Numbered from the stretch's first letter, positions 1-64,000 are shown. The stretch is 64,000 bases of DNA from Halonotius aquaticus (GCF_003605575.1 NZ_QKNY01000005.1:1-64000), one strand, 5' to 3'. Numbers and translations are program-made. Notes: generated by a model not told the origin, from the sequence alone.

Positions 1-176
1 ATTCATCATGGCGAGTCGCTTCGATGACTCGTCGACACGTTTCGACCGGTTAGCGGCAGCCCTCGCGATTCCACTCACACGAAACGGAAATGGCAGGAAC
101 GGCAGCGATCGCTGTCAGTTCATGCAGGCGGGCTAACCGCTAGGCTTAAGCGACTCTCGGAGATACTACAGCACGC

Positions 177-252
177 GCCAAGGTGGCAGAGTCCGGCCTA
201 ACGCAGCGGCCTGCAGAGCCGCCCATCGTCGGTTCAAATCCGACCCTTGGCT
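177..252 (+). tRNA. tRNA-Cys (anticodon GCA)
   Basis: The 7-bp acceptor stem GCCAAGG/CCTTGGC closes a full cloverleaf. The anticodon stem GCGGC/GCCGC carries loop CTGCAGA with anticodon GCA, and the T-arm contains GGTTCAAATCC. The 3' CCA is not encoded. A TTAA-like box at about 145-150 sits roughly 28 bases upstream and could be its TATA element. Nothing else is visible in the first 176 bases. Confidence 0.95.
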
Positions 253-346
253 TCGTTTCCTTTCATCAGCCTATTATTGCTACTGACACCGTTCCTGTCC
301 GGAGTCGATGCACGCAACGTATTAGCCGCCGGTGACAGCCACCCAT

Positions 347-1675
347 ATGGGCTCTCGTGAGACATGGGCAACGCGGCTGGGATTCATCCTTGCCGCGATT
401 GGCAGCGCGGTGGGACTGGGCAACGTCTGGCGGTTTCCGTTTATTACCGCCGAGTCGGGCGGGGCCGCATTCCTCGTTGTCTACCTCCTCCTTGTTGCGT
501 TTATCGGGCTGCCAGTGATGCTCGTCGAATTTGTCATCGGGCGTGAGTCGAAGCAAAATGTCGTTGACGCCTTCCCGGCGATCGGCTACGGCAACTGGAA
601 GGCGATCGGGGTGATCGGCTCGATCACCGGCTTCATCATCCTCTCGTACTACAGCGTCGTCGGCGGCTGGGTCATCCAGTATATTTTCGGAAGTCTCACC
701 GGCGCGTACACCGGTAGTGCGGAGGCCTACTTCGGGCAGGTCTCAAGCGGGCTGAACACCGCCGGCTTTGACCTGCTCTTTATCCTGCTTGTCGCTGGTG
801 TTGTCGGCTTCGGCGTTCGCGACGGGCTTGAACGGGCCGCAAAGCTGTTGGTACCGAGTGTGGTCGGACTCATGCTGTTTTTGGCGGTGTACGCTGCAAC
901 GCTTCCGGGTGCTGCCGAGGGGTATGCGTACTATCTCTCACCGAACCTTGCGACGTTGCGCAGCGACGCGCTTGCGATCCTGCCGGCTGCGGCCGGTCAG
1001 GCGTTTTTCACGCTCTCGACCGGGGTGGGTGTCATGATCACCTACGGCTCGTATCTTGATGAGGATCGAAGCCTGCTGCGTGATGGGTTCGTGATTATGC
1101 TGGCTGACACCTGTATCGCTGTTCTCGCTGGGCTGATCGTCTTTCCGGTGTTTTTCGCCCAAGGTATCGCCCCCGGGGACGGTGGGATCGGCGCGACGTT
1201 CGTCAGTTTGGCTGGCGCGTTCACCACGCTTCCCGGCGGTCGACTCGTCGGGACGGTCTTCTTTGTCATCCTCCTGTTGGCGGCTCTGACGAGTGCGTTC
1301 AGTATTCTTGAGGTGATCGTCTCGTTTATCATCGACACCACCGGGATCGCGCGCTCGTATGCAACCGCTGGTTCGGTGGCTGGCATCTTTATTGTCGGAC
1401 TCCCCACGGCGTTTGATCTCCAGTATCTCACCGTCTACGACGCCATTGCAAACAACGTGCTACTGCTGCTTGGTGGATTGCTGTTGGCGCTCTTCGGCGG
1501 GTGGGTGTACGCCACCGACGCGATCACAGAGTTCAGCAAGGGACTCACCTCCCCGCAGTTCATCCCGAAACTTTGGATTTGGGTACTCCGAGTGCCGGTT
1601 GTTGTGGTGCTCTCATACGTGCTGTATCAGAATATCCTCGACGTGATTCAGACGATCCAAACCAGCCTTCTCTGA
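347..1675 (+). CDS. Sodium-dependent transporter, NSS/SNF family
   Basis: Multi-spanning membrane protein of about 442 residues, expected to use the inward Na+ gradient to import an amino acid or another small organic solute. The family signature is clear at the N-terminus: RETWATRLGF followed by GSAVGLGNVWRFPF, the unwound TM1 that binds substrate and sodium. About 11-12 hydrophobic segments follow, which is usual for prokaryotic NSS proteins of this length. The ATG at 347 is chosen because it places the RETWATR motif next to the start as in relatives; an in-frame GTG at 332 would add five residues. Substrate cannot be told from sequence. It stands alone between tRNA-Cys and nth. Confidence 0.9.
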   Translation: MGSRETWATRLGFILAAIGSAVGLGNVWRFPFITAESGGAAFLVVYLLLVAFIGLPVMLVEFVIGRESKQNVVDAFPAIGYGNWKAIGVIGSITGFIILSYYSVVGGWVIQYIFGSLTGAYTGSAEAYFGQVSSGLNTAGFDLLFILLVAGVVGFGVRDGLERAAKLLVPSVVGLMLFLAVYAATLPGAAEGYAYYLSPNLATLRSDALAILPAAAGQAFFTLSTGVGVMITYGSYLDEDRSLLRDGFVIMLADTCIAVLAGLIVFPVFFAQGIAPGDGGIGATFVSLAGAFTTLPGGRLVGTVFFVILLLAALTSAFSILEVIVSFIIDTTGIARSYATAGSVAGIFIVGLPTAFDLQYLTVYDAIANNVLLLLGGLLLALFGGWVYATDAITEFSKGLTSPQFIPKLWIWVLRVPVVVVLSYVLYQNILDVIQTIQTSLL

Positions 1676-1751
1676 TCGCTCCGGTTAGTTGACCTCCAAT
1701 CGACCACGGAGTGACCGATATCCAGTTACCGCCGTAGTGCTGACATGCAGT

Positions 1752-2399
1752 ATGGACATTCGGCAACTGCACCGCGATCTGATCGAGCTCCATGGGCGAC
1801 CAAACAAGACGTATAGCGAAGATGGCGTCCGGCAGCTCCTCACGACGATCCTCTCTCAGAATGTTGCCGACGTACAGACAGCCCGTGCCTCCAAGGAGTT
1901 GTTTGCGGCCTATCCTGACTATCGGGCGATGGAAAGAGCCGACCACGACGAACTGGCAGACGTTATCTCCGAGGTTGGGTTGATGAACCAGAAGGCGACG
2001 CGTATCCAGCGGTCGCTGGCGGCGATTCGCGAGGAGACGGGCGGCGAGTACACGCTGGCGTTTCTCGATACGATGGACACCGAGGACGCCCAGGCGTGGC
2101 TGACCGATATCAAAGGCGTCGGCTCGAAGACCGCGAATGTGGTGTTGAACTTCCACTTCGAGAAACCGACTTTCGCGGTCGACACCCACATCGAGCGACT
2201 GGCGACCCGGTTCGGCCTGATCGAGGAATCGACGACGGCCGACCACGCACACGAGGTGCTGAATGAGATCGTTCCAGATGACATCAAATACAGCCTGCAC
2301 GTGCTGTTGATCACGCACGGCAAGGAGTACTGTTCGGCACAAAACCCTGACTGCGATAATCCAGTCTGTGCGAGCTACTGTGAGTGTCCGTCTTGTTGA
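1752..2399 (+). CDS. nth: Endonuclease III (DNA glycosylase/AP lyase)
   Basis: Base-excision repair enzyme of 215 residues that removes oxidised pyrimidines and cuts the abasic site. The helix-hairpin-helix segment IKGVGSKTANVVL carries the catalytic lysine, and FAVDTHIERLATR carries the catalytic aspartate. The C-terminus has six cysteines (C-x6-C-x4-C-x3-C-x-C-x2-C), not the bacterial C-x6-C-x2-C-x5-C iron-sulphur spacing; I recall similar tails in haloarchaeal homologues, so a [4Fe-4S] cluster is likely but its ligands are unclear. The ATG at 1752 (MDIRQLH) is preferred over an in-frame start 63 bases upstream because family homology begins there. Confidence 0.93.
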   Translation: MDIRQLHRDLIELHGRPNKTYSEDGVRQLLTTILSQNVADVQTARASKELFAAYPDYRAMERADHDELADVISEVGLMNQKATRIQRSLAAIREETGGEYTLAFLDTMDTEDAQAWLTDIKGVGSKTANVVLNFHFEKPTFAVDTHIERLATRFGLIEESTTADHAHEVLNEIVPDDIKYSLHVLLITHGKEYCSAQNPDCDNPVCASYCECPSC

Positions 2400-2460
2400 G
2401 CGTGGCGTCGGCTCTCAGTACACGCGCCGTGTTCCCCAGGTGCCTGTCTCTCGCTTCGAG

Positions 2461-2913
2461 TTAGCTGTCGTCGAGATCCGGCAGTTCGATCCCACCGGTG
2501 TTGTGGATACTGCCACCACCGCGGGGCCCGTTTGCGCCCAACTGCTGTCGTGCCTGCAGCCCTGATTGGTAACACTCGATCACTGCTGTGGCGTGTCGCT
2601 CACACGCCAAGATCCCAACCGCGCCGGCTTCGACAAAGATGAGTGGCATACCGCCGCCCTGCTCGTGATTGCGACAGGCTGGACACTGAATCCCGCCAGC
2701 CGGCAGGTGGCCTAACAGCTCTGCGTTGTCTTCGGTTGTGAGTTCGCAGATCGCCCGAAACTCCTCAAGATGGGCATCGCAGCCAACGACCGGCACCGTG
2801 AGTGTCTCCACAAGGAGAAACGAGATCGCCTGTCGACCACCGGATTCCAGGGCCGCACGACAGTCCGAGCAGTGGGGCCTGTCTCCGAGTGGTGGTGCCG
2901 GGGTTGGTTCCAT
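2461..2913 (-). CDS. Conserved haloarchaeal protein with CxxC pairs
   Basis: Protein of 150 residues that I do not recognise by function. It has two CxxC motifs, CSDC near residue 15 and CPAC near residue 77, each followed about 30 residues later by a conserved-looking Cys-His element (VGCDAHLEEF and LACERHATAV). This looks like two repeats of a CxxC...C-x2-H zinc-binding unit. There is no signal peptide or membrane segment. The C-terminal 30 residues are Gly/Gln-rich and probably flexible. It is convergent with nth, 61 bases apart. A role in RNA or DNA binding would be a guess. Confidence 0.7.
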   Translation of the reverse strand: MEPTPAPPLGDRPHCSDCRAALESGGRQAISFLLVETLTVPVVGCDAHLEEFRAICELTTEDNAELLGHLPAGGIQCPACRNHEQGGGMPLIFVEAGAVGILACERHATAVIECYQSGLQARQQLGANGPRGGGSIHNTGGIELPDLDDS

Positions 2914-3126
2914 CGGGTACGTCTCTAGTCGTCCGGCGGCAAGGTAAGTGGTTGGGTTGTCCCGGTGTCCGCTCAGTAACCCTCAAAAATCGATGTTTTG
3001 GCGGTGTCTGTTTGAGTTGCTGTGGTCGGCACCCGATGATGGTACCATCCTGCAAGTGGCCGCCCCCGGTCGCTCTCCAGACTAACGTGAGCTGTTGCTC
3101 GCCGAGCGAAGGAGCGAAAAGTGGAA

Positions 3127-3200
3127 TGCCGCCTCCCCGATTTGAACGGGGGACAGCTCGATCTTCAGTCGAGTGCTCTCCCAGTCTGAGCTAAGGCGGC
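3127..3200 (-). tRNA. tRNA-Phe (anticodon GAA)
   Basis: Read on the minus strand, the acceptor stem GCCGCCT pairs with AGGCGGC plus discriminator A. The anticodon stem CTCGA/TCGAG holds loop CTGAAGA with anticodon GAA, and the T-arm reads CCGTTCAAATCGG. Length is 74 nt without an encoded CCA. It is divergent from the flavoprotein gene downstream. Confidence 0.95.
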
Positions 3201-3324
3201 GCGCACTCCAAGCGATGGGAATTGCAGTAAAAAGGATTTCGAAAGACGGCACCGCGTTTTTCTCGGTTCTGTCTCGCGCGCGTGCGCGCGAACCCCTCAA
3301 GTAGCTACAGCCCCTACAGTAGTC

Positions 3325-5115
3325 GTGAGTCAGCCTTCCACTGCAACGACCGATGCCGTACCAGCATACACCGAGGTCGACGTGTCTGTCCTCGTGATCG
3401 GGGCCGGCGCGGCCGGTGCCCGAGCGGCCATCGAACTGGCCGAACAGGGGATCGACGACACGCTCGTCCTCGGCAAGCGCAGCCACGGCGACGCCCACAC
3501 GACGTGGGCCCGCGGTGGCATCAACGGCGCGCTCGGTACCCACGACCCCGAGGACTCGTGGGCGATCCACGCCGCCGACACCCTCAACGAGGGCCACTTC
3601 CTCAACGACCCCATAAAGGTCGAAACCGTCGCCAAACAGATGCCCGACCGGCTGCAGGAGCTCGACGACTGGGGGATGGAATACTCCCGAACCGAAAACG
3701 GCGAGATCGACCAACGATACTTCGGTGCCCAGTCGTTCCGCCGGACAGCCTTCGCCGGCGATCACACCGGCGAGTCCCTCCTGCACACGCTGGTTGACCG
3801 CGCCCAAGAGCTGGAGATCCCCTACCGCGAGGACGTGATGATCACGAAGCTCGTCAGCGACGGCGAGGCGGTCTACGGCGCGGTCGGCTTCGATATGGAC
3901 TCCGGCGAGTTCGTCCTGTTCAACGCCGGCAGCGTCGTGCTGGCCGCCGGCGGCTACGCGGCGATCTACAACCGCCACACCTCCAGAGATGACGAGAACA
4001 ACGGCGACGGCCCGGCGTTAGCCTACGACGCCGGCGCGGAGCTGATGGACATGGAGTTCGTGCAGTTCCACCCGACCGGGATGGCCGTCGACGAGTCCGA
4101 CCCCGAGTGGGAACCCTGGAGCGGCCGGCTCGTCACCGAGGCGGTTCGGGGCGAGGGCGGCCGGCTGTTCAACAGTGAGGGCGAGCGGTTCATGGAGCGC
4201 TATTCGCCGGATCAGATGGAACTCGACGCCCGCGACGTGGTCGCCCGCGCAATCGCCGAGGAGGTCGCCGAGGGCCGCGGCACCGACACCGGCGGTGTCT
4301 ATCTCGATATTTCTCACCGCGAGGCCGACTTCATCCAGGAGCGACTCCCGCGGATGTACGAGCGATTCCAGGAGCTCGGCGTCGACATGGCCGAAGAAGC
4401 GGTCGAGGTCGCGCCCACCTCCCACTACGGGATGGGTGGCGTCGCCGTCGACGCCCACGGCGAGACCGACGTCGACGGCCTGTTTGCCATCGGCGAGACG
4501 ATGGCCGGCGTCCACGGTGCCAACCGCCTCGGCGGGAACTCGCTGGCCGAAACTGTCGCCTACGGCGTCGTCGCCGGCGACCGCATCGCCGACCGGATCG
4601 ACGGGCCCGGAACCGTTCCCGACGATCTCCGCGAGACGGTCATCGAACCGCAGTTTGCCGACCTCGCGGCGCTAGCCAACACCGACGGTACATACGCGGT
4701 CACGGCCGTCTTCGAGGAGCTACAGGAACTCATGTGGGAGCACGCCGGCCTCCTCCGCGAGGAGGGGCAGTTGGACGCCGGACTCGACAAGCTCGACACC
4801 GTGCGACAGAAGGCCAGCGACATGAACACCGGCCCGCTGACCAGCGAGTCCTTCGAGTTCGCTGTCGATGTCGGGTTCATGCTGACCGCCGCTGAGGCCG
4901 TTCTTCGCGGCGCGAAGCAACGCGCCGAGTCCCGCGGGGCCCACTACCGAACGGATCATCCTGCGGTCGATGAGACATGGCAGCACAACATCTACTACGA
5001 GCAGGCTGATGTCGGCGGCATGACGACGCATACAGAGCCGGTCGGGGTACCAAGCGAGGCCGTCCAAGCGGCCTTAGATGAGGGCCACGAACTCGACTAC
5101 CATCAGCTAGAGTAG
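3325..5115 (+). CDS. Fumarate reductase/succinate dehydrogenase or L-aspartate oxidase-like flavoprotein
   Basis: FAD-dependent dehydrogenase of 596 residues. The N-terminus has the Rossmann motif VLVIGAGAAGARAAIE, then TTWARGGING, which in this family places the flavin. The capping region includes FVQFHPTGM, and the active-site region includes APTSHYGMGGV and ANRLGGNSLAE. The C-terminal helical domain (AEAVLRGAKQRAESRGAHYRTD) is that of SdhA/FrdA/NadB. No iron-sulphur or membrane-anchor subunit and no nadA/nadC lies nearby, so it is either a soluble fumarate reductase-type enzyme or an aspartate oxidase; sequence alone does not decide. The start is GTG at 3325. An alternating CG tract lies just upstream (about 3274-3290). 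Confidence 0.85.
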   Translation: MSQPSTATTDAVPAYTEVDVSVLVIGAGAAGARAAIELAEQGIDDTLVLGKRSHGDAHTTWARGGINGALGTHDPEDSWAIHAADTLNEGHFLNDPIKVETVAKQMPDRLQELDDWGMEYSRTENGEIDQRYFGAQSFRRTAFAGDHTGESLLHTLVDRAQELEIPYREDVMITKLVSDGEAVYGAVGFDMDSGEFVLFNAGSVVLAAGGYAAIYNRHTSRDDENNGDGPALAYDAGAELMDMEFVQFHPTGMAVDESDPEWEPWSGRLVTEAVRGEGGRLFNSEGERFMERYSPDQMELDARDVVARAIAEEVAEGRGTDTGGVYLDISHREADFIQERLPRMYERFQELGVDMAEEAVEVAPTSHYGMGGVAVDAHGETDVDGLFAIGETMAGVHGANRLGGNSLAETVAYGVVAGDRIADRIDGPGTVPDDLRETVIEPQFADLAALANTDGTYAVTAVFEELQELMWEHAGLLREEGQLDAGLDKLDTVRQKASDMNTGPLTSESFEFAVDVGFMLTAAEAVLRGAKQRAESRGAHYRTDHPAVDETWQHNIYYEQADVGGMTTHTEPVGVPSEAVQAALDEGHELDYHQLE

Positions 5116-5244
5116 GGCCTGTGTTAGCCAGTCGCGTACTGTGTGGCACAGCGCCGTGCATCCGTGTCGCTCCGTGTGACTGCCCACAGCCGAAACGAAC
5201 AGAGAGAACCTGGTGCTGTCACACCAGCCGTCAGCCGGTCTGGG

Positions 5245-7479
5245 TTACTCTGATCGCTCCGCAAGTGCCGAATCGAGCAGTAGCCGCTGCTCTCGTCGTT
5301 TTACCTCGTGTTGGGTATCCCGAACCGCATCGATATTCACACTGAGTGAGGTGACACCTGATTCGATCAGCTGTCGGATCATTGTCGGCTTGGATGCTGC
5401 CTCACCGCAGATGCTCGTGTCGACATCCTTGGCGCGACAGACCTCGATGACATCCGTGATCAGCGTCAGCACCGCGTCGTGGGTTTCATCGAACCGGTCG
5501 GACACCCGCTCGTTGTTTCGGTCGACGGCGAGGGTATACTGCGTCAGATCGTTGGTTCCAAAGGAGACAAAATCGACCGGTCGGTCAGTGATCGACTCCA
5601 CCTGCAGCGCGGCTGCCGGGGTCTCAATCATCACGCCCCACCGTGTTTTGGCCGTGTCGATGCCTACATCCGCCATGATCTCCATGATCGTATCGACATC
5701 ATCGGCATCGTTGACGAGCGGGAACATGATCTCGACGTTGTCATAGCCGACCGATCGCAGCCGCTGAAACGCCTTGAGTTGATATCTGAAGACGGTCTCT
5801 GTCGCCAGCGACCGCCTGATCCCGCGGTGACCGAGCATGGGATTGTCCTCGACCGGCTCCGATTCACCGCCCTCTAGCTTGCGGAACTCGTCGGTTGGGG
5901 CGTCCAGTGTCCGGATACGAACGGGTCTGGCGTAGAACTCATCGGCAACCGTCTGAATCCCTTCGACAAGTTCGTTGACAAACGCGTTCTCACCGTGTTC
6001 TTCGATATAGCTTGTGGGGGTCTGTTCGAGCCCTAAGATCAGGTGCTCCAGTCGGAGTAATCCGACCCCGTCGGCACCCGTTGCGGCCCCTCGCTCGGCA
6101 GCCTGTGGGAGCGAGACGTTGACCTTGATATCCGTCGCGGTCATCGGCGTGACAGGAGTCTCCGGCCGCAGCTCGTCCAGATCATCCGTCTGTTCTTGGG
6201 CTGTCTCATCGTCTCCCCCCGCCGTGACAACGCCTTTGTCGCCGTCGACAGTCACCGTCTGTCCATCGGTCAGTATCTCAGTCGCGTCAGTTGCGCCGAC
6301 GACTGACGGCACACCGAGTTCTCGTGAGACGATCGCCGCGTGACTCGTCATCCCACCTTCGTCGGTGACAACCGCAGCCGCCCGCTGCATGGCTGGCACC
6401 ATATCCGGGGTCGTGACCCCTGTCACGAGGATGTCGCCACCGGTGATCCGGTCTGTCTCGTCGATCTGCTCGATCTGTCGTACCGTGCCGGCCGCGGTTC
6501 CTGGGCTTGCGCCGAGCCCTTCGACGATGACGCCGGTTTCGGTGTCGGCTGTCGCGCTGCTGGTGATCGACGTGATCGGTCGCGACTGGAGGATGTAGAG
6601 CTCGCCGTCGTCGATTGCCCACTCGATGTCCTGTGGCTCCCCAAAGTAGTCGGTGATCTCTTGGGCTGTCGTCCAGAGGGTCTGTATCTGATCGTCGGTC
6701 AGCGTTCTGGCCTCCTGTTTTGCCTCGGGCACCGCGATCAGCTCCGTATCGTCGCCGCTCCACGTGTACTGCTGCCGTTTTGTCGATAGATCCGTTGTCA
6801 GGAGCTCGCCTGTCTCGCCATCCACAACGAATCGATCCGGTGTGACCTCACCGGCGACGACCCCTTCGCCAAGCCCCCATGCGGACTCGATTGTCATCTT
6901 CTCGTCTCCGCTGACAGGGTCGCTGGTAAACAGCACGCCACTGACTGTCGCATCGACCATCTGCTGGACGACGACAGCCATCTCAGCGTCCGCATGGGAG
7001 ATGTCGTTCCGTTCTCTGTAGACACACGCTCGCTTGGTGAACAGCGATGCCCAACACTCCTTGATCCGTTGGATCAGCTCATCGCGTTGGACGTTTAGAT
7101 ACGTGTCTTGTTGCCCCGCAAACGATGCTTCGTCCATATCTTCGGCTGTGGCTGACGAGCGGACAGCGACCCGGTCGCCGGCAGCAAACTCGTCGTCGTA
7201 GACCTGGAGAATCTCTTCCGAAACCGTCGACGGGACAGCTGTGTTTAGGATCTCGTCTCGCAGTTCAGCTGCTTTTTCGCCGAGATCCCCGCTTCTAAGA
7301 TATCTGTCTACGTTGCCCAGTGCGATTTTCTCCAAGTGATCTCTGTATGACTGTGTCGTAACGGTGAATCCGTCTGGCACGTCGGCACCGGTCTGGTGCA
7401 GTTGCTGCAGCGACATCGCTTTGCCGCCCGCGTTAGAACGATCAATAGCCTGATCAGTTAACCGGAGAACGTGTGCCAT
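5245..7479 (-). CDS. ppsA: Phosphoenolpyruvate synthase
   Basis: Converts pyruvate and ATP to PEP, AMP and phosphate, the entry step of gluconeogenesis. The 744-residue protein has the three expected parts: an N-terminal ATP-grasp domain (SNAGGKAMSLQQL; VAVRSSATAEDMDEASFAGQQ), the swivelling phosphohistidine domain with DEGGMTSHAAIVSRELGVP (catalytic His), and a C-terminal TIM barrel with FGTNDLTQYTLAVDR and SICGEAAS. The ATG at 7479 is preferred to a GTG two codons upstream. Two tandem GATTATAAT boxes at 7493-7512 lie 15-35 bases upstream, suggesting a nearly leaderless transcript. The gene is monocistronic and convergent with the flavoprotein gene. Confidence 0.95.
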   Translation of the reverse strand: MAHVLRLTDQAIDRSNAGGKAMSLQQLHQTGADVPDGFTVTTQSYRDHLEKIALGNVDRYLRSGDLGEKAAELRDEILNTAVPSTVSEEILQVYDDEFAAGDRVAVRSSATAEDMDEASFAGQQDTYLNVQRDELIQRIKECWASLFTKRACVYRERNDISHADAEMAVVVQQMVDATVSGVLFTSDPVSGDEKMTIESAWGLGEGVVAGEVTPDRFVVDGETGELLTTDLSTKRQQYTWSGDDTELIAVPEAKQEARTLTDDQIQTLWTTAQEITDYFGEPQDIEWAIDDGELYILQSRPITSITSSATADTETGVIVEGLGASPGTAAGTVRQIEQIDETDRITGGDILVTGVTTPDMVPAMQRAAAVVTDEGGMTSHAAIVSRELGVPSVVGATDATEILTDGQTVTVDGDKGVVTAGGDDETAQEQTDDLDELRPETPVTPMTATDIKVNVSLPQAAERGAATGADGVGLLRLEHLILGLEQTPTSYIEEHGENAFVNELVEGIQTVADEFYARPVRIRTLDAPTDEFRKLEGGESEPVEDNPMLGHRGIRRSLATETVFRYQLKAFQRLRSVGYDNVEIMFPLVNDADDVDTIMEIMADVGIDTAKTRWGVMIETPAAALQVESITDRPVDFVSFGTNDLTQYTLAVDRNNERVSDRFDETHDAVLTLITDVIEVCRAKDVDTSICGEAASKPTMIRQLIESGVTSLSVNIDAVRDTQHEVKRREQRLLLDSALAERSE

Positions 7480-7492
7480 GCTCACGGTTAAT

Positions 7493-7512
7493 GATTATAA
7501 TGGATTATAATT
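7493..7512 (-). promoter_or_regulatory. Duplicated TATA-like box upstream of ppsA
   Basis: Two adjacent copies of GATTATAAT lie 14-33 bases upstream of the ppsA ATG. On the minus strand each reads ATTATAATC, a good archaeal TATA element. Spacing fits a leaderless mRNA from the proximal box. The exact tandem repeat could also be a regulator site. Confidence 0.5.
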
Positions 7513-7670
7513 TTTGTATGCGTCGCCGATAGTATCATACAAGCTGTGTTTCGGTCGCAGCAAAGCTGCTCTCTGTTTCAACTCGCTCTCGCAGAACAGC
7601 AACGCGGCTCGCGTGCTCACGGCTTCGCCGTTCGCAATCGAGGTCGCAAGCGACCTCACGCTCGCCGTCA

Positions 7671-7743
7671 TGGGCTCGGGCGGAGTTGAACCACCGATCT
7701 CAGCCTTGTAAAGGCCGCGTCATAACCACTAGACCACGAGCCC
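7671..7743 (-). tRNA. tRNA-Val (anticodon TAC)
   Basis: On the minus strand the acceptor stem GGGCTCG pairs with CGAGCCC, followed by discriminator A. The anticodon stem CGGCC/GGCTG (one G-U pair) carries loop TTTACAA with anticodon TAC. The T-arm contains GGTTCAACTCC. Length is 73 nt. A perfect 7-bp hairpin (GAGGTCG-CAAG-CGACCTC, 7640-7657) begins 13 bases beyond its 3' end. Confidence 0.94.
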
Positions 7744-7828
7744 GCAATCGATGGAACCGCCCGGCCGTCAATAACGGTTTCCTTCCGCGGCGGAAGCCCT
7801 ATGGAGCCGTCAGCCCAACCAGTCGTGC

Positions 7829-8308
7829 ATGACGCGCCCGCCCGCGTGGCTTCTCGTCGCTGTTGCTGTCGCCGTGTTGCTTGGCGGCGGCACCGTCGCC
7901 GTCACCAGTGGCGTCTTCGCCGGCGACTACACGTGGGCAACCGTCACCGTTGTCGACGCCGATACCGCTACCGAACGTGCCACCGTCGACGCCCGGATCG
8001 CCGATACCTTCAACAAACGCGTCACCGGCCTGAGCACCACCGACGCCCTCGGCCCCAACGAGGGGATGCTGTTCGTCCACACCACCGAGGGGCGACACGG
8101 CTACGTCATGCGCGATATGGCCTTCCCTCTCGACATCGTCTTTGTCGACGCCGACGGTGAGATCACGACGATCCACCATGCAGCGGTCGACGCCGAGCAG
8201 ACGTTTTACGGAACAGGACGGTACGTGCTTGAACTCCCCTCCAATTACACGACCGACAACGACATCACGGTCGGCGATCAGGTCGAGCTCCCCACCGCAT
8301 ATCGCTAA
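7829..8308 (+). CDS. DUF192 family protein, membrane-anchored or secreted
   Basis: Protein of 159 residues. An N-terminal hydrophobic segment (residues about 7-30) serves as signal or membrane anchor, so the rest probably lies outside the cell. The domain shows the DUF192 pattern: a conserved beginning around KRVTGLSTTDALGPNEGMLF, then YVMRDMAFPLDIVFVDADG and a C-terminal GTGRYVLELP. The biochemical role of DUF192 is not established. The ABC transporter gene follows 62 bases downstream on the same strand. Confidence 0.85.
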   Translation: MTRPPAWLLVAVAVAVLLGGGTVAVTSGVFAGDYTWATVTVVDADTATERATVDARIADTFNKRVTGLSTTDALGPNEGMLFVHTTEGRHGYVMRDMAFPLDIVFVDADGEITTIHHAAVDAEQTFYGTGRYVLELPSNYTTDNDITVGDQVELPTAYR

Positions 8309-8370
8309 TCGCCGCGGGAAAGCCACTACCGAAGCCAACCCTCTTGCCGACAGCTCACCTACACAATCCA

Positions 8371-10299
8371 ATGAGTAGCATCGAGCCGGCAAGCGATGAT
8401 GATCCCTTCGAGGAGCAGCGCGAACGGGTTGACGACCCGATGCGCCGACTGGTCGGCGAGTACGGCCGGCCGTACTGGCTGTCGGTTCTGCTCGGGGTTC
8501 TCGCCAGCCTCGCCGCGCGCCTGCTGGATCTGCTGCCGGTGATCCTGCTCGGGGTCGCCATCGACAGCCTGTTCCAGGGTGTCGAACCCTTCTCGCTGCC
8601 GGTGGTACCGCAAGCGTGGCTGCCGACCAAACCCATCGACCAGTTCACACTCGTTATCGTCCTCATCACGGCCTCCTTTGTCGTCGGCGCGGGCTTTCAC
8701 TGGCTCCGCAACTGGGGGTTCAACTCCTTCGCTCAGGACATCCAACACGACGTGCGCACCGATACCTACGACACGATGCAGCAGCTCGATATGGGCTTTT
8801 TCGCCGACAAACAGACCGGCGAGTTGATGTCGATTCTCTCCAACGACGTGAACCAACTAGAACGGTTCCTCAACGACGGGCTGAACTCCGCCTTCCGGCT
8901 GGCGGTCATGGTCGTCGCTATCGCCGCGTATCTCGTCTATCTCAACCCCCAACTCGCTGTCGTCGCGCTCTCGCCCGTCCCGTTGATCGCCCTGTTTACC
9001 TATATTTTCGTCACGACAATCCAACCGAAATACGCCGCCGTCCGCTCCAGTGTCGGCGACGTGAACTCCCGACTCGAAAACAATCTCGGCGGCATCCAGG
9101 TCATCAAATCCTCCAACACCGAGGCGTTCGAATCCGGCCGCGTCGACGACGTCTCGCGGGATTACTACGAGACCAACTGGGGAGCGATCACGATCCGCAT
9201 TCGCTTCTTCCCCGGCCTCCAGCTCATCTCCGGGGCGGGATTCATCCTCACCTTCCTCGTCGGCGGGCTGTGGGTTTTCTCGGGGTCGGGCCCGGGCCCG
9301 TTCACCGGCACCCTCTCGACCGGCGAGTTCGTCGTCTTCATCCTCTTTACCCAGCAGCTCGTCTGGCCGATGGCGCAATTCGGCCAGATCATCAATATGT
9401 ACCAGCGGGCGGAGGCCTCCGCCGAGCGGATCTTCGGGCTGATGGACGAAACCGACGCGCTCGAAGACGACACCGGCAGCGACGACCTCGTCGTCGACGA
9501 CGGGCAGGTCGCATACGACGACGTGCGCTTCAGCTACAGCGAGGAGCCGGTGCTTGACGATATCAGCTTCAGCGTCGACGGCGGCGACACGCTCGCCCTC
9601 GTCGGGCCGACCGGTGCCGGCAAATCGACCGTCCTCAAACTGCTCTTGCGGCTCTACGATCCCGATTCGGGTGCGATCCGGATCGACGGCCAGGAGATCC
9701 AGTCGGTGAGCCGCACCTCTCTCCGGCAGGCCATCGGCTACGTCGGCCAGGAATCCTACCTGTTCTACGGCACCGTCCGCGACAACATCGCCTACGGCAG
9801 CTTTGAGGCGACCGACGCCGAGATCCAGGCGGCCGCCGAGGCCGCCGAAGCCCACAACTTTATCCAGAACCTCCACGACGGCTACGAGACGATGGTCGGC
9901 GAACGCGGCGTCAAACTCTCCGGTGGCCAACGCCAGCGGATCGCCATCGCCCGTGCGATTCTCGAAGACCCGGATCTCCTCGTGCTTGATGAGGCGACCT
10001 CCGATGTCGACACCGAGACTGAGATGCTGATCCAGCGCAGTCTTGACAACCTGACGACCGACCGGACAACGTTCGCCATCGCCCACCGGCTGTCGACGAT
10101 CAAGGACGCCGACCAGATCGTCGTCCTCGAAGACGGTCGGATCGTCGAACGCGGCAGCCACGAGGAGCTCCTTCGTGCCGACGGGCTGTACGCCCACCTC
10201 TGGGGGGTACAGGCCGGTGAGATCGACTCGCTGCCCCAGGAGTTCATCGATCGCGCCGCCCGCCGACAGGCCCGCACCGAGACAGCCGAAGACGACTGA
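8371..10299 (+). CDS. ABC transporter, fused permease and ATPase (half-transporter)
   Basis: Exporter-type ABC half-transporter of 642 residues, expected to work as a dimer. Residues about 45-330 form the six-helix permease domain. The nucleotide-binding domain has Walker A VGPTGAGKST, Q-loop YVGQESYLF, signature LSGGQRQRIAIARAI, Walker B LLVLDEATSDVD and the H-loop AHRLSTI. The ATG at 8371 (MSSIEPA) is used; an upstream in-frame start has no support. The N-terminal 35 residues are acidic and cytoplasmic. Substrate is unknown; lipids, drugs and peptides are all moved by this class. Confidence 0.9.
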   Translation: MSSIEPASDDDPFEEQRERVDDPMRRLVGEYGRPYWLSVLLGVLASLAARLLDLLPVILLGVAIDSLFQGVEPFSLPVVPQAWLPTKPIDQFTLVIVLITASFVVGAGFHWLRNWGFNSFAQDIQHDVRTDTYDTMQQLDMGFFADKQTGELMSILSNDVNQLERFLNDGLNSAFRLAVMVVAIAAYLVYLNPQLAVVALSPVPLIALFTYIFVTTIQPKYAAVRSSVGDVNSRLENNLGGIQVIKSSNTEAFESGRVDDVSRDYYETNWGAITIRIRFFPGLQLISGAGFILTFLVGGLWVFSGSGPGPFTGTLSTGEFVVFILFTQQLVWPMAQFGQIINMYQRAEASAERIFGLMDETDALEDDTGSDDLVVDDGQVAYDDVRFSYSEEPVLDDISFSVDGGDTLALVGPTGAGKSTVLKLLLRLYDPDSGAIRIDGQEIQSVSRTSLRQAIGYVGQESYLFYGTVRDNIAYGSFEATDAEIQAAAEAAEAHNFIQNLHDGYETMVGERGVKLSGGQRQRIAIARAILEDPDLLVLDEATSDVDTETEMLIQRSLDNLTTDRTTFAIAHRLSTIKDADQIVVLEDGRIVERGSHEELLRADGLYAHLWGVQAGEIDSLPQEFIDRAARRQARTETAEDD

Positions 10300-10388
10300 T
10301 CGATATTGGCGTCTCGCCGCCATTCGCCGCTCTCGCGGCATCGCCACGTGTCACACGGCTTTTACGCTCAGCCACGGAACAAACACCA

Positions 10389-11048
10389 ATGAGTGATCTC
10401 GACGCTGGCGATACCGTGGCCCTCTCCTGTCCGGCCTGTTCGCCCCACGACGACACCGTTCATGAGGTATTGAAGCCCGGCGGCACCGCGACCGTTCGCT
10501 GTAACGACTGCGAGCACGTCCACAAGGAGACGATCGAATCGACATCAACCGTCGAGAAACGCGTGATCGTCTCCCAGGGCGGCGAATCGATCAGCACGCA
10601 CATCGATGTCGACCCAGAGGAGACAGTCGAGGCTGGCGATGAGTTCATTGTCGACACGCCTGAGGCGATCTTTCAGGCCCGGGTGACCAGCCTCGAACTC
10701 CAGGATGGCGACGCCCGCCCTGAGAGCGCGGTCATGGACGACGTCGCGGCCGTCTGGACGCGCGCGGTCGACAACGTCTCGGTCAACGTGACGCTGCATC
10801 CCAACGACGGCTCCCGCGACGAAAGCCGAAGCCTCACGGTCAACGTCCCTGGCGACTACGAGTTCCGTGTCGGCGCGACCGAATCCTTCGGCGACGATGA
10901 GTTCACCATTACCGGGCTGCTGGTTCGAGATGACGCCGAGGGCTACCGGTTCGATCAGTTCGACGAGGACGGCGATATGGTGTACGCGAAGGACTGCAAG
11001 CGCATTTACGGGGTCGACGAGCAGACGACCGCGTGGTCGGCGTGGTAA
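10389..11048 (+). CDS. HVO_0476 family zinc-finger protein
   Basis: Protein of 219 residues of a family conserved in haloarchaea. The N-terminus has two CxxC pairs, CPAC (residues about 16-19) and CNDC (about 38-41), forming a zinc ribbon. A beta-rich region of about 170 residues follows. Cell role is unknown; the ribbon suggests nucleic-acid or protein contacts. It stands alone, 89 bases after the ABC transporter gene. Confidence 0.85.
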   Translation: MSDLDAGDTVALSCPACSPHDDTVHEVLKPGGTATVRCNDCEHVHKETIESTSTVEKRVIVSQGGESISTHIDVDPEETVEAGDEFIVDTPEAIFQARVTSLELQDGDARPESAVMDDVAAVWTRAVDNVSVNVTLHPNDGSRDESRSLTVNVPGDYEFRVGATESFGDDEFTITGLLVRDDAEGYRFDQFDEDGDMVYAKDCKRIYGVDEQTTAWSAW

Positions 11049-11119
11049 GATAACGTTTCAAAATCGCGTCGGTGATCCGCTGTTTCTACTGGAAACCGTA
11101 CTGTGGCTACTGTCGTCCA

Positions 11120-11233
11120 GAAAGCCCTCGGCCGTTCCGCTCCCGCGAGTCGCTGCGCGCTTCGGGCCTCCGGCCCTGCAGTGCTTGCGTCCTCGGGGTT
11201 CGCGGAACGCCCTCGCCCTTTCAGTCCACCAGG
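11120..11233 (+). repeat. Dispersed palindromic intergenic repeat, copy 1
   Basis: The block begins GAAAGCCCTCGGCCGTTCCG and ends with CCTCGCCCTTTC plus a CACCAGG tail. It matches the block at 29308-29431 in order and orientation across nearly its whole length. Its two ends are imperfect inverted complements (GAAAG...GCG.TC/ G..CGC...CTTTC), so it could fold into a long hairpin in RNA or extrude in DNA. It has no convincing reading frame. It fills most of the gap before pcm. Confidence 0.7.
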
Positions 11234-11302
11234 ATAACGGTTGGTTGAGATCATAACGCAACTGGGCGTAACGGCTACATATGCCGTGCGCCAATTTCTC
11301 CC

Positions 11303-11926
11303 ATGGACATGGCGACAGCCCGCGACCGGCTGGTCGACAGCCTCGTCGCCAACGACATCATCACGAAATCGAGTACCGCCGAGGCGATGCGGGCGGTGCC
11401 GCGCCACGAGTTCGTCGATGCCGACCAGCAGGCGCAGGCCTACCAGGATCGCCCGCTGCCGATCGGCAACGACCAGACGATCAGCGCGCCGCATATGGTC
11501 GGCCAAATGGTCGACCTGCTTGATGTCGACCCCGGCGATCGCGTCCTCGAGATCGGCACGGGCTGTGGCTACCACGCCGCGGTCACCAGCGAGGTCGTCG
11601 GCGACGGCAACGTCTACAGCGTCGAGTACGATCGCGACCTTGGCGAGGCGGCCCGCCAGCGACTCGCCGACCTCGGCTATGACGTGGCTGTCCGCATCGG
11701 TGACGGCCGGGAGGGGTGGCCCGAGCGGGCCCCCTTCGACGCCAGCTACCTCACCTGTGCTGCCGCCGAGCCGCCGTCGGCGGTGATTGAGCAGACTGCG
11801 ACCGACGGCGTCGTCGTCGGGCCCTTTGGGACAGGCCAGCAGGAACTTAAGCGGCTTGTCCCGCAGCCTGACGGGAGCTGCGAATCTGAAACGATCGCGC
11901 CGGTGCGGTTTGTTCAGATGCGCTGA
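11303..11926 (+). CDS. pcm: Protein-L-isoaspartate O-methyltransferase
   Basis: Uses S-adenosylmethionine to methylate isoaspartyl residues in damaged proteins, starting their repair. The 207-residue protein has the Pcm start (AMRAVPRHEFV), the substrate loop with PLPIGNDQTISAPHMV, the SAM-binding motif VLEIGTGCGYHAAVTSEVVG, and the post-motif VRIGDGREGWPERAPFD. Length and order match the family. A diverged paralogue follows 40 bases downstream and is probably co-transcribed. Confidence 0.93.
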   Translation: MDMATARDRLVDSLVANDIITKSSTAEAMRAVPRHEFVDADQQAQAYQDRPLPIGNDQTISAPHMVGQMVDLLDVDPGDRVLEIGTGCGYHAAVTSEVVGDGNVYSVEYDRDLGEAARQRLADLGYDVAVRIGDGREGWPERAPFDASYLTCAAAEPPSAVIEQTATDGVVVGPFGTGQQELKRLVPQPDGSCESETIAPVRFVQMR

Positions 11927-11966
11927 CCGCGGTGGGGTTAAGCCGTTCCGCCCCCCAGTTCCGACA

Positions 11967-12719
11967 ATGGATCACGAAACGCTCCGGGCCGACATGGTCG
12001 ACGGGTTGGAACACGCCCTTGAGCGACCGCTCGGAGCCGCGGTGCTGGATGCCCTCGGAACCGTCCCGCGCCACGAGTTCGTCGACGACGCTTACGAGCC
12101 CGGCAGCGACGAGGTTGCCGGCTCCCGCGTGCTCGGCCTCCGGACGGTCGCCCGCATGATTGCTGCGCTTGAGGCCGGTGAAGGCGACGACACGCTCGTC
12201 GTCGGTGCGGGTGTCGGCTACACGGCAGCCGTCCTCGCCGAGATCGTCGGTGGCCGGCACGTCCACGCGATCGATATCGACCGTCGGCTCGTCCACATCG
12301 CCCGCGACAACCTCGGCGCGGCGGGCTACGACTCGGTGTTGGTCGATCGCCGCGATGGGGCTCGCGGTTACCCTGAATACGCGCCCTTCGATCGCGTCTT
12401 GATCGAAAGTGCGGTTCATGACGTGCCGCGGGCGATCCGCGAGCAACTCGCCGACGGGGGCCGGATCGTCTTTCCACGCGGGACGACCGACCAGACGCTC
12501 GTTGCTGTTGAGCCCGCAGGCGACGGCGGCCTCGAATTAGTCGGGGAGTTCGGCCCTGTCGGCTTTCGCCCGATGTTGGTCGACGGCGAACAGCCCAGCG
12601 GCCACGAGCGCAACCGGACGCGCCGGGAGGACGCCGAGTTCGACTCCCAGGGCTACTTCGCCAAAACGGGCTGGGAGTACGAGTGGCTGGACTGGGATGA
12701 TCGACTTGACTCGCGGTAG
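11967..12719 (+). CDS. Diverged Pcm-like methyltransferase paralogue
   Basis: A 250-residue relative of the preceding pcm product. It keeps VPRHEFVDDAYEPGS and a Rossmann glycine motif VVGAGVGYTAAVLAEIVGG with a following acidic residue (HAIDIDR). The region that holds the isoaspartyl substrate in Pcm (the IGNDQTISAPHMV segment) is replaced by VAGSRVLGLRTVARMI, so it may not repair isoaspartate. A C-terminal 50-residue extension ends in acidic and aromatic residues (YEWLDWDDRLDSR). It was likely produced by tandem duplication. The ATG at 11967 is the first start at which Pcm-like homology begins. Confidence 0.85.
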   Translation: MDHETLRADMVDGLEHALERPLGAAVLDALGTVPRHEFVDDAYEPGSDEVAGSRVLGLRTVARMIAALEAGEGDDTLVVGAGVGYTAAVLAEIVGGRHVHAIDIDRRLVHIARDNLGAAGYDSVLVDRRDGARGYPEYAPFDRVLIESAVHDVPRAIREQLADGGRIVFPRGTTDQTLVAVEPAGDGGLELVGEFGPVGFRPMLVDGEQPSGHERNRTRREDAEFDSQGYFAKTGWEYEWLDWDDRLDSR

Positions 12720-12775
12720 CCCAGTCCGGCACTCGCAAGCGACACACTCAGGATCATTGCGACCCAACACCACCC

Positions 12776-13042
12776 GTGGCCGGATCAGAGCCTTCCGCAG
12801 ATGACGACCCCGATGAGGACACCTTCGCAGCCCTGACGCTGAAAGAGCGGATCGCCGTCGCCACCGCCCAAGATCCCTCGAAGGCGATCGTTGTCATCCT
12901 CCTGGGGCTGTTTGCGCTTACGTTCCTCGTCGCGCTGTCGTTGGTGTTCCCGGTTGTTGCCGGACTTTTCCTCCTTGGGACGTTGCTGCTTGTCGTTCTC
13001 GCCGTCGGCGGCTACGTTGTTCTCACCCGCCTTGGTGGCTGA
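12776..13042 (+). CDS. Small membrane protein, two predicted TM segments
   Basis: Protein of 88 residues. An acidic N-terminus and a soluble stretch (LKERIAVATAQDPSK) precede two hydrophobic segments at about residues 38-58 and 61-83, ending with LTRLGG. The start is GTG at 12776. Composition and acidic N-terminus fit a real haloarchaeal gene, but I do not recognise the family. It is convergent with the transducer gene, 20 bases apart. Confidence 0.6.
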   Translation: MAGSEPSADDDPDEDTFAALTLKERIAVATAQDPSKAIVVILLGLFALTFLVALSLVFPVVAGLFLLGTLLLVVLAVGGYVVLTRLGG

Positions 13043-13062
13043 GACCGCCGCGCTCTCGACGG

Positions 13063-14610
<1,548 letters not shown>

Positions 14611-14833
14611 TCGTTATCATGGTTCATTGTGTCGACATACGTAAGTTTTTATTCACGAATGTTGATCTGATTTAGAAACAGAATCGTTTTCGAAACTGAT
14701 GAAATACACCATGTGTATAGATTAATACGCGGAAAAACACAGCATATAAGATACTCTTATAGCGTGGCTTTTCGACGCTGTAGTCGGTTCTCGAACCGGA
14801 ACGGCTACCCGAACTGCGGACACTCCCCCGGGT

Positions 14834-15361
14834 ATGACCGGCTGGCAGCGACTCGCCTCGGAAACCGAATACGACTGTGGCTGGTTCACCGCCGGCTACG
14901 ACCGCGTGATTGAACCCTCGGGTCGGGAGGCCGACTACTACTGGGTAGACAAACCGAAAGATGGCCTTGGGATCGTCGCCGTTACCGACGACCGCGTGGC
15001 GATGGTCGAACAGTACCGCCCGAAGTTGGAGGAGTCGTTCGTGGAGTGCCCCGGCGGCTACGTCGAACCCGGCGAATCCTACGTTGAGGCCGCCGAACGC
15101 GAACTCAAGGAGGAAACCGGGCTGTCGGCCGAGGAGTGTACGTTGCTGTCGACGTACTACCCGAGTGCGACGATGCGGTTCCAGCGCGGGCTGGTCGTTG
15201 CCACCGGACTGGAGGCCGGTGATGCCGACCCCGATGAGGGCGAGTACATCGAGTGGCGATTCATGCCTGTTGCGGACGCCATTGAGTCGGCGAAAACGTC
15301 GCCGACGACAGGTTGGACGTTGACAGCGTTGTTGGCGGCTCGTGAAGAGGGGTATATTTGA
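14834..15361 (+). CDS. NUDIX hydrolase, ADP-ribose pyrophosphatase-like
   Basis: Protein of 175 residues with a complete NUDIX box: GGYVEPGESYVEAAERELKE followed by ETG, which provides the metal-binding REXXEE glutamates. The N-terminal YYWVDKPKDGLGIVAVTDD and QYRPKLEESFVECPGG segments match the ADP-sugar pyrophosphatase branch, in which residues before the box shape the dimer and substrate pocket. The substrate is likely a nucleoside diphosphate linked to another group. It is monocistronic, preceded by a promoter-like A+T-rich stretch (ATATAAGATACTCTTATA at about 14744-14761). Confidence 0.88.
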   Translation: MTGWQRLASETEYDCGWFTAGYDRVIEPSGREADYYWVDKPKDGLGIVAVTDDRVAMVEQYRPKLEESFVECPGGYVEPGESYVEAAERELKEETGLSAEECTLLSTYYPSATMRFQRGLVVATGLEAGDADPDEGEYIEWRFMPVADAIESAKTSPTTGWTLTALLAAREEGYI

Positions 15362-15411
15362 TCGATCGACTCAGTCCGGACGCCGTCTTTGAATTCCCGA
15401 CGAGAGACTAA

Positions 15412-15579
15412 TTATTCGCCGCCGTCGGCCCGCGCTTCCGTTGCCGAGTCCTCCCACGGATCCACATCGACACCGCGACTTTCGAGGTAATCGCGGATTT
15501 CGTCCTGTTGCTCCGCTAGTCCGTCTCGCAGTTCCTCGATTTCCTCGTCGGTCATCGGCTCTACTCTATCTGGTGCCAT
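15412..15579 (-). CDS. Small acidic protein overlapping the preceding gene
   Basis: Small gene of 55 residues: it starts MAPDRVEPMTDEEIEELRDG, continues with a helix-forming LAEQQDEIRDYLESRG and ends in an acidic tail (EARADGGE). Its ATG lies 14 bases inside the end of the upstream gene, so the two are translationally coupled. The protein is highly acidic and probably alpha-helical. I do not recognise a family. The tight overlap with a 126-residue partner suggests the pair acts together, possibly as a toxin-antitoxin-like unit (inference only). Confidence 0.6.
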   Translation of the reverse strand: MAPDRVEPMTDEEIEELRDGLAEQQDEIRDYLESRGVDVDPWEDSATEARADGGE

Positions 15580-15946
15580 TCTTCGAATCTCCGTATGTAG
15601 CCTTCGAGGGCTCTCTCAAGTGCTCTTCGGCGCGGTTGAGGGCGATATTCGACGGGAGCGGCGGTGTCAGTTCGTGACTCTCGATTTTTGCACCGTCGCG
15701 GTAGATGTCGATGTGAAGCCCATCCTCGGTCACGTCGTGGGCGGCTTCGCTGCTACCTTTGCTGTCGTGATCGTATCGGACTACTTCCTCCCACTCATCT
15801 TCGACGATGTTGCGCCCATACTCCAACTGGACGACGAACCGTGTGACGACACCGCACTCGATGGCGACACCGAGCCGGCGGCGGGATCGACGACCTACTC
15901 GCTCTGTGAACTCCCTGTCGTAGTCCCGCGGTTTCTTTTCGCCCAT
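15566..15946 (-). CDS. Conserved haloarchaeal protein (DUF7718-like)
   Basis: Protein of 126 residues. The basic start KKPRDYDREFTERVGRRSRR is followed by a beta-rich body: RFVVQLEYGRN, EWEEVVRYDHDSKG, then DVTEDGLHIDIYRDGAKIES and a C-terminal helix. I recall similar haloarchaeal proteins under DUF7718 but cannot verify it. The V-R-Y-D...H-x-D layout loosely resembles small toxin folds such as TumE, with no proof of homology. It overlaps the next gene by 14 bases and lies directly beside two partial tRNA-Asp copies, a common landing place for accessory genes. Confidence 0.65.
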   Translation of the reverse strand: MGEKKPRDYDREFTERVGRRSRRRLGVAIECGVVTRFVVQLEYGRNIVEDEWEEVVRYDHDSKGSSEAAHDVTEDGLHIDIYRDGAKIESHELTPPLPSNIALNRAEEHLREPSKATYGDSKNGTR

Positions 15947-15995
15947 CGCGCTCGGTGCTGTCTCTCCGCGGCATCGGATAAAAATCTGGACGTGG

Positions 15996-16016
15996 AGGCC
16001 CGGAGCGGGATTTGAA
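15996..16016 (-). repeat. tRNA-Asp 3'-end fragment, copy A
   Basis: This 21-base block is identical to the 3' acceptor strand plus T-arm of the tRNA-Asp at 16274-16346 (GCCCGGAGCGGGATTTGAAC core on the plus strand). It breaks off inside the T-stem. About 25 bases further, GCTTCAAATTCC is its imperfect inverse, so the pair forms a hairpin. Confidence 0.7.
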
Positions 16017-16126
16017 CCTCACTCGCTCACTGCGTTCGCTCGTTGCTTCAAATTCCTTCTGGCCGCTTTGCTGTCGCAGACTCACTCGTCGCTCCGCTCC
16101 TCGTTCGTAGTTGCGACAGCAGAAGA

Positions 16127-16148
16127 CGCCCGGAGCGGGATTTGAACC
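16127..16148 (-). repeat. tRNA-Asp 3'-end fragment, copy B
   Basis: This 22-base block includes the discriminator position and is identical to the tRNA-Asp 3' end. It is followed by GGTTCAAATCCGC (about 16185-16197) as an inverted partner. Spacing between the three copies is 131 and about 147 bases. It is too short to be a functional tRNA. Confidence 0.7.
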
Positions 16149-16273
16149 GCAGTCGTTCCGCTCACTGTGTTCGCTTCACTCCTTGGTTCAAATCCGCTGT
16201 CGAACGGTTCCGACTCACGGGGGAACCCTCGCACACGCTACGCGGTGCTCGGGAGTATTGTTCGTCGGAAGAA

Positions 16274-16346
16274 CGCCCGGAGCGGGATTTGAACCCGCGT
16301 CACGACCGTGACAGGGTCGTATGATGGGCCACTACACCATCCGGGC
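16274..16346 (-). tRNA. tRNA-Asp (anticodon GTC)
   Basis: On the minus strand the acceptor GCCCGGA pairs with TCCGGGC plus discriminator G. The anticodon stem CGACC/GGTCG holds a loop with anticodon GTC, and the T-arm has GCGGGTTCAAATCCCGC. Length is 73 nt. Two truncated copies of its 3' end lie just downstream (plus-strand left), marking this as a likely attachment site for integrating elements. Confidence 0.95.
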
Positions 16347-16404
16347 GAACGCATCCTATCGTACCGCGGTAAGGTAAATAAGGCTTCTCTTTTCCGGCAG
16401 TCGA

Positions 16405-16755
16405 CTACTCCTCGTAGGCCAGATTCATCAGCCACTGCGAGAAGGAGTCACTTTGCGGATCGACTTCCTCCTCACCGATAAACGGCGAGAGCAGATCGCC
16501 GGCCATCAGCAGCCGGAACTCCAGATCCTTCGCGGTCGGCTCAAGGTAGTAGGTGTTGTGTCCGTTGTAGACGGTCTGTTCGCGGTTGATCAACTCAGCA
16601 TCGACCAGCTTTTCGGCGATCCGACTCCCCTTCCGCGAGGAGATATCGAGTTCCTTCCAGAAATCGCTTTGATGGATCCCACCGGTTTCCTTGATGAGTT
16701 CGAGTCCGCGCTGCTCGTCGGCGGAGAGGTCGACCTCGGCTTCGGACACACTCAT
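16405..16755 (-). CDS. Winged-helix transcriptional regulator
   Basis: Protein of 116 residues. After an acidic start (MSVSEAEVDLSADEQRGLEL) comes a MarR/Lrp-like winged helix: IKETGGIHQSDFWKELDISSRKGSRIAEKLVDAELI as helix-turn-helix, then a wing with NREQTVYNGHNTYYLEP. The C-terminal 40 residues are probably a dimerisation helix. The ATG at 16755 is chosen over a start further upstream that would overlap the NRDE gene. It follows the NRDE gene by 25 bases on the same strand, so the two are probably one transcript. Confidence 0.82.
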   Translation of the reverse strand: MSVSEAEVDLSADEQRGLELIKETGGIHQSDFWKELDISSRKGSRIAEKLVDAELINREQTVYNGHNTYYLEPTAKDLEFRLLMAGDLLSPFIGEEEVDPQSDSFSQWLMNLAYEE

Positions 16756-16780
16756 TACTTCTTCTGGGGTCGCAACTCGT

Positions 16781-17533
16781 TTAAAGGCTGCTTTCGACGC
16801 GCTCGAAGCCTGTCCGACATGGCGGCCCATCCGCAAACCAGTAGCCTCCGACGCCTGCGGTGGCCTCACCGCCGAGTTCGATTATCGACGCCGACCGTGT
16901 TCCGAACCCATCGCCGTGGACACAGACGCCGTACTCGTGATCGCCGAGCACGGCGGCGGCCCGCTCGCGCCACGCCGCGGCCGTCGGTGGGGGCCCCGCC
17001 TCAACGCTAAGAGCCGATCGCACCGCGGTCGCGTTGGCGGCCTGCTGGTGACCCATTTCCGGGCGTCCCGGCGGCTCGAAGGACGCCCCGTCCGCGCCGA
17101 CGTTGACGACGACGTGGACGCCGGGCTCGAAATCGGTGACGCCGAGTTCGCCATCCCACTCAAGCAGGGTGGCCCGATCGGCATCGGCAACGACGAGATT
17201 GAAGCCGGCGTAGCTGTCGGCCGCGACCGCGCGTTCGACCGTGTCGACGGCGGCATCAGCCGATTCGCAGCTGAGGCAGTCGGCGACGAGTTGCCCCCGC
17301 GAGCGCTCGCCCGCGCGATCGACCCAGCGGTTGGTGATCCCGACGAACAGGCCGGCCTCGTTGTAGCCGATCCACGTGCCGCCAGCACGGGCGTCTCGCG
17401 GGGCGATCGCTTGGGGCTCGGATCGATACACCCCCGGCGGCTCGCTGGGGCGGTCGGTGGCTTCATCACGGTTGGCGGCGACGACGACCGGCGCGTCGGC
17501 GACAGCCTGCCACGCGAGGACGAGTGTACACAC
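16781..17533 (-). CDS. NRDE (TANGO2) family protein
   Basis: Protein of 250 residues. The start VCTLVLAWQ puts a cysteine directly after the initiator; in this family and in related N-terminal nucleophile proteins Cys2 is conserved, so the GTG at 17533 is favoured over an upstream ATG at 17560. The eponymous motif VVVAANRDEATDRPSEP is present, followed by GGTWIGYNEAGLFVGITNR. Eukaryotic TANGO2 has been linked to haem or lipid handling; the archaeal role is unknown. It is the first gene of a pair with the winged-helix regulator. Confidence 0.85.
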   Translation of the reverse strand: MCTLVLAWQAVADAPVVVAANRDEATDRPSEPPGVYRSEPQAIAPRDARAGGTWIGYNEAGLFVGITNRWVDRAGERSRGQLVADCLSCESADAAVDTVERAVAADSYAGFNLVVADADRATLLEWDGELGVTDFEPGVHVVVNVGADGASFEPPGRPEMGHQQAANATAVRSALSVEAGPPPTAAAWRERAAAVLGDHEYGVCVHGDGFGTRSASIIELGGEATAGVGGYWFADGPPCRTGFERVESSL

Positions 17534-17688
17534 AATCCCTTGTAGCGGCGTCGCCGACAAGAATCTCTCCCTGTCTCGTTACTCGGTGTCGACCGTCTTG
17601 TTCGTTCATTCGATAGATTGACTCACACCCACCGACCGGGGCTAAGATCGATACCATAAGGTACGTTCATGTGAAACAGGGCGGGTAT

Positions 17689-18312
17689 ATGAGCACGCAG
17701 GGCCACGCCAGCAAGCCATCGACGCCAGAGATCGACAGCAATCTTCTCATCACCGTCTCCGGCCCGCCGGGGTGTGGGGCGACGACGCTCTGTGAACGAC
17801 TCTCGGAGGCGATGGACTGCCCCTACGTGTCGGGTGGCGACATCTTCCGGGAACTCGCCGAGGATGGCGAACTCAGCCTCCACCAGCAGACCGCCATCGC
17901 CGACAGTTCCGCTGATATCGATCGCGCACTCGACAAGCGACTCCAATCGATCGCCGAAAAGTGGGGTGCCTCCGGGAAACCCTTCATCCTCGAATCCCGG
18001 CTGGCTGGCTGGCTCGCCGGCGAGAACGCCGATCTCCGCATCTGGCTCGACGCGCCGGATGAGGTACGGGTCGACCGTATCGAGGGCCGTGAGGAAACCG
18101 AAGCCGAAATGCGCGTCCGAGAGGTCAGCGAGGCTGGCCGCTACCAGAAATACTACGATATCGACGTCGAAGATCGGGAGTTCTACGACCTCAACATCAA
18201 CACCGCCCGCTGGGGCAAAGAAGGCGTGTTCCAGCTGGTCAAAACCGCGATCGAGCAGTACGACGCCGAAGCCGATGAGGGTGCCTACGAGACACCTGCT
18301 GTAGAGTTCTGA
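17689..18312 (+). CDS. Cytidylate-kinase-like P-loop protein lacking the Walker A lysine
   Basis: Protein of 207 residues that aligns along its length with archaeal (d)CMP kinase: ITVSGPPGCGATTL at the P-loop, YVSGGDIFRELAEDGELSL as the CMP-binding region, FILESRLAGWLAGENADLRIWLDAP, and the lid VREVSEAGRYQKYYDIDVED. In the P-loop the catalytic GKST/GKTT is replaced by GATT, so lysine is missing; activity is uncertain. Archaeal CMP kinases are normally encoded in the ribosomal-protein/secY region, so this is likely a paralogue. The ATG at 17689 is chosen; a GTG six codons upstream is possible. Confidence 0.8.
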   Translation: MSTQGHASKPSTPEIDSNLLITVSGPPGCGATTLCERLSEAMDCPYVSGGDIFRELAEDGELSLHQQTAIADSSADIDRALDKRLQSIAEKWGASGKPFILESRLAGWLAGENADLRIWLDAPDEVRVDRIEGREETEAEMRVREVSEAGRYQKYYDIDVEDREFYDLNINTARWGKEGVFQLVKTAIEQYDAEADEGAYETPAVEF

Positions 18313-18572
18313 GCAGGTGCGGCTCCCTCGGGCAACTGGGATCCCACCGTGACGATACCGTCAGTATTTGCAGGCGAAACTGTGGTGTTGCCGCCGACAG
18401 TGTGCCACCAAACAGTTTAATCGAATAATAGAAGCCGTCGACGTGAGCGGGTATTGTCTCTCAACTTGACGAACGACGCTGGGTATCTCTCAGACGCACT
18501 TGAACCCATAGCCTACTATTTCGACTGCAAATCCTGCTGTGGGGAATGCCTCGTGTACGTTCTCGTGTCGAT

Positions 18573-18848
18573 TTATTCCGTGTTGGCGTCGACCTCGTTG
18601 TCGCGGGACAGTAGGCTGCAGTTGCAGTCCGTCTTCAGTGCCGACCAGATGACCGCGGTAAGGATGACCAGCCCTTCGAGTCGTGCGGCGGTAACGACCC
18701 ACGGTTTCGGGGTTGGGGCATCGTCGTCGTACTCGTAGCTGAGTCGGGTGAGCACCTGCATGAACCGTTCCGGGTACAACGTCTCAACAAGGCCGACACC
18801 ACCGAGGAGAAGCTTCAACATAGCCGGATTGACGACAGCAGTGAGCAA
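18573..18848 (-). CDS. Small membrane protein
   Basis: Protein of 91 residues, with an alternative start at residue 10 (MLKLLLGGVGL). There is a hydrophobic N-terminal segment (residues about 8-28), a soluble YEYDDDAPTPKPW loop, and a second hydrophobic segment (residues about 55-69) ending in Cys-x-Cys. I do not recognise the family. It is divergent from topA. The 260 bases between the cmk-like gene and this one hold no credible gene. Confidence 0.55.
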   Translation of the reverse strand: MLTAVVNPAMLKLLLGGVGLVETLYPERFMQVLTRLSYEYDDDAPTPKPWVVTAARLEGLVILTAVIWSALKTDCNCSLLSRDNEVDANTE

Positions 18849-18929
18849 AAACCCGCCGGTCGTCTCACACGGGGCTGTGGCTCCCGTCGCGCGAAAGCTT
18901 TAGGCGAGCCAGCGGCCTACGCCGACCCA

Positions 18930-21476
18930 ATGAGTCGCGGCCCTGCAGTGATTATCACCGAGAAGGATAACGCCGCCCGGCGGATCGCCGACATCCTCAG
19001 CGACGGCACCGCCGACACCGAGCGTGTCGCCGGCACCACCGTCTACAAATGGGGTGGCAACCGCTGTATCGGCCTCTCGGGCCACGTCGTCGGCGTTGAC
19101 TTCCCGCCGGAGTACAACGACTGGCGGGATGTCGAACCCGTCGAGTTGATCGACGCACCGATCGACAAACAGCCCACCCAGGAGGGGATCGTCCGCGCGC
19201 TCCGCCAGCTCGCCCGCCAGGCCTCGCATGTCACGATCGCCACCGACTACGACCGCGAGGGCGAGCTGATCGGCAAGGAAGCCTACGAACTGGTGCGGGA
19301 GGTCAACGAGGATGTCCAGATCGACCGCGTGCGCTTCTCCTCGATCACCGACCGCGAAGTGACTGAGGCCTTCGGCAATCCCGACGAACTCGACTTCGAG
19401 CTCGCGGCCGCCGGTGAGGCCCGACAGGTCATCGACCTGCTGTGGGGCGCGGCACTCACCCGCTTTCTTTCCCTTTCGGCGCGCCAACTCGGCGACGATT
19501 TCATCTCCGTTGGCCGCGTGCAGGGGCCGACACTCAAACTGATCGTTGACCGCGAACGCGAGATCGAAGCCTTCGATCCCGAGGACTACTGGGAACTGTT
19601 CGCCGATCTCGAAACTGACGAAGACGGCGGCTTCGAGAGCCAGTACTTCTATCGCGACGAGGACGGCAACGAGGCCGAACGCCTCCGGGATGGCGACCGC
19701 GCCGAAGCCGTCTACGACGCCCTCGCCGACGCCGAGACCGCCGCTGTCGATTCGGTCAACCGCCGTACCCGCACTGACAGCCCGCCCGCGCCGTTCAACA
19801 CCACGCAGTTCATCCGCGCGGCCGGCTCGCTGAACTACTCCGCCCAGCAGGCGATGAGCATCGCCGAAGAACTGTACACCGCTGGCTATCTCACTTACCC
19901 CCGCACCGACAACACGGTGTATCCCGAGGATCTCGACCCCCGCGAACTGCTGGAATCATTCACCGCCGACAACACATTCGGCGACGACGCCGAGAGTCTT
20001 CTTGCAGCCGACAACATCACTCCGACCGAAGGCGACGAGGAGACGACCGACCACCCGCCGATCCATCCGACCGGCGAACTCCCCAGCCGCAGCGAACTCT
20101 CAGAGGACGAATGGGAGATCTACGAACTCGTCGTCCGCCGGTTCTTTGCCACCGTTGCCGACGACGCAACATGGGAACACCTGAAGGTCGTCGCCGAAAT
20201 CGCCGACCGTGAGGTCGTCGTCGACGGTGAACCGACCACGGAGGATCTCACGCTGAAGGCCAACGGGAAACGCCTCGTTGAGGCCGGCTACCACGCCGTC
20301 TATCCGTACTTCAGCCAGTCGGAAACCCACGTCCCCGACGTGACGGCGGGCGACGAGCTGACGATCACCGACACCGCAATCGAGGCCAAACAGACCCAGC
20401 CGCCGCGTCGCTACGGCCAATCGCGGCTGATCGAGACGATGGAGGAGATGGGGATCGGCACGAAATCGACCCGCCACCACACCATCGAGAAGCTCTACGA
20501 CCGCGGCTATCTCGAAAACGATCCGCCGCGACCGACGATGCTGGCGAAGGCGGTCGTCGAGGCCGCCGAGGATTTCGCCGACCAAGTCGTCTCCGAGGAG
20601 ATGACCGCCCAACTCGAAGCCGACATGCAGGCGATTGCGGCCGGTGAGAAAGAGTACGACGAGGTAACCGAAGCCTCCCGCCGACTCCTCGACGAGGTCT
20701 TCGACGACCTCACCGACTCCCGCGAAGAGATCGGCAGCCAGATCCAGCAATCACTCAAAGCCGACAAAACGCTGGGCCCATGTCCGGAGTGCGGCGATGA
20801 CCTGCTCATTCGCACCAGCCGGCAAGGGTCGTACTTCATCGGCTGCAACGGCTATCCTGACTGCGAGTACACGCTCCCGCTGCCGTCGACCGGGAAACCC
20901 CTCCTGCTCGATGAGACCTGCGAGGAACACGAGCTCAGAGAGGTCAAACTACTCGCCGGCCGGAAGACGTTCGTCCACGGCTGCCCGCAGTGTCAGGCTG
21001 ACGCCGCCGATGCCGAGGCCGACCGCGTCATCGGTGACTGCCCCGAGTGCAGTGAGGAACACGGCGGCGAGGTGGCGATCAAACAGCTCCGCAACGGCTC
21101 GCGGCTCGTCGGCTGTACGCGGTACCCCGACTGTGAGTATTCGCTGCCGCTGCCCCGGCGCGGCGACATTGAGATCACCGACGACCATTGTGAGGAACAC
21201 GGGCTGCCGGAACTACTCGTCACCTACGAGGACGACGATCGCGAGCCGTGGGAGCTTGGCTGTCCGATCTGCAACTACCGGGAGTACCAGGCTCGCCAGA
21301 ACGGCTCGGAACTGGAGACGATCAGCGGGATCGGCGAAAAAACAGCCGAAAAGCTACAGACGGCCGGCATCGAGGATGTTGCGGGCCTGAAAGACGCAAA
21401 TCCCGACGAACTGGCCGAGGAAGTCGACGGCGTCGGTGCCGATACCGTCCGCGACTGGCAGGCTGACGCCGACTAA
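18930..21476 (+). CDS. topA: DNA topoisomerase I (type IA)
   Basis: Relaxes negative supercoils by passing one strand through a transient break. In the 848-residue protein the Toprim domain starts with VIITEKDNAARRIA and has DYDREGELIG; the catalytic tyrosine is in YPRTD (Tyr 323). RYGQSRLIETMEEMGIGTKSTR follows. After about residue 610 come C-terminal zinc ribbons (CPECGDDLLIRTSRQG...CNGYPDCEYTLPLP, then CPQC, CPECSEEHGG and CTRYPDCEYSLPLP). A helix-hairpin-helix (ETISGIGEKTAEKLQTAGI) ends the protein. Length and order match haloarchaeal TopA. It is monocistronic and convergent with a DUF2237 gene. Confidence 0.96.
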   Translation: MSRGPAVIITEKDNAARRIADILSDGTADTERVAGTTVYKWGGNRCIGLSGHVVGVDFPPEYNDWRDVEPVELIDAPIDKQPTQEGIVRALRQLARQASHVTIATDYDREGELIGKEAYELVREVNEDVQIDRVRFSSITDREVTEAFGNPDELDFELAAAGEARQVIDLLWGAALTRFLSLSARQLGDDFISVGRVQGPTLKLIVDREREIEAFDPEDYWELFADLETDEDGGFESQYFYRDEDGNEAERLRDGDRAEAVYDALADAETAAVDSVNRRTRTDSPPAPFNTTQFIRAAGSLNYSAQQAMSIAEELYTAGYLTYPRTDNTVYPEDLDPRELLESFTADNTFGDDAESLLAADNITPTEGDEETTDHPPIHPTGELPSRSELSEDEWEIYELVVRRFFATVADDATWEHLKVVAEIADREVVVDGEPTTEDLTLKANGKRLVEAGYHAVYPYFSQSETHVPDVTAGDELTITDTAIEAKQTQPPRRYGQSRLIETMEEMGIGTKSTRHHTIEKLYDRGYLENDPPRPTMLAKAVVEAAEDFADQVVSEEMTAQLEADMQAIAAGEKEYDEVTEASRRLLDEVFDDLTDSREEIGSQIQQSLKADKTLGPCPECGDDLLIRTSRQGSYFIGCNGYPDCEYTLPLPSTGKPLLLDETCEEHELREVKLLAGRKTFVHGCPQCQADAADAEADRVIGDCPECSEEHGGEVAIKQLRNGSRLVGCTRYPDCEYSLPLPRRGDIEITDDHCEEHGLPELLVTYEDDDREPWELGCPICNYREYQARQNGSELETISGIGEKTAEKLQTAGIEDVAGLKDANPDELAEEVDGVGADTVRDWQADAD

Positions 21477-21503
21477 CGCTGCTGGCGGCTGTCGAGTTGC
21501 TTC

Positions 21504-21881
21504 CTATTCATCGTCCGCGGCGGCGTACTCGCGGAGTTCGTCGACTGTGAGTTCATCGAGAACGCCCTCGCTTGTCGCTTCGAGCACTACCGGCGGCGCG
21601 TTACCGGCCTCGCGGGCTTCGATCCACCGCGGGAGACAGACACACCAGCGGTCGCCCGGGTGCAGCCCGGGGAAGTCGAGTTCCGGCTGCGGGGTGATGA
21701 GGTCGTTGCCCTGCTCGCGGCTGTATTCGAGAAAATCCTGTGTCATCACCGCACAGATCTCGTGGCGGCCGGGATCGCGCCCGAGGTGTCGACAGTGGTT
21801 ATCCCGCAGGAAGCCGGTTTCGTGGCTGTCGCTACAGGGCTGTAACTCGCCACCCAACACGTTGTGTTCGGTGTCGCTCAT
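21504..21881 (-). CDS. DUF2237 family protein
   Basis: Protein of 125 residues. It shows the DUF2237 pattern throughout: NVLGGELQPCSDSHETGFLR, then HEICAVMTQDFLEYSREQGN, DLITPQPELDFPGLHPGDRW and CVCLPRWIEA. The biochemical function of the family is not established. The ATG at 21881 begins directly before the conserved NVLG motif. A short C-terminal extension (VLEATSEGVLDELTVDELREYAAADDE) is characteristic of haloarchaeal copies. Confidence 0.9.
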   Translation of the reverse strand: MSDTEHNVLGGELQPCSDSHETGFLRDNHCRHLGRDPGRHEICAVMTQDFLEYSREQGNDLITPQPELDFPGLHPGDRWCVCLPRWIEAREAGNAPPVVLEATSEGVLDELTVDELREYAAADDE

Positions 21882-21991
21882 ACCGATGTTTCCGGCTACG
21901 TCTGTATAGCTATTCGGCCTACCGCCATGCTTTTTGTCGACTCGCAACCCCGAGCCGCGGGGCTTATTCGCGCCCCTCGATAAGCCGGGGT

Positions 21992-22723
21992 ATGGAGCCG
22001 ACGACGACCGGCCGGTTTCGCGTCCTCGACCGTCGCCCGGATGGCACGATCCTGCTGGTCGATCTCGCTGAAGCCACCGCTGCGGCGACCGGCGAGAATC
22101 CCGACGCCGATCTGCGCCCGATCGCCGTCACCCCGCCAGCCGTCGACGACGATCCGGAGACCGACGCGCCCGATCTCGGCGCCGAGACAGCCGACACGAT
22201 CCGGTCGCTGGAACCCGGGTACGTCGTTGAGGCCGAACTCGCATGGGACGACAGCGACGCCGCCTTTCTTGACTGTACGATCACGAACCGCACCCGGATC
22301 CAGTACGCCGACGGCGTGACCGGCCTCTTCGAGAAGGCCCAGGAAACGTGGCACGACGCCCAGGTCGCCGGCGAGGCGATGAACTCCGCGGTGACCTACA
22401 GCACCGGCAAGGAACCCAACGGCGTCGTCTACGTGTTTGCGAAACAAGACCCGCCGCGAGACCTTTTCGAGGAGTTTCGGACGGGCGCAACGCCGATCGA
22501 GCCGCTGATCCAGCGTGTTAACGCCACCCACGACAGCGACGATGCTGCCGACACCGATGATGTTGCGTCCACGGCTGACAGCGATGCTGACGATCCCGCC
22601 GAGCGCGCGGTTTTCGTTCTCAACCCCGCCGATGAGCCGTTTGTCGTGGTGTATATCGTCTTCCGCAAAGACGGGATGCTGGCGCAAACTGTCCGCGATA
22701 CCTACGGCTTGCCGGCCGTCTGA
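21992..22723 (+). CDS. Conserved haloarchaeal protein (DUF6663-like)
   Basis: Acidic soluble protein of 243 residues. It contains two beta-rich blocks (GRFRVLDRRPDGTILLVDLA and VVEAELAWDDSDAAFLDCTI), a helix region GLFEKAQETWHDAQVAGEAM, and VVYVFAKQDPPRDLFEEF. A low-complexity Asp-rich insert (residues about 175-205) precedes the conserved end FVLNPADEPFVVVYIVFRKDG. I associate this with the haloarchaeal DUF6663 family from memory. Function is unknown. It is divergent from the DUF2237 gene. Confidence 0.75.
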   Translation: MEPTTTGRFRVLDRRPDGTILLVDLAEATAAATGENPDADLRPIAVTPPAVDDDPETDAPDLGAETADTIRSLEPGYVVEAELAWDDSDAAFLDCTITNRTRIQYADGVTGLFEKAQETWHDAQVAGEAMNSAVTYSTGKEPNGVVYVFAKQDPPRDLFEEFRTGATPIEPLIQRVNATHDSDDAADTDDVASTADSDADDPAERAVFVLNPADEPFVVVYIVFRKDGMLAQTVRDTYGLPAV

Positions 22724-22912
22724 ACGAAACGAGAGGGAACGGCGGCCGCGTCGGGGCAGAACCGGCCGCCGGGGGCGTGGACACAACACACGACCCGCCG
22801 GCGGGTGGGAACCGGCGGTCGATGGGATGGCCCCACCAGCATGGTCGCCCCGCTGGTCACTTACCCCATTCGCCGTGTTTCAGAGCCAGAAACGCACGGG
22901 TGAGCGAACCGA

Positions 22913-23521
22913 TCAGAACTCGCCGAGTCTCGACTGGCCGTCGCCATCATCGCTGTCGCCGTCGCCCAGGCCGGCGAGTGAAACCGCCGATGCGATCGTT
23001 GCCTCGAAGGCGTCCCGCTGGCTGGCGTCGTACAGCGTCGCCGCCGGATGCATCGACAGCAACACCCGCTGTGAGCGATCGCCGAGTCGACAGTCGACAA
23101 CGTCGCCGGCCTCGTTTGTGATCGCAACCGACCGATCCAGCAGGTGTTCACTCGGCACCTTGCCGAGGGTGACGACCAAGCTCGGATCGACGCTCTCGAT
23201 CTCAGCCTCCAGATACCCTCGACAGTTGGCAAGCTCGTCGGTCGTCGGATCGCGGTTTTCCGGCGGTCGACACCGAACACAGTTGGTGATTCGCACGGCA
23301 GATCGGTCGACGCCGGCGTCACCGAGTGCGTCATCGAGCACTGATCCTGACCGGCCGACGAACGGCTCACCCTTCTCGTCCTCGTTTGCGCCGGGGGCTT
23401 CGCCGACGAACACCAGGTCGGCGTCGTCGGGGCCGACGCCGTTGACGATCTGGCTCCGGGAGGCGACGAGATCGGGGCACTGCTCGCAGTCGGTGACACA
23501 CCGGCCGTCGAATCCGTCCAT
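22913..23521 (-). CDS. udg: Family-4 uracil-DNA glycosylase
   Basis: Removes uracil from DNA, the first step of repair after cytosine deamination. The 202-residue protein has the family-4 features: CVTDCEQCPDLVASRSQIV near the N-terminus with cysteines for the iron-sulphur cluster, the active-site motif FVGEAPGANEDEKGEPFVGR, further cysteines in TNCVRCRPPENRDP, and the C-terminal LLSMHPAATLY. Starts upstream of 23521 extend into the DUF99 gene without homology. It follows DUF99 by 22 bases on the same strand. The last 18 residues are a Gly/Asp-rich tail. Confidence 0.92.
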   Translation of the reverse strand: MDGFDGRCVTDCEQCPDLVASRSQIVNGVGPDDADLVFVGEAPGANEDEKGEPFVGRSGSVLDDALGDAGVDRSAVRITNCVRCRPPENRDPTTDELANCRGYLEAEIESVDPSLVVTLGKVPSEHLLDRSVAITNEAGDVVDCRLGDRSQRVLLSMHPAATLYDASQRDAFEATIASAVSLAGLGDGDSDDGDGQSRLGEF

Positions 23522-23543
23522 ACCGATTGGTGGCGACGGTGGC

Positions 23544-24170
23544 TTAACTGTCGGTCGGTTCGTCCGCCGCGTCACCGGCAGTCGCCTCGTCGGTCGGTGC
23601 CCACCCGAACCGCTCGGCCTGCTGACGACCTGCGCGGGCGGCCCGCTGGGCGACCCGGAGCGGTTCGGGACGCTCGTTGTCGTCGGGAGTAAACGTCCGA
23701 ATGATGTCGGCAGCGTCGGCCGTGTCGATGCCGACCGTTCGCATCCATAGCTCGGTGTCGTCGAGTGCGACTGGTTCGCGGGGCGGCAGTTCGCGGTAGG
23801 TGGCGAGTCGTCGTTGTAACGCTTCCCCCGAAAAGTGCGCACGAAGCGGGTCGTCCAACCCGTCGCTATCCTCGAAGGAGACCGCGATCACCGGGCGGTC
23901 GGCGGCCGCGTGCACGTCGTCGAGAGAAATGAGGTTGAACCATGCGGGCGCGACACCGGCGAGCAGCAGCCACTGCGCGTCCGGTCTGTCCAGTCGATCG
24001 AGTAGGTCACGACACGCGGCGGTCGCGTCGCTGCCACCGGTCGTACAACGGGCGAAAACGAAGTCCTCAACGACGCGGTCGGCACGAACGACGGCCCCAC
24101 ACAACTGAGTATATTCGGGGCCATCCGAGGCGGCGATGCCGACCGCCCGACTACCGGGCTTCGGAGCCAT
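23544..24170 (-). CDS. DUF99 family protein
   Basis: Protein of 208 residues of the archaeal DUF99 family. It shows VGIAASDGPEYTQLCGAVVRADRVVEDFVFARCTTGGSDAT, a stretch characteristic of the family, then the conserved segments WLLLAGVAPAWFNLISLDDVH and RPVIAVSFEDSDGL. The family's fold has been compared to endonuclease V-like RNase H folds, but no activity is proven. It sits between DUF5786 and udg in a likely three-gene minus-strand operon, hinting at a nucleic-acid role. The C-terminal tail (residues about 170-208) is acidic and variable. Confidence 0.88.
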   Translation of the reverse strand: MAPKPGSRAVGIAASDGPEYTQLCGAVVRADRVVEDFVFARCTTGGSDATAACRDLLDRLDRPDAQWLLLAGVAPAWFNLISLDDVHAAADRPVIAVSFEDSDGLDDPLRAHFSGEALQRRLATYRELPPREPVALDDTELWMRTVGIDTADAADIIRTFTPDDNERPEPLRVAQRAARAGRQQAERFGWAPTDEATAGDAADEPTDS

Positions 24171-24182
24171 CGCAGCAGCGGC

Positions 24183-24380
24183 CTACTCTGCGGGTTCGGC
24201 GTCGGGTTCGTCCTTCATCGATTCGAGTCTGTCGAGCAGTTCGTCGTTGGACGCGCCGATCTCGAAATCAACGCTGCCTTTGTGTTCGGCTTCGCCGGCG
24301 TCGAGCCCGTCGTCGTCCTCGAAGTCGGTGTCAAAATCTTGGTTCTCCTGTTCAGACTCATCGTAGCTTCCGAATCCCAT
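24183..24380 (-). CDS. DUF5786 family small acidic protein
   Basis: Protein of 65 residues that starts MGFGSYDESEQENQDFDTDF and contains HKGSVDFEIGASNDELLDRL, the pattern I associate with haloarchaeal DUF5786. Highly acidic, no membrane segment, no cysteines. Function unknown. It lies 12 bases upstream of the DUF99 gene and probably leads that operon. Confidence 0.8.
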   Translation of the reverse strand: MGFGSYDESEQENQDFDTDFEDDDGLDAGEAEHKGSVDFEIGASNDELLDRLESMKDEPDAEPAE

Positions 24381-24484
24381 ACATTGGCCTATATGGTTCC
24401 TGGACTGAAAAATCCCCATGCAGGCTGGTTGTCAGTAGTCACCCGACGCCGGGGACTTTTGCTGATCGACCACGTTGCCCCGGT

Positions 24485-25111
24485 ATGGAGCCGATTGTCG
24501 TCACTGACGGCGCGGATGTCTTCACCTGCAACGCCTATCTCGTCGACGGCGAGACGCCGACACTCGTCGATGCGGGCACCATGCCCGGCGTTGTCGATGT
24601 GATCGCCGACCACGTCAATGATCTCGATCGGGTCGTGCTCACCCACCAACACGGCGACCACGTCGGCGAACTCGACGCCGTTTTGGATCGATTCGACGCT
24701 GATCTTTATACCTACGCCGAGCATCCACGCCGTACCGCCGAAATCGGCGACGGCGACACCATCACCATCGGTGACGACGAGTTCGAAGCGATCTACACGC
24801 CCGGCCACGCGAGTGACCACCTCTCGTTTGTGAGCGACGACGCGCTGTTCAGCGGCGACGTGGTGGTATACAACGACGGCGCGTTCGACGACGGCAGCTT
24901 CGGCCGCACCGACCGCCGCGGGCAGTCACGCGAACGACTGATCGAGAGTCTCGAACGCATCCTTGACCGACTGCCCGATTCAGTGTCGGCGATGTACGCC
25001 GGCCACGGCGATCCCTTCCACGCCGACCCCGCTGGCGACGATGTCCGAACCGTCATCGAACGGGCACTTGAGCGCGCAGAGCGACGCGAACCGAAATACC
25101 CCGACGAGTAG
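24485..25111 (+). CDS. MBL-fold metallohydrolase
   Basis: Protein of 208 residues of the metallo-beta-lactamase superfamily. The metal-binding motif THQHGDHVG is followed by further ligands in YTPGHASDHLSF and FSGDVVVYND, and YAGHGDPFH near the end. This is the minimal glyoxalase II-like form with one domain. The substrate may be a thioester, lactone or phosphoester; sequence does not decide. The ATG at 24485 starts directly before the first strand (MEPIVVTDGADVFTCNAYLVDG). Confidence 0.88.
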   Translation: MEPIVVTDGADVFTCNAYLVDGETPTLVDAGTMPGVVDVIADHVNDLDRVVLTHQHGDHVGELDAVLDRFDADLYTYAEHPRRTAEIGDGDTITIGDDEFEAIYTPGHASDHLSFVSDDALFSGDVVVYNDGAFDDGSFGRTDRRGQSRERLIESLERILDRLPDSVSAMYAGHGDPFHADPAGDDVRTVIERALERAERREPKYPDE

Positions 25112-25219
25112 CGTCGATCCCGCGGGATCGTTCGACTACTGATCCTGTGGGTTTCGCTGTCGCCGGCGACATGGCTGTCGCTCGGCGCTGTGAGACTGCT
25201 GAAAAACCAACCGGCAGAA

Positions 25220-25369
25220 TTAGGCTGCGCGTCGCTCTTTGGCTTTCGGGCGGAGCCGCGAGTAGCCACATTTCCGGCAGCTGTCGGCGTCCGGCGCGTT
25301 GCGCGCGTTACACCGCATGCAGATCTGTTTGTTGAGCGTTCGGCTGGCGGCGACGTCGTTGGTTGGCAT
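25220..25369 (-). CDS. rpl40e: 50S ribosomal protein L40e
   Basis: Small zinc-binding ribosomal protein of 49 residues, translated from the minus strand: it starts [20 protein letters not shown], continues with [20 protein letters not shown] and ends PKAKERRAA. The four cysteines in two CxxC pairs (CMRC and CRKC) and the basic end are diagnostic of archaeal L40e. It follows thioredoxin by 61 bases on the same strand and may share its transcript. Confidence 0.93.
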
Positions 25370-25430
25370 ATCCGCTCATTGTGGGGGTCGCTGTTTAACA
25401 GTTCCGAGAACAGCCCCGCGATCGACCGCG

Positions 25431-25697
25431 TTAGGCGCCGGCGTCCTGGAGGGCGTCTTCGAGATCGCCGCGCTGGGTGACGCCGACGAACCGCTCGACG
25501 ATGCCGTCGTCGTTTTCGATGACGAGTGTCGGCAGCGATCGCACCTGGTACTCGTTGGCGACCTCTTGTTCCTCGTCGACGTCGACCTTGGCGAACTCCA
25601 CGTCCTCGTAGTCGGCCTCCAGCTCCTCGAGGATCGGATCCTGCGTCTTACACGGGCCACACCAGTCGGCGTAAAAGTCTGTTAGTCGAACAGTCAT
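25431..25697 (-). CDS. trxA: Thioredoxin
   Basis: Protein-disulphide reductant of 88 residues with the active site [15 protein letters not shown] and the cis-proline segment [11 protein letters not shown]. The final helix [17 protein letters not shown] completes the fold. The ATG at 25697 is chosen; a start four codons upstream is possible. It is followed by rpl40e on the same strand and is divergent from Sec61beta. Confidence 0.92.
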
Positions 25698-25814
25698 CGT
25701 GCGGCCCATCGTTGCGCCGACGCGGTCATAAGGGTTTCCACCCCGTCGTTGAAGCTGCCGACGACCGCGGTGGAAGCCGAAACGCTTAGGTCGCCCAAGT
25801 GGCGAGTGTCGGTA

Positions 25815-25979
25815 ATGGCTTCCAGTGGGAACTCCGGCGGACTGATGTCCAGTGCCGGCTTGGTGCGGTACTTCGACTCCGAGGATCGCAACGCGATCCG
25901 TATCGATCCGAAAACCGTGATGGCGTTCTGCGTCCTCTTTGGTGTCTTCGTGCAGGTGCTGACGCTGACGGTCGCCTGA
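25815..25979 (+). CDS. secG: Preprotein translocase subunit Sec61beta
   Basis: Single-span tail-anchored subunit of the SecYE channel, 54 residues. Family hallmarks are [21 protein letters not shown] before the membrane, [14 protein letters not shown] as the start of the single transmembrane helix, and a hydrophobic end. The ATG at 25815 begins MASSGNSG. The gene order Sec61beta-pdxT is probably a transcript: pdxT follows 41 bases later. Confidence 0.93.
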
Positions 25980-26020
25980 TCGATCCGGTAGTTTTTGTCT
26001 CCAGCGCGCCAGCTATCGGT

Positions 26021-26635
26021 ATGCATGTTGGCGTGATTGCTGTCCAGGGCGATGTGAGTGAACACGCCGCCGCGATCCGGCGTGTCGCCGATGCTCGCGG
26101 CGTCGACACCGAGATCACGACGATCCGCGAGGCTGGGCTCGTCGACGACTGCGACGTGTTGCTTCTGCCAGGTGGGGAGTCGACGACGATCTCCCGGCTG
26201 CTTGCCGATGAGGGTATCGACGAGGAGATCCACGCCCACGTCGAAGCCGGCAAGCCGATCTTGGCGACCTGTGCCGGACTGATTGTCGCCGCCCGGAATC
26301 CACAGGACGAGCGCGTCCAGTCGCTGGATATTCTTGATATCACGGTCGACCGAAACGCCTTCGGCCGCCAGAAGGATAGCTTCGAAGCCCCACTCGATAT
26401 CGACGGCCTCGACGAGCCGTTTCCGGCGGTGTTCATCCGCGCGCCGCTGGTCGAATCGGTTAGTGAAGGTGTCGACGTGCTCGCTGACTGGGGGGGGAGC
26501 CCAGTTGCCGTCCGTCAGGGGCCGATCGTTGCCACCTCCTTCCACCCCGAACTGACTGAGGACAGCCGGCTGCACGAACTCGCGCTGTTCGACGGCCAGC
26601 CGGCCACAGCCGAGACCCCGGAGGTCAGTCAATGA
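26021..26635 (+). CDS. pdxT: Pyridoxal 5'-phosphate synthase, glutaminase subunit
   Basis: Releases ammonia from glutamine and feeds it to PdxS for vitamin B6 synthesis. The 204-residue protein has IAVQGDVSEHAAAI at the start, LLLPGGESTTISRLL forming the oxyanion site, the nucleophile in ILATCAGLIVAA, and the His-Glu pair in SFHPELTED near the end. RNAFGRQKDSFEAPL is also characteristic. No pdxS lies in the window. The stop overlaps hisE by four bases (ATGA), so the two are translationally coupled. Confidence 0.95.
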   Translation: MHVGVIAVQGDVSEHAAAIRRVADARGVDTEITTIREAGLVDDCDVLLLPGGESTTISRLLADEGIDEEIHAHVEAGKPILATCAGLIVAARNPQDERVQSLDILDITVDRNAFGRQKDSFEAPLDIDGLDEPFPAVFIRAPLVESVSEGVDVLADWGGSPVAVRQGPIVATSFHPELTEDSRLHELALFDGQPATAETPEVSQ

Positions 26636-26967
26636 GCGACGATACTGCCACTGGGTTCGACGGGGTCGACGATGCTGCTGATCCCGAAGCCGTGCTTGAC
26701 TCGTTGTTTGCGACGATCAAACAGCGGCAAGCAGAACTCCCGGAGGACTCCTATACGGCCTCGCTGTTCACCCACGAGAAAGGCGAAAACGAGGTGCTCG
26801 AAAAACTCGGTGAGGAAGCGACCGAGGTGATCTTGGCGGCAAAAGATGATGACCTCGACGAGCTTCAATATGAGTCGGCTGACTTCGTCTACCATCTGCT
26901 GGTGTTGTTTGCGATGAAAGGGCTGGATGTCGACGACCTACGGGACGAACTCGAATCGCGGTTCTGA
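26632..26967 (+). CDS. hisE: Phosphoribosyl-ATP pyrophosphatase
   Basis: Second step of histidine biosynthesis, hydrolysing phosphoribosyl-ATP to phosphoribosyl-AMP. The 111-residue protein has the all-alpha MazG-like pattern: SYTASLFTHEKGENEVLEKL, GEEATEVILAAKDDD with the metal-binding acidic residues, then ESADFVYHLLVLFAMKGL. It overlaps pdxT by four bases. An acidic N-terminal extension of about 20 residues precedes the domain. Confidence 0.94.
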   Translation: MSDDTATGFDGVDDAADPEAVLDSLFATIKQRQAELPEDSYTASLFTHEKGENEVLEKLGEEATEVILAAKDDDLDELQYESADFVYHLLVLFAMKGLDVDDLRDELESRF

Positions 26968-27012
26968 GTCGTTCCCGACGCGTTTTTCAGCCGGCTTGCC
27001 GAAACGCCGCCA

Positions 27013-27825
27013 ATGAACGCCGTCACGCTCGGTCCGACCGGAACCTACTCACACCGTGCCGCCCGCGCCGTCGCCGACGACGTTGCCTTCCGGGAGTCGG
27101 TGACCGCGATCATCGAAGCCGTCGCCAGCGGCGACTTCGAACGCGGCGTCGTCCCCATCGAGAACAGCATCGAGGGTAGTGTCACCGAAACGCTGGATGC
27201 CTTAGCGAACTACGAGGTCAGCGTCACCAGCGAAATCGTCACGCCGATCCGCCACGCGCTGCTCGCCCAAGGCGAGGAGTTTGACACCATCGCCAGCCAC
27301 GCCCAAGCGCTCGCCCAGTGTCGCAGCTACCTCGAAGGCCACTATCCCGACGCCACACAGGAAGCCGTCGCCTCCACCGCCCGCGGCGTCCAGTCGGCTC
27401 GCGAAGATAGCTCCATCGCCGGCATCGGCCACCCCGACAACGCGACCAACGGAACCGACCTCCAGATCCTCGCTGAGGACATTCAGGATCAGGACTCCAA
27501 CGCCACGCGGTTCTTCGTCGTCGCGCCCGCCGCGGAGCGAACCGACGCCGGCGGCAAAACGTCGCTGATCGTCTACCCGAACGTCAACTACCCCGGTCTC
27601 CTGTTGGAGCTACTGGAGGCGTTCGCCGACCGCGATATCAACCTCTCGCGGGTCGAATCCCGCCCGAGCGGCGCGCGACTCGGGGATTACCTCTTCCATT
27701 TCGATATCGAGGCCGGCGTCTACGAAAGCCGCGTCCAGGACGCCCTCGATGAGATCGAGGAGCTGGCTTCGGAGGGGTGGGTTCGCAACCTCGGCTCCTA
27801 CGATACGAAACACGTGCTGTACTAA
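27013..27825 (+). CDS. pheA: Prephenate dehydratase
   Basis: Converts prephenate to phenylpyruvate for phenylalanine synthesis. Residues about 1-175 form the catalytic domain, with the start LGPTGTYSHRAARAVA, the substrate motif VVPIENSIEGSV and the catalytic threonine in NATRFFVV. Residues about 185-270 are an ACT domain with NLSRVESRPSG, the phenylalanine-sensing motif, so feedback inhibition by phenylalanine is expected. There is no chorismate mutase domain. It lies 45 bases after hisE, on the same strand. Confidence 0.95.
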   Translation: MNAVTLGPTGTYSHRAARAVADDVAFRESVTAIIEAVASGDFERGVVPIENSIEGSVTETLDALANYEVSVTSEIVTPIRHALLAQGEEFDTIASHAQALAQCRSYLEGHYPDATQEAVASTARGVQSAREDSSIAGIGHPDNATNGTDLQILAEDIQDQDSNATRFFVVAPAAERTDAGGKTSLIVYPNVNYPGLLLELLEAFADRDINLSRVESRPSGARLGDYLFHFDIEAGVYESRVQDALDEIEELASEGWVRNLGSYDTKHVLY

Positions 27826-27927
27826 ATCGACAGCGACCGAGCATGGCTACGCAGTGCGACAACCATCCGCGGTTTCCATAGTGGGTACGCCACAAGGATA
27901 ATACTGCTTGCGTGCTAACTGACAGGC

Positions 27928-28275
27928 ATGTCACGAGATCGGGGTGATGGCGGTCGATACACCGAAACCGTCACGCTTGCGGACGTACTCGGGGTGTTTG
28001 AGCGTGTCGATGGCCCTGTCGTCACTTCCGGCGATATCGCCGACGCACTCGACTGCTCGCGGGAGACCGGGCGGCGAAAGCTGGCAACGCTCGAAGCGCA
28101 GGGCCGCGTTGCCAGCCGGAAGACGGCAGGCCGCGTGGTCTGGTGGCTCGCTGAGCCGCCGGTGGACGCTAGTGAGATCAACCCCGAGGATCCGATCTGG
28201 GAGTTGGAACCCGGAGCATCTGGTGAGCACACCGTTTCGGAGACTGTTGACGAGGAACTGTACGGCGGCACATGA
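27928..28275 (+). CDS. Winged-helix antitoxin of a PIN-domain toxin pair
   Basis: Protein of 115 residues. Its N-terminal half is a winged-helix DNA-binding domain: LADVLGVFERVDGPVVTSGD, then IADALDCSRETGRRKLATLE as helix-turn-helix and GRVASRKTAGRVVWWL as wing. The acidic C-terminal half (DASEINPEDPIWELEPGAS) is probably the flexible tail that wraps the toxin. Its stop overlaps the PIN gene by four bases (ATGA), typical of antitoxin-toxin order. Autoregulation is expected from the DNA-binding domain. Confidence 0.8.
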   Translation: MSRDRGDGGRYTETVTLADVLGVFERVDGPVVTSGDIADALDCSRETGRRKLATLEAQGRVASRKTAGRVVWWLAEPPVDASEINPEDPIWELEPGASGEHTVSETVDEELYGGT

Positions 28276-28721
28276 GCGTTTCCAGCGCGACGCCGCTGAT
28301 GATTGACACCGGCGCGTTGTACGCCCGTGCCGACAGCGATGATACCCACCACGAGACGGCCACGGATGTCTTCGAGCGGATCCGATCCGGTGGGCTCCCA
28401 TATCGGCCGCTCTATACGACACAGGCTGTGCTCGCAGAAGCGGCAACGCTCTGTCGGTACAAACTCGGCCACGATGTTGCCGTCCGAACGCTGACTGCCG
28501 TCCGTGATTCCCAGAGCATCACCGTCCTGCCTGTTGAGCCGGATACATTCGATGCCGCGGCCACGCAGTTCGCTGCCTACGACGATCAGGAGATCTCGTT
28601 TGTCGATCATACAACGGCAGTGCTCGCTGCCGACCGCGATATCGACCACGTCTTCGCATTCGATGATGGCTTCCGTACGCTCGGATTCACCGTTGTTCCG
28701 AACGACGAGGTCGCCCCGTGA
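28272..28721 (+). CDS. PIN-domain ribonuclease toxin (VapC-like)
   Basis: Protein of 149 residues. The acidic active-site residues of a PIN nuclease are present: LMIDTGALYARAD at the start, LAEAATLCRY in the middle, then SFVDHTTAVLAADRDIDHVFAFDDGF carrying the third and fourth acidic positions. The fold and length are those of VapC-type toxins, which cut tRNA or rRNA. It is translationally coupled to the winged-helix gene. The pairing with a winged-helix rather than an AbrB or RHH antitoxin is common in haloarchaea. Confidence 0.85.
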   Translation: MSVSSATPLMIDTGALYARADSDDTHHETATDVFERIRSGGLPYRPLYTTQAVLAEAATLCRYKLGHDVAVRTLTAVRDSQSITVLPVEPDTFDAAATQFAAYDDQEISFVDHTTAVLAADRDIDHVFAFDDGFRTLGFTVVPNDEVAP

Positions 28722-28820
28722 TGTTGGTATTGTCACGAGAATTGGGGCTGCCACCGGGGAAATTCTGTCGCTAAGTAAACGACGAAAAGATTCAAACCCA
28801 TAAGCCACCAATGATCAGGT

Positions 28821-29252
28821 ATGCCTGAGAAACCAAATCCCTTCGAGGAGCTTGACGAGCTGATCGAGCGCATGAACGACCAGTTCGGCGAGCTGAGCCA
28901 AACCTTTGAGGGCGGCAGTGTCCTCTCGGAGATCAGCGTCGACGTGGCTGACACCGGCGAGGAGATCGTCGTGACCGCCGACCTCCCCGGCTTTGCTGAG
29001 GACGATATCGATCTCCGCGCCGACCAGGAGTCTATCACGCTCAGTGCGGACGCCGAGACCGAGGCCGTCGAGGAAGACGCTAACTACCACCGCAAGGAAC
29101 GCAGCCACCAGTCGGTCAGTCGCCGGGTGCGGCTCCCCGAGGCTGTCGACGCCGCGGCCGCAACCGCGAGCTACACCAACGGCGTGCTGACGGTCACGCT
29201 ACCGAAGCTTGATCCCGATGCGCCCGGCGGCCACGAGATCGACGTAGAATAA
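28821..29252 (+). CDS. Hsp20/alpha-crystallin small heat-shock protein
   Basis: ATP-independent chaperone of 143 residues. The N-terminal region (PNPFEELDELIERMNDQFG) mediates oligomerisation. The alpha-crystallin domain spans about residues 40-135 with VVTADLPGFAEDDIDLRAD, RKERSHQSVSRRVRLPEAV and the conserved ending YTNGVLTVTLPK. The C-terminal I-x-I/V tail is weak (HEIDVE). It stands alone after the toxin gene. Confidence 0.92.
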   Translation: MPEKPNPFEELDELIERMNDQFGELSQTFEGGSVLSEISVDVADTGEEIVVTADLPGFAEDDIDLRADQESITLSADAETEAVEEDANYHRKERSHQSVSRRVRLPEAVDAAAATASYTNGVLTVTLPKLDPDAPGGHEIDVE

Positions 29253-29307
29253 GCCTGAACTTTCGCGGTAGTCTTCAAATCAGTAGTCGGCTGAGCTATT
29301 AGCTGTA

Positions 29308-29431
29308 GAAAGCCCTCGGCGCGCTCGGCTCCCGCGACTCGCTGTGCTCCTCGTCACTCACTATGTTCGTTCCTGCGGTGCTTACGTCGTCGGGGTTCGC
29401 CGAGCGCACCTCGCCCTTTCATTCCGCCAGG
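29308..29431 (+). repeat. Dispersed palindromic intergenic repeat, copy 2
   Basis: It begins GAAAGCCCTCGGCGCGCTCG and ends CGAGCGCACCTCGCCCTTTC plus ATTCCGCCAGG. It matches 11120-11233 along its length with a short internal difference (about 10 bases longer). The two ends are complementary with interruptions, so the block is an imperfect palindrome about 120 bases long. It contains no credible gene. Confidence 0.7.
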
Positions 29432-29537
29432 GTGTGGTCTTGTCAGTCGGCCGATCCAGCTCTTTGCCTGCTCGTATCTGAACAGCGTTATTTTAGCCAC
29501 CAGTACCATTTTGCTGCCACAGCCGCCACCGACAGCC

Positions 29538-29717
29538 ATGCCCTCCAGAGAGAACATCGTCATCCTCGGCTTCATCGCTGTCGCCGTGACAGCCGCCGTC
29601 GGCATCGACACCGCAACCACGCTGCCCGGCTGGCTCCCGTTTGCCAGCCTGTTGGGACTCGGCGTCATCGCGCCGCTGCTCGTGAACAACTATTTCGACA
29701 CACGCGACACTGCCTGA
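29538..29717 (+). CDS. Small membrane protein, two predicted TM segments
   Basis: Protein of 59 residues: MPSRENIVILGFIAVAVTAA starts the first segment, and LPFASLLGLGVIAPLLVNNY forms the second. It ends FDTRDTA. It has the look of a real small haloarchaeal membrane protein but belongs to no family I recognise. Convergent with atpB, 42 bases apart, in the place where atpD might have been expected. Confidence 0.55.
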   Translation: MPSRENIVILGFIAVAVTAAVGIDTATTLPGWLPFASLLGLGVIAPLLVNNYFDTRDTA

Positions 29718-29759
29718 AGCGTGCTGTAGCAAACCGAAACAGCAGGAAAAAACGGCGAG

Positions 29760-31174
29760 TTAGTCGGCGGTCGCTTCGACTTCTTCGGCCTCGTCGTCGA
29801 CGTAGTAGGTCTCGATGAACTCCTCGTCGATGCGGTTGAGCTCCTCTTTCGGCAGCTTGCTGAGCAGATCCCAGCCGAGATCAAGGGTCGTCTCCAGTTC
29901 GCGGTTGGTGTCAAACCCTTGGTCAACGAACTGGGTTTCGAAGTTGTCAGCGAAGTCGAGATACTTGTTATCCCGGTCGCTGAGCGCTTCGCGGCCGACA
30001 ATGTTGACCAGGTCGCGCAGGTTCTCACCCTCCGCGTAGGCGGCGTACATCTGGTTGGCGACGTCCTCGTGATCTTCGCGGGTCAGACCCTCGCCGATCC
30101 CGTCGTCCATCAGCCGTGAGAGGCTCGGCAAGACGTTGATCGGCGGCTGGATACCCTGACTGTTGAGGTCACGGTCAACGTAGATTTGGCCCTCCGTGAT
30201 GTACCCCGTCAGATCGGGGATCGGGTGGGTGTCGTCGTCGCCGGGCATCGTGAGGATCGGGATCTGCGTCACCGAGCCCTCACGGCCCTGAATCCGACCG
30301 GCGCGCTCATATAGCGTCGCCAGGTCGGTGTACATGTAACCCGGGTAGCCACGGCGACCCGGCACCTCTTCACGTGCGGCACCGATCTCGCGCAGTGCCT
30401 CACAGTAGTTGGTCATGTCCGTGAGGATGACAAGGACGTGGTAGTCCTTCTCGAAGGCGAGGTATTCGGCGGTCGTCAGGGCGAGTCGCGGCGTGACCGT
30501 CCGCTCGACGGCGGGGTCGTCCGCGAGGTTGGCGAAGACCACGGAGCGTTCCAGCGCGCCGGTGCGCTCGAAGTCGTCCATGAACTCGTTGGCCTCTTCC
30601 TGGGTAATCCCCATCGCGCCGAAGATGACAGCGAACTCGCTACCCTCTTCGCCCTCTTCTTCCTCCTCAGGCACGCTGGCCTGCCGAGCGATCTGGAGTG
30701 CCAGATCGTTGTGCGGCAGTCCAGACGCCGAGAAGATCGGGAGCTTCTGGCCGCGAACGAGGGTGTTCATGCCGTCGATGGCGCTCACGCCGGTCTGGAT
30801 GAACTCCTCGGGATACTCCCGGGAGTAGGGGTTGATCGCCGCGCCGATAATGTCCTCGCGGGACTCGGGGACGATCTCTGGGCCGCCGTCGATCGGCTGG
30901 CCCGTTCCGTCCATGACTCGGCCGAGCAGATCCTCGGTGACGGGCATCTTCAGCGTCTCGCCGAGGAAGCGCACGGATGCGTTGCGGTCGATCCCGCTGG
31001 TGCCCTCGAAGACCTGAATCGCCACAAGGCCGTCGCTGGACTCCAAGACCTGGCCGCGGAGCGTGCGGCCGTCGTCGGTCTCGATCTCGACGATCTCGTC
31101 GTAGCCGATCGGTTCGTCGACCTCGGCGTAGACGAGCGGTCCGCTGATTTCGTTGATTGTCTCGTATTCTTTCA

Positions 31175-31175
<1 letters not shown>
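29760..31175 (-). CDS. atpB: A-type ATP synthase subunit B
   Basis: Non-catalytic nucleotide-binding subunit of the A1 head, 471 residues. It begins [20 protein letters not shown] and contains [20 protein letters not shown] where catalytic A/beta subunits have a P-loop GKT; the degenerate loop is typical for [17 protein letters not shown] and [20 protein letters not shown] are family signatures. Its ATG overlaps the atpA stop (TAATG). It is the last gene of the operon in this window; no atpD follows. Confidence 0.97.
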
Positions 31176-32932
<1,757 letters not shown>

Positions 32933-32934
32933 AG

Positions 32935-33261
32935 TTAGTCGTCTTCCTCCATCAGATCGATGCCGATGGCGCGTTTGATCTGTCCGCGGAGATCGCCGCT
33001 GCCCGCGCCGCCACCGAGGGTGACAAGCGTTGGCTCGACGCTGGTTTCGACTGCTTTCCGCGTCCCGCGGGACAGGTGATCGAGATCGTCGTCGTACATG
33101 ACGATGATACCGACGTTCTCGTTGTCGAGAACACGCTCGACGGCGTCGTCAAGCGCGTCGTCCTTCTCGTCGTCGGGAACGTTTTCGAACGTCTGCACGC
33201 CGGCCAGCCGGAAGCCGGTGGTGAAATCCGGGCTGCCGATGACCGCGATCTCCTGGCTCAT
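32935..33261 (-). CDS. atpF: A-type ATP synthase subunit F
   Basis: Central-stalk subunit of 108 residues with the typical start [20 protein letters not shown], then [20 protein letters not shown] and the C-terminal acidic end GIDLMEEDD. Its ATG overlaps the end of atpC by four bases and it is followed two bases later by atpA. Confidence 0.95.
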
Positions 33262-34331
33262 AGGATCACCAACTCCTGTTCGATGGCCGTCTCGCTCAGC
33301 CCGGCCTCGCGGCCGCGAGCGATGGCACGGATGTTGGTTACTTCCCGCTCCTTCATCAAGATGTAGGCTACGACCGGACAGATCGACAACGGATGGACGT
33401 TGCCGAGCTGTTTGGAGTATCGTAGCAACACACCCTCCAAGGCGCGCTCGAAGTCGATGAGGCTGTCGGCGGCCTCCAGTTCATCGAGTGGCTCCGAGAG
33501 CTTTGTGCCGTACCGGCTCTCTCGGATCCGCGCGACGAGCTCGTCGGTGTTTTCGACCAGTGTCGTCATCTCGCTGGCCGAAAACAGCCGCCCGCCATCG
33601 ATGAAGTACTCGCCGGGGTCGATCTCCGCGCCGCTGCGGGCAAGCCGCAGGGCGTTGCGAACGTTCCGGAAGTCGATCTCGGCTTCGAGGAACTCCCGGT
33701 AGAGATCGATCGCCTCCCCGCTGGGAAGGGTGCCGAGTAGTTGTTCGTAGAACGCCCGATCGACGGCGTTCTCCAGCGGCACCAGCGTCTCGCTCTCTTG
33801 GAAGTCCTCAAAGGCCGCGTCGACCGCGTCGCCGAACATCGTGCCATCGAGGACGGTCACGACATCTTCGACGGTGCCGGCCTCAAGCAGGCGGTTGATC
33901 AGGGCGTCGTCGAACTCGCCGGCCCGGATCATATCGGTCTCGACGGCCTCGCTGTCTGCGTCGGTGTAGACGCCGCGGAACACCGTTTTGACGTTCCAGG
34001 CGTCGAATTTTCGCAGGTAGCGGGCGATGAGATCGTACAGTTGCCCCTCGGCGAAGCCCAGCAGTGCATCGAAGTGCCGCGCGAGATTGCGGTTCAGCGC
34101 GTACTCGATGAGGTCAACGCCGCTGTGGCGGCTGCCGAGGGCGTTGATCTCCTGTTCGTACTCGGATTCCTCCATGTAGCGGGCGATCTCCGCGGGACTC
34201 ATCCGGACGAGCTTGCTGTACTCGTCGTCGTCGAACAGCACGCCCCTCCGGGCTCGCACCCGGGCGGTGACGTACTCGGGGTTCGAGCTACCGGGCGAGC
34301 CGGACGATGCGTTCATGCCGGGCGTGCTCAT
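33258..34331 (-). CDS. atpC: A-type ATP synthase subunit C
   Basis: Funnel-shaped subunit linking the rotor ring to the central stalk, 357 residues. It starts with an N-terminal extension MSTPGMNASSGSPGSSNPEY, followed by the family motif VTARVRARRGVLFDDDEYSKLV. Three repeats of an all-alpha unit cover the rest, ending with HPLSICPVVAYILMKEREVTNIRAIARGREAGLS, a signature of subunit C/d. It overlaps atpE by four bases and atpF by four. Confidence 0.95.
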   Translation of the reverse strand: MSTPGMNASSGSPGSSNPEYVTARVRARRGVLFDDDEYSKLVRMSPAEIARYMEESEYEQEINALGSRHSGVDLIEYALNRNLARHFDALLGFAEGQLYDLIARYLRKFDAWNVKTVFRGVYTDADSEAVETDMIRAGEFDDALINRLLEAGTVEDVVTVLDGTMFGDAVDAAFEDFQESETLVPLENAVDRAFYEQLLGTLPSGEAIDLYREFLEAEIDFRNVRNALRLARSGAEIDPGEYFIDGGRLFSASEMTTLVENTDELVARIRESRYGTKLSEPLDELEAADSLIDFERALEGVLLRYSKQLGNVHPLSICPVVAYILMKEREVTNIRAIARGREAGLSETAIEQELVIL

Positions 34332-34909
34332 TGCTCGAAGAGGTGTTCTGAGAGTTCCTTCAGGTTCTCATCCCAGACGGTGTCGAGAACCGAGTCGAAG
34401 GTGTTGTTCACCCGAACGCGTGAGGTGTCGCTCTCGACGATCACGCCGCCGAGGCAGTCGCGCTCGCCGCCGAAGCTGAACCCGTCGTAGTCCGTCAGGA
34501 TCCCCTCGATGAGTTCCTGATCGTCGCCGCGCCCGTAGACGGTGACGGTCGCGTCGTCATCGAACTCCGTCGCGGCGTTTGCGATGAGCGCCTCGGTAAG
34601 CGACTCGCGGCGGTCACCCGACAGCTCGACCAATGCGACTTCGACCTCCTCGCGAACATCGGCGAGGACGTCCCGACGGGCTTCGAGCCGCTGCTGTTTG
34701 GCTTTGAGGTTCGCACTCGACAGTGCCTGTTCGCGCTCTTGGTCGATCTGGGACTCGACCTCGGCGGCGCGCTCGTCTTTGATCGCCTCGGCGTCGGCCT
34801 CGGCCTCGGCGATGATTGCCTCGGCTTCCTCCTCGGCGTCCGCACGAATCTCCTCTGCACGCGCGCGGGCTTCGTCTTTGATGTCGTCTACGACGTGTTC
34901 CAAACTCAT
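34328..34909 (-). CDS. atpE: A-type ATP synthase subunit E
   Basis: Peripheral-stalk subunit of 193 residues. The N-terminal half is a long helix rich in Ala/Glu (EEIRADAEEEAEAIIAEAEA), and the C-terminal globular half contains DCLGGVIVESDTSRVRVNNTF, a conserved E-subunit motif. The ATG at 34909 (MSLEHVVDDIK) is preferred to one 13 codons upstream that would run to within 20 bases of atpK. It overlaps atpC by four bases. Confidence 0.95.
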   Translation of the reverse strand: MSLEHVVDDIKDEARARAEEIRADAEEEAEAIIAEAEADAEAIKDERAAEVESQIDQEREQALSSANLKAKQQRLEARRDVLADVREEVEVALVELSGDRRESLTEALIANAATEFDDDATVTVYGRGDDQELIEGILTDYDGFSFGGERDCLGGVIVESDTSRVRVNNTFDSVLDTVWDENLKELSEHLFEQ

Positions 34910-34928
34910 TGGTGAAAGGAACGCCCCG

Positions 34929-35240
34929 TTAGACGAGGAAGATCGCAACGAGTGCGAGGATCACGAGCGTCTCGGGCAGGACAGTCAGAATCAGGCCTCT
35001 GACGAACAGATCCTCGTTTTCGGCCATTGCGCCGACTGCGGCCGCACCGATGCCGCGCTCCGCATAGCCAGCGCCGAAGGCCGCCAGTCCAACACCGAGG
35101 GCAGCCGCTGCCGATGGGCTGAGGGCTCCGGTTGATGATGCTGCCTCTGCGGCTGCGCTCGCAGCTGCCTCTGCGGCTGCGCCCGCGTTTCCACTCGTCA
35201 ATACGATATTACCGACTTGTGATGTAAGTTCCAAGCTCAT
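34929..35240 (-). CDS. atpK: A-type ATP synthase subunit K (proteolipid) with Ala-rich extension
   Basis: Rotor-ring proteolipid of 103 residues. The two-helix hairpin comprises AAALGVGLAAFGAGYAERGI and LILTVLPETLVILALVAIF; the Glu in LPET is the ion-carrying carboxylate. The N-terminus before residue 40 is unusual: AGAAAEAAASAAAEAASSTG is encoded by two copies of a 19-base repeat (35140-35158 and 35164-35182). The family is normally about 85-90 residues, so the extension is about 15. The gene is now the first of the K-E-C-F-A-B block, cut off from atpI by the island. Confidence 0.95.
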   Translation of the reverse strand: MSLELTSQVGNIVLTSGNAGAAAEAAASAAAEAASSTGALSPSAAAALGVGLAAFGAGYAERGIGAAAVGAMAENEDLFVRGLILTVLPETLVILALVAIFLV

Positions 35241-35308
35241 GTGTTATGTGTCGTCCGCTCAGGTTGCGTTGGCTTGTCGCCGAACAGTTGCGTTTCGTCT
35301 CACCGTCG

Positions 35309-35322
35309 ACATAAAGCTTCCC
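35309..35322 (-). promoter_or_regulatory. Candidate promoter of atpK
   Basis: On the minus strand GGAAGCTTTATG resembles a BRE plus TATA element, about 70 bases upstream of the atpK start. It lies on the atpK side of the IS element, only 13 bases from its left end. It could drive K-E-C-F-A-B independently of the promoter in front of atpH. Confidence 0.5.
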
Positions 35323-35334
35323 AAACCCGCACAC

Positions 35335-36031
35335 GGCAGTGTTCAGACAAGGAGTGAAAAGTGAGGCGTCACGAGTTCTACGTGCTTATGGAAGAATTCG
35401 GACGCCTCAGTGGCAGTATCGACCAAATTGAGTTAGCCTTTGTGGAACGAGAAGCGACACCGGAGTTTCTGATGAAGCTCAGTATTCAGCTGCATCTGTC
35501 TGGATTATCACTTTCGAATACTGTTTCTGTACTTGAGGTATTCGGTGTCGAACGCGCTCGATCAAGCGTACATAACTGGGTTCACAAGGCGGATCTACAG
35601 CCCACGTCTGGGAAAGGCCCGGATCACGTTGCGGTTGATGAAACGGTGATCCACCTCAACGACGAGCGATATTGGCTGTACGCAGCGGTTGACTCAGAGA
35701 CAAACGAATTGCTGCATACAAACCTTGAACCGACGACTAACACCGGACTCGCAGAAGTGTTTCTCGCTGAGCTCAGCGAGAAACACGACGTTGCTGACGC
35801 CGTCTTTCTCATTGATGGTGCCCACTCACTACAGGCTGCCTGTCACCGAGCCGGCTACGATTTCAGATACGAAAAACATGGAAATCGAAACGCTGTCGAA
35901 CGTGTCTTCAGAGAACTAAAACGCAGAACTATCTATTTCTCGAACTGTTTCAGCAACGCCTCAGCAGACACAGCCGACGACTGGCTCAGATCGTTCAGCT
36001 TCGCATGGAACCAGCTTATCTGAACACTACC
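35335..36031 (+). mobile_element. IS6-family insertion sequence
   Basis: Element of about 697 bp containing one transposase gene. The ends match as inverted repeats: GGCAGTGTTCAGACAAG at the left and GGTAGTGTTCAGATAAG (reverse complement) at the right; GGC/GGT starts are typical of IS6 elements. CCCGCACAC is present immediately outside both ends (35326-35334 and 36032-36040), consistent with an 8-9 bp target duplication. The element therefore inserted by itself, between atpK and the kinase gene. Confidence 0.88.
35361..36023 (+). CDS. IS6-family transposase
   Basis: DDE transposase of 220 residues, the usual size for haloarchaeal IS6 elements. The three catalytic acids are in HVAVDETVIHL, FLIDGAHSLQ and NAVERVFRELKRR. 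The N-terminal helix-turn-helix is LSGLSLSNTVSVLEVFGVER and the SSVHNWVHK segment precedes the catalytic core. The start is GTG. The stop codon falls inside the right inverted repeat. The frame is complete, so the element may still be active. Confidence 0.92.
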   Translation: MRRHEFYVLMEEFGRLSGSIDQIELAFVEREATPEFLMKLSIQLHLSGLSLSNTVSVLEVFGVERARSSVHNWVHKADLQPTSGKGPDHVAVDETVIHLNDERYWLYAAVDSETNELLHTNLEPTTNTGLAEVFLAELSEKHDVADAVFLIDGAHSLQAACHRAGYDFRYEKHGNRNAVERVFRELKRRTIYFSNCFSNASADTADDWLRSFSFAWNQLI

Positions 36032-36198
36032 CCCGCACACACAGGTCATATCTCCGAGATATAGAATTAAAATTGATATTTATATCATGATTCGAGTAAT
36101 ATATTAGTTTATTTTGAAATTGTCTGGTCGTACCCAACTCCCTTCCACCATACACGGTGCAGGTTTTTTGATCAAAGGTTTGTTACCCTCTACGGCTA

Positions 36199-37398
36199 AT
36201 GTATACTAACATGACGCTCCCCCCGGATGTACATCCAAAGATACCACAATGGATACCCACGGGCCCTAATACTACAGTCAGTCTTTCTGAACTAAAGAAA
36301 AAAGAACTCATTGCAGCTAATTCGGATACCGATATTTTACGTATGTATACTGACTATCTAGATGATGATATCGTCGTTAAGCAACCATCAGGAAACAAGA
36401 CTGTCTCCGAAGATATATTCAAGAAGTTTGAAAATGAAGCTGAGATATGTTCAGCGCTTGATCACGATCATATAGTTGAATTGGTGGACTGGGGAAAGCA
36501 ACCGTTTCCTTGGATCGGGTTTGAACACATGGACGGAGGAAGCCTGTCTGACCGGATTGAATCTATATCACACTTGGAGGGATTATGGATTTCTGTGTCG
36601 GTCGCTGATGCGGTCTGGGAAGCACACACTACTGGCATAGCGCATCTAGATATAAAACCTGATAATATATTATTTCGAAGACTATCCAATGATGTTTGGG
36701 ATGTGCCAAAGATTGGCGACTGGGGTGTATCCAAGTGCTTATTCGATACAGCCCAAGACAGTAACGCCCTTTCACCGAGATATGCAGCTCCAGAACAGTT
36801 TGAACCTGAAGAATACGAAAGCCCAGACAACATAACGGATATATATCAACTCGGCACCGTTGTATATGAGATTCTCACCGCGAAGAAAATATTCACTGGA
36901 AAATCAGTTGAGGTAATGTATAAACACACCAGTAAATCACCCACTCCACCAACAAAAGTTGACCCAACTCTTCCAGCAGCAGTGGATGAGGTGCTGGCTA
37001 CCGCTCTTTCAACACGAAGAAAAGAAAGGTATGAGTCAATGCTTGACTTCCGTCGTGACTTAGAATCTCTGTTTCATACTGTTGCACATGATCAGAGCCC
37101 CACTCTCATCTGTGGTCGGGGTAATACTGATACAACGACAGATCACCGAGAGTCCGAATTGGAAACTGTGGAATCTGAAGTCGGAGCAGAATTCAACGAT
37201 GTCACAGCAAATAACTTGGGTAATTTCGGTAATAATACCGAAAATACTACACTTTGGAATGAAAATGCAGATATTTTGGAACAACTGGATTCTTGGGCGG
37301 AGTCAGAAAGAAAAAAAGAGGTCCCCTGGCAGTACCGAGATGATCCTCCAGGGATGAACCCAAAAACCAGCTCTGAAGACGAAAACAGCGATAAATAG
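36199..37398 (+). CDS. Eukaryote-like Ser/Thr protein kinase
   Basis: Soluble kinase of 399 residues. Catalytic residues are visible: VVK with Lys61, Glu79 or Glu81 in the C-helix, HLDIKPDN (Asp151, Lys153, Asn156), DWG in place of DFG (Asp174), YAAPEQF as activation-loop end, and DIYQLG with Asp214. Arg of the HRD motif is replaced by Leu, so it is a non-RD kinase, and the glycine-rich loop is not recognisable. Residues about 300-399 are a hydrophilic tail without membrane segment. An ATG at codon 5 is an alternative start. It is convergent with the HEAT membrane protein gene, 34 bases apart. Confidence 0.85.
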   Translation: MYTNMTLPPDVHPKIPQWIPTGPNTTVSLSELKKKELIAANSDTDILRMYTDYLDDDIVVKQPSGNKTVSEDIFKKFENEAEICSALDHDHIVELVDWGKQPFPWIGFEHMDGGSLSDRIESISHLEGLWISVSVADAVWEAHTTGIAHLDIKPDNILFRRLSNDVWDVPKIGDWGVSKCLFDTAQDSNALSPRYAAPEQFEPEEYESPDNITDIYQLGTVVYEILTAKKIFTGKSVEVMYKHTSKSPTPPTKVDPTLPAAVDEVLATALSTRRKERYESMLDFRRDLESLFHTVAHDQSPTLICGRGNTDTTTDHRESELETVESEVGAEFNDVTANNLGNFGNNTENTTLWNENADILEQLDSWAESERKKEVPWQYRDDPPGMNPKTSSEDENSDK

Positions 37399-37432
37399 TT
37401 TATCCAGATAATATAATATTTGATAGAAAACG

Positions 37433-38527
37433 CTAATCAGCTTTGTTTCTCAATACTTGGCTTGCAGTTTGACTGATTTCCCTGTCTGAATCCAGTCTAT
37501 ATGTTTCAAGTACATCAGTCGCGGTTGGGGTGTCAGCAGCACCAAGTGCTTCACAGGCGGCTTTTCTCACTGCGGTATCATCGTCATTTTCCAAAATAGC
37601 GGTCAATTGATCAACAGCTGCATCTGTAGGAACCTCCTCCGCGTCAATTGCAGTTGCTAACTCTCTACAGACCTCTTGCCGCTCTGTTGCATCTTTATCA
37701 GACAAGCGTGATTCGTATTCCTCCAATTGGAGTTTTGCCTGTTTATTACTACTGCCTTCGCCAGACGTTGCTGCACTCTCTTTATGAGACATTTCGTCTT
37801 TCTGTGCTGATTCTCCCGATGATTGTTCGCTGTCCTCCTCCTGCTCGGCGGTTTTCTTTGATACGTCGCTGGATGAGGCCTGTTGGCTGCCTGACTCGGG
37901 TTTATCTGCCTCACCAGCATCCGATTTAGTTGTTTTCTCATCGTTTGCTGGCTCGTTGATCGTGGATTCTACAGCAGGTTTGCTGTTTAGCGCAAGATAC
38001 CCAAACCCGATTGCTAGAGGCAGCTGGACGATGGCTGATGGTGGTGATGCAAATATGGAAAGAGCATTCAGAACAACATATCCTATCGCTGCGTACCATG
38101 CTATCTTCGATTCACGGCGCAAGCCGACACCAATTGCTATCGGCAATAGTACGCCAATTCCACCAATCACGCCGACAAGAGGTAAGATTCCTGACTGTCC
38201 CTGAAGTGATATCATGCCGAGAGAAGTAATAATTATCACAAACAAAATGGCTTGGAGTGCACCCCAACCAAACATACCATACTGTAGCCAAGTGAGATAT
38301 TTTTGTGCCTCTTGAGGAGTTTTATTTGGGGAACCCACTGGTGTTGTTTCTTCAGCGGGTTCTGAGTTAGTCGTCTCTGTAGAGGCTTCCTCCATACTCT
38401 CCCCGACTGTTGAGCCAACACTTGCTACCTGAGATCCAGACAGTAGACTTACCAATTTGATCGGTAATTTCACCATCTTAAATACGACACCCAACAATTT
38501 TCGGAGGATTTTGAGCGTGAATATCAT
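37433..38527 (-). CDS. Membrane protein with C-terminal HEAT-like repeats (paralogue 1)
   Basis: Protein of 364 residues in four parts. Residues 1-30 are a basic amphipathic segment (MIFTLKILRKLLGVVFKMVK, LPIKLV). Residues 31-75 are polar. Four hydrophobic helices follow at about 84-106, 113-135, 141-160 and 163-181. Residues 185-268 are a low-complexity Ser/Glu/Lys linker, and 270-364 form two HEAT-like units (DDDTAVRKAACEALGAADTP; SDREISQTASQVL). The N-terminus and HEAT region match the product of 42156-43415. I know no family name. It is divergent from the zinc-ribbon gene. Confidence 0.75.
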   Translation of the reverse strand: MIFTLKILRKLLGVVFKMVKLPIKLVSLLSGSQVASVGSTVGESMEEASTETTNSEPAEETTPVGSPNKTPQEAQKYLTWLQYGMFGWGALQAILFVIIITSLGMISLQGQSGILPLVGVIGGIGVLLPIAIGVGLRRESKIAWYAAIGYVVLNALSIFASPPSAIVQLPLAIGFGYLALNSKPAVESTINEPANDEKTTKSDAGEADKPESGSQQASSSDVSKKTAEQEEDSEQSSGESAQKDEMSHKESAATSGEGSSNKQAKLQLEEYESRLSDKDATERQEVCRELATAIDAEEVPTDAAVDQLTAILENDDDTAVRKAACEALGAADTPTATDVLETYRLDSDREISQTASQVLRNKAD

Positions 38528-38726
38528 GTTAAAAAAATTATTTGTTTGTGCTGTTGAACGGCAGTGAGATCAGTCATCTGTGGGTGGTCTAATCTATTAC
38601 TGTTCTTTGATTCTTTCTGTTTCATCACCAATCAATCCAACATGTTCAGTCAATCGATTTATATTCTTTGGTCAGACTGTTGGCTCTCATAACCAAATCA
38701 CGACTGGAAGATGGTTGCAATTAATT

Positions 38727-38777
38727 GTTTATTTTATATATTCAAAATATAATGCAAACCCAAAATATAAAATAAAC
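38727..38777. promoter_or_regulatory. 13-bp perfect inverted repeat upstream of the five-gene block
   Basis: GTTTATTTTATAT (38727-38739) and ATATAAAATAAAC (38765-38777) are exact inverse complements separated by 25 bases. The right arm ends 20 bases before the chosen start of the zinc-ribbon gene and itself contains TATAAAAT, a TATA element. Arrangement fits an operator overlapping a promoter. The remaining 38528-38726 is A+T-rich with no credible gene. Confidence 0.6.
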
Positions 38778-38797
38778 GGCTTGTTCTGTTGGAATGG

Positions 38798-40432
38798 ATG
38801 CGTTTACCTCACACCATATTCGACGGCAACGAACCGATCAGTGAGCGAGAAGCACAAACGCTGGCAATTAAGCAAGCCATTGACGACGAAGTTAGTGAAC
38901 ATGTAAATTCACAGTGGGGTAGGATCAAACGTCTCGGTGCTGCAGGCTTGTTGTTAGTTGTCGTCGGAGTCGGTATATTCTCCACGGGCAATAATATTGG
39001 AATCGGCATATCTGCATTGGGTCTTCTAGTCGGTGGTGGCGGTATTGGATACGTACGTTCTCAAGAACCGGACGTATCAGTGACAGGCATTAAAAAAGGC
39101 TACTGGACTGGTTATATGATACCCGACAGAGACGGGACAGTAGTATTTGATGCCACTGATTCAATAGAAAGAAAGGAATTCTCGGTTGAGTTGTTGGATG
39201 ACCCCAATGTTGTGGAGTCTGTTGAAGAAAACCTTGCTGAAATGAGTGAGTTTCCTGTAGTAATGACTGATCAATCGGATGTAGAGACTGATTTCGTCCA
39301 ATCGGTTGCGGACGTTCAAAATGCGATCAATACTGCGGAGCGACACGAACTTACTGCACCAGTGCTGACAGAAAAGGAGTCTGCCGTTAGCACGCTTGAC
39401 AAACTCGCACCAATGGCAGAGGAAGATCCAATTGACGCAGGTGGTGTCTCGGTTTCACTAGAAAAAGCAATAGATCAAGTTACCACGTTTAGTGACTTTG
39501 AGTCGATGGCTGACGAAGATCACGGTGAGTCAACTTTATTGAATGTGAGTGATCACAGCCGAGACTTGGCTAACGAGCTATCTGGACTACAAGAAACGGC
39601 CACAAGCCTCCTCAATGATCATATCAAGACTGCTGGCGACATGTTTGGGATGATTTCATACAATTTCTATTGTCCCGATTGCATGGAGGATGATATTGAG
39701 TCACGGTTAGAGATTGTCGGTGTTGATGGTGAGTGGCATTGTGATGCTTGCCGATCCAACTTTGCGCTGGACGGCGGAATTCCACGCCACCGGATTCGGG
39801 ATGAAGTCGTGTTAGATGTCTGGGATCAACTGTGGACAGAAAAAGACGATCAGCGTCGTGAGGTATATGAATCCATTGAGGATCAGAAGGCCGAGCTAAA
39901 AGAACGAGAGTTCGAACAGCGTCGTGAAGAGATTCGGAATGTCGAAAACCGAATTAAGGATATCAGATCCCGTATTCGAGATCTTCAGACTGAGGCAAAA
40001 GCCAAAGAGGGAATCGTTGAAGAGATTGGTAACCTGATGGTCAAGTATGAACGGCTTAGCAGTCAACGAAAAGAAAAATTCAGACAAGATATATCCGACT
40101 CGTTCGAGAGAATAGATCAGAAAACACAGGAAACGCTGAAAGAAACCGAGGGCATAGTTGAAAATCGCATTCAAGAAGCCGAAAACGAAGCGGAACAGCG
40201 GGCTGAAATGATGCGTGAAGAAGAACGACAGAGACACAAAGAACAGATGGCACAACAGAGGCAAATTGCCAAGGCACAGATGGAACAGCAGGCTGAAATC
40301 ACACAGGGCCAGGTGGCTAAAGAAGCTGAGATTGCTGGCAGACAGGTGGCCGAACAACAAGAGATGACTAAAGGAGTGATGGGAGCAATTGCGACAACAC
40401 ACGCAAACAAACCAAATAAGAGGGGGAAATAA
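38798..40432 (+). CDS. Two-TM, zinc-ribbon, coiled-coil membrane protein
   Basis: Protein of about 544 residues of no family I recognise. Two closely spaced hydrophobic helices lie at about residues 46-63 and 66-87 (LGAAGLLLVVVGVGIF; IGIGISALGLLVGGGGIGYV). A middle domain is followed by a zinc ribbon: YCPDC at about 292-295 and HCDAC at about 315-318. From about residue 340 to the end it is a continuous, charged coiled coil, turning Gln/Ala-rich near the end (AQQRQIAKAQMEQQAEITQG). The ATG at 38798 is chosen; a TTG three codons upstream is possible. First gene of a tightly packed block; the next starts two bases after its stop. Confidence 0.75.
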   Translation: MRLPHTIFDGNEPISEREAQTLAIKQAIDDEVSEHVNSQWGRIKRLGAAGLLLVVVGVGIFSTGNNIGIGISALGLLVGGGGIGYVRSQEPDVSVTGIKKGYWTGYMIPDRDGTVVFDATDSIERKEFSVELLDDPNVVESVEENLAEMSEFPVVMTDQSDVETDFVQSVADVQNAINTAERHELTAPVLTEKESAVSTLDKLAPMAEEDPIDAGGVSVSLEKAIDQVTTFSDFESMADEDHGESTLLNVSDHSRDLANELSGLQETATSLLNDHIKTAGDMFGMISYNFYCPDCMEDDIESRLEIVGVDGEWHCDACRSNFALDGGIPRHRIRDEVVLDVWDQLWTEKDDQRREVYESIEDQKAELKEREFEQRREEIRNVENRIKDIRSRIRDLQTEAKAKEGIVEEIGNLMVKYERLSSQRKEKFRQDISDSFERIDQKTQETLKETEGIVENRIQEAENEAEQRAEMMREEERQRHKEQMAQQRQIAKAQMEQQAEITQGQVAKEAEIAGRQVAEQQEMTKGVMGAIATTHANKPNKRGK

Positions 40433-40434
40433 TC

Positions 40435-41355
40435 ATGGCAAACGATGATCTTCATCCAATCCTGAAATCTATACATAGAACACTCAAAGATACACTAAAA
40501 GAAGGTCAGAAAATAAAGAGTGAGATAACCAAAGTCCACACAGCGATTACTGATGGTGTTGAAAAAGTTTTGGAGGCGATCAATGACACCATCCAAGCTC
40601 AAGCTGAGATGAAGATGATGGAGCATATGGTTGAGGTCAAATCGATCCTCCCGCAGATTGATGCTGAGAGGGAACGAATTGATGTTGAGGAAGAAGAGCT
40701 TGACAGGCAATTAGAACGTATCGCCGACAGATACGAAGATAAACACGACGAACTTGATGAGAAGGCAGCCAGCCGCATCCGGGACGTAGGGTCGCACATT
40801 TTTGAGATTGATGAGAATCAATTTGAGGAGGGGATTGAGACACCGTTCGCAGAACACGTCACGACGGCTTGGATGTCACTTCAAGCACAAAATGATGCGG
40901 TTGTGAAGAACCGGAGGGAACGGGTTGAATCGAGAACGTCAGAAGCCGTCGGCGAAATTCATGAATTTGTAAAAAAGCAGGATGAACTGGTAGAGCAAAT
41001 AGATAGAACAAGAACTGACATCGAGACTGACGTAGAAGAGCCGAAACCAATTCAGTTACCATACTACGCTGTGGAGGTCGAAATCAATGGCAGTACGAGT
41101 ACAACGCTCATTGAACCGTCAGCAGTTGAGAATGATTCTGAAGACGGTGCAACATTGACTCCACTGCCAGGCATGGATTCTGTGGTGTCTGCATGTCCAA
41201 TAAATGAAACCCGGACAGAGCAGATTGATCAAGCTAGCATTACGGATAATATCGAACAGTATACAACATCTGATCCACCGCTCGTCTCAACAGCTGATGC
41301 GTATGAAGACGCACTGCCAGAGCAAGTTGAGGTAACGTTGGAGGAGGACACGTAA
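40435..41355 (+). CDS. Soluble coiled-coil protein
   Basis: Protein of 306 residues without membrane segments or cysteine motifs (one Cys near residue 251). Residues about 5-190 are predicted helical coiled coil, with heptad-like LHPILKSIHRTLKDTLKEGQ and DVEEEELDRQLERIADRYED. The last 100 residues are acidic, with a short beta-like stretch LPYYAVEVEINGSTSTTLIE. Gaps to both neighbours are two bases, so it is almost certainly co-translated and may pair with the coiled coil of the preceding membrane protein. No family recognised. Confidence 0.72.
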   Translation: MANDDLHPILKSIHRTLKDTLKEGQKIKSEITKVHTAITDGVEKVLEAINDTIQAQAEMKMMEHMVEVKSILPQIDAERERIDVEEEELDRQLERIADRYEDKHDELDEKAASRIRDVGSHIFEIDENQFEEGIETPFAEHVTTAWMSLQAQNDAVVKNRRERVESRTSEAVGEIHEFVKKQDELVEQIDRTRTDIETDVEEPKPIQLPYYAVEVEINGSTSTTLIEPSAVENDSEDGATLTPLPGMDSVVSACPINETRTEQIDQASITDNIEQYTTSDPPLVSTADAYEDALPEQVEVTLEEDT

Positions 41356-41357
41356 CC

Positions 41358-42143
41358 ATGGCATCAATTGAAAAGACACGGGCAATTATCGAAGAAAATG
41401 AGACATATGACGGAAAAATAACACCTACTGTTAAGTCAGAAATCAGCAGGCCTGTCAAAATCAAACCTGGCGCGACGGTTGAGGGAAGTATCTATGGTGA
41501 GACGATTAATATCGACCGCGGGAAGGTTGAAGGATCGGTAATGGGTGCAGAGAGTGTTGAATTAGAGTCTGGCAATGTGGACGGAGATATCGGAACAGAT
41601 GGAAGAATAACATCATCAGCCTCAGCTGTGTATGGCACAATTACAGGACAGCGAGTCAGATTGACGAATACTATTGTCTATGGGAACGTTGTTGGTAGTA
41701 ATGTTGTACTTGAAAATTGCGTTGTGATCGGCCTCATCACGGCAGAGACACGACTGTCAGCTACAAATACGCTCTGTTACAGTTTCAAAACGTATGGTGA
41801 GGCAACCCTAACAGGGGTGTCAACAGTGCTCCCCCAAGCGATTGTCGAAGGTAAAGTTGAGTTTGATACTCCTGTGACAGTAACTGGTCTTGGTCAGTTG
41901 GACATTGACGAAGCTGACTTCCCGACAATGGATGAAGATGATTTGATCGAGCTGCACGAATCAACCTATCTTACGCTGTCGCCGCGAATCCTCAACCTAG
42001 AGGTAGTCACCGACCGGCTTGAGGAACTTGAATTGACTCTGCAGAAGGTCGTCACCGCGACCTCGGGAGTCGATACTCCTGCGGCAGGAGAGATTCTAAA
42101 CACGCTTGGTGTGAGTGACGACCACGTCCCTGACATTATATAA
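41358..42143 (+). CDS. Bactofilin-like polymer-forming beta-helix protein
   Basis: Protein of 261 residues. Residues about 28-170 are a run of short beta turns in which Gly and Val/Ile recur at helix-turn spacing: VEGSIYGETINIDRGKVEGS, VELESGNVDGDIGTDGRITS, VYGTITGQRVRLTNTIVYGN, VVGSNVVLENCVVIGLI. This is the pattern of a parallel beta-helix as in bactofilins and polymer-forming cytoskeletal proteins (haloarchaeal halofilins are related). An acidic linker and a C-terminal helix (LEELELTLQKVV) follow. No signal or membrane segment, so cytoplasmic. Fold assignment is by pattern only. Confidence 0.65.
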   Translation: MASIEKTRAIIEENETYDGKITPTVKSEISRPVKIKPGATVEGSIYGETINIDRGKVEGSVMGAESVELESGNVDGDIGTDGRITSSASAVYGTITGQRVRLTNTIVYGNVVGSNVVLENCVVIGLITAETRLSATNTLCYSFKTYGEATLTGVSTVLPQAIVEGKVEFDTPVTVTGLGQLDIDEADFPTMDEDDLIELHESTYLTLSPRILNLEVVTDRLEELELTLQKVVTATSGVDTPAAGEILNTLGVSDDHVPDII

Positions 42144-42155
42144 ATAGCTCAACCG

Positions 42156-43415
42156 ATGATCTTTGCAATCAAGATAACGCTAAAAATACTGAAAGGTATT
42201 ATCAAGGCTGTCGTGTTCCCAATAAAGCTTGTAGTGAAGCTATTCCAGCGATCTGATGTGAGTGCTGGTGATGTTGCGAATTCGGTTCCCAATACATCTA
42301 CAAGGGAAATACGAGAGAAGTCTAGCACAGCCATTGCCAGCGAATCTGATAGTGAACAATCTGAAACGTCCGACTCGTTAGCTGATTCCGAATCAACTAC
42401 CTTTCCAAGCTCAAGTGGTTCAGTAACAAGCAACTATTATGAACGATTTTACATGGGTCTCTTTGCTATTGCTGGCTTGAATGCTTTATTTATACTAAGC
42501 CGACTTATACAGTATGAGCTAAGAGGTGCTTGGTGGAAGGCCGGACTAGTAGTAACTGTTCTTGTGCCGTCTGTGTTGGGTTACTGGGTTCAAAATAGCT
42601 CAACTCAAGGTGGAGGGTTGAATATCGCATTTGCATACGGTATCTTCCTACTTATTAGCAGCACATTCAATCAGTTTATGGGGGAATTAACAGGAGTCTA
42701 TTTTATTCTTTCTCGTCCTCGATTCTGGATGCTAGAAAAATTTGCCAGTAATTTTGTTATTGTTTTCTTCTCGCTAGCTAACTATGCGGCGATTTTCTTT
42801 GTGGTCTATTGTGGATATAAGATTCGAACACAAGGTTCTGTGAATAAAACAGAAGCAAGTGCCATGACCTACGATGCTGAAACTCCTGCAGGTGATTCTC
42901 AACCGTCCAACCCCAATTCTAGCGGCAGCGAGAACGACGTTTCTTCTGAAAGCGAAACCCCCGAAACAACTGTAAGCTCAGAGTCAGCCCCAAGCGGAGA
43001 TGCACCAGTAGACCATGATGTAGTTGAAGACGATTCGGCAGGAGAGAGCACCACAGCTACTTCGGCAGACGATGAGCCATCCCAAGAGAAGCCCAAATCT
43101 GACACTGAACCAACTGCCGATGAAGAACCTTCTACACCGGGTGTAGCTGCTCCCGATGAGATTCTTGCCCAGATCGACGATCAAGTCACTGCAAATGATG
43201 TGCAGCGGCTTGGAACGGCCCTCACCGAATACCCGGCCACAGATGAAGTGTTGGCCGCTCTTGATGAGTGGGCTGATAGCGATGATCCCGAGATTCGGAT
43301 TGCTGTATGTGAAGCCTGCGCTGAGATTGAAGACTCGAAATCGGAAGACATTCTTCAGCTACTCAAAATAGATCGCAACGACCGCGTTATGCGTGCAGCA
43401 ACCGACGCTATGTGA
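42156..43415 (+). CDS. Membrane protein with C-terminal HEAT-like repeats (paralogue 2)
   Basis: Protein of 419 residues with the same plan as the product of 37433-38527. It begins MIFAIKITLKILKGIIKAVV then FPIKLVVKLF, shares M-I-F-x-x-K-I and P-I-K-L-V with the paralogue, then has a Ser-rich linker. Four hydrophobic helices lie at about 98-118, 127-145, 156-176 and 198-222. A long Ser/Glu/Asp linker (about 230-330) follows, then HEAT-like repeats with SDDPEIRIAVCEACAEIEDS, matching DDDTAVRKAACEALGAADTP of the paralogue. It ends MRAATDAM, about 8 residues shorter than the paralogue's last repeat. Last large gene of the block. Confidence 0.75.
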   Translation: MIFAIKITLKILKGIIKAVVFPIKLVVKLFQRSDVSAGDVANSVPNTSTREIREKSSTAIASESDSEQSETSDSLADSESTTFPSSSGSVTSNYYERFYMGLFAIAGLNALFILSRLIQYELRGAWWKAGLVVTVLVPSVLGYWVQNSSTQGGGLNIAFAYGIFLLISSTFNQFMGELTGVYFILSRPRFWMLEKFASNFVIVFFSLANYAAIFFVVYCGYKIRTQGSVNKTEASAMTYDAETPAGDSQPSNPNSSGSENDVSSESETPETTVSSESAPSGDAPVDHDVVEDDSAGESTTATSADDEPSQEKPKSDTEPTADEEPSTPGVAAPDEILAQIDDQVTANDVQRLGTALTEYPATDEVLAALDEWADSDDPEIRIAVCEACAEIEDSKSEDILQLLKIDRNDRVMRAATDAM

Positions 43416-43473
43416 AATGGTGCCGATACCGGTGGAAGTATATCGTAGCAAGTTCAACATTTTTCCATCAATA

Positions 43474-43716
43474 ATGCCAGCAAAATCCAGTGGCTCCCAT
43501 ATAAGCGGTCATCTCGTTTCATACATCGCAGCAGCATTTCTGGTCAAACATATCAACACGTACATACCTCCGTTCAGTGATCTGTCACATATGGTTGGTG
43601 GACTTTTTACCAGTCTTACGGGTGTAAATATATCTGACGAAATAAGTGGAATGCTTGTGGTTTCAACGTTCCTTATCGCTATGTGGGGTGTTGGCTTCCA
43701 CTTTTATGATCAGTAG
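43474..43716 (+). CDS. Small membrane protein at the end of the island
   Basis: Protein of 80 residues from the ATG at 43474 (MPAKSSGSHISGHLVSYIAA); an ATG at 43417, two bases after the preceding stop, would give 99 residues. It has hydrophobic segments at about residues 13-27 and 57-75 (GMLVVSTFLIAMWGVGFHFY) and a short loop with TGVNISDE. No family recognised. It is convergent with atpI, 35 bases apart, and is the last island gene. A CTTAG/CTAAG hairpin (about 43721-43737) lies between the two stops. Confidence 0.55.
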   Translation: MPAKSSGSHISGHLVSYIAAAFLVKHINTYIPPFSDLSHMVGGLFTSLTGVNISDEISGMLVVSTFLIAMWGVGFHFYDQ

Positions 43717-43751
43717 CAGACTTAGCAAATCTAAGAACTGGTGGTGCTGAT

Positions 43752-46007
43752 TTAGCTCTCGGTCGTAGTATGCTCCCGTTCGTAGCCGAACGGGGTATAC
43801 TCGCGGCCGCCGCCGTCGAAGAACTTCCCGAAGAACTCGACGTATTCGAGACGCACCGCCTGCAGGCCGGCACTCGTCACACCAAGCGCGAGGACGAGGA
43901 TGTGACCGAGAACGAGGACGAGAATCCCGATCAACAGCGAGGCGGCTTCCCCGTGGACGAGTCCCGGGAACAACACGCCGGTGACCGCCTCACCGTGATA
44001 GGTGCCCTGTTCGAGGTAGTACGCCGGCGAGTGTTGCAGCCCGAAGTGCCACTCCGCACCGTGGCTCGTTTCGGTGACCCACACGCCGAAAAACAGGAGG
44101 TTGACCGTGAAAGCCATCCCCGCCTTGGCGAGCAGCACCGCCGCAAGTCGGGTGTACGACAGCACGTTGACAAGGACGTTCAGGAATTCGACGACCTCGA
44201 TCGGCTCGCCGAGGGCCAAGAGGAACAGCCCGATGACGAAGACCAACAGCGGGATCGTGAATTCGCCACCAATCACCGGAATGCTGAACAGCCCCATCGC
44301 CGGGAAGCCACTGAATCCGAGTGGGAGCACACCCTCAGCAGCGAAGGTGGTGTAGATGAACTCCGGCACCGCACCGCGAACCGCGTCGCTGAAGACCCAG
44401 ACCCACAGCCCATTCATCATCAGGATCCACGAGCCGTTTTCGTAGATCGCGTGTTTGAGGTCGTGAATCTGGAAGTCCTCGATGAAGCCGAGAATCCACG
44501 CGATATTGAGGTGGACAACACCGACGAGCACGCTGACGACGAGCCAGCCGCGGGCCCAGTCGGCACCAGCCGGCGAGAGACCCTTCTCTATCGGTGCGTG
44601 GGCAAGGTCGACGACGCCTTCCCAGAAGTACGTCGCAATCACGTGTAAGCCGAACAGCTCACCGTAGAGAATCCCAAAGACAGCGGTGAACACACCGGCG
44701 GCGATGGTGACCCCGCCCATGCTCTTGAATCCCTGACTGTCGAAGGCCGTATACAGGTAGTAGCCGATCCCCATGTAGATGAGCCCGTAGCCGAGGTCAC
44801 CGATCATGAACCCGAAAAAGGCCGGGAACGTCAGAAAGAGGATGACCGTCGGATCGAACTCGTTGTACTTTGGCCGGCTGACAGCTTCGATGAGCACTTC
44901 GAACGGTTTGACGATGCCGGGATTGCTCTGGATGATCGGCGGATCGTCATCGTTCATCGTGACCGCGCCACCGCCGTCGGCGACGACTTCGCCGCCATCG
45001 GTAGCAGCCTCGGCATCAGCGTCAGCCGCGCTGCCGTGGTCTTCGACGTGCGCCTCGCCGTTCGATTTGAATTCGGCGCGCTCGATCTCGTCGACATCGA
45101 CCGGGCCGTCGACCTCGCTATCGAGCGTGGCCGCAAGGTCGTCGTAGCGGTCGGTCGGAATCCAGCCCTCGGCGACGAAGGCGTTGGTCGTCGTCGCAAA
45201 CGACAGTGGCGCCTCCTTCTTTTGGGCCTCAATGGCGAGATACTCCTCAGCCGCGAGCAGGAAGCCAGCCGACTCAGCTTTGACTGTTTCCAACTCGGCT
45301 TCGACCTCGCCGAGTTCGGCTTCGAGTGTTTCCTTTTCGCTTTCGAGGTCAGCGACGTACTGCTTGGGAGAGGTCTCGGCGTCAGGCACCGATAGCGTCG
45401 TGAACTCGACACCGACGAGTGAGTCGGCGATGAGTTCACTTGTGGGGTCGTACCCCTCGGCGGGCTGGGCGAAGATCGCCTGTGTGTCGCCGCCCGTGAA
45501 GATCTCGAAGCGGTTGATCGTCTCCTCGTCGTCGAGTTCCGCGGCGATGGCGTCGCGGTCGCCGTGGCCGACGAGGACGGCCAGCGAGTCGTAGCCGCTC
45601 AGGAGAGCCAAATCAAGCCCGAGTTCGGCGAAGGGGGCGACCGCCTCGATCTCCTCGTTGATCTCGCGGATCTGGGTTTCAAGCTCGCCGCGCTGGTCGT
45701 CGAGGTCGTTGATGCGGTCGCGGAGCTCGGGGAGCTCGGCGTTGAGTTCCTCGCGGTCGACGATCCGGGTCTGGCCGGCGTCGTCGTCCTCGATCCCGAG
45801 CGTGCTTTTGAGCGCGCGAACGGTGACGAGTTGCTCGTTGGTTTCCTCCGCGCTTTCCAGCGAGCGGCCGCCGTCGAAGCCCTTCCAAGAGCCGTCGTAG
45901 TCAGACAGATCCAGCAGGTTCAGTGCGTGGACAGCCTCGATGACGTCGTCGATGACGCGTTTTGAGCCCGTCACCGACACCTTGCTCATCTGCTCAGGTC
46001 TGAGCAT
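43752..46007 (-). CDS. atpI: A-type ATP synthase subunit I (subunit a)
   Basis: Large membrane stator subunit of 751 residues that forms the ion half-channels against the K ring. Residues about 1-340 are cytoplasmic and carry two acidic coiled-coil stretches plus an Ala/Asp-rich linker (ADADAEAATDGGEVVADGGG). Residues about 375-720 contain some eight helices, including PTVILFLTFPAFFGFMIGDL, LGEPIEVVEFLNVLVNVLSYTRLAAVLLAKAG with the essential arginine, and a final AGLQAVRLEYVEFFGKFFDG. Complete and undisturbed by the island, which begins 35 bases past its stop. Its start overlaps atpH by 14 bases. Confidence 0.96.
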   Translation of the reverse strand: MLRPEQMSKVSVTGSKRVIDDVIEAVHALNLLDLSDYDGSWKGFDGGRSLESAEETNEQLVTVRALKSTLGIEDDDAGQTRIVDREELNAELPELRDRINDLDDQRGELETQIREINEEIEAVAPFAELGLDLALLSGYDSLAVLVGHGDRDAIAAELDDEETINRFEIFTGGDTQAIFAQPAEGYDPTSELIADSLVGVEFTTLSVPDAETSPKQYVADLESEKETLEAELGEVEAELETVKAESAGFLLAAEEYLAIEAQKKEAPLSFATTTNAFVAEGWIPTDRYDDLAATLDSEVDGPVDVDEIERAEFKSNGEAHVEDHGSAADADAEAATDGGEVVADGGGAVTMNDDDPPIIQSNPGIVKPFEVLIEAVSRPKYNEFDPTVILFLTFPAFFGFMIGDLGYGLIYMGIGYYLYTAFDSQGFKSMGGVTIAAGVFTAVFGILYGELFGLHVIATYFWEGVVDLAHAPIEKGLSPAGADWARGWLVVSVLVGVVHLNIAWILGFIEDFQIHDLKHAIYENGSWILMMNGLWVWVFSDAVRGAVPEFIYTTFAAEGVLPLGFSGFPAMGLFSIPVIGGEFTIPLLVFVIGLFLLALGEPIEVVEFLNVLVNVLSYTRLAAVLLAKAGMAFTVNLLFFGVWVTETSHGAEWHFGLQHSPAYYLEQGTYHGEAVTGVLFPGLVHGEAASLLIGILVLVLGHILVLALGVTSAGLQAVRLEYVEFFGKFFDGGGREYTPFGYEREHTTTES

Positions 46008-46332
46008 TCACGGCCTCCTCGAAGCGATCGATGGCCAGCTCGACGGCCTCGTCGATCCGGTCTTGGGCCTCCTCGACGAGCTCCTCCCGGGCTGCCTCGC
46101 CCTCTTCGAGGATTTCCTCACGGCGGGCGTCGATCTCCTCGCGGGCCGCCTCCAGTCGCTCGGCCGCGTCCTGTTCGGCCTCCTCCTCGGCCGTCGTGCG
46201 GATCTCGTCGGCGTCGGATCGGGCCTCGGCGATGCGTTCCTCGGCGTCGGCTTCCGCCTCGGCAACGATCTCCTCGGCGTCGTCCTCGGCCGCCTTGATC
46301 TCGTTGAGAACCTCTTGTCTCGGCATGCTCAC
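45994..46332 (-). CDS. atpH: A-type ATP synthase subunit H
   Basis: Peripheral-stalk helix of 112 residues, almost entirely Ala/Glu/Asp/Arg (MPRQEVLNEIKAAEDDAEEI, then repeated AEADAEERIAEA). It pairs with AtpE in the right-handed coiled-coil stator. It leads the minus-strand operon and overlaps atpI by 14 bases. Confidence 0.93.
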   Translation of the reverse strand: MSMPRQEVLNEIKAAEDDAEEIVAEAEADAEERIAEARSDADEIRTTAEEEAEQDAAERLEAAREEIDARREEILEEGEAAREELVEEAQDRIDEAVELAIDRFEEAVNAQT

Positions 46333-46357
46333 TAATCATCCGGAATTGCAGTAGCTG

Positions 46358-46366
46358 CATATAAGG
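46358..46366 (-). promoter_or_regulatory. Promoter of the ATP synthase operon
   Basis: The minus strand reads CCTTATATG, a strong archaeal TATA element, 26-34 bases upstream of the atpH ATG. The spacing implies a nearly leaderless transcript. It sits in the 134-base gap shared with the divergent methyltransferase gene. Confidence 0.6.
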
Positions 46367-46466
46367 TGTTTGCGGAACGTCTCGGCGGTTCGATGGGTCT
46401 GTGTCGGCTCCGCGTGTTCAGCAAATCCGTACCGTTATTGTCACGCCGCCCATAGGGAATACTGAC

Positions 46467-47156
46467 ATGGGAATCCTTGAGAACAAGGCCAGAGCGCGCC
46501 TGTTCTACAAATATCTCTCGAAGGTTTACGATACAATCAACCCCTTCATCTGGAACGACGAGATGCGCGACGAGGCCATCGCGTGGCTCGACATCCAGCC
46601 CGACGACCGCGTCCTCGATGTGGGCTCAGGCACCGGGTTTGCGACCGAGGGGCTGCTCCAACACACCGACAACGTGTACTGTCTCGACCAGTCGATCCAT
46701 CAGATGGAGAAGGCCTTCGCCAAGTTCGGCAAGCACGACAAGGTAAAATTCCACCGCGGCGACGCCGAACGCCTCCCGTTTGCTGACGACACGTTTGATC
46801 ACCTCTGGTCGTCAGGCTCGATCGAGTACTGGCCCAACCCGATCGACGCCCTCGAAGAGTTCCGGCGGGTCACCAAGCCCGGCGGCCGCGTCCTCGTTGT
46901 CGGCCCCGACTATCCAAACTCGGTCGTCATGCAGAAACTCGCCGATGCGATCATGCTGTTTTACGACGAAAACGAGGCCGACCGCATGTTTGAGACTGCC
47001 GGCTACACTGACTTCGAACACCATATCCAACAGGCCAGCCCCGGTAGCCCGAAGGCGATCACGACGGTTGCGACCGTCCCGGCGGCCGCGGCCACAGACG
47101 GCGTTGCCGACGCAGCCACCGACCACGCCACAGCCGGTGATTCCGCGGCTGATTAA
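46467..47156 (+). CDS. SAM-dependent methyltransferase, quinone/MPBQ type
   Basis: Protein of 229 residues. Class I methyltransferase motifs: VLDVGSGTGFATEGLLQH (SAM binding), VYCLDQSIHQMEKA, DAERLPFADDTFDHLWSSGS, then FRRVTKPGGRVLVVGPDYPN. The N-terminal ARLFYKYLSKVYDTINPFIWN resembles menaquinone and 2-methyl-6-phytylbenzoquinone methyltransferases, so a role in respiratory quinone synthesis is plausible. The C-terminal 30 residues are Ala/Asp-rich and variable. It is divergent from the ATP synthase operon. The ATG at 46467 is the first start with homology. Confidence 0.82.
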   Translation: MGILENKARARLFYKYLSKVYDTINPFIWNDEMRDEAIAWLDIQPDDRVLDVGSGTGFATEGLLQHTDNVYCLDQSIHQMEKAFAKFGKHDKVKFHRGDAERLPFADDTFDHLWSSGSIEYWPNPIDALEEFRRVTKPGGRVLVVGPDYPNSVVMQKLADAIMLFYDENEADRMFETAGYTDFEHHIQQASPGSPKAITTVATVPAAAATDGVADAATDHATAGDSAAD

Positions 47157-47202
47157 CGCGCCGTAGCCTCCAGGCTGGGCCGCAGAAAAACACGTCCTCG
47201 CG

Positions 47203-47766
47203 CTATTCGTCGATAAACTCGTTGTCGCGCCAGTCGACACCGTTTTTCCCGGCACTGTTCTGTGGGTTTTCGACGACCTCGACGGTTGCGGGCCGTTGTT
47301 CGCCTTCGACGATCCGTGTTGCTTCGAGCTCGCCGTCGTGCTCGGAGATCGCTGTCAGCGTCCCTTTCTCAGAGAGCTTGGCGATCTCGGTGAGCACCTC
47401 GAACATCCCGTACTGGACGGCGGTGTTCTGGAGCACGGTTTCGCGGTCGCCCTTGAAGCAGGCGAACTCGACGAGCTCCGAGGGGATCTCTTCTTCCTCC
47501 TCGTCGCCCCAGCTCGGCCCGCCGGCCCGCGGCGGTTCCTCCTCGTAGACCCGGGTTTCGGTCACGCTGGCTTTGAGTTGGGCTGTTGGGGTGTATTTGC
47601 TGAGGCTCTCGTCGCTGGCCTCGGCGTTGATGATTAACGTGTTGTTGCGTCGGGTGAGTGTCACCTCGTCGATCTCGTCGGGGAGATCTGGATCCTCCAG
47701 ATACTCCTCTAGGTCTTCGAGCGGCAATTCAAGCGTCGAGTGGAGACGGAATACGCGGCCTGTCAT
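47203..47766 (-). CDS. Conserved haloarchaeal protein (DUF7110-like)
   Basis: Acidic soluble protein of 187 residues. It begins GRVFRLHSTLELPLEDLEEY and has a beta-rich half with EVTLTRRNNTLIINAEA, then VEFACFKGDRETVLQNTAVQ and GMFEVLTEIAKLSEKGTLTA. I associate this with DUF7110 from memory. No cysteine motifs or membrane segments. Function unknown. It is convergent with the methyltransferase gene. Confidence 0.72.
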   Translation of the reverse strand: MTGRVFRLHSTLELPLEDLEEYLEDPDLPDEIDEVTLTRRNNTLIINAEASDESLSKYTPTAQLKASVTETRVYEEEPPRAGGPSWGDEEEEEIPSELVEFACFKGDRETVLQNTAVQYGMFEVLTEIAKLSEKGTLTAISEHDGELEATRIVEGEQRPATVEVVENPQNSAGKNGVDWRDNEFIDE

Positions 47767-47903
47767 GATGTTGGATGGTGGTGTCGTCGACGTGGGTGCC
47801 GATACCTACCGACTGTAGGGCCCCCACTGGTATATGGGCTATCCTTTCGTGTCCGCCAGCGACCGATGGCTGTGGGCGGCGTCGCCAGCGACCTCGTGTG
47901 GGC

Positions 47904-48245
47904 TCAGGTCGTCAGCGTCGCTTCGAGTTCGCCGCGCTCGTCGAGTTCGGTCAGAATATCGCTGCCGCCGACAAACTCGCCGTCGACGAACGTTTGCGGG
48001 ATCGTCTCCCAATCGCTGTGAGTCGATAGGGCTTCGCGGTACTCGTCGAGGGCCGGCAGCACGTCGACGGTCTCAAACTCCGTGACGTGTTCGCTGATCA
48101 ACTCAAGGGCGTTGGCCGAGTAGCCACACTGCGGCATCAGTTGATTCCCCTTCATGAACAGCACCACATCGTTGCTTTCGATCGCCTCATCGACGCGTTC
48201 CTGGACGGACTCGGCGTCCAGTTCGCTGTCGGGTTGGAAGGTCAT
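47904..48245 (-). CDS. Monothiol glutaredoxin family protein
   Basis: Protein of 113 residues with the glutaredoxin-like pattern VVLFMKGNQLMPQCGYSANA: CGYS replaces the CGFS of monothiol glutaredoxins that bind iron-sulphur clusters. TIPQTFVDGEFVGGSDILTEL is the family's C-terminal signature. Haloarchaea lack glutathione, so another thiol presumably serves as the cofactor. The ATG at 48245 (MTFQPDSEL) is preferred. A 137-base gap separates it from the DUF7110-like gene. Confidence 0.87.
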   Translation of the reverse strand: MTFQPDSELDAESVQERVDEAIESNDVVLFMKGNQLMPQCGYSANALELISEHVTEFETVDVLPALDEYREALSTHSDWETIPQTFVDGEFVGGSDILTELDERGELEATLTT

Positions 48246-48356
48246 ACCACTCCATAGGAACGACGGGGCCATAGGCGTTGCGTCCGGTTCCCTCTCCGGG
48301 TGCGCCCGCTGGCGGCCATCGGCACCCGTTGGAATCCGACACCTCCTTGTAGGCTG

Positions 48357-48566
48357 ATGGAATCAGCCATGGGTATGAACGCGAACATCACCTGGGGCGG
48401 CGCGGGGCTCGTGTTGGCACTGGCCGGCACCGCGTTTGTCATCTCTGAGATCCAACACGGGATCGAAGTTGGCAACCCCTTGCCCGTCGCCTACGGCGGT
48501 GCGGTCGTCCTGGCAACCGTTATCGCCGTCCTGTTGATCGTCCCGAGCATGCGATCGAGCAGTTAA
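48357..48566 (+). CDS. Small membrane protein, two predicted TM segments
   Basis: Protein of 69 residues, or 65 if started at the ATG at 48369 (MGMNANITWG). Two hydrophobic segments, about residues 14-30 and 42-63, with a short EIQHGIEVGNPLP loop. It ends in SMRSSS. No family recognised. It lies 112 bases downstream of the divergent glutaredoxin gene, followed by PHP. Confidence 0.55.
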   Translation: MESAMGMNANITWGGAGLVLALAGTAFVISEIQHGIEVGNPLPVAYGGAVVLATVIAVLLIVPSMRSSS

Positions 48567-48641
48567 GCCGATCGCTGACAGCCCCCTGTCGACCGCGACG
48601 CAAACGGGGGGAGTTATTAGCGTCGCCACGAAGGAAGCGAT

Positions 48642-49328
48642 GTGTTTCGCGTCGAGCTTCACGCCCACTCGGAACGCTCCCATGACGGCCGCGACCCCGT
48701 CGATCTATTGCTCGAACAGGCCGCGGCCGTCGGGCTCGACGCGCTTGCGATCACCGACCACGACGAGATCGACGCCAGCATCGAGACCGCGGTGAGCGCG
48801 CCAGACTACGGCCTTGTCGGGATCGTCGGCATGGAGGTCACCAGCGCTGTCGGCCACATCCTTGCGTTGGGCATCGACGAACTCGTTCCGCCGGGGCTCT
48901 CCTACGATGAGACGCTCGACCGCATCCACGATCAGGGTGGAATCGCCGTCGTTCCCCATCCGTTCCAGAAATCCCGCCACGGCGTCGCCCCGCATATCAC
49001 CGACGACCAACTCGCTTCGGCCGACGCCATCGAGGTCTACAACTCCCGGCTGTTTACCGGCCGGGCGAACCGCCAAGCCGAACAGTTCGCCCTCGAACGC
49101 GAACTCCCGATGACCGCCGGCAGCGATGCCCACATCTCCGAGCTGGTCGGCCAAGCGGTCACCGAGGTCGACGCCGACGAGCCAACCGCCGACGCGATTC
49201 TCGATGCGATCCGCGGCGGCCGAACCAGCGTTATCGGCCACCGAACACCGTGGCACGTTAGCCTCCGGCAGTTCGGCGGCGGCGCGAAACGCCGCGCCCA
49301 GCGGGCGATCCGTGAGTTGTTCCGATGA
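48642..49328 (+). CDS. PHP-domain phosphoesterase
   Basis: Protein of 228 residues. The metal-binding motifs of the PHP superfamily are complete: VELHAHSERSHDG, AITDHDEID, PHPFQKSRHG and GSDAHISE. Such proteins act as phosphatases or phosphodiesterases of nucleotides or histidinol phosphate; the substrate is open. A short basic end (GGGAKRRAQRAIRELFR) follows. The start is GTG at 48642. Its stop overlaps the asparagine-synthase-like gene by four bases. Confidence 0.88.
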   Translation: MFRVELHAHSERSHDGRDPVDLLLEQAAAVGLDALAITDHDEIDASIETAVSAPDYGLVGIVGMEVTSAVGHILALGIDELVPPGLSYDETLDRIHDQGGIAVVPHPFQKSRHGVAPHITDDQLASADAIEVYNSRLFTGRANRQAEQFALERELPMTAGSDAHISELVGQAVTEVDADEPTADAILDAIRGGRTSVIGHRTPWHVSLRQFGGGAKRRAQRAIRELFR

Positions 49329-50491
49329 GGCAGCCACCACAGCCGCCGCTTCGCGGTGCCGACCCCGACGTTGTGCGCGCCGCGCTCGATGGGGGCGATC
49401 CGCTGCCCGGCACAAACGGTCGCGGCCCAGCGGATATGGGTGGTTTCGGCGGCCGTCTCGACGATCGTCTCGTCCGGGATATTCTGGGTCGCCAGCCGGT
49501 CTACAGTGAGGCCGACGCAGCCGACCCGACCGCCGACGGCGCGTGGGCGTTCACGCCTGGCGACCTTGAGGATCCAGTTGTCGTCCCACCTGGCGGCGTC
49601 CGCACCGCCGACGGCGACGAGACGAGACTCACGCTCTCGGAGCCGCCGGCCGCCGACAGCGACGCGGCGATGGCGGCCGTGACCGACGCACTCACGGGCG
49701 CGCTCGGCGTTGACGCCGACACCGAGAAGACGGCCACAGACGACGTTGCCGTCGCCTTCTCTGGTGGGGTCGACTCAGCGCTTGTCGCCAGCGGCTTCCC
49801 GGACGCGCCACTGTACGTCGTCGGCTTCGAGGGCTGCCACGACATCGCCGCCGCCCGCGAGGCTGCCGCCGCAATTGACCGCGCCGCCGACCTCACGGTC
49901 ATCGAACTCACTCACGACGATCTGATCGACGCCGTCCCGCGGGTCGCTGCTGCGATTGACCGGACAAATCCGATGGACGTAACGATCGCGCTGCCGCTGC
50001 TCGTTGTCGCCGAGCGGGCCGCAGCCGACGGCTACGATCGCCTCGCGCTCGGCCAGGGGGCGGACGAACTGTTCGGCGGCTACTCGAAGGTCGTCGAGCC
50101 GGCCGACGATCACCGCGTCGACAGCGACACGGTTCGCGGCGCGGTGCGGGAGACGATCGAGACGCTACCCGGTCAGCTGGAACGCGACGTGTGTGGGCTC
50201 TCGGCCGCTGGCGTTGAGCCGGTGACGCCGTTCCTCCAGGATCGCGTTGTCGACGCCGCGTTGCGGCTGCCCGGCGAGTTGCTGGCGACGCCTGAGGCGC
50301 GGAAGGTTGCCCTGCGGCGGGTTGCTCGTGAGACGGTCGGCCTCCCGGACTCTGTCGCGGGCGCGGACAAGAAAGCGGTACAGTATGGCACCTACGTCAG
50401 CCGCGAGTTGGATCGGCTCGCTCGCCAAAACGGGTATAAGCGACGGATGGACGACCACGTCGGGCAGTATATTCGCGAGCTGTGCAACTGA
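49325..50491 (+). CDS. Asparagine-synthase-like PP-loop protein without glutaminase cysteine
   Basis: Protein of 388 residues. The C-terminal two thirds is the asparagine synthetase ATP-pyrophosphatase domain: VAFSGGVDSALVASGF as PP-loop, TNPMDVTIALPLLVVAERAA, LGQGADELFGGYSKVV, then PFLQDRVVDAALRLP. The N-terminal 130 residues are shortened, with no Cys at position 2 (MRQPPQPPL), so the glutaminase half is lost or degenerate; GGFGGRLDD and ILGRQPVYSE are its remains. It may use free ammonia or another amine. Translationally coupled to the PHP gene. Confidence 0.85.
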   Translation: MRQPPQPPLRGADPDVVRAALDGGDPLPGTNGRGPADMGGFGGRLDDRLVRDILGRQPVYSEADAADPTADGAWAFTPGDLEDPVVVPPGGVRTADGDETRLTLSEPPAADSDAAMAAVTDALTGALGVDADTEKTATDDVAVAFSGGVDSALVASGFPDAPLYVVGFEGCHDIAAAREAAAAIDRAADLTVIELTHDDLIDAVPRVAAAIDRTNPMDVTIALPLLVVAERAAADGYDRLALGQGADELFGGYSKVVEPADDHRVDSDTVRGAVRETIETLPGQLERDVCGLSAAGVEPVTPFLQDRVVDAALRLPGELLATPEARKVALRRVARETVGLPDSVAGADKKAVQYGTYVSRELDRLARQNGYKRRMDDHVGQYIRELCN

Positions 50492-50528
50492 GACCTGACT
50501 TTTTCACCATCGCGGCTGAATCCCGGCT

Positions 50529-51068
50529 ATGAATCGACGCGACGTGCTCACGCTCGCCGGCGGGCTCACGCTGTCGACGACGCTGGCTGGCTGTTTCAGC
50601 GTTGAGCAGAACGAATCCGAGGGTCAAACCAACGGCAACGAATCTGAGAGCCCAAGCGACGACAACGAATCGACAACCGCTGACGACGACAGCGAGTTGG
50701 ATCTCCGCGAGGCCAACGTTGTGAGTGTTGTCGTCGATGACAGCGGCGGAGCGAGTACGTTCACTGTTGGTCTCCACCACGACGACGCTGGCGAGGAGGG
50801 GTATGCCGACTGGTGGCAGGTCGAAACGCTTGATGGCACACAACTCGGCCGCCGTGATCTCACACACCCACATGACGAACAGCCGTTTGAGCGAAGCGAG
50901 CCGATCGAAATCCCTGACGACGTAACCTGTGTCGTCGTTCGCGGCCACGACCAGACACACGGCTACGGCGGCCGCGCGGTCGTCGTGAATCTTGATTCCG
51001 GTGGGCAGAACGCGATCCAACAGGGGTCGGAGCGACAGGCCGTCAGCGAAAGCGACTGTCCAGCGTAA
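50529..51068 (+). CDS. Tat-type lipoprotein
   Basis: Secreted protein of 179 residues. The N-terminus MNRRDVLTLAGGLTLSTTLA followed by GC has a twin-arginine and a lipobox (LAGC), so the protein is probably exported folded and lipid-anchored outside the membrane. A Ser/Asp/Glu linker (residues about 25-58) precedes a beta-rich domain with VVSVVVDDSGGASTFTVGLH and VTCVVVRGHDQTHGYGGRAV. The domain is not recognised. It may bind a metal through the His residues in LHHDD and HPHDE. Confidence 0.75.
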   Translation: MNRRDVLTLAGGLTLSTTLAGCFSVEQNESEGQTNGNESESPSDDNESTTADDDSELDLREANVVSVVVDDSGGASTFTVGLHHDDAGEEGYADWWQVETLDGTQLGRRDLTHPHDEQPFERSEPIEIPDDVTCVVVRGHDQTHGYGGRAVVVNLDSGGQNAIQQGSERQAVSESDCPA

Positions 51069-51127
51069 CGTCTCGGCGGCAACTCCTGACCGTGTGACAC
51101 CGTCCCGCGGTGCGGCGAGTCCGAAGC

Positions 51128-51244
51128 GGTTAAACGGGCTTCGGGGATAGAACAGGCAACTCACTGCGGTTACGGGCTACCAGTGGGCACCCGGTTCGCC
51201 GGGACGAAATGTGGTCGGCCTGACCGACTGAATCGCAAGCGCCC
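51128..51244 (+). promoter_or_regulatory. Promoter and structured leader of rpl15e
   Basis: GGTTAAAC at 51128-51135 is a TATA-like element, giving a leader of about 95-100 nt. Positions 51185-51244 can fold: outer stem GGGC/GCCC (51185-51188 with 51241-51244), hairpin CCCGG-TTCG-CCGGG (51190-51203) closed by a UUCG tetraloop, and hairpin GTCGG-CCTGA-CCGAC (51214-51228). This resembles an autoregulatory ribosomal leader. Predicted by eye only. Confidence 0.45.
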
Positions 51245-51254
51245 GAGGACAACT

Positions 51255-51845
51255 ATGGCACGAAGCGTCTACTCACACATCCGCGAAGCATGGGAGAGCC
51301 CAAGCGAGGGCAAACTCGCCGAACTACAGTGGCAGCGCAAACAGGAATGGCGGAACCAAGGAGCGATCGAACGCGTCGATCGCCCAACCCGCCTCGATAA
51401 GGCTCGCTCGCAGGGCTACAAAGCCAAACAGGGCGTTGTTGTCGCCCGCGTGTCCGTCCGCAAGGGCGGGGCGCGCAAGCAGCGACACAAAGCCGGTCGC
51501 CGTACCAAACGGCAGGGCGTCAACCGTATCGGCCGCCGGAAATCGATCCAGCGCATCGCCGAGGAGCGCGCCTCCCGGAAATACCGCAACCTCCGGGTGC
51601 TGAACTCCTACTGGGTCGGCGAAGACGGCTCACAGAAATGGCACGAGGTCATCCTCATCGACCCGAACCACCCCGCCATCGAGGCCGACGACGACCTCAA
51701 CTGGATCTGCGAGGATCAACACAAGGGTCGGGCGTTCCGTGGCCTCACCAACGCGGGCGACAAAGGCCGCGGCATGCAGACCCGTGGGAAAGGGACTGAG
51801 CACGCGCGCCCGAGCGTCAACAGCGATCGCAACCGCAGCAAGTAG
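51255..51845 (+). CDS. rpl15e: 50S ribosomal protein L15e
   Basis: Protein of 196 residues that is unusually basic for this genome. The start MARSVYSHIREAWESP, then YKAKQGVVVARVSVRKGGARKQRHKAGRRTKRQGVNR and ERASRKYRNLRVLNSYWVGEDG, is diagnostic of L15e. It ends in a basic GKGTEHARPSVNSDRNRSK. The ATG at 51255 is used; an upstream in-frame GTG at 51183 would convert the structured leader into protein and has no family support. Confidence 0.96.
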   Translation: MARSVYSHIREAWESPSEGKLAELQWQRKQEWRNQGAIERVDRPTRLDKARSQGYKAKQGVVVARVSVRKGGARKQRHKAGRRTKRQGVNRIGRRKSIQRIAEERASRKYRNLRVLNSYWVGEDGSQKWHEVILIDPNHPAIEADDDLNWICEDQHKGRAFRGLTNAGDKGRGMQTRGKGTEHARPSVNSDRNRSK

Positions 51846-51978
51846 CTGCTCACCTCGGTCTCACGACCGCTGCTCACCGATCGAGCCCCGGGTTCGGGCT
51901 GTTTTCCGTCGAATTGTCGATTCCCAGACAGTGATAACCTACATCTTTTTCTTATATTAGACTGATGTACCGGACAAT

Positions 51979-53733
51979 ATGTCACTGCTCGATAGCTACG
52001 AAGCCGTCCTCTGGAAGACGATGGACTGGCTCCGGATCACCGACTCCGTCCGTCGGAAGATGCTGGCAGCGGTGGCGATCCAGTTCAGCGTCGCCATCGG
52101 TCTCTTTGGGCTCCCGTTTGTCCTGTCGGGAACGGTACTGACAGCGATCCAGGCCTTGTTGTTCACTGGCGCGACTGTGGCGTTTATCAACACAGCCCTG
52201 ATCGTCCAGCGAGATCTGATCGACCCACTGGCCGACATCGAAACCGCCGCCGGACGGATCGCTGAGGGCCACGTCGAAACCGAGGCCGTCGCCACCGACC
52301 AGCCTGACGAGGTCGGCGAACTCACCCGCTCGTTCAGCGCGCTGCAGTCCTATCTTGCGACGGTCTCCGCACAGGCTGACGCCTTAGCCGAACAGGAGTT
52401 CGACGACGACGCCCTCGATGAGTCCGTCCCCGGCCCCTTCGGCGAATCGCTGACCCGGATGGCTGACAACCTCGAAGCCCACACCAACGAGGTCGAAACC
52501 CGCTCGGCCCGGCTTGAACGCCTTGTCGAGGCCTTCGAGGAGTCGACGACCGCCGCCATCGACGGCGATCTGACGGCGACCATCGACCCCGCCGTCGTCA
52601 ACGACGAGGACGGCACCTACACCGTAGTTATCGAGCGATACAACGAGCTGCTGCGAACACTCCAGGAATCCCTCGGCGAGACCGCCGCCTTCGCCGCTGA
52701 GGTCTCCCGATCGACCGACAGCGTCGTCGAGAGCACGACCGAACTCGACCGCGCGGGCGACGAGATCGCCGCCGCCACCGACGAAATCGCCGCCGGAGCC
52801 GACGAGCAACGCGAGCAGCTCCAAGCCGCCGTCAGCGAGGTCAACACGCTGTCGGCGACCGTCGAGGAGATCGCCGCCTCCGCCGAGGAGGTCAGCCGAA
52901 CGGCCGAAACCGCAAGCGAGGCCGCCACCGAGGGCCGCCAAGAGGTGACCGATACGATCGCGGAACTCGATGAGATCGAAGTCGAGATCACCGAGGCCGC
53001 CGACAGCGTTGAGGCACTCGGCAGCCGGATCGACGAGGTCGACGAGATCGTTTCGGTGATCACCGATATCGCCGAACAGACCAACCTGCTCGCACTCAAC
53101 GCCTCGATCGAAGCCGCCCGCGCCGGCGAGGAGGGCGATGGCTTCGCAGTTGTCGCCGAGGAGGTCAAAAGTCTCGCCGAGGAGACGAAAGACGCCGCTG
53201 GCGAGATCGCCGACCGCCTCGAAGAGATTCAGGCCCAATCCGACGACACGATCGCCGAGGTCGAATCAGCCAGCCAGCGCGTCAGCGAGAGCACCGACGC
53301 CGTCGAACGCTCCTTGGGCCGGTTCGATGAGATCGCTGAGGTCGTCACCGAGTTGAGCGACAGCGTCCACGAGATCAGCGACGCGACCGACCAACAGGCC
53401 ACCTCCGCGGAGGATGTCGCGGCCGTCGTGGATGAGGTCGCCGACATCAGCGATGAGACCGCCGAGGATGCCGCCAGCGCGGCGTCGGCGGCCGAACAGC
53501 AGACGGTGTCGCTGTCGACCGTTTCGGAGACGGTCGAATCACTCGCCAGCGAGGCCGACGAACTCGAATCGCTCCTCTCGCAGTTTGATCTTGAAGAGGA
53601 CGTGGCCACCGAGGGAGCGACCGGTCAGCGCGACACGGTCAACACGAACGGCGCGGATACAAACGAGGACGGCGACGTGATCGAACACACCGAGTCGACG
53701 AACGACCCGTTTACCGTCCCGGCCAACAACTGA
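51979..53733 (+). CDS. Membrane-bound transducer (methyl-accepting type) without extracellular domain
   Basis: Chemoreceptor of 584 residues. Two hydrophobic helices at about 29-48 and 51-72 are joined by only a few residues, so there is no periplasmic sensor domain; this layout is that of HtrI/HtrII-like transducers that sense through a membrane partner, but no rhodopsin gene is adjacent. A HAMP region follows ([20 protein letters not shown]). The signalling tip [20 protein letters not shown] is intact, with methylation-type coiled coils on both sides. The C-terminus ends acidic. Confidence 0.88.
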
Positions 53734-53788
53734 GCCACTCGAGCAGTGACATCCGCGGTCTTATTTTGCTGTCGCCCAACCTGGGGCT

Positions 53789-54613
53789 ATGAGCCTCTCG
53801 CTGGATGCAACCCAACTTGACCGCTACTCGCGGCATCTCATCACCGACGAGATCGGCCCCGAGGGGCAGGCAACACTGCTGGATAGCAGTGTGCTCGTCG
53901 TCGGCGCGGGCGGCCTCGGCGCGCCGGTTATCCAGTATCTTGCGGCCGCCGGCGTCGGCACGCTTGGCGTCGTCGACGACGATGTCGTCGAGCGGTCAAA
54001 TCTCCAGCGACAGGTGATCCACGCCGACAGCGATGTGGGCCGGCCGAAAGTCGACAGTGCGGCGGCGTTCGTCGCCGACCTCAATCCCGACGTGACGGTC
54101 GAAACTCACGACCGACGCCTCAGCCCCGACAACGCCGCCGAACTGATCGCCGACTACGACCTCGTCGTCGATGGCTCCGACAATTTCCCGACGCGATACC
54201 TGCTCAACGACGCCTGTCGGCTGGCGGAGGTTCCGCTGGTCAACGGCGCGGTCTACAAGTTTGAGGGCCAGGTCACGACGCTCGTTCCCGACGGGCCCTG
54301 CTACCGATGTCTGTTTCCTGAGGCCCCTGATCCGGGTACCGTCCCCGACTGTGCGACGACCGGCGTGTTGGGTGTGTTGCCGGGCACCATCGGCTGTCTG
54401 CAGGCGACAGAAGCCGTGAAACTGCTGGTCGGGGTTGGCGACCCGCTGGTCGGCACGCTGCTCTCGTATGATGCGATGGAACTCGCGACCGAACGCGTCC
54501 CCTACCAGCAGTCGCCGGACTGCCCGGTCTGCGGCGAGGGCGGCATCGACTCGATCGCCGCGGTCGACTACAGCGACGGCTGTGGGATCGACGACCCACA
54601 ACCGAACGCCTGA
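53789..54613 (+). CDS. ubaA: E1-like SAMP-activating enzyme
   Basis: Adenylates ubiquitin-like SAMP proteins and passes them on for protein modification or for sulphur transfer to molybdopterin and tRNA. The 274-residue protein has the ThiF/MoeB pattern: VLVVGAGGLGAPVIQYLAAA, the catalytic NLQRQVIHADSDVGRPK, then GSDNFPTRYLLNDAC, and the likely active-site cysteine in PDCATTGVLGVLPG. Two CxxC pairs (CYRCLF and CPVCGEG) bind zinc. Length fits haloarchaeal UbaA. No SAMP gene is adjacent. Confidence 0.93.
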   Translation: MSLSLDATQLDRYSRHLITDEIGPEGQATLLDSSVLVVGAGGLGAPVIQYLAAAGVGTLGVVDDDVVERSNLQRQVIHADSDVGRPKVDSAAAFVADLNPDVTVETHDRRLSPDNAAELIADYDLVVDGSDNFPTRYLLNDACRLAEVPLVNGAVYKFEGQVTTLVPDGPCYRCLFPEAPDPGTVPDCATTGVLGVLPGTIGCLQATEAVKLLVGVGDPLVGTLLSYDAMELATERVPYQQSPDCPVCGEGGIDSIAAVDYSDGCGIDDPQPNA

Positions 54614-54727
54614 GATCGACGCCGACAGCACCCAGCGAGTCCCGCGACTTTTTACCGAAACCGACGTATCGGTAGCTATGACGAGTGGTGTCACCCAACC
54701 GACCGCTTCTAGCACCCGAATCAACCC

Positions 54728-56077
54728 ATGACGCGCACACACGCACCTGTCTCCCTGCCGGTAACCCTCACCATCGCCGGCAGCGACTCCGGCGGCGGCG
54801 CGGGCATCCAAGCGGATCTCAAAACGATCGAAGCCCACGACGCCTTCGGCACCTCGGCGATCACCGCGACGACCGCCCAGAACACGACCGGCGTCAAGGA
54901 CATCAACGTCCTGCCGACCGACCACATCGCCGCCCAGTACGACGCCGTCGTCGACGACTTTGATGTCGGTGCGATCAAAACCGGCATGCTTGCCACCGCT
55001 GCGGTGATCGAGACCGTCACCGACTGCCTCGCCGAGTTCGACGGCCCGGTTGTCGTCGACCCCGTCATGGTCGCGGCGACCGGCGACCGCCTGCTGAGCG
55101 AGGACGCCGAAGCCGCCTACGAGGCGTTGTTCGATCACGCGACACTCGTGACGCCGAACGCCGATGAGGCCGAACTCCTGACCGACCGGACGGTCGACAG
55201 CGTCGACGCCGCCGAGGCCGCGGGCCGCGATATCGTCGACTTAGGGGCCAACGCCGCGCTCGTGAAGGGCGGCCACATCGACGGCGACGACGTTGTCGAC
55301 ACGCTCGTCATCGACGAGTCAGCCACCGACGCAACCCACACCGAAGGGTTCAGCCATCCGCGCATCGACACCGACGCGACACATGGATCAGGCTGTACGC
55401 TCTCCAGTGCTATCGCCGCCCGCTTGGCCCACGAGGAAACGCTCACCGAGGCCGTCGCCGGCGGCGTCGCGTTCATGGAGCGGGCCGTTCGCTACGGGAT
55501 CGACGCTGGCGAGGGGCCGGGATCGGTGCATCACCTCGTCGAGATGCGTGAACGTGCCGACCGCGAGGCGACAACCGCCGCCGTCGAGCGGATCGTCGCC
55601 CGACTGGTCGAGACCAACGTCGAACCCCTCGTTCCCGCCGGCGGTATGAATGTTGTCGGCGCGACCCGATACGCCGAGTCAGCCGCCGAGGTTGTCGGCG
55701 TTGACGGCCGCCTCAGCCAAACGCGAACCGGGATCCGACACAACGCCGGGGTTCGATCTGGTGTCGGCAGCGACCTCGCCCACCAACTCTTAGCTGCCCG
55801 CGAGGTGTTCCCCGCGCTCCGGTTTGCGGCCACCTGTCGCCTTGACGACGCTGTCGAGCAGGCTCTCGACACACTCGATGGGGCGGTCGTCCGCGGTTCA
55901 GGGGCGAGCGCGACCGAGGTCGTCGCAACCGCACTCGACGATGCTGACGTGCCCCCGGCAGCGATCATCGACGCCGGTGGTGCGGATCGACAGCCTGCGG
56001 TGATCGTGGCTGCACCCACGGCGGCGACGCTCCGCAAGCGGCTGGTGGGGCTTCACGACGCGCTAATTACGGAGTGA
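54728..56077 (+). CDS. thiDN: Bifunctional HMP/HMP-P kinase and thiamine-phosphate synthase (ThiD-ThiN)
   Basis: Makes HMP pyrophosphate and joins it to the thiazole phosphate in thiamine synthesis. Residues about 1-260 are Thi[39 protein letters not shown] and [17 protein letters not shown]. Residues about 275-449 are ThiN, with [40 protein letters not shown] and the helical end. The fusion is common in archaea. No TPP riboswitch is visible upstream; only 114 bases separate it from ubaA. Confidence 0.94.
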
Positions 56078-56137
56078 CGGCGGCACCACTGCCACCTGCA
56101 TCGTAGCGTTTTAGCGACTGTCCGCCCCACGGCCGGT

Positions 56138-58816
56138 ATGTCTCAGGGAATCGTCGGCCAGTTTCACGCGTTGAAGGCCGACAGCGACGCCGATCTGGTG
56201 GCGATGCAGTGCGGCGATTTCTACGAGTTTTTCGACGATGACGCCGAGTGTGTGGCTGCCGAACTGGATTTGACAACCTCCACGAAATCCTCCGGCGGCG
56301 AATCCTACCCGATGGCTGGCGTGCCGGTCTCGGAACTCCAACCGTACCTCACCGCGCTCGTCGAACGCGGCTACACCGTCGCTGTCGCCGACCAGTTCGA
56401 GGATGATTCGGGCGACTTCTACCGAGAAATCACCCGCCGCGTCACGCCCGGCACACTGCTGGAAACCGCCGACAGCGACGCCCAGTATCTCGCAGCGGTC
56501 GTCGCACCCGCTGTCGACGACAACGCCGCCGACAGCGGCCCCTACGGACTTGCTTTCGCCGACATCACAACCGGCCAGTTCCTTGTCACCGAGGTCGCAG
56601 ATGGCGACAGCGCGGTCGCCGAATGCTATCGGTTCGACCCCGTCGAACTGCTGCCTGGCCCGGCCGTCCGCACCGACGACGCGTTTCTCGATGCGGTCAC
56701 CGACCGCAGCGACGCCGAGGTGACGCTGCACACCACCGATGCCTTTGCGCCCGGACGAGCGACCCATGCCGTCACCGAACAGTTCGGCGACGAAACCGCC
56801 GACAGCATCGGGCTGGACTCCGAGTTGGCACGTCGGGCTGCGGGCGCAATTCTCGCGTACGTCGCCGAAACTGGCGTCGGCGTCCGGCAATCGATGACGC
56901 GGCTTCAGCCGTATACAGCCGACGACCATCTGACGCTCGATGCGACGACCCAGCGCAACCTCGAACTCGTTGAGACGATGCAGGGCGACAGCGACGGCTC
57001 GTTGTTGGCGACACTCGATCACACCGAAACGAGTCCGGGGCGTCGACTGCTGCGGGAGTGGCTGACCCGGCCGCGCCGCGACCACACAACGTTGGATCGC
57101 CGCCTCGACAGCGTCGCCGCCGTCGCCTCGGCCGCGCTTTCCCGCCAACGACTCCAAGAAACGCTTGCGGGCGCGAGCGATCTCGAACGCCTCGCCAGCC
57201 GCGTCGCCAGCGGGAGCGCGGGCGCAACCGAGTTGCTATCGATCCGTGACACACTGGCACTGCTGCCCGATATCGCCAGTGAACTCACGGATGGTGAACT
57301 CGCAGACTCGCCACTATCCGGCGTTCTCGCCGACATCGACCGGGACGCCGCAGCCGACCTTCGGGCAACGCTGGGCGATGCCATCGTTGCGGATCCACCA
57401 CAGACGGTGACACAGGGCGAACTTTTCAAACGCGGCTACGACGACGACCTCGATGATCTCATCGACCAACACGAGGCCGCCAAGGAGTGGCTCGATGGGC
57501 TGGCTGACCGTCTCAAACAGCGACATGGACTCACCCACGTCTCGGTCGGCCGCAACAAAACCGACGGCTACTACGTCCAGGTTGGCCAGTCGGAAGCCGA
57601 CGCCGTCCCCGATTCCTTCTCGCACGTCAAGACGCTGAAAAACTCACAACGGTTCGTCACCGACGAGTTAGCCGAGCGTGAGCGCGAAATCCTTCGCTTG
57701 GAAGAACAACGCGGCGACCTCGAATATGAGCTCTTTGAGGCACTCCGCGAAACCGTTGCCGAGCAGGCAGCGTTGCTGCAAGACGTGGGCCGAGCCATCG
57801 CCGAACTTGATGTCTACTGCTCGCTGGCAACTCATGCCGCCGCCAACGGCTGGTGTCGTCCGACACTGGCCGAGCCGGGCACCCTCGACATCACGGCTGG
57901 TCGCCATCCCGTTGTCGAACAGACCACCGAGTTCGTGCCTAACGACCTCCGGCTTGACGACGACCGCGGCTTTCTGCTTGTGACGGGGCCGAACATGAGC
58001 GGGAAATCGACCTACATGCGACAGGCTGCGCTGATTACCTTACTCGCACAGGTCGGCAGCTTTGTTCCCGCCGACGCGGCGACCGTCGGCGTCGTCGACG
58101 GGATCTACACCCGCGTTGGCGCACTCGATGAACTCGCGCAGGGTCGATCGACGTTCATGGTTGAGATGCAGGAGCTCTCCAACATCCTCCATTCGGCGAC
58201 CGACGAATCGCTGGTGATCCTCGACGAAGTCGGTCGTGGTACCGCGACCTACGATGGGATTTCGATCGCATGGGCCGCAACAGAGTATATTCACAACCGA
58301 ATCGGCTGTCACTGTTTGTTTGCGACCCACTACCATGAGCTGACCGCGCTGGCCTCCCATCTCGACCGCGTTGGCAACGTCCACGTCGCCGTCGCCAACG
58401 AGGGCGAAAGCGACGAGGAGATCACCTTCCTCCGGACGGTCGAAGCGGGCGCGACAGACCGCTCCTATGGGATTCACGTCGCCGACCTTGCGGGCGTCCC
58501 TGATCCTGTTGTTGGCCGCGCGCGCGATGTCCTCGACAAACTTCGGTCGGAGAAGGCTGTCGAAGCGAAAGGCAGCGGCTCCGATGAGCCGACACAGGCG
58601 GTTTTTGATCTGAGTGCGGGTGAGTTTCGGGCGGCCAACAACGGTGCGGACGCTGCCGCGGCAACCGAGACGAGTGAGGCGCCCGATCCGGCGGTCACAT
58701 CGGTACTCTCGGAGCTAGAGGCGACCGATATCGACGAAACACCGCCGGTCGAGCTGATGGCGAAGGTACAGCAGTGGCAAGAACAGCTCGCCGACGCTGA
58801 TGACGCCCAGCACTGA
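56138..58816 (+). CDS. mutS: DNA mismatch-repair protein MutS
   Basis: Recognises mismatches. In the 892-residue protein the N-terminal mismatch-binding domain has CGDFYEFFDDDAE with the conserved F-x-E. The core and clamp domains cover residues about 280-580 (SPGRRLLREWLTRP). The ATPase has GPNMSGKSTYMRQ (Walker A, near residue 617-624), STFMVEMQELSNIL and VILDEVGRGTATYDGISIAW. The C-terminal 80 residues are an acidic linker and a short dimerisation helix. The ATG at 56138 is used. MutL lies 1.4 kb downstream, so the two repair partners are clustered. Confidence 0.96.
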   Translation: MSQGIVGQFHALKADSDADLVAMQCGDFYEFFDDDAECVAAELDLTTSTKSSGGESYPMAGVPVSELQPYLTALVERGYTVAVADQFEDDSGDFYREITRRVTPGTLLETADSDAQYLAAVVAPAVDDNAADSGPYGLAFADITTGQFLVTEVADGDSAVAECYRFDPVELLPGPAVRTDDAFLDAVTDRSDAEVTLHTTDAFAPGRATHAVTEQFGDETADSIGLDSELARRAAGAILAYVAETGVGVRQSMTRLQPYTADDHLTLDATTQRNLELVETMQGDSDGSLLATLDHTETSPGRRLLREWLTRPRRDHTTLDRRLDSVAAVASAALSRQRLQETLAGASDLERLASRVASGSAGATELLSIRDTLALLPDIASELTDGELADSPLSGVLADIDRDAAADLRATLGDAIVADPPQTVTQGELFKRGYDDDLDDLIDQHEAAKEWLDGLADRLKQRHGLTHVSVGRNKTDGYYVQVGQSEADAVPDSFSHVKTLKNSQRFVTDELAEREREILRLEEQRGDLEYELFEALRETVAEQAALLQDVGRAIAELDVYCSLATHAAANGWCRPTLAEPGTLDITAGRHPVVEQTTEFVPNDLRLDDDRGFLLVTGPNMSGKSTYMRQAALITLLAQVGSFVPADAATVGVVDGIYTRVGALDELAQGRSTFMVEMQELSNILHSATDESLVILDEVGRGTATYDGISIAWAATEYIHNRIGCHCLFATHYHELTALASHLDRVGNVHVAVANEGESDEEITFLRTVEAGATDRSYGIHVADLAGVPDPVVGRARDVLDKLRSEKAVEAKGSGSDEPTQAVFDLSAGEFRAANNGADAAAATETSEAPDPAVTSVLSELEATDIDETPPVELMAKVQQWQEQLADADDAQH

Positions 58817-59047
58817 GCGGCACTGAAACTCATATTTAAACACGGTGGTCGTTCATTCACCGGTGATTTTTGCTTGAATGAAAGTAAGTGGTTGAGATAC
58901 AATTGTAAAAGGTCTAACGGCGTTTGAGAGCATTATAAACTATCAGTTGAGTACGTTTTACGACGTTTTAGACGATGAATTCTTCCGAACGCTCGGGCTA
59001 TTATATATGGGTACGGCCTGTTGACACGGGTAGACGGTGAGCACTCA
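58817..59047. other. 231-base A+T-rich gap between mutS and the small membrane gene
   Basis: There is no gene. A perfect 8-bp inverted repeat TTCATTCA/TGAATGAA (58852-58859 and 58875-58882) is a possible mutS terminator stem. GGCTATTATATATGGG at about 58997-59012 holds a strong TATA element that probably serves the next gene. Confidence 0.5.
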
Positions 59048-59299
59048 ATGACAGGTTCCCCATCAACCGTTGGTCGGTCGCCGCCGGCCGAAGCCGAGTC
59101 GCCCCCGCAGGCCTCCCATAGTCTGTCGCTCACCCAGCCGATCCGCTGGCTTGGCTTCTGGGCGGCGATCGTCCTGCCGGCAGTCTACCTGCCAGTCCTC
59201 TCCCTCGGTATCGGCACGCACACTGGGGCAGTCTTCCTTGGACTGCTCGGTTGTCAACTGCTCGCATTGCTTGCTGGCCACCAGTACAAGAGACCATAA
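59048..59299 (+). CDS. Small membrane protein, two predicted TM segments
   Basis: Protein of 83 residues. A polar Pro/Ser-rich N-terminus (residues 1-30) precedes LTQPIRWLGFWAAIVLPAVY and a second hydrophobic segment LGLLGCQLLALLAGHQYK. The ATG at 59048 is 40 bases downstream of a strong TATA box. No family recognised. The next gene starts three bases after its stop, so the two are probably co-transcribed. Confidence 0.65.
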   Translation: MTGSPSTVGRSPPAEAESPPQASHSLSLTQPIRWLGFWAAIVLPAVYLPVLSLGIGTHTGAVFLGLLGCQLLALLAGHQYKRP

Positions 59300-59302
59300 T
59301 CC

Positions 59303-59575
59303 ATGACTGTGACGACCCAACCCGTTCAGACCGAGGAATCGCCCGACGTAGATAGCCCCCAATCGAAGGAGGCACGGCTTGCCAACTATCTGCGTGAGCG
59401 TGCCGACGCCGGCGATATGTACTTCAAAAGCAAGTTTATCGCTGAGGAAGTCGGCCTCTCCGCCAAAGAGATCGGTGCCCTGATCGTCAAGCTCCAAGAC
59501 TCGATCGACGATCTCTCGATCGAACGGTGGTCGTACACCGGCGCGACGACGTGGCGCGTCGAGCGAACCGCCTGA
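59303..59575 (+). CDS. Conserved haloarchaeal winged-helix-like protein (DUF7123-like)
   Basis: Protein of 90 residues. After an acidic N-terminus come KEARLANYLRERADAGDMYF, KSKFIAEEVGLSAKEIGALI (looks like a helix-turn-helix) and the wing-like end IERWSYTGATTWRVERT. I associate this with the small haloarchaeal DUF7123 family from memory. DNA binding is likely from the pattern. It shares a transcript with the preceding small membrane gene. Confidence 0.75.
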   Translation: MTVTTQPVQTEESPDVDSPQSKEARLANYLRERADAGDMYFKSKFIAEEVGLSAKEIGALIVKLQDSIDDLSIERWSYTGATTWRVERTA

Positions 59576-59824
59576 GTGCTCACCGTCGATCCACCCACTC
59601 CTTTCGGTGCTGTTCTCTCACCACCAGCAACAACTACCATCAACTTCCGGCGCCGTGGAACGCATTCGTCGCGCTGACATGACACGGAAGCAACAATGGA
59701 TTCATACCGCTCACCCACAAAACTCAGCTAATGCAATCGTTCGCTTCCCATCGATCCGCCAGCAGCCGAGGGGTCGGCTGCCAGCCGGACGAGGTGAATC
59801 ACCGCCGACACCTCCTACCTACCG

Positions 59825-60262
59825 ATGACTGACCAACCGTTGATCGCCGAAGTCAGCCAGAAGGCACTCATCCGGTCGCCTGCCGACGAGCTACTGGTGA
59901 TGCAGGTCGACGCCGATACCTGGGAACTCCCCGGCGGTCGGATGGGGGCTACCGAGGCCCCGATCGTCGGACTCAAACGGGAGGTAACCGAGGAGACCGG
60001 CCTCTCGGTGACCGTCGGCGAGCCGATCCACACCGCCGCCTGGCGCAACGACGTTGGCCGCGGCCGGTTCAGCGTCGTCTACTACTGTGAGGCTGAAACG
60101 ACCGATGTTGAGCTCAGCGACGAGCACTGTGATTACGAGTGGGTCTCGCCGTCGACCGCCCGCGATGCGTTTCTGACGGTGAGTATCCACCAGACGGCGA
60201 TCGATCGGCTGTTGGCTGCCGAAGAGTCGCCGATCGGACAGACGGCTGCCACCGATGACTGA
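59825..60262 (+). CDS. NUDIX hydrolase
   Basis: Protein of 145 residues. The NUDIX box is complete: GGRMGATEAPIVGLKREVTE followed by ETG. The protein starts TDQPLIAEVSQKALIRSPAD and ends with a short acidic tail. Substrate unknown; candidates are oxidised or modified nucleotides, which would suit its coupling to mutL. Its end overlaps the mutL start by eight bases, so the two are translationally linked. The 249 bases before it contain no credible gene. Confidence 0.87.
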   Translation: MTDQPLIAEVSQKALIRSPADELLVMQVDADTWELPGGRMGATEAPIVGLKREVTEETGLSVTVGEPIHTAAWRNDVGRGRFSVVYYCEAETTDVELSDEHCDYEWVSPSTARDAFLTVSIHQTAIDRLLAAEESPIGQTAATDD

Positions 60263-62579
60263 GGACGCTGCCCCCACTGACGACGCTATCCGCCATCTCG
60301 ACGAACAGACGGTTCAGCGGATCGCCGCCGGCGAGGTCGTCGAACGACCTGCCTCCGTCGTCAAGGAACTCATCGAAAACAGCCTTGATGCGGGCGCAAC
60401 CCGGATCGCCGTCGCCATCGAAGGTGGCGGTACTGAGCACATCCGCGTCCGCGATAACGGCCACGGAATCCCCGAATCCGAGCTCTCGCTTGCGGTCGCC
60501 GAACACGCAACGAGCAAGATCAACGATATCGACGATCTCGACGCCGGCGTCGGCACTCTCGGCTTTCGTGGTGAGGCTCTCGCCACGATCGGTGCTGTCT
60601 CCCGGCTAACGGTTCGCTCGCGGCCGGCCGACGCCGCCTCGGGAGCCGAACTCACCGTCGACGGCGGCGACGTTGGCGAGATCGATCCTGCCGGCTGCCC
60701 GGTCGGGACGACCGTCGAAGTCGACGACCTGTTTTACAACACGCCTGCCCGCCGGAAGTTCCTCAACCGCGACCGCACCGAGTTCGATCACGTCAACACG
60801 GTCGTCAGCCAGTACGCCCTCGCAAACCCCGATGTCGCCGTCGCCTTCGAACATGACGGTCGGGAGGTGTTTGCGACCGAGGGCACCGGCTCGCTGCGCT
60901 CGGCTGTGCTCGCGGTGTACGGCCGCGATGTCGCCGAAGCGATGATCGAAGTCGACTATGAGCCAGACAGCGATGGGCCAATTGCACGCATCTCGGGGCT
61001 TGTCAGCGACCCGGAGACGACCCGAAGCACTCGATCGTATCTGGCGACGTTCGTCAACGATCGATACGTGACGGCGTCGCTGCTGCGGGGCGCGGTTGTC
61101 GACGCCTACGGCGGCCAACTGGCTCCTGACCGATATCCCTTCGCTGTGCTCTTTGTCGATGTCCCGCCAGGATCGGTCGATGTCAACGTCCACCCGCGCA
61201 AAACAGAGGTACGGTTCGACGACGAGGATGCCGTTGAATCCGCTGTCCGCGAGGCTGTGACCGAGGCCCTGCTTGACGATGGCCTGATCCGCTCGTCGGC
61301 CCCCCGCGGGCGATCGGCACCCGAGGAGACAGCTATCGAGCCGGAATCCCCCGACACAACCGCTGTCGGCGGTGGCGACCGTGATAAAGCTGGTGACGCT
61401 GTTGGGGTCGGCGATGTCGACGCCGATCGTTCGTCTGACCGCGATGATACTGCTTCTCCTGTTGAACCTTCCACCGTCAACGACGCCGCTGACGTTACGG
61501 CCGATCCCCAGACCTCGGAGTCAGAGGCGACGCCTACAGAGCCCGCTGACGGCGTCGATCCTGCCGAGCCGGTCGATCCGAGCGCGGAGGACAGTTGGGT
61601 CGTTGACGACATCGCAACCGAGTCGACACCGACCGAATCCGTCGAGCAGGCGACCGATCCGGTGACAGCAGCCGACTCGTCGACACCGGACGAGCAGTCG
61701 ACAGCAGATGGTCTGTCGACGCCGGACGACTCCGCAACAGACACCCCCGCAACAGATACTCCCGCAACGCCGGACACCACCGCAGCGACGACACCAGCGG
61801 AATCGTCGGCCGAATCCCCCCCAGTCGAGCACGGCGAGACTGACAGCACTGCCACTAACGAAGACACTACTGCACACCCACCCCCTGACGCGCGGGCGTT
61901 CGAGCCAACGCAGCCAACGACTCAGCGAACGCTCACCGGCGAGACGACAACCGCCGAGCGGGGGTATGACACGTTGCCGACCCTTCGAGTGCTCGGCCAG
62001 TTGTATGACACCTATCTGTTGGCGGCGACCGACGATGGGCTGGTGTTGATCGACCAGCATGCCGCCGACGAGCGCGTCAACTACGAACGCCTGCAGGCCG
62101 CTCTCGGCGAGTCGCCGGCGACCCAGACACTCGCCGAGCCAGTTTCTCTAGAACTCACCGCCCGCGAGGCAGCCCTCTTCGAGTCGGTTGCCGACTCCCT
62201 CGCTGCGATCGGCTTCCGCGCCGAGCGCGTCAGCGACCGCGAGGTTGCTGTCACCGGTGTGCCGGCGATCTTCGAGACGACACTGGAACCCGAGTTCCTT
62301 CGTGACGCGCTGCTCGGTGTCGTCGAATCAGCTGATGGCGACGCAACTGTTGAAGCTGCCATCGACGAGTTGCTCGCCGATCTCGCCTGTCATCCTTCGG
62401 TGACCGGCAACACCTCGCTCACTGAGGGCTCAGTTGTTGACCTGCTGTCGGCCCTCGACGACTGTGAGAATCCCTATGCCTGCCCGCATGGCCGGCCGGT
62501 GCTCATCGAGATCACCCGTGAGGAGATCACCGACCGCTTCGAGCGCGACTACCCCGGCCACGGTCGGCGAGCGGAGTGA
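60255..62579 (+). CDS. mutL: DNA mismatch-repair endonuclease MutL
   Basis: Partner of MutS, 774 residues. The N-terminal GHKL ATPase has VVKELIENSLDAGATRI, IRVRDNGHGIPESEL and TLGFRGEALATIGAVSR. Residues about 355-565 are a very long linker of Thr, Ser, Asp, Pro and Ala, with near-repeats such as ATDTPATDTPATPDTTAATT. The C-terminal domain begins LRVLGQLYDTYLLAATDDG and carries the endonuclease motif DQHAADERVNYE (DQHA-x2-E-x4-E) and ACPHGRPVLIEI, so this MutL should nick DNA. Coupled to the NUDIX gene at its start. Confidence 0.95.
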   Translation: MTEDAAPTDDAIRHLDEQTVQRIAAGEVVERPASVVKELIENSLDAGATRIAVAIEGGGTEHIRVRDNGHGIPESELSLAVAEHATSKINDIDDLDAGVGTLGFRGEALATIGAVSRLTVRSRPADAASGAELTVDGGDVGEIDPAGCPVGTTVEVDDLFYNTPARRKFLNRDRTEFDHVNTVVSQYALANPDVAVAFEHDGREVFATEGTGSLRSAVLAVYGRDVAEAMIEVDYEPDSDGPIARISGLVSDPETTRSTRSYLATFVNDRYVTASLLRGAVVDAYGGQLAPDRYPFAVLFVDVPPGSVDVNVHPRKTEVRFDDEDAVESAVREAVTEALLDDGLIRSSAPRGRSAPEETAIEPESPDTTAVGGGDRDKAGDAVGVGDVDADRSSDRDDTASPVEPSTVNDAADVTADPQTSESEATPTEPADGVDPAEPVDPSAEDSWVVDDIATESTPTESVEQATDPVTAADSSTPDEQSTADGLSTPDDSATDTPATDTPATPDTTAATTPAESSAESPPVEHGETDSTATNEDTTAHPPPDARAFEPTQPTTQRTLTGETTTAERGYDTLPTLRVLGQLYDTYLLAATDDGLVLIDQHAADERVNYERLQAALGESPATQTLAEPVSLELTAREAALFESVADSLAAIGFRAERVSDREVAVTGVPAIFETTLEPEFLRDALLGVVESADGDATVEAAIDELLADLACHPSVTGNTSLTEGSVVDLLSALDDCENPYACPHGRPVLIEITREEITDRFERDYPGHGRRAE

Positions 62580-62639
62580 CAACGGCTGGAATTAAGAGCC
62601 GTACCGCCCAACTACGCGGTATGCACGGCGGTCGATACT

Positions 62640-63620
62640 ATGGCTGAGTTGGTGACGTTCGGCGAGACGATGCTCCGGCTTTCGCCGCCCCGCGGCACGC
62701 GGCTCGAAACGGAGGGTGAGCTGGACGCACAGGTCGGTGGCGCCGAAAGCAACGTTGCCGCCGCCGCAAGCTGTCTCGGCGTCGACGCGGCGTGGTGCTC
62801 GAAGCTCCCGGCAAACCCGCTCGGTCGGCGGGTCACTCGCGCGCTTCGCGGTCATGACGTGACGCCTGCGGTTGCGTGGGATGACAGCGATACCGCCCGG
62901 CTCGGCACCTACTATCTCGAATACGGGGCCGACCCACGAGAGACGACTGTCGTCTACGACCGTGCCAATGCGTCGATCACGACGGTCGGTACCGACGAAC
63001 TTGATACCGAGTCCGTCGCCGACGCTGACGTGTTCCACACCACCGGGATCACGCCCGCGCTCAGCGACGCCACCGCCGAGACGACACGCGACCTCTTAGA
63101 CATCGCTGCGGAGGCCAACACGTTGTGTTCGTTCGATCTCAACTATCGCTCGAAGCTCTGGTCACAGGAGGCGGCCGCGATCGCCTATGATAGCCTGCTG
63201 CCCCGCGTCGACCTCCTGTTTGCGCCGCTCAGAGATGCCAAAAGCATCCTCGGCTACGACGGCGACGCCGCAGCGGTCGCTCGTGAGCTGGCCGCCGACT
63301 ATGAGCTTGATGCGGTTGTCGTCACTCGCGGCGCGGATGGCTCGCTCGCACTCGTCGACGAAACGGTCATCGAAGAGGGGATCTACTCGAATGAGACGGT
63401 TGATGCCATCGGCACCGGCGACGCGTTTGTCGGCGGCTTCCTCGGTGAACTGCTCACCAACGGCGACGGCGCGTTGACGCCGGAGCATGTCGAAACCGCC
63501 CAGGCGTATGCGGCGGCGGCTGCGGCGGTCAAGCGGACGATCACGGGTGATGTGTTGGTATCGACACGCGCGGAGATCGAGTCGGTGCTTGCTGATGAGT
63601 CGGCTGGGATCGCTCGATAA
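62640..63620 (+). CDS. kdgK: 2-keto-3-deoxysugar kinase, PfkB family
   Basis: Phosphorylates KDG (and probably KDGal) in the semi-phosphorylative Entner-Doudoroff pathway of haloarchaea. The 326-residue protein shows the ribokinase-like fold: [65 protein letters not shown] and the active-site [18 protein letters not shown]. Substrate specificity is inferred from resemblance to archaeal KdgK. Sixty bases follow mutL. Confidence 0.87.
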
Positions 63621-64000
63621 GAACAAAAACCGATCGCAACTGCTGCACCGCACGCCTGCCCGGAATGAACTGCGGTGCCTGCCCGGAAGTCGCGTGCCGC
63701 CTGCCCGGAGACGGCCACCGCCTGCCCGGAACACGGTCAGACGGTAGCTGAACCAACACGTGCGAGCATAATAAAAATCAGGATCAGGTTCTCAAAAACT
63801 ATAATTTGAGTGTACCCATAGCACTGTTATCCTCGCTACCTTAGGTTGGATCCAATCATGATATATCCATTGTATTATTTTAATTGATATTCTAAACACC
63901 ACTTATTTATATCCCACGTCGAAATGCACAGTTGTCGCCTCGTGTCAACGACGGCGACTGTCGAACACGCCTGCCCGGAACAGGTCGGGAAGTGATACGT
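63621..64000. repeat. 380-base gene-free edge with five copies of GCCTGCCCGGA
   Basis: There is no gene. The 11-bp motif GCCTGCCCGGA occurs at 63654-63664, 63677-63687, 63699-63709, 63720-63730 and 63969-63979, all in plus orientation; the first four are spaced 21-23 bases apart. From about 63750 to 63950 the DNA is markedly A+T-rich, and CTTATTTATATCCC (about 63902-63915) could be a promoter for a gene beyond the right edge. Confidence 0.7.

Follow-up and report, generated by a model that had tools for sequence, protein, structure and literature searches.

To our knowledge, no function has been established for the ESCRT systems present in haloarchaea and related archaea, and we know of no mechanism that accounts for their placement at the membrane. 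According to the text of PMC10936438 (Makarova et al. 2024), the loci of the “main” ESCRT type in haloarchaea encode Vps4, ESCRT-III, a coiled-coil/winged-helix protein and a Cas2-like/TBP-fold protein, often together with a kinase and a phosphatase. Bacterial PspA, as cited in the same paper, is an ESCRT-III-superfamily protein that works with the SPFH protein YdjI at the membrane, a system that, in the form described there, lacks a bactofilin and resembles the one considered here in concept only.

In the haloarchaeon Halonotius aquaticus, we examined an island in which a bactofilin-domain protein (E) is encoded next to two coiled-coil proteins (C and D). Like bactofilins and halofilins, E has a bactofilin domain and presumably forms beta-helical filaments; unlike these proteins (the halofilins being compared by description only), it is in every case encoded alongside two coiled-coil partners of its own. 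The C-D-E triad also differs from the ESCRT loci as presented in PMC10936438 in being free of ESCRT genes in most haloarchaea. The word “bactofilin” does not occur in the main text of that paper, in which the triad is not described, and judging by the titles and abstracts of the papers that name both, we found none on a bactofilin-ESCRT link. The preliminary description of the island stated that it matches no named system, which is true in part only, given that in several archaea, the module lies alongside or inside loci whose make-up matches that of the ESCRT systems reported in the text of PMC10936438. The island combines the triad with a kinase, two HEAT-repeat membrane paralogues and gene G, which belongs to the ESCRT-type locus, in a genome where the ESCRT-type loci lie elsewhere. 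We give an even chance to the possibility that it has moved horizontally and is an accessory of the archaeal ESCRT-type membrane-remodelling machinery, detached in this organism.

An island inserted into the A-type ATPase operon

The window analysed here is a stretch of 64,000 nucleotides from the Halonotius aquaticus genome (G000; hereinafter, G, L and C followed by a number denote the genomes, loci and contigs sampled). It contains an island of eight low-GC genes, namely, an IS6 transposase gene and genes A to G, located between atpK (34929..35240, minus strand; left flank) and atpI (43752..46007, minus strand; right flank) of the A-type ATPase operon, both of which are context outside the module. 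The GC content is ~0.44-0.46 at 36-43 kb compared to ~0.63 on either side, and all seven genes that had been preliminarily described as sharing one composition were confirmed, coordinates included, and are low in GC throughout. The dense packing of five of these, with gaps of 2-58 bases, was recovered as well: C, D, E, F and G are arranged head to tail on the same strand and are separated by 2, 2, 12 and 58 bases, with the start of G reset by homology, and B is on the opposite strand.

The left edge of the island is formed by an IS6-family insertion sequence (35335..36031, plus strand), in which the transposase coding sequence (35361-36023) scores 183.9 bits with the NCBIfam model transpos_IS6 (cut-off 125), and the inverted ends (inverted repeat I1, 35335-35351 and 36015-36031) are 88% complementary. 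Neither this transposase nor the position of the island within the ATPase operon was mentioned in the preliminary description. In another genome of the same genus (G231), the atpI-atpK operon is uninterrupted, with ~290 bases between the two genes, and the sequence CGGGTTTGGGAAGCTTTATG, upstream of atpK, is common to G231 and the window; thus, the block is an insertion. atpK has probably kept its own promoter.

Proteins encoded in the island

Protein C (38798..40432, plus strand) consists of a transmembrane (TM) hairpin, a four-Cys zinc ribbon and a long coiled coil; compared with the alternative TTG at 38789, the ATG at 38798 is probably the true start, as in the homologues. The zinc-ribbon cysteines C292, C295, C315 and C318 are invariant among 13 homologues, and the motif EKDD.RR..Y..IEDQ is kept as well. 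Protein D (40435..41355, plus strand) is a long coiled-coil protein with a beta domain at the C-terminus. The C and D families produced no Pfam match over the cut-off, the predicted structures of the two proteins were poor (pTM 0.26 and 0.22, respectively), and a fold search with the D model returned no match. Protein E (41358..42143, plus strand) is a bactofilin-domain beta-helix protein (PF04519, 29.0 bits, cut-off 27.9); 13 of the 14 E homologues match PF04519 at E <= 0.01, and comparison of E with the PDB yielded weak beta-helix matches only (Bactofilin A, E 0.08).

The remaining membrane proteins include the paralogues B (37433..38527, minus strand) and F (42156..43415, plus strand), which carry HEAT repeats at the C-terminus (HEAT_2, E 1.7e-11 and 1.7e-5, the second of these below the cut-off), and the small TM protein G (43474..43716, plus strand). 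The latter has a homologue in L022 (E 3e-10), with which it agrees in its probable start, the ATG at 43474 (80 aa). Homologues of G sit between the Vps4-like ATPase and SPFH genes of ESCRT-type loci in L022/L073 and L074. Overall, the elements originally assigned to the island, that is, a kinase, a pair of HEAT membrane proteins, a zinc ribbon and a bactofilin-like protein, are borne out by the matches to PF00069, HEAT_2 and PF04519 and by the invariant cysteines.

Distribution and mobility of the C-D-E triad

Searching 292 haloarchaeal genomes with E, we identified 13 full-length or near-full-length matches outside G000, along with one fragmentary match in G036 and a small number that were weak or partial. 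At every full-length match, the order and strand of C-D-E are conserved, with C and D directly upstream; the identity is 36-63%, and the stop codon of a triad gene commonly overlaps the start of the next one. The search with C, which covered 391 haloarchaeal genomes, revealed 15 strong carriers from five families, at unrelated sites, in which C, D and E again keep their order and strand, whereas G232 and G280 produced weak scores, via a diverged form. Together with Halorientalis marina (L036), Halorarius halobius (L038) and G408, these 15 carriers comprise 18 distinct loci, and in 11 of these, a HEAT membrane protein adjoins the triad, whereas a kinase does so in four. The claim that the island genes constitute a system is upheld by this synteny: instead of being scattered, C, D and E co-occur strictly in order, far beyond chance, and the HEAT protein and the kinase recur with them.

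The genes around the triad vary between loci, and in the C-D-E tree, the family labels are intermixed. The differing flanks and the patchy distribution point to horizontal movement of the triad. A scan of ~85,000 species with a pattern derived from C, which misses diverged forms, detected haloarchaea only, and a profile of the diverged C (A6), run against a phylum-wide sample of 295 genomes, matched only one. The module joining two coiled-coil families to a bactofilin is real, conserved and mobile, and most likely acts as a membrane-anchored scaffold. The earlier notion of a membrane-associated polymer scaffold is a fair one, with the contacts between the proteins being what we infer.

The mixed orientation, with B on the opposite strand, and the IS6 element bordering the island would be expected of unrelated foreign genes lying together by chance, but the strict C-D-E order in divergent genomes as well as in a second class, along with the recurrence of the HEAT-membrane protein and the kinase, makes such an origin of the cluster extremely improbable. 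For C-D-E themselves, chance clustering was rejected, given the conservation of the order across divergent genomes.

A sporadic, horizontally moved island with a kinase and membrane parts could also be involved in anti-phage or stress defence, as the preliminary description allowed. The scattered occurrence (15 of the 391 genomes) at differing insertion sites, the low GC content and the adjoining IS6 element are compatible with such a role, and the kinase matches the PADLOC model PD-T4-6 and related models. However, these kinase matches are generic, C and D score only weakly, through their coiled coils, and no model is matched by E or the HEAT proteins. Among 125 flanking proteins from 14 loci, the Pfam matches shown are mostly to housekeeping (metabolic or regulatory) families, with a few transposases, and many of the few matches to defence models are to Cas12f models, which TnpB-type transposase genes match as well. 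In the searches made, no relatives of C were detected in viral contigs or plasmids, and none of E in phages. With generic PADLOC matches, mostly housekeeping flanks and empty searches of mobile elements, a defence role is unlikely, and this reading was set aside after the PADLOC analysis of the module and its flanks.

Placement of the triad with ESCRT-type loci

The triad is physically linked to ESCRT-type genes in several genomes. In G068, the gene order is CC718 (a long coiled-coil protein), P180 (180 aa), TM92 (three TM segments), ESCRT-III-like, Vps4-like, G, SPFH, HEAT and ZnR, continuing with the kinase, C, D, E and a HEAT-membrane protein. In G268, the block of ZnR, kinase, C-D-E and HEAT-membrane adjoins CC718/P180, beyond which lie TM92, ESCRT-III-like, Vps4-like, G, SPFH and HEAT; in both genomes, an SPFH/zinc-ribbon protein is encoded after G. 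In G408, which belongs to a different class from the window genome, a Vps4-like gene lies 6-7 kb upstream of the triad and is itself preceded by the genes for a 203-aa helical protein, CC718 and P180; on the far side of CC718/P180 are TM92, an ESCRT-III-like gene and a further gene of the Vps4-like kind. A diverged triad lies within the ESCRT-type loci of G280, G232 and G469, with profile-profile probabilities of 98.2 for C (E 2.7e-14), 96.2 for D (69 columns) and 95.1 for E.

The ATPase of these loci is a single-domain AAA protein with a helical N-terminus. The best NCBIfam model is CdvC, which aligns with residues 9-375 of 379, including the N-terminal region (E 9.6e-52), at a score of 176 bits that is far under the 650-bit cut-off, with the CDC48 scores close behind; in G469, there is a weak Vps4_C match. 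The ESCRT-III-like protein (225 aa, helical, lysine-rich) is encoded upstream of the ATPase. This family has no Snf7 match over the cut-off, although the Snf7 model also gave none over the cut-off in the Sulfolobus control, and it has no match in the PDB. The ESCRT-III identity of the 225-aa protein is tentative, being based on the gene order and the published description, not on a sequence match.

With the “main” and Halo_FHA loci, as these are described in the text of PMC10936438, the triad-associated loci share the Vps4/CdvC-like ATPase with the ESCRT-III-like gene upstream, a long coiled-coil protein, a partner of ~180 aa, a Ser/Thr kinase and a phosphatase. In size and position, CC718 and P180 fit the published descriptions of the arCOG09748 and arCOG08177 proteins, and the SPFH protein and zinc ribbon are as in the Meth_adaptin loci of the same account.

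In Halonotius aquaticus itself, the Vps4-like and ESCRT-III-like genes are absent from the island, and both are found on contigs C13 and C16. Each of these contigs carries an ESCRT-type locus, with no triad in the stretches read, and the window module is adjacent to neither. The triad and the ESCRT-III-like gene are found together in four genomes, compared to ~0.6 expected for 15 strong carriers of each among the 391 genomes (hypergeometric P 0.0015, uncorrected for relatedness). The four genomes, G000, G037, G068 and G268, belong to a single clade in the tree of the triad, and their overlap at the genome level may therefore represent roughly one event; the physical placement in separate lineages is the stronger argument.

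The ESCRT-III-like gene is absent from 11 of the 15 triad genomes sampled as well as from L036 and L038, and a search for the ATPase in these 11 genomes, L036 and L038 yielded Cdc48/PAN-type matches only. With most triads residing in genomes that lack this type of ESCRT, a serious rival reading is a stand-alone, membrane-anchored, halofilin-like bactofilin module involved in cell shape or surface organization, the proximity to ESCRT genes being due to recruitment or to co-location of membrane genes outside any common pathway. Both the ESCRT-III-like and the Vps4-like genes are missing from the majority of the triad genomes, in which the core comprises only HEAT-membrane, C, D and E, or C-D-E by themselves. 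Moreover, bacterial bactofilins assemble into membrane-bound filaments by which client membrane proteins are recruited (PMC12448750), and halofilins are described as affecting the curvature and shape of Haloferax (PMC12186497). Co-location alone, however, hardly accounts for the triad or its diverged form at the ESCRT-type loci of G068/G268, G408, G280/G232 and G469, and the window island carries the ESCRT-locus gene G, so that we regard a role confined to cell shape or surface as possible but somewhat doubtful.

A possible coupling of a bactofilin scaffold to membrane remodelling

If the triad is an accessory of the ESCRT-type machinery, C would be anchored in the membrane by its TM hairpin and joined to D through coiled coils, and the two proteins together would tether bactofilin filaments formed by E to the membrane on its inner side. 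The HEAT membrane proteins might serve as adaptors, and the kinase, along with the PP2C phosphatase encoded at the ESCRT-type locus, could tune the assembly. Such a scaffold would mark or stabilize curved membrane for remodelling or cutting by the ESCRT-III-like polymer and the Vps4-like ATPase, encoded elsewhere in the genome, a cellular outcome that, like the contacts, we infer. We tentatively propose, assigning this idea rather less than an even chance, that a transferable C-D-E scaffold positions ESCRT-type remodelling and also works alone where ESCRT was lost or never present, which would be an undescribed coupling between cytoskeleton and ESCRT. If true, this would connect a cytoskeletal filament of bacterial type with a membrane-cutting machine of eukaryote type. 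The triads beside or within several ESCRT-type loci represent a genetically testable scaffold candidate, for which the free-standing copies provide natural controls.

The kinase adjoining the triad

Protein A (36199..37398, plus strand) is a soluble Ser/Thr-type protein kinase (PF00069, E 5e-26), and its close homologues adjoin the triad in L021 and L022. It keeps the catalytic residues, namely, the beta-3 Lys (VVK), the HLD catalytic loop and DWG, a DFG-type motif, but has lost the glycine-rich loop, with AANSDTD in place of the GSGGTAD or GIGGTAD of its relatives. The preliminary suggestion that phosphorylation sets the assembly is plausible at the ESCRT-type loci, which often include a kinase and a PP2C phosphatase; given the loss of the glycine-rich loop, such control may not hold for the window copy. 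Most of these genomes encode few kinases: G000 has three, G068, G268 and G408 have two each, and G109 and G033 have none. In G000, G068, G268 and G408 alike, one kinase gene is found next to the triad, and by our own arithmetic, with 2-3 kinases in 2.1 to 3.5 Mb, the chance of a kinase being positioned <=5 kb from the triad is ~1% per genome.

In one genome (G036), the only part of the triad seen at the locus L034 is a 69-aa leftover of the C-terminus of the bactofilin E (positions 9524-9733), with the zinc-ribbon protein C and the coiled-coil protein D both absent, which suggests that the module was lost there.

In another genome (G037), the triad locus L023 (G037:C1:881500-901400) carries the C gene in two pieces (positions 11310-12595). 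A second C fragment of this genome (G037:C1:1496214-1496378), an N-terminal part with two stops, adjoins transposase genes and lies close to the ESCRT-type locus (L078 and L072, G037:C1:1466837-1497836). G037 has seven protein kinase matches, and every one of them is grouped around the latter locus, together with a PP2C phosphatase. An ESCRT-III-like domain is contained in a 402-aa protein at loci L117 (G211) and L119 (G269), and no genes for the Vps4-like ATPase or the long coiled-coil protein CC718 were found within the 20 kb read at either locus.

Among the pooled proteins flanking the triad (L023-L039, alignment A9), a few matched the MADS, Csx1 or LmuA defence models. Within the window, positions 51190-51239 score 49.5 bits against the Rfam model of the euryarchaeal eL15 ribosomal protein leader.
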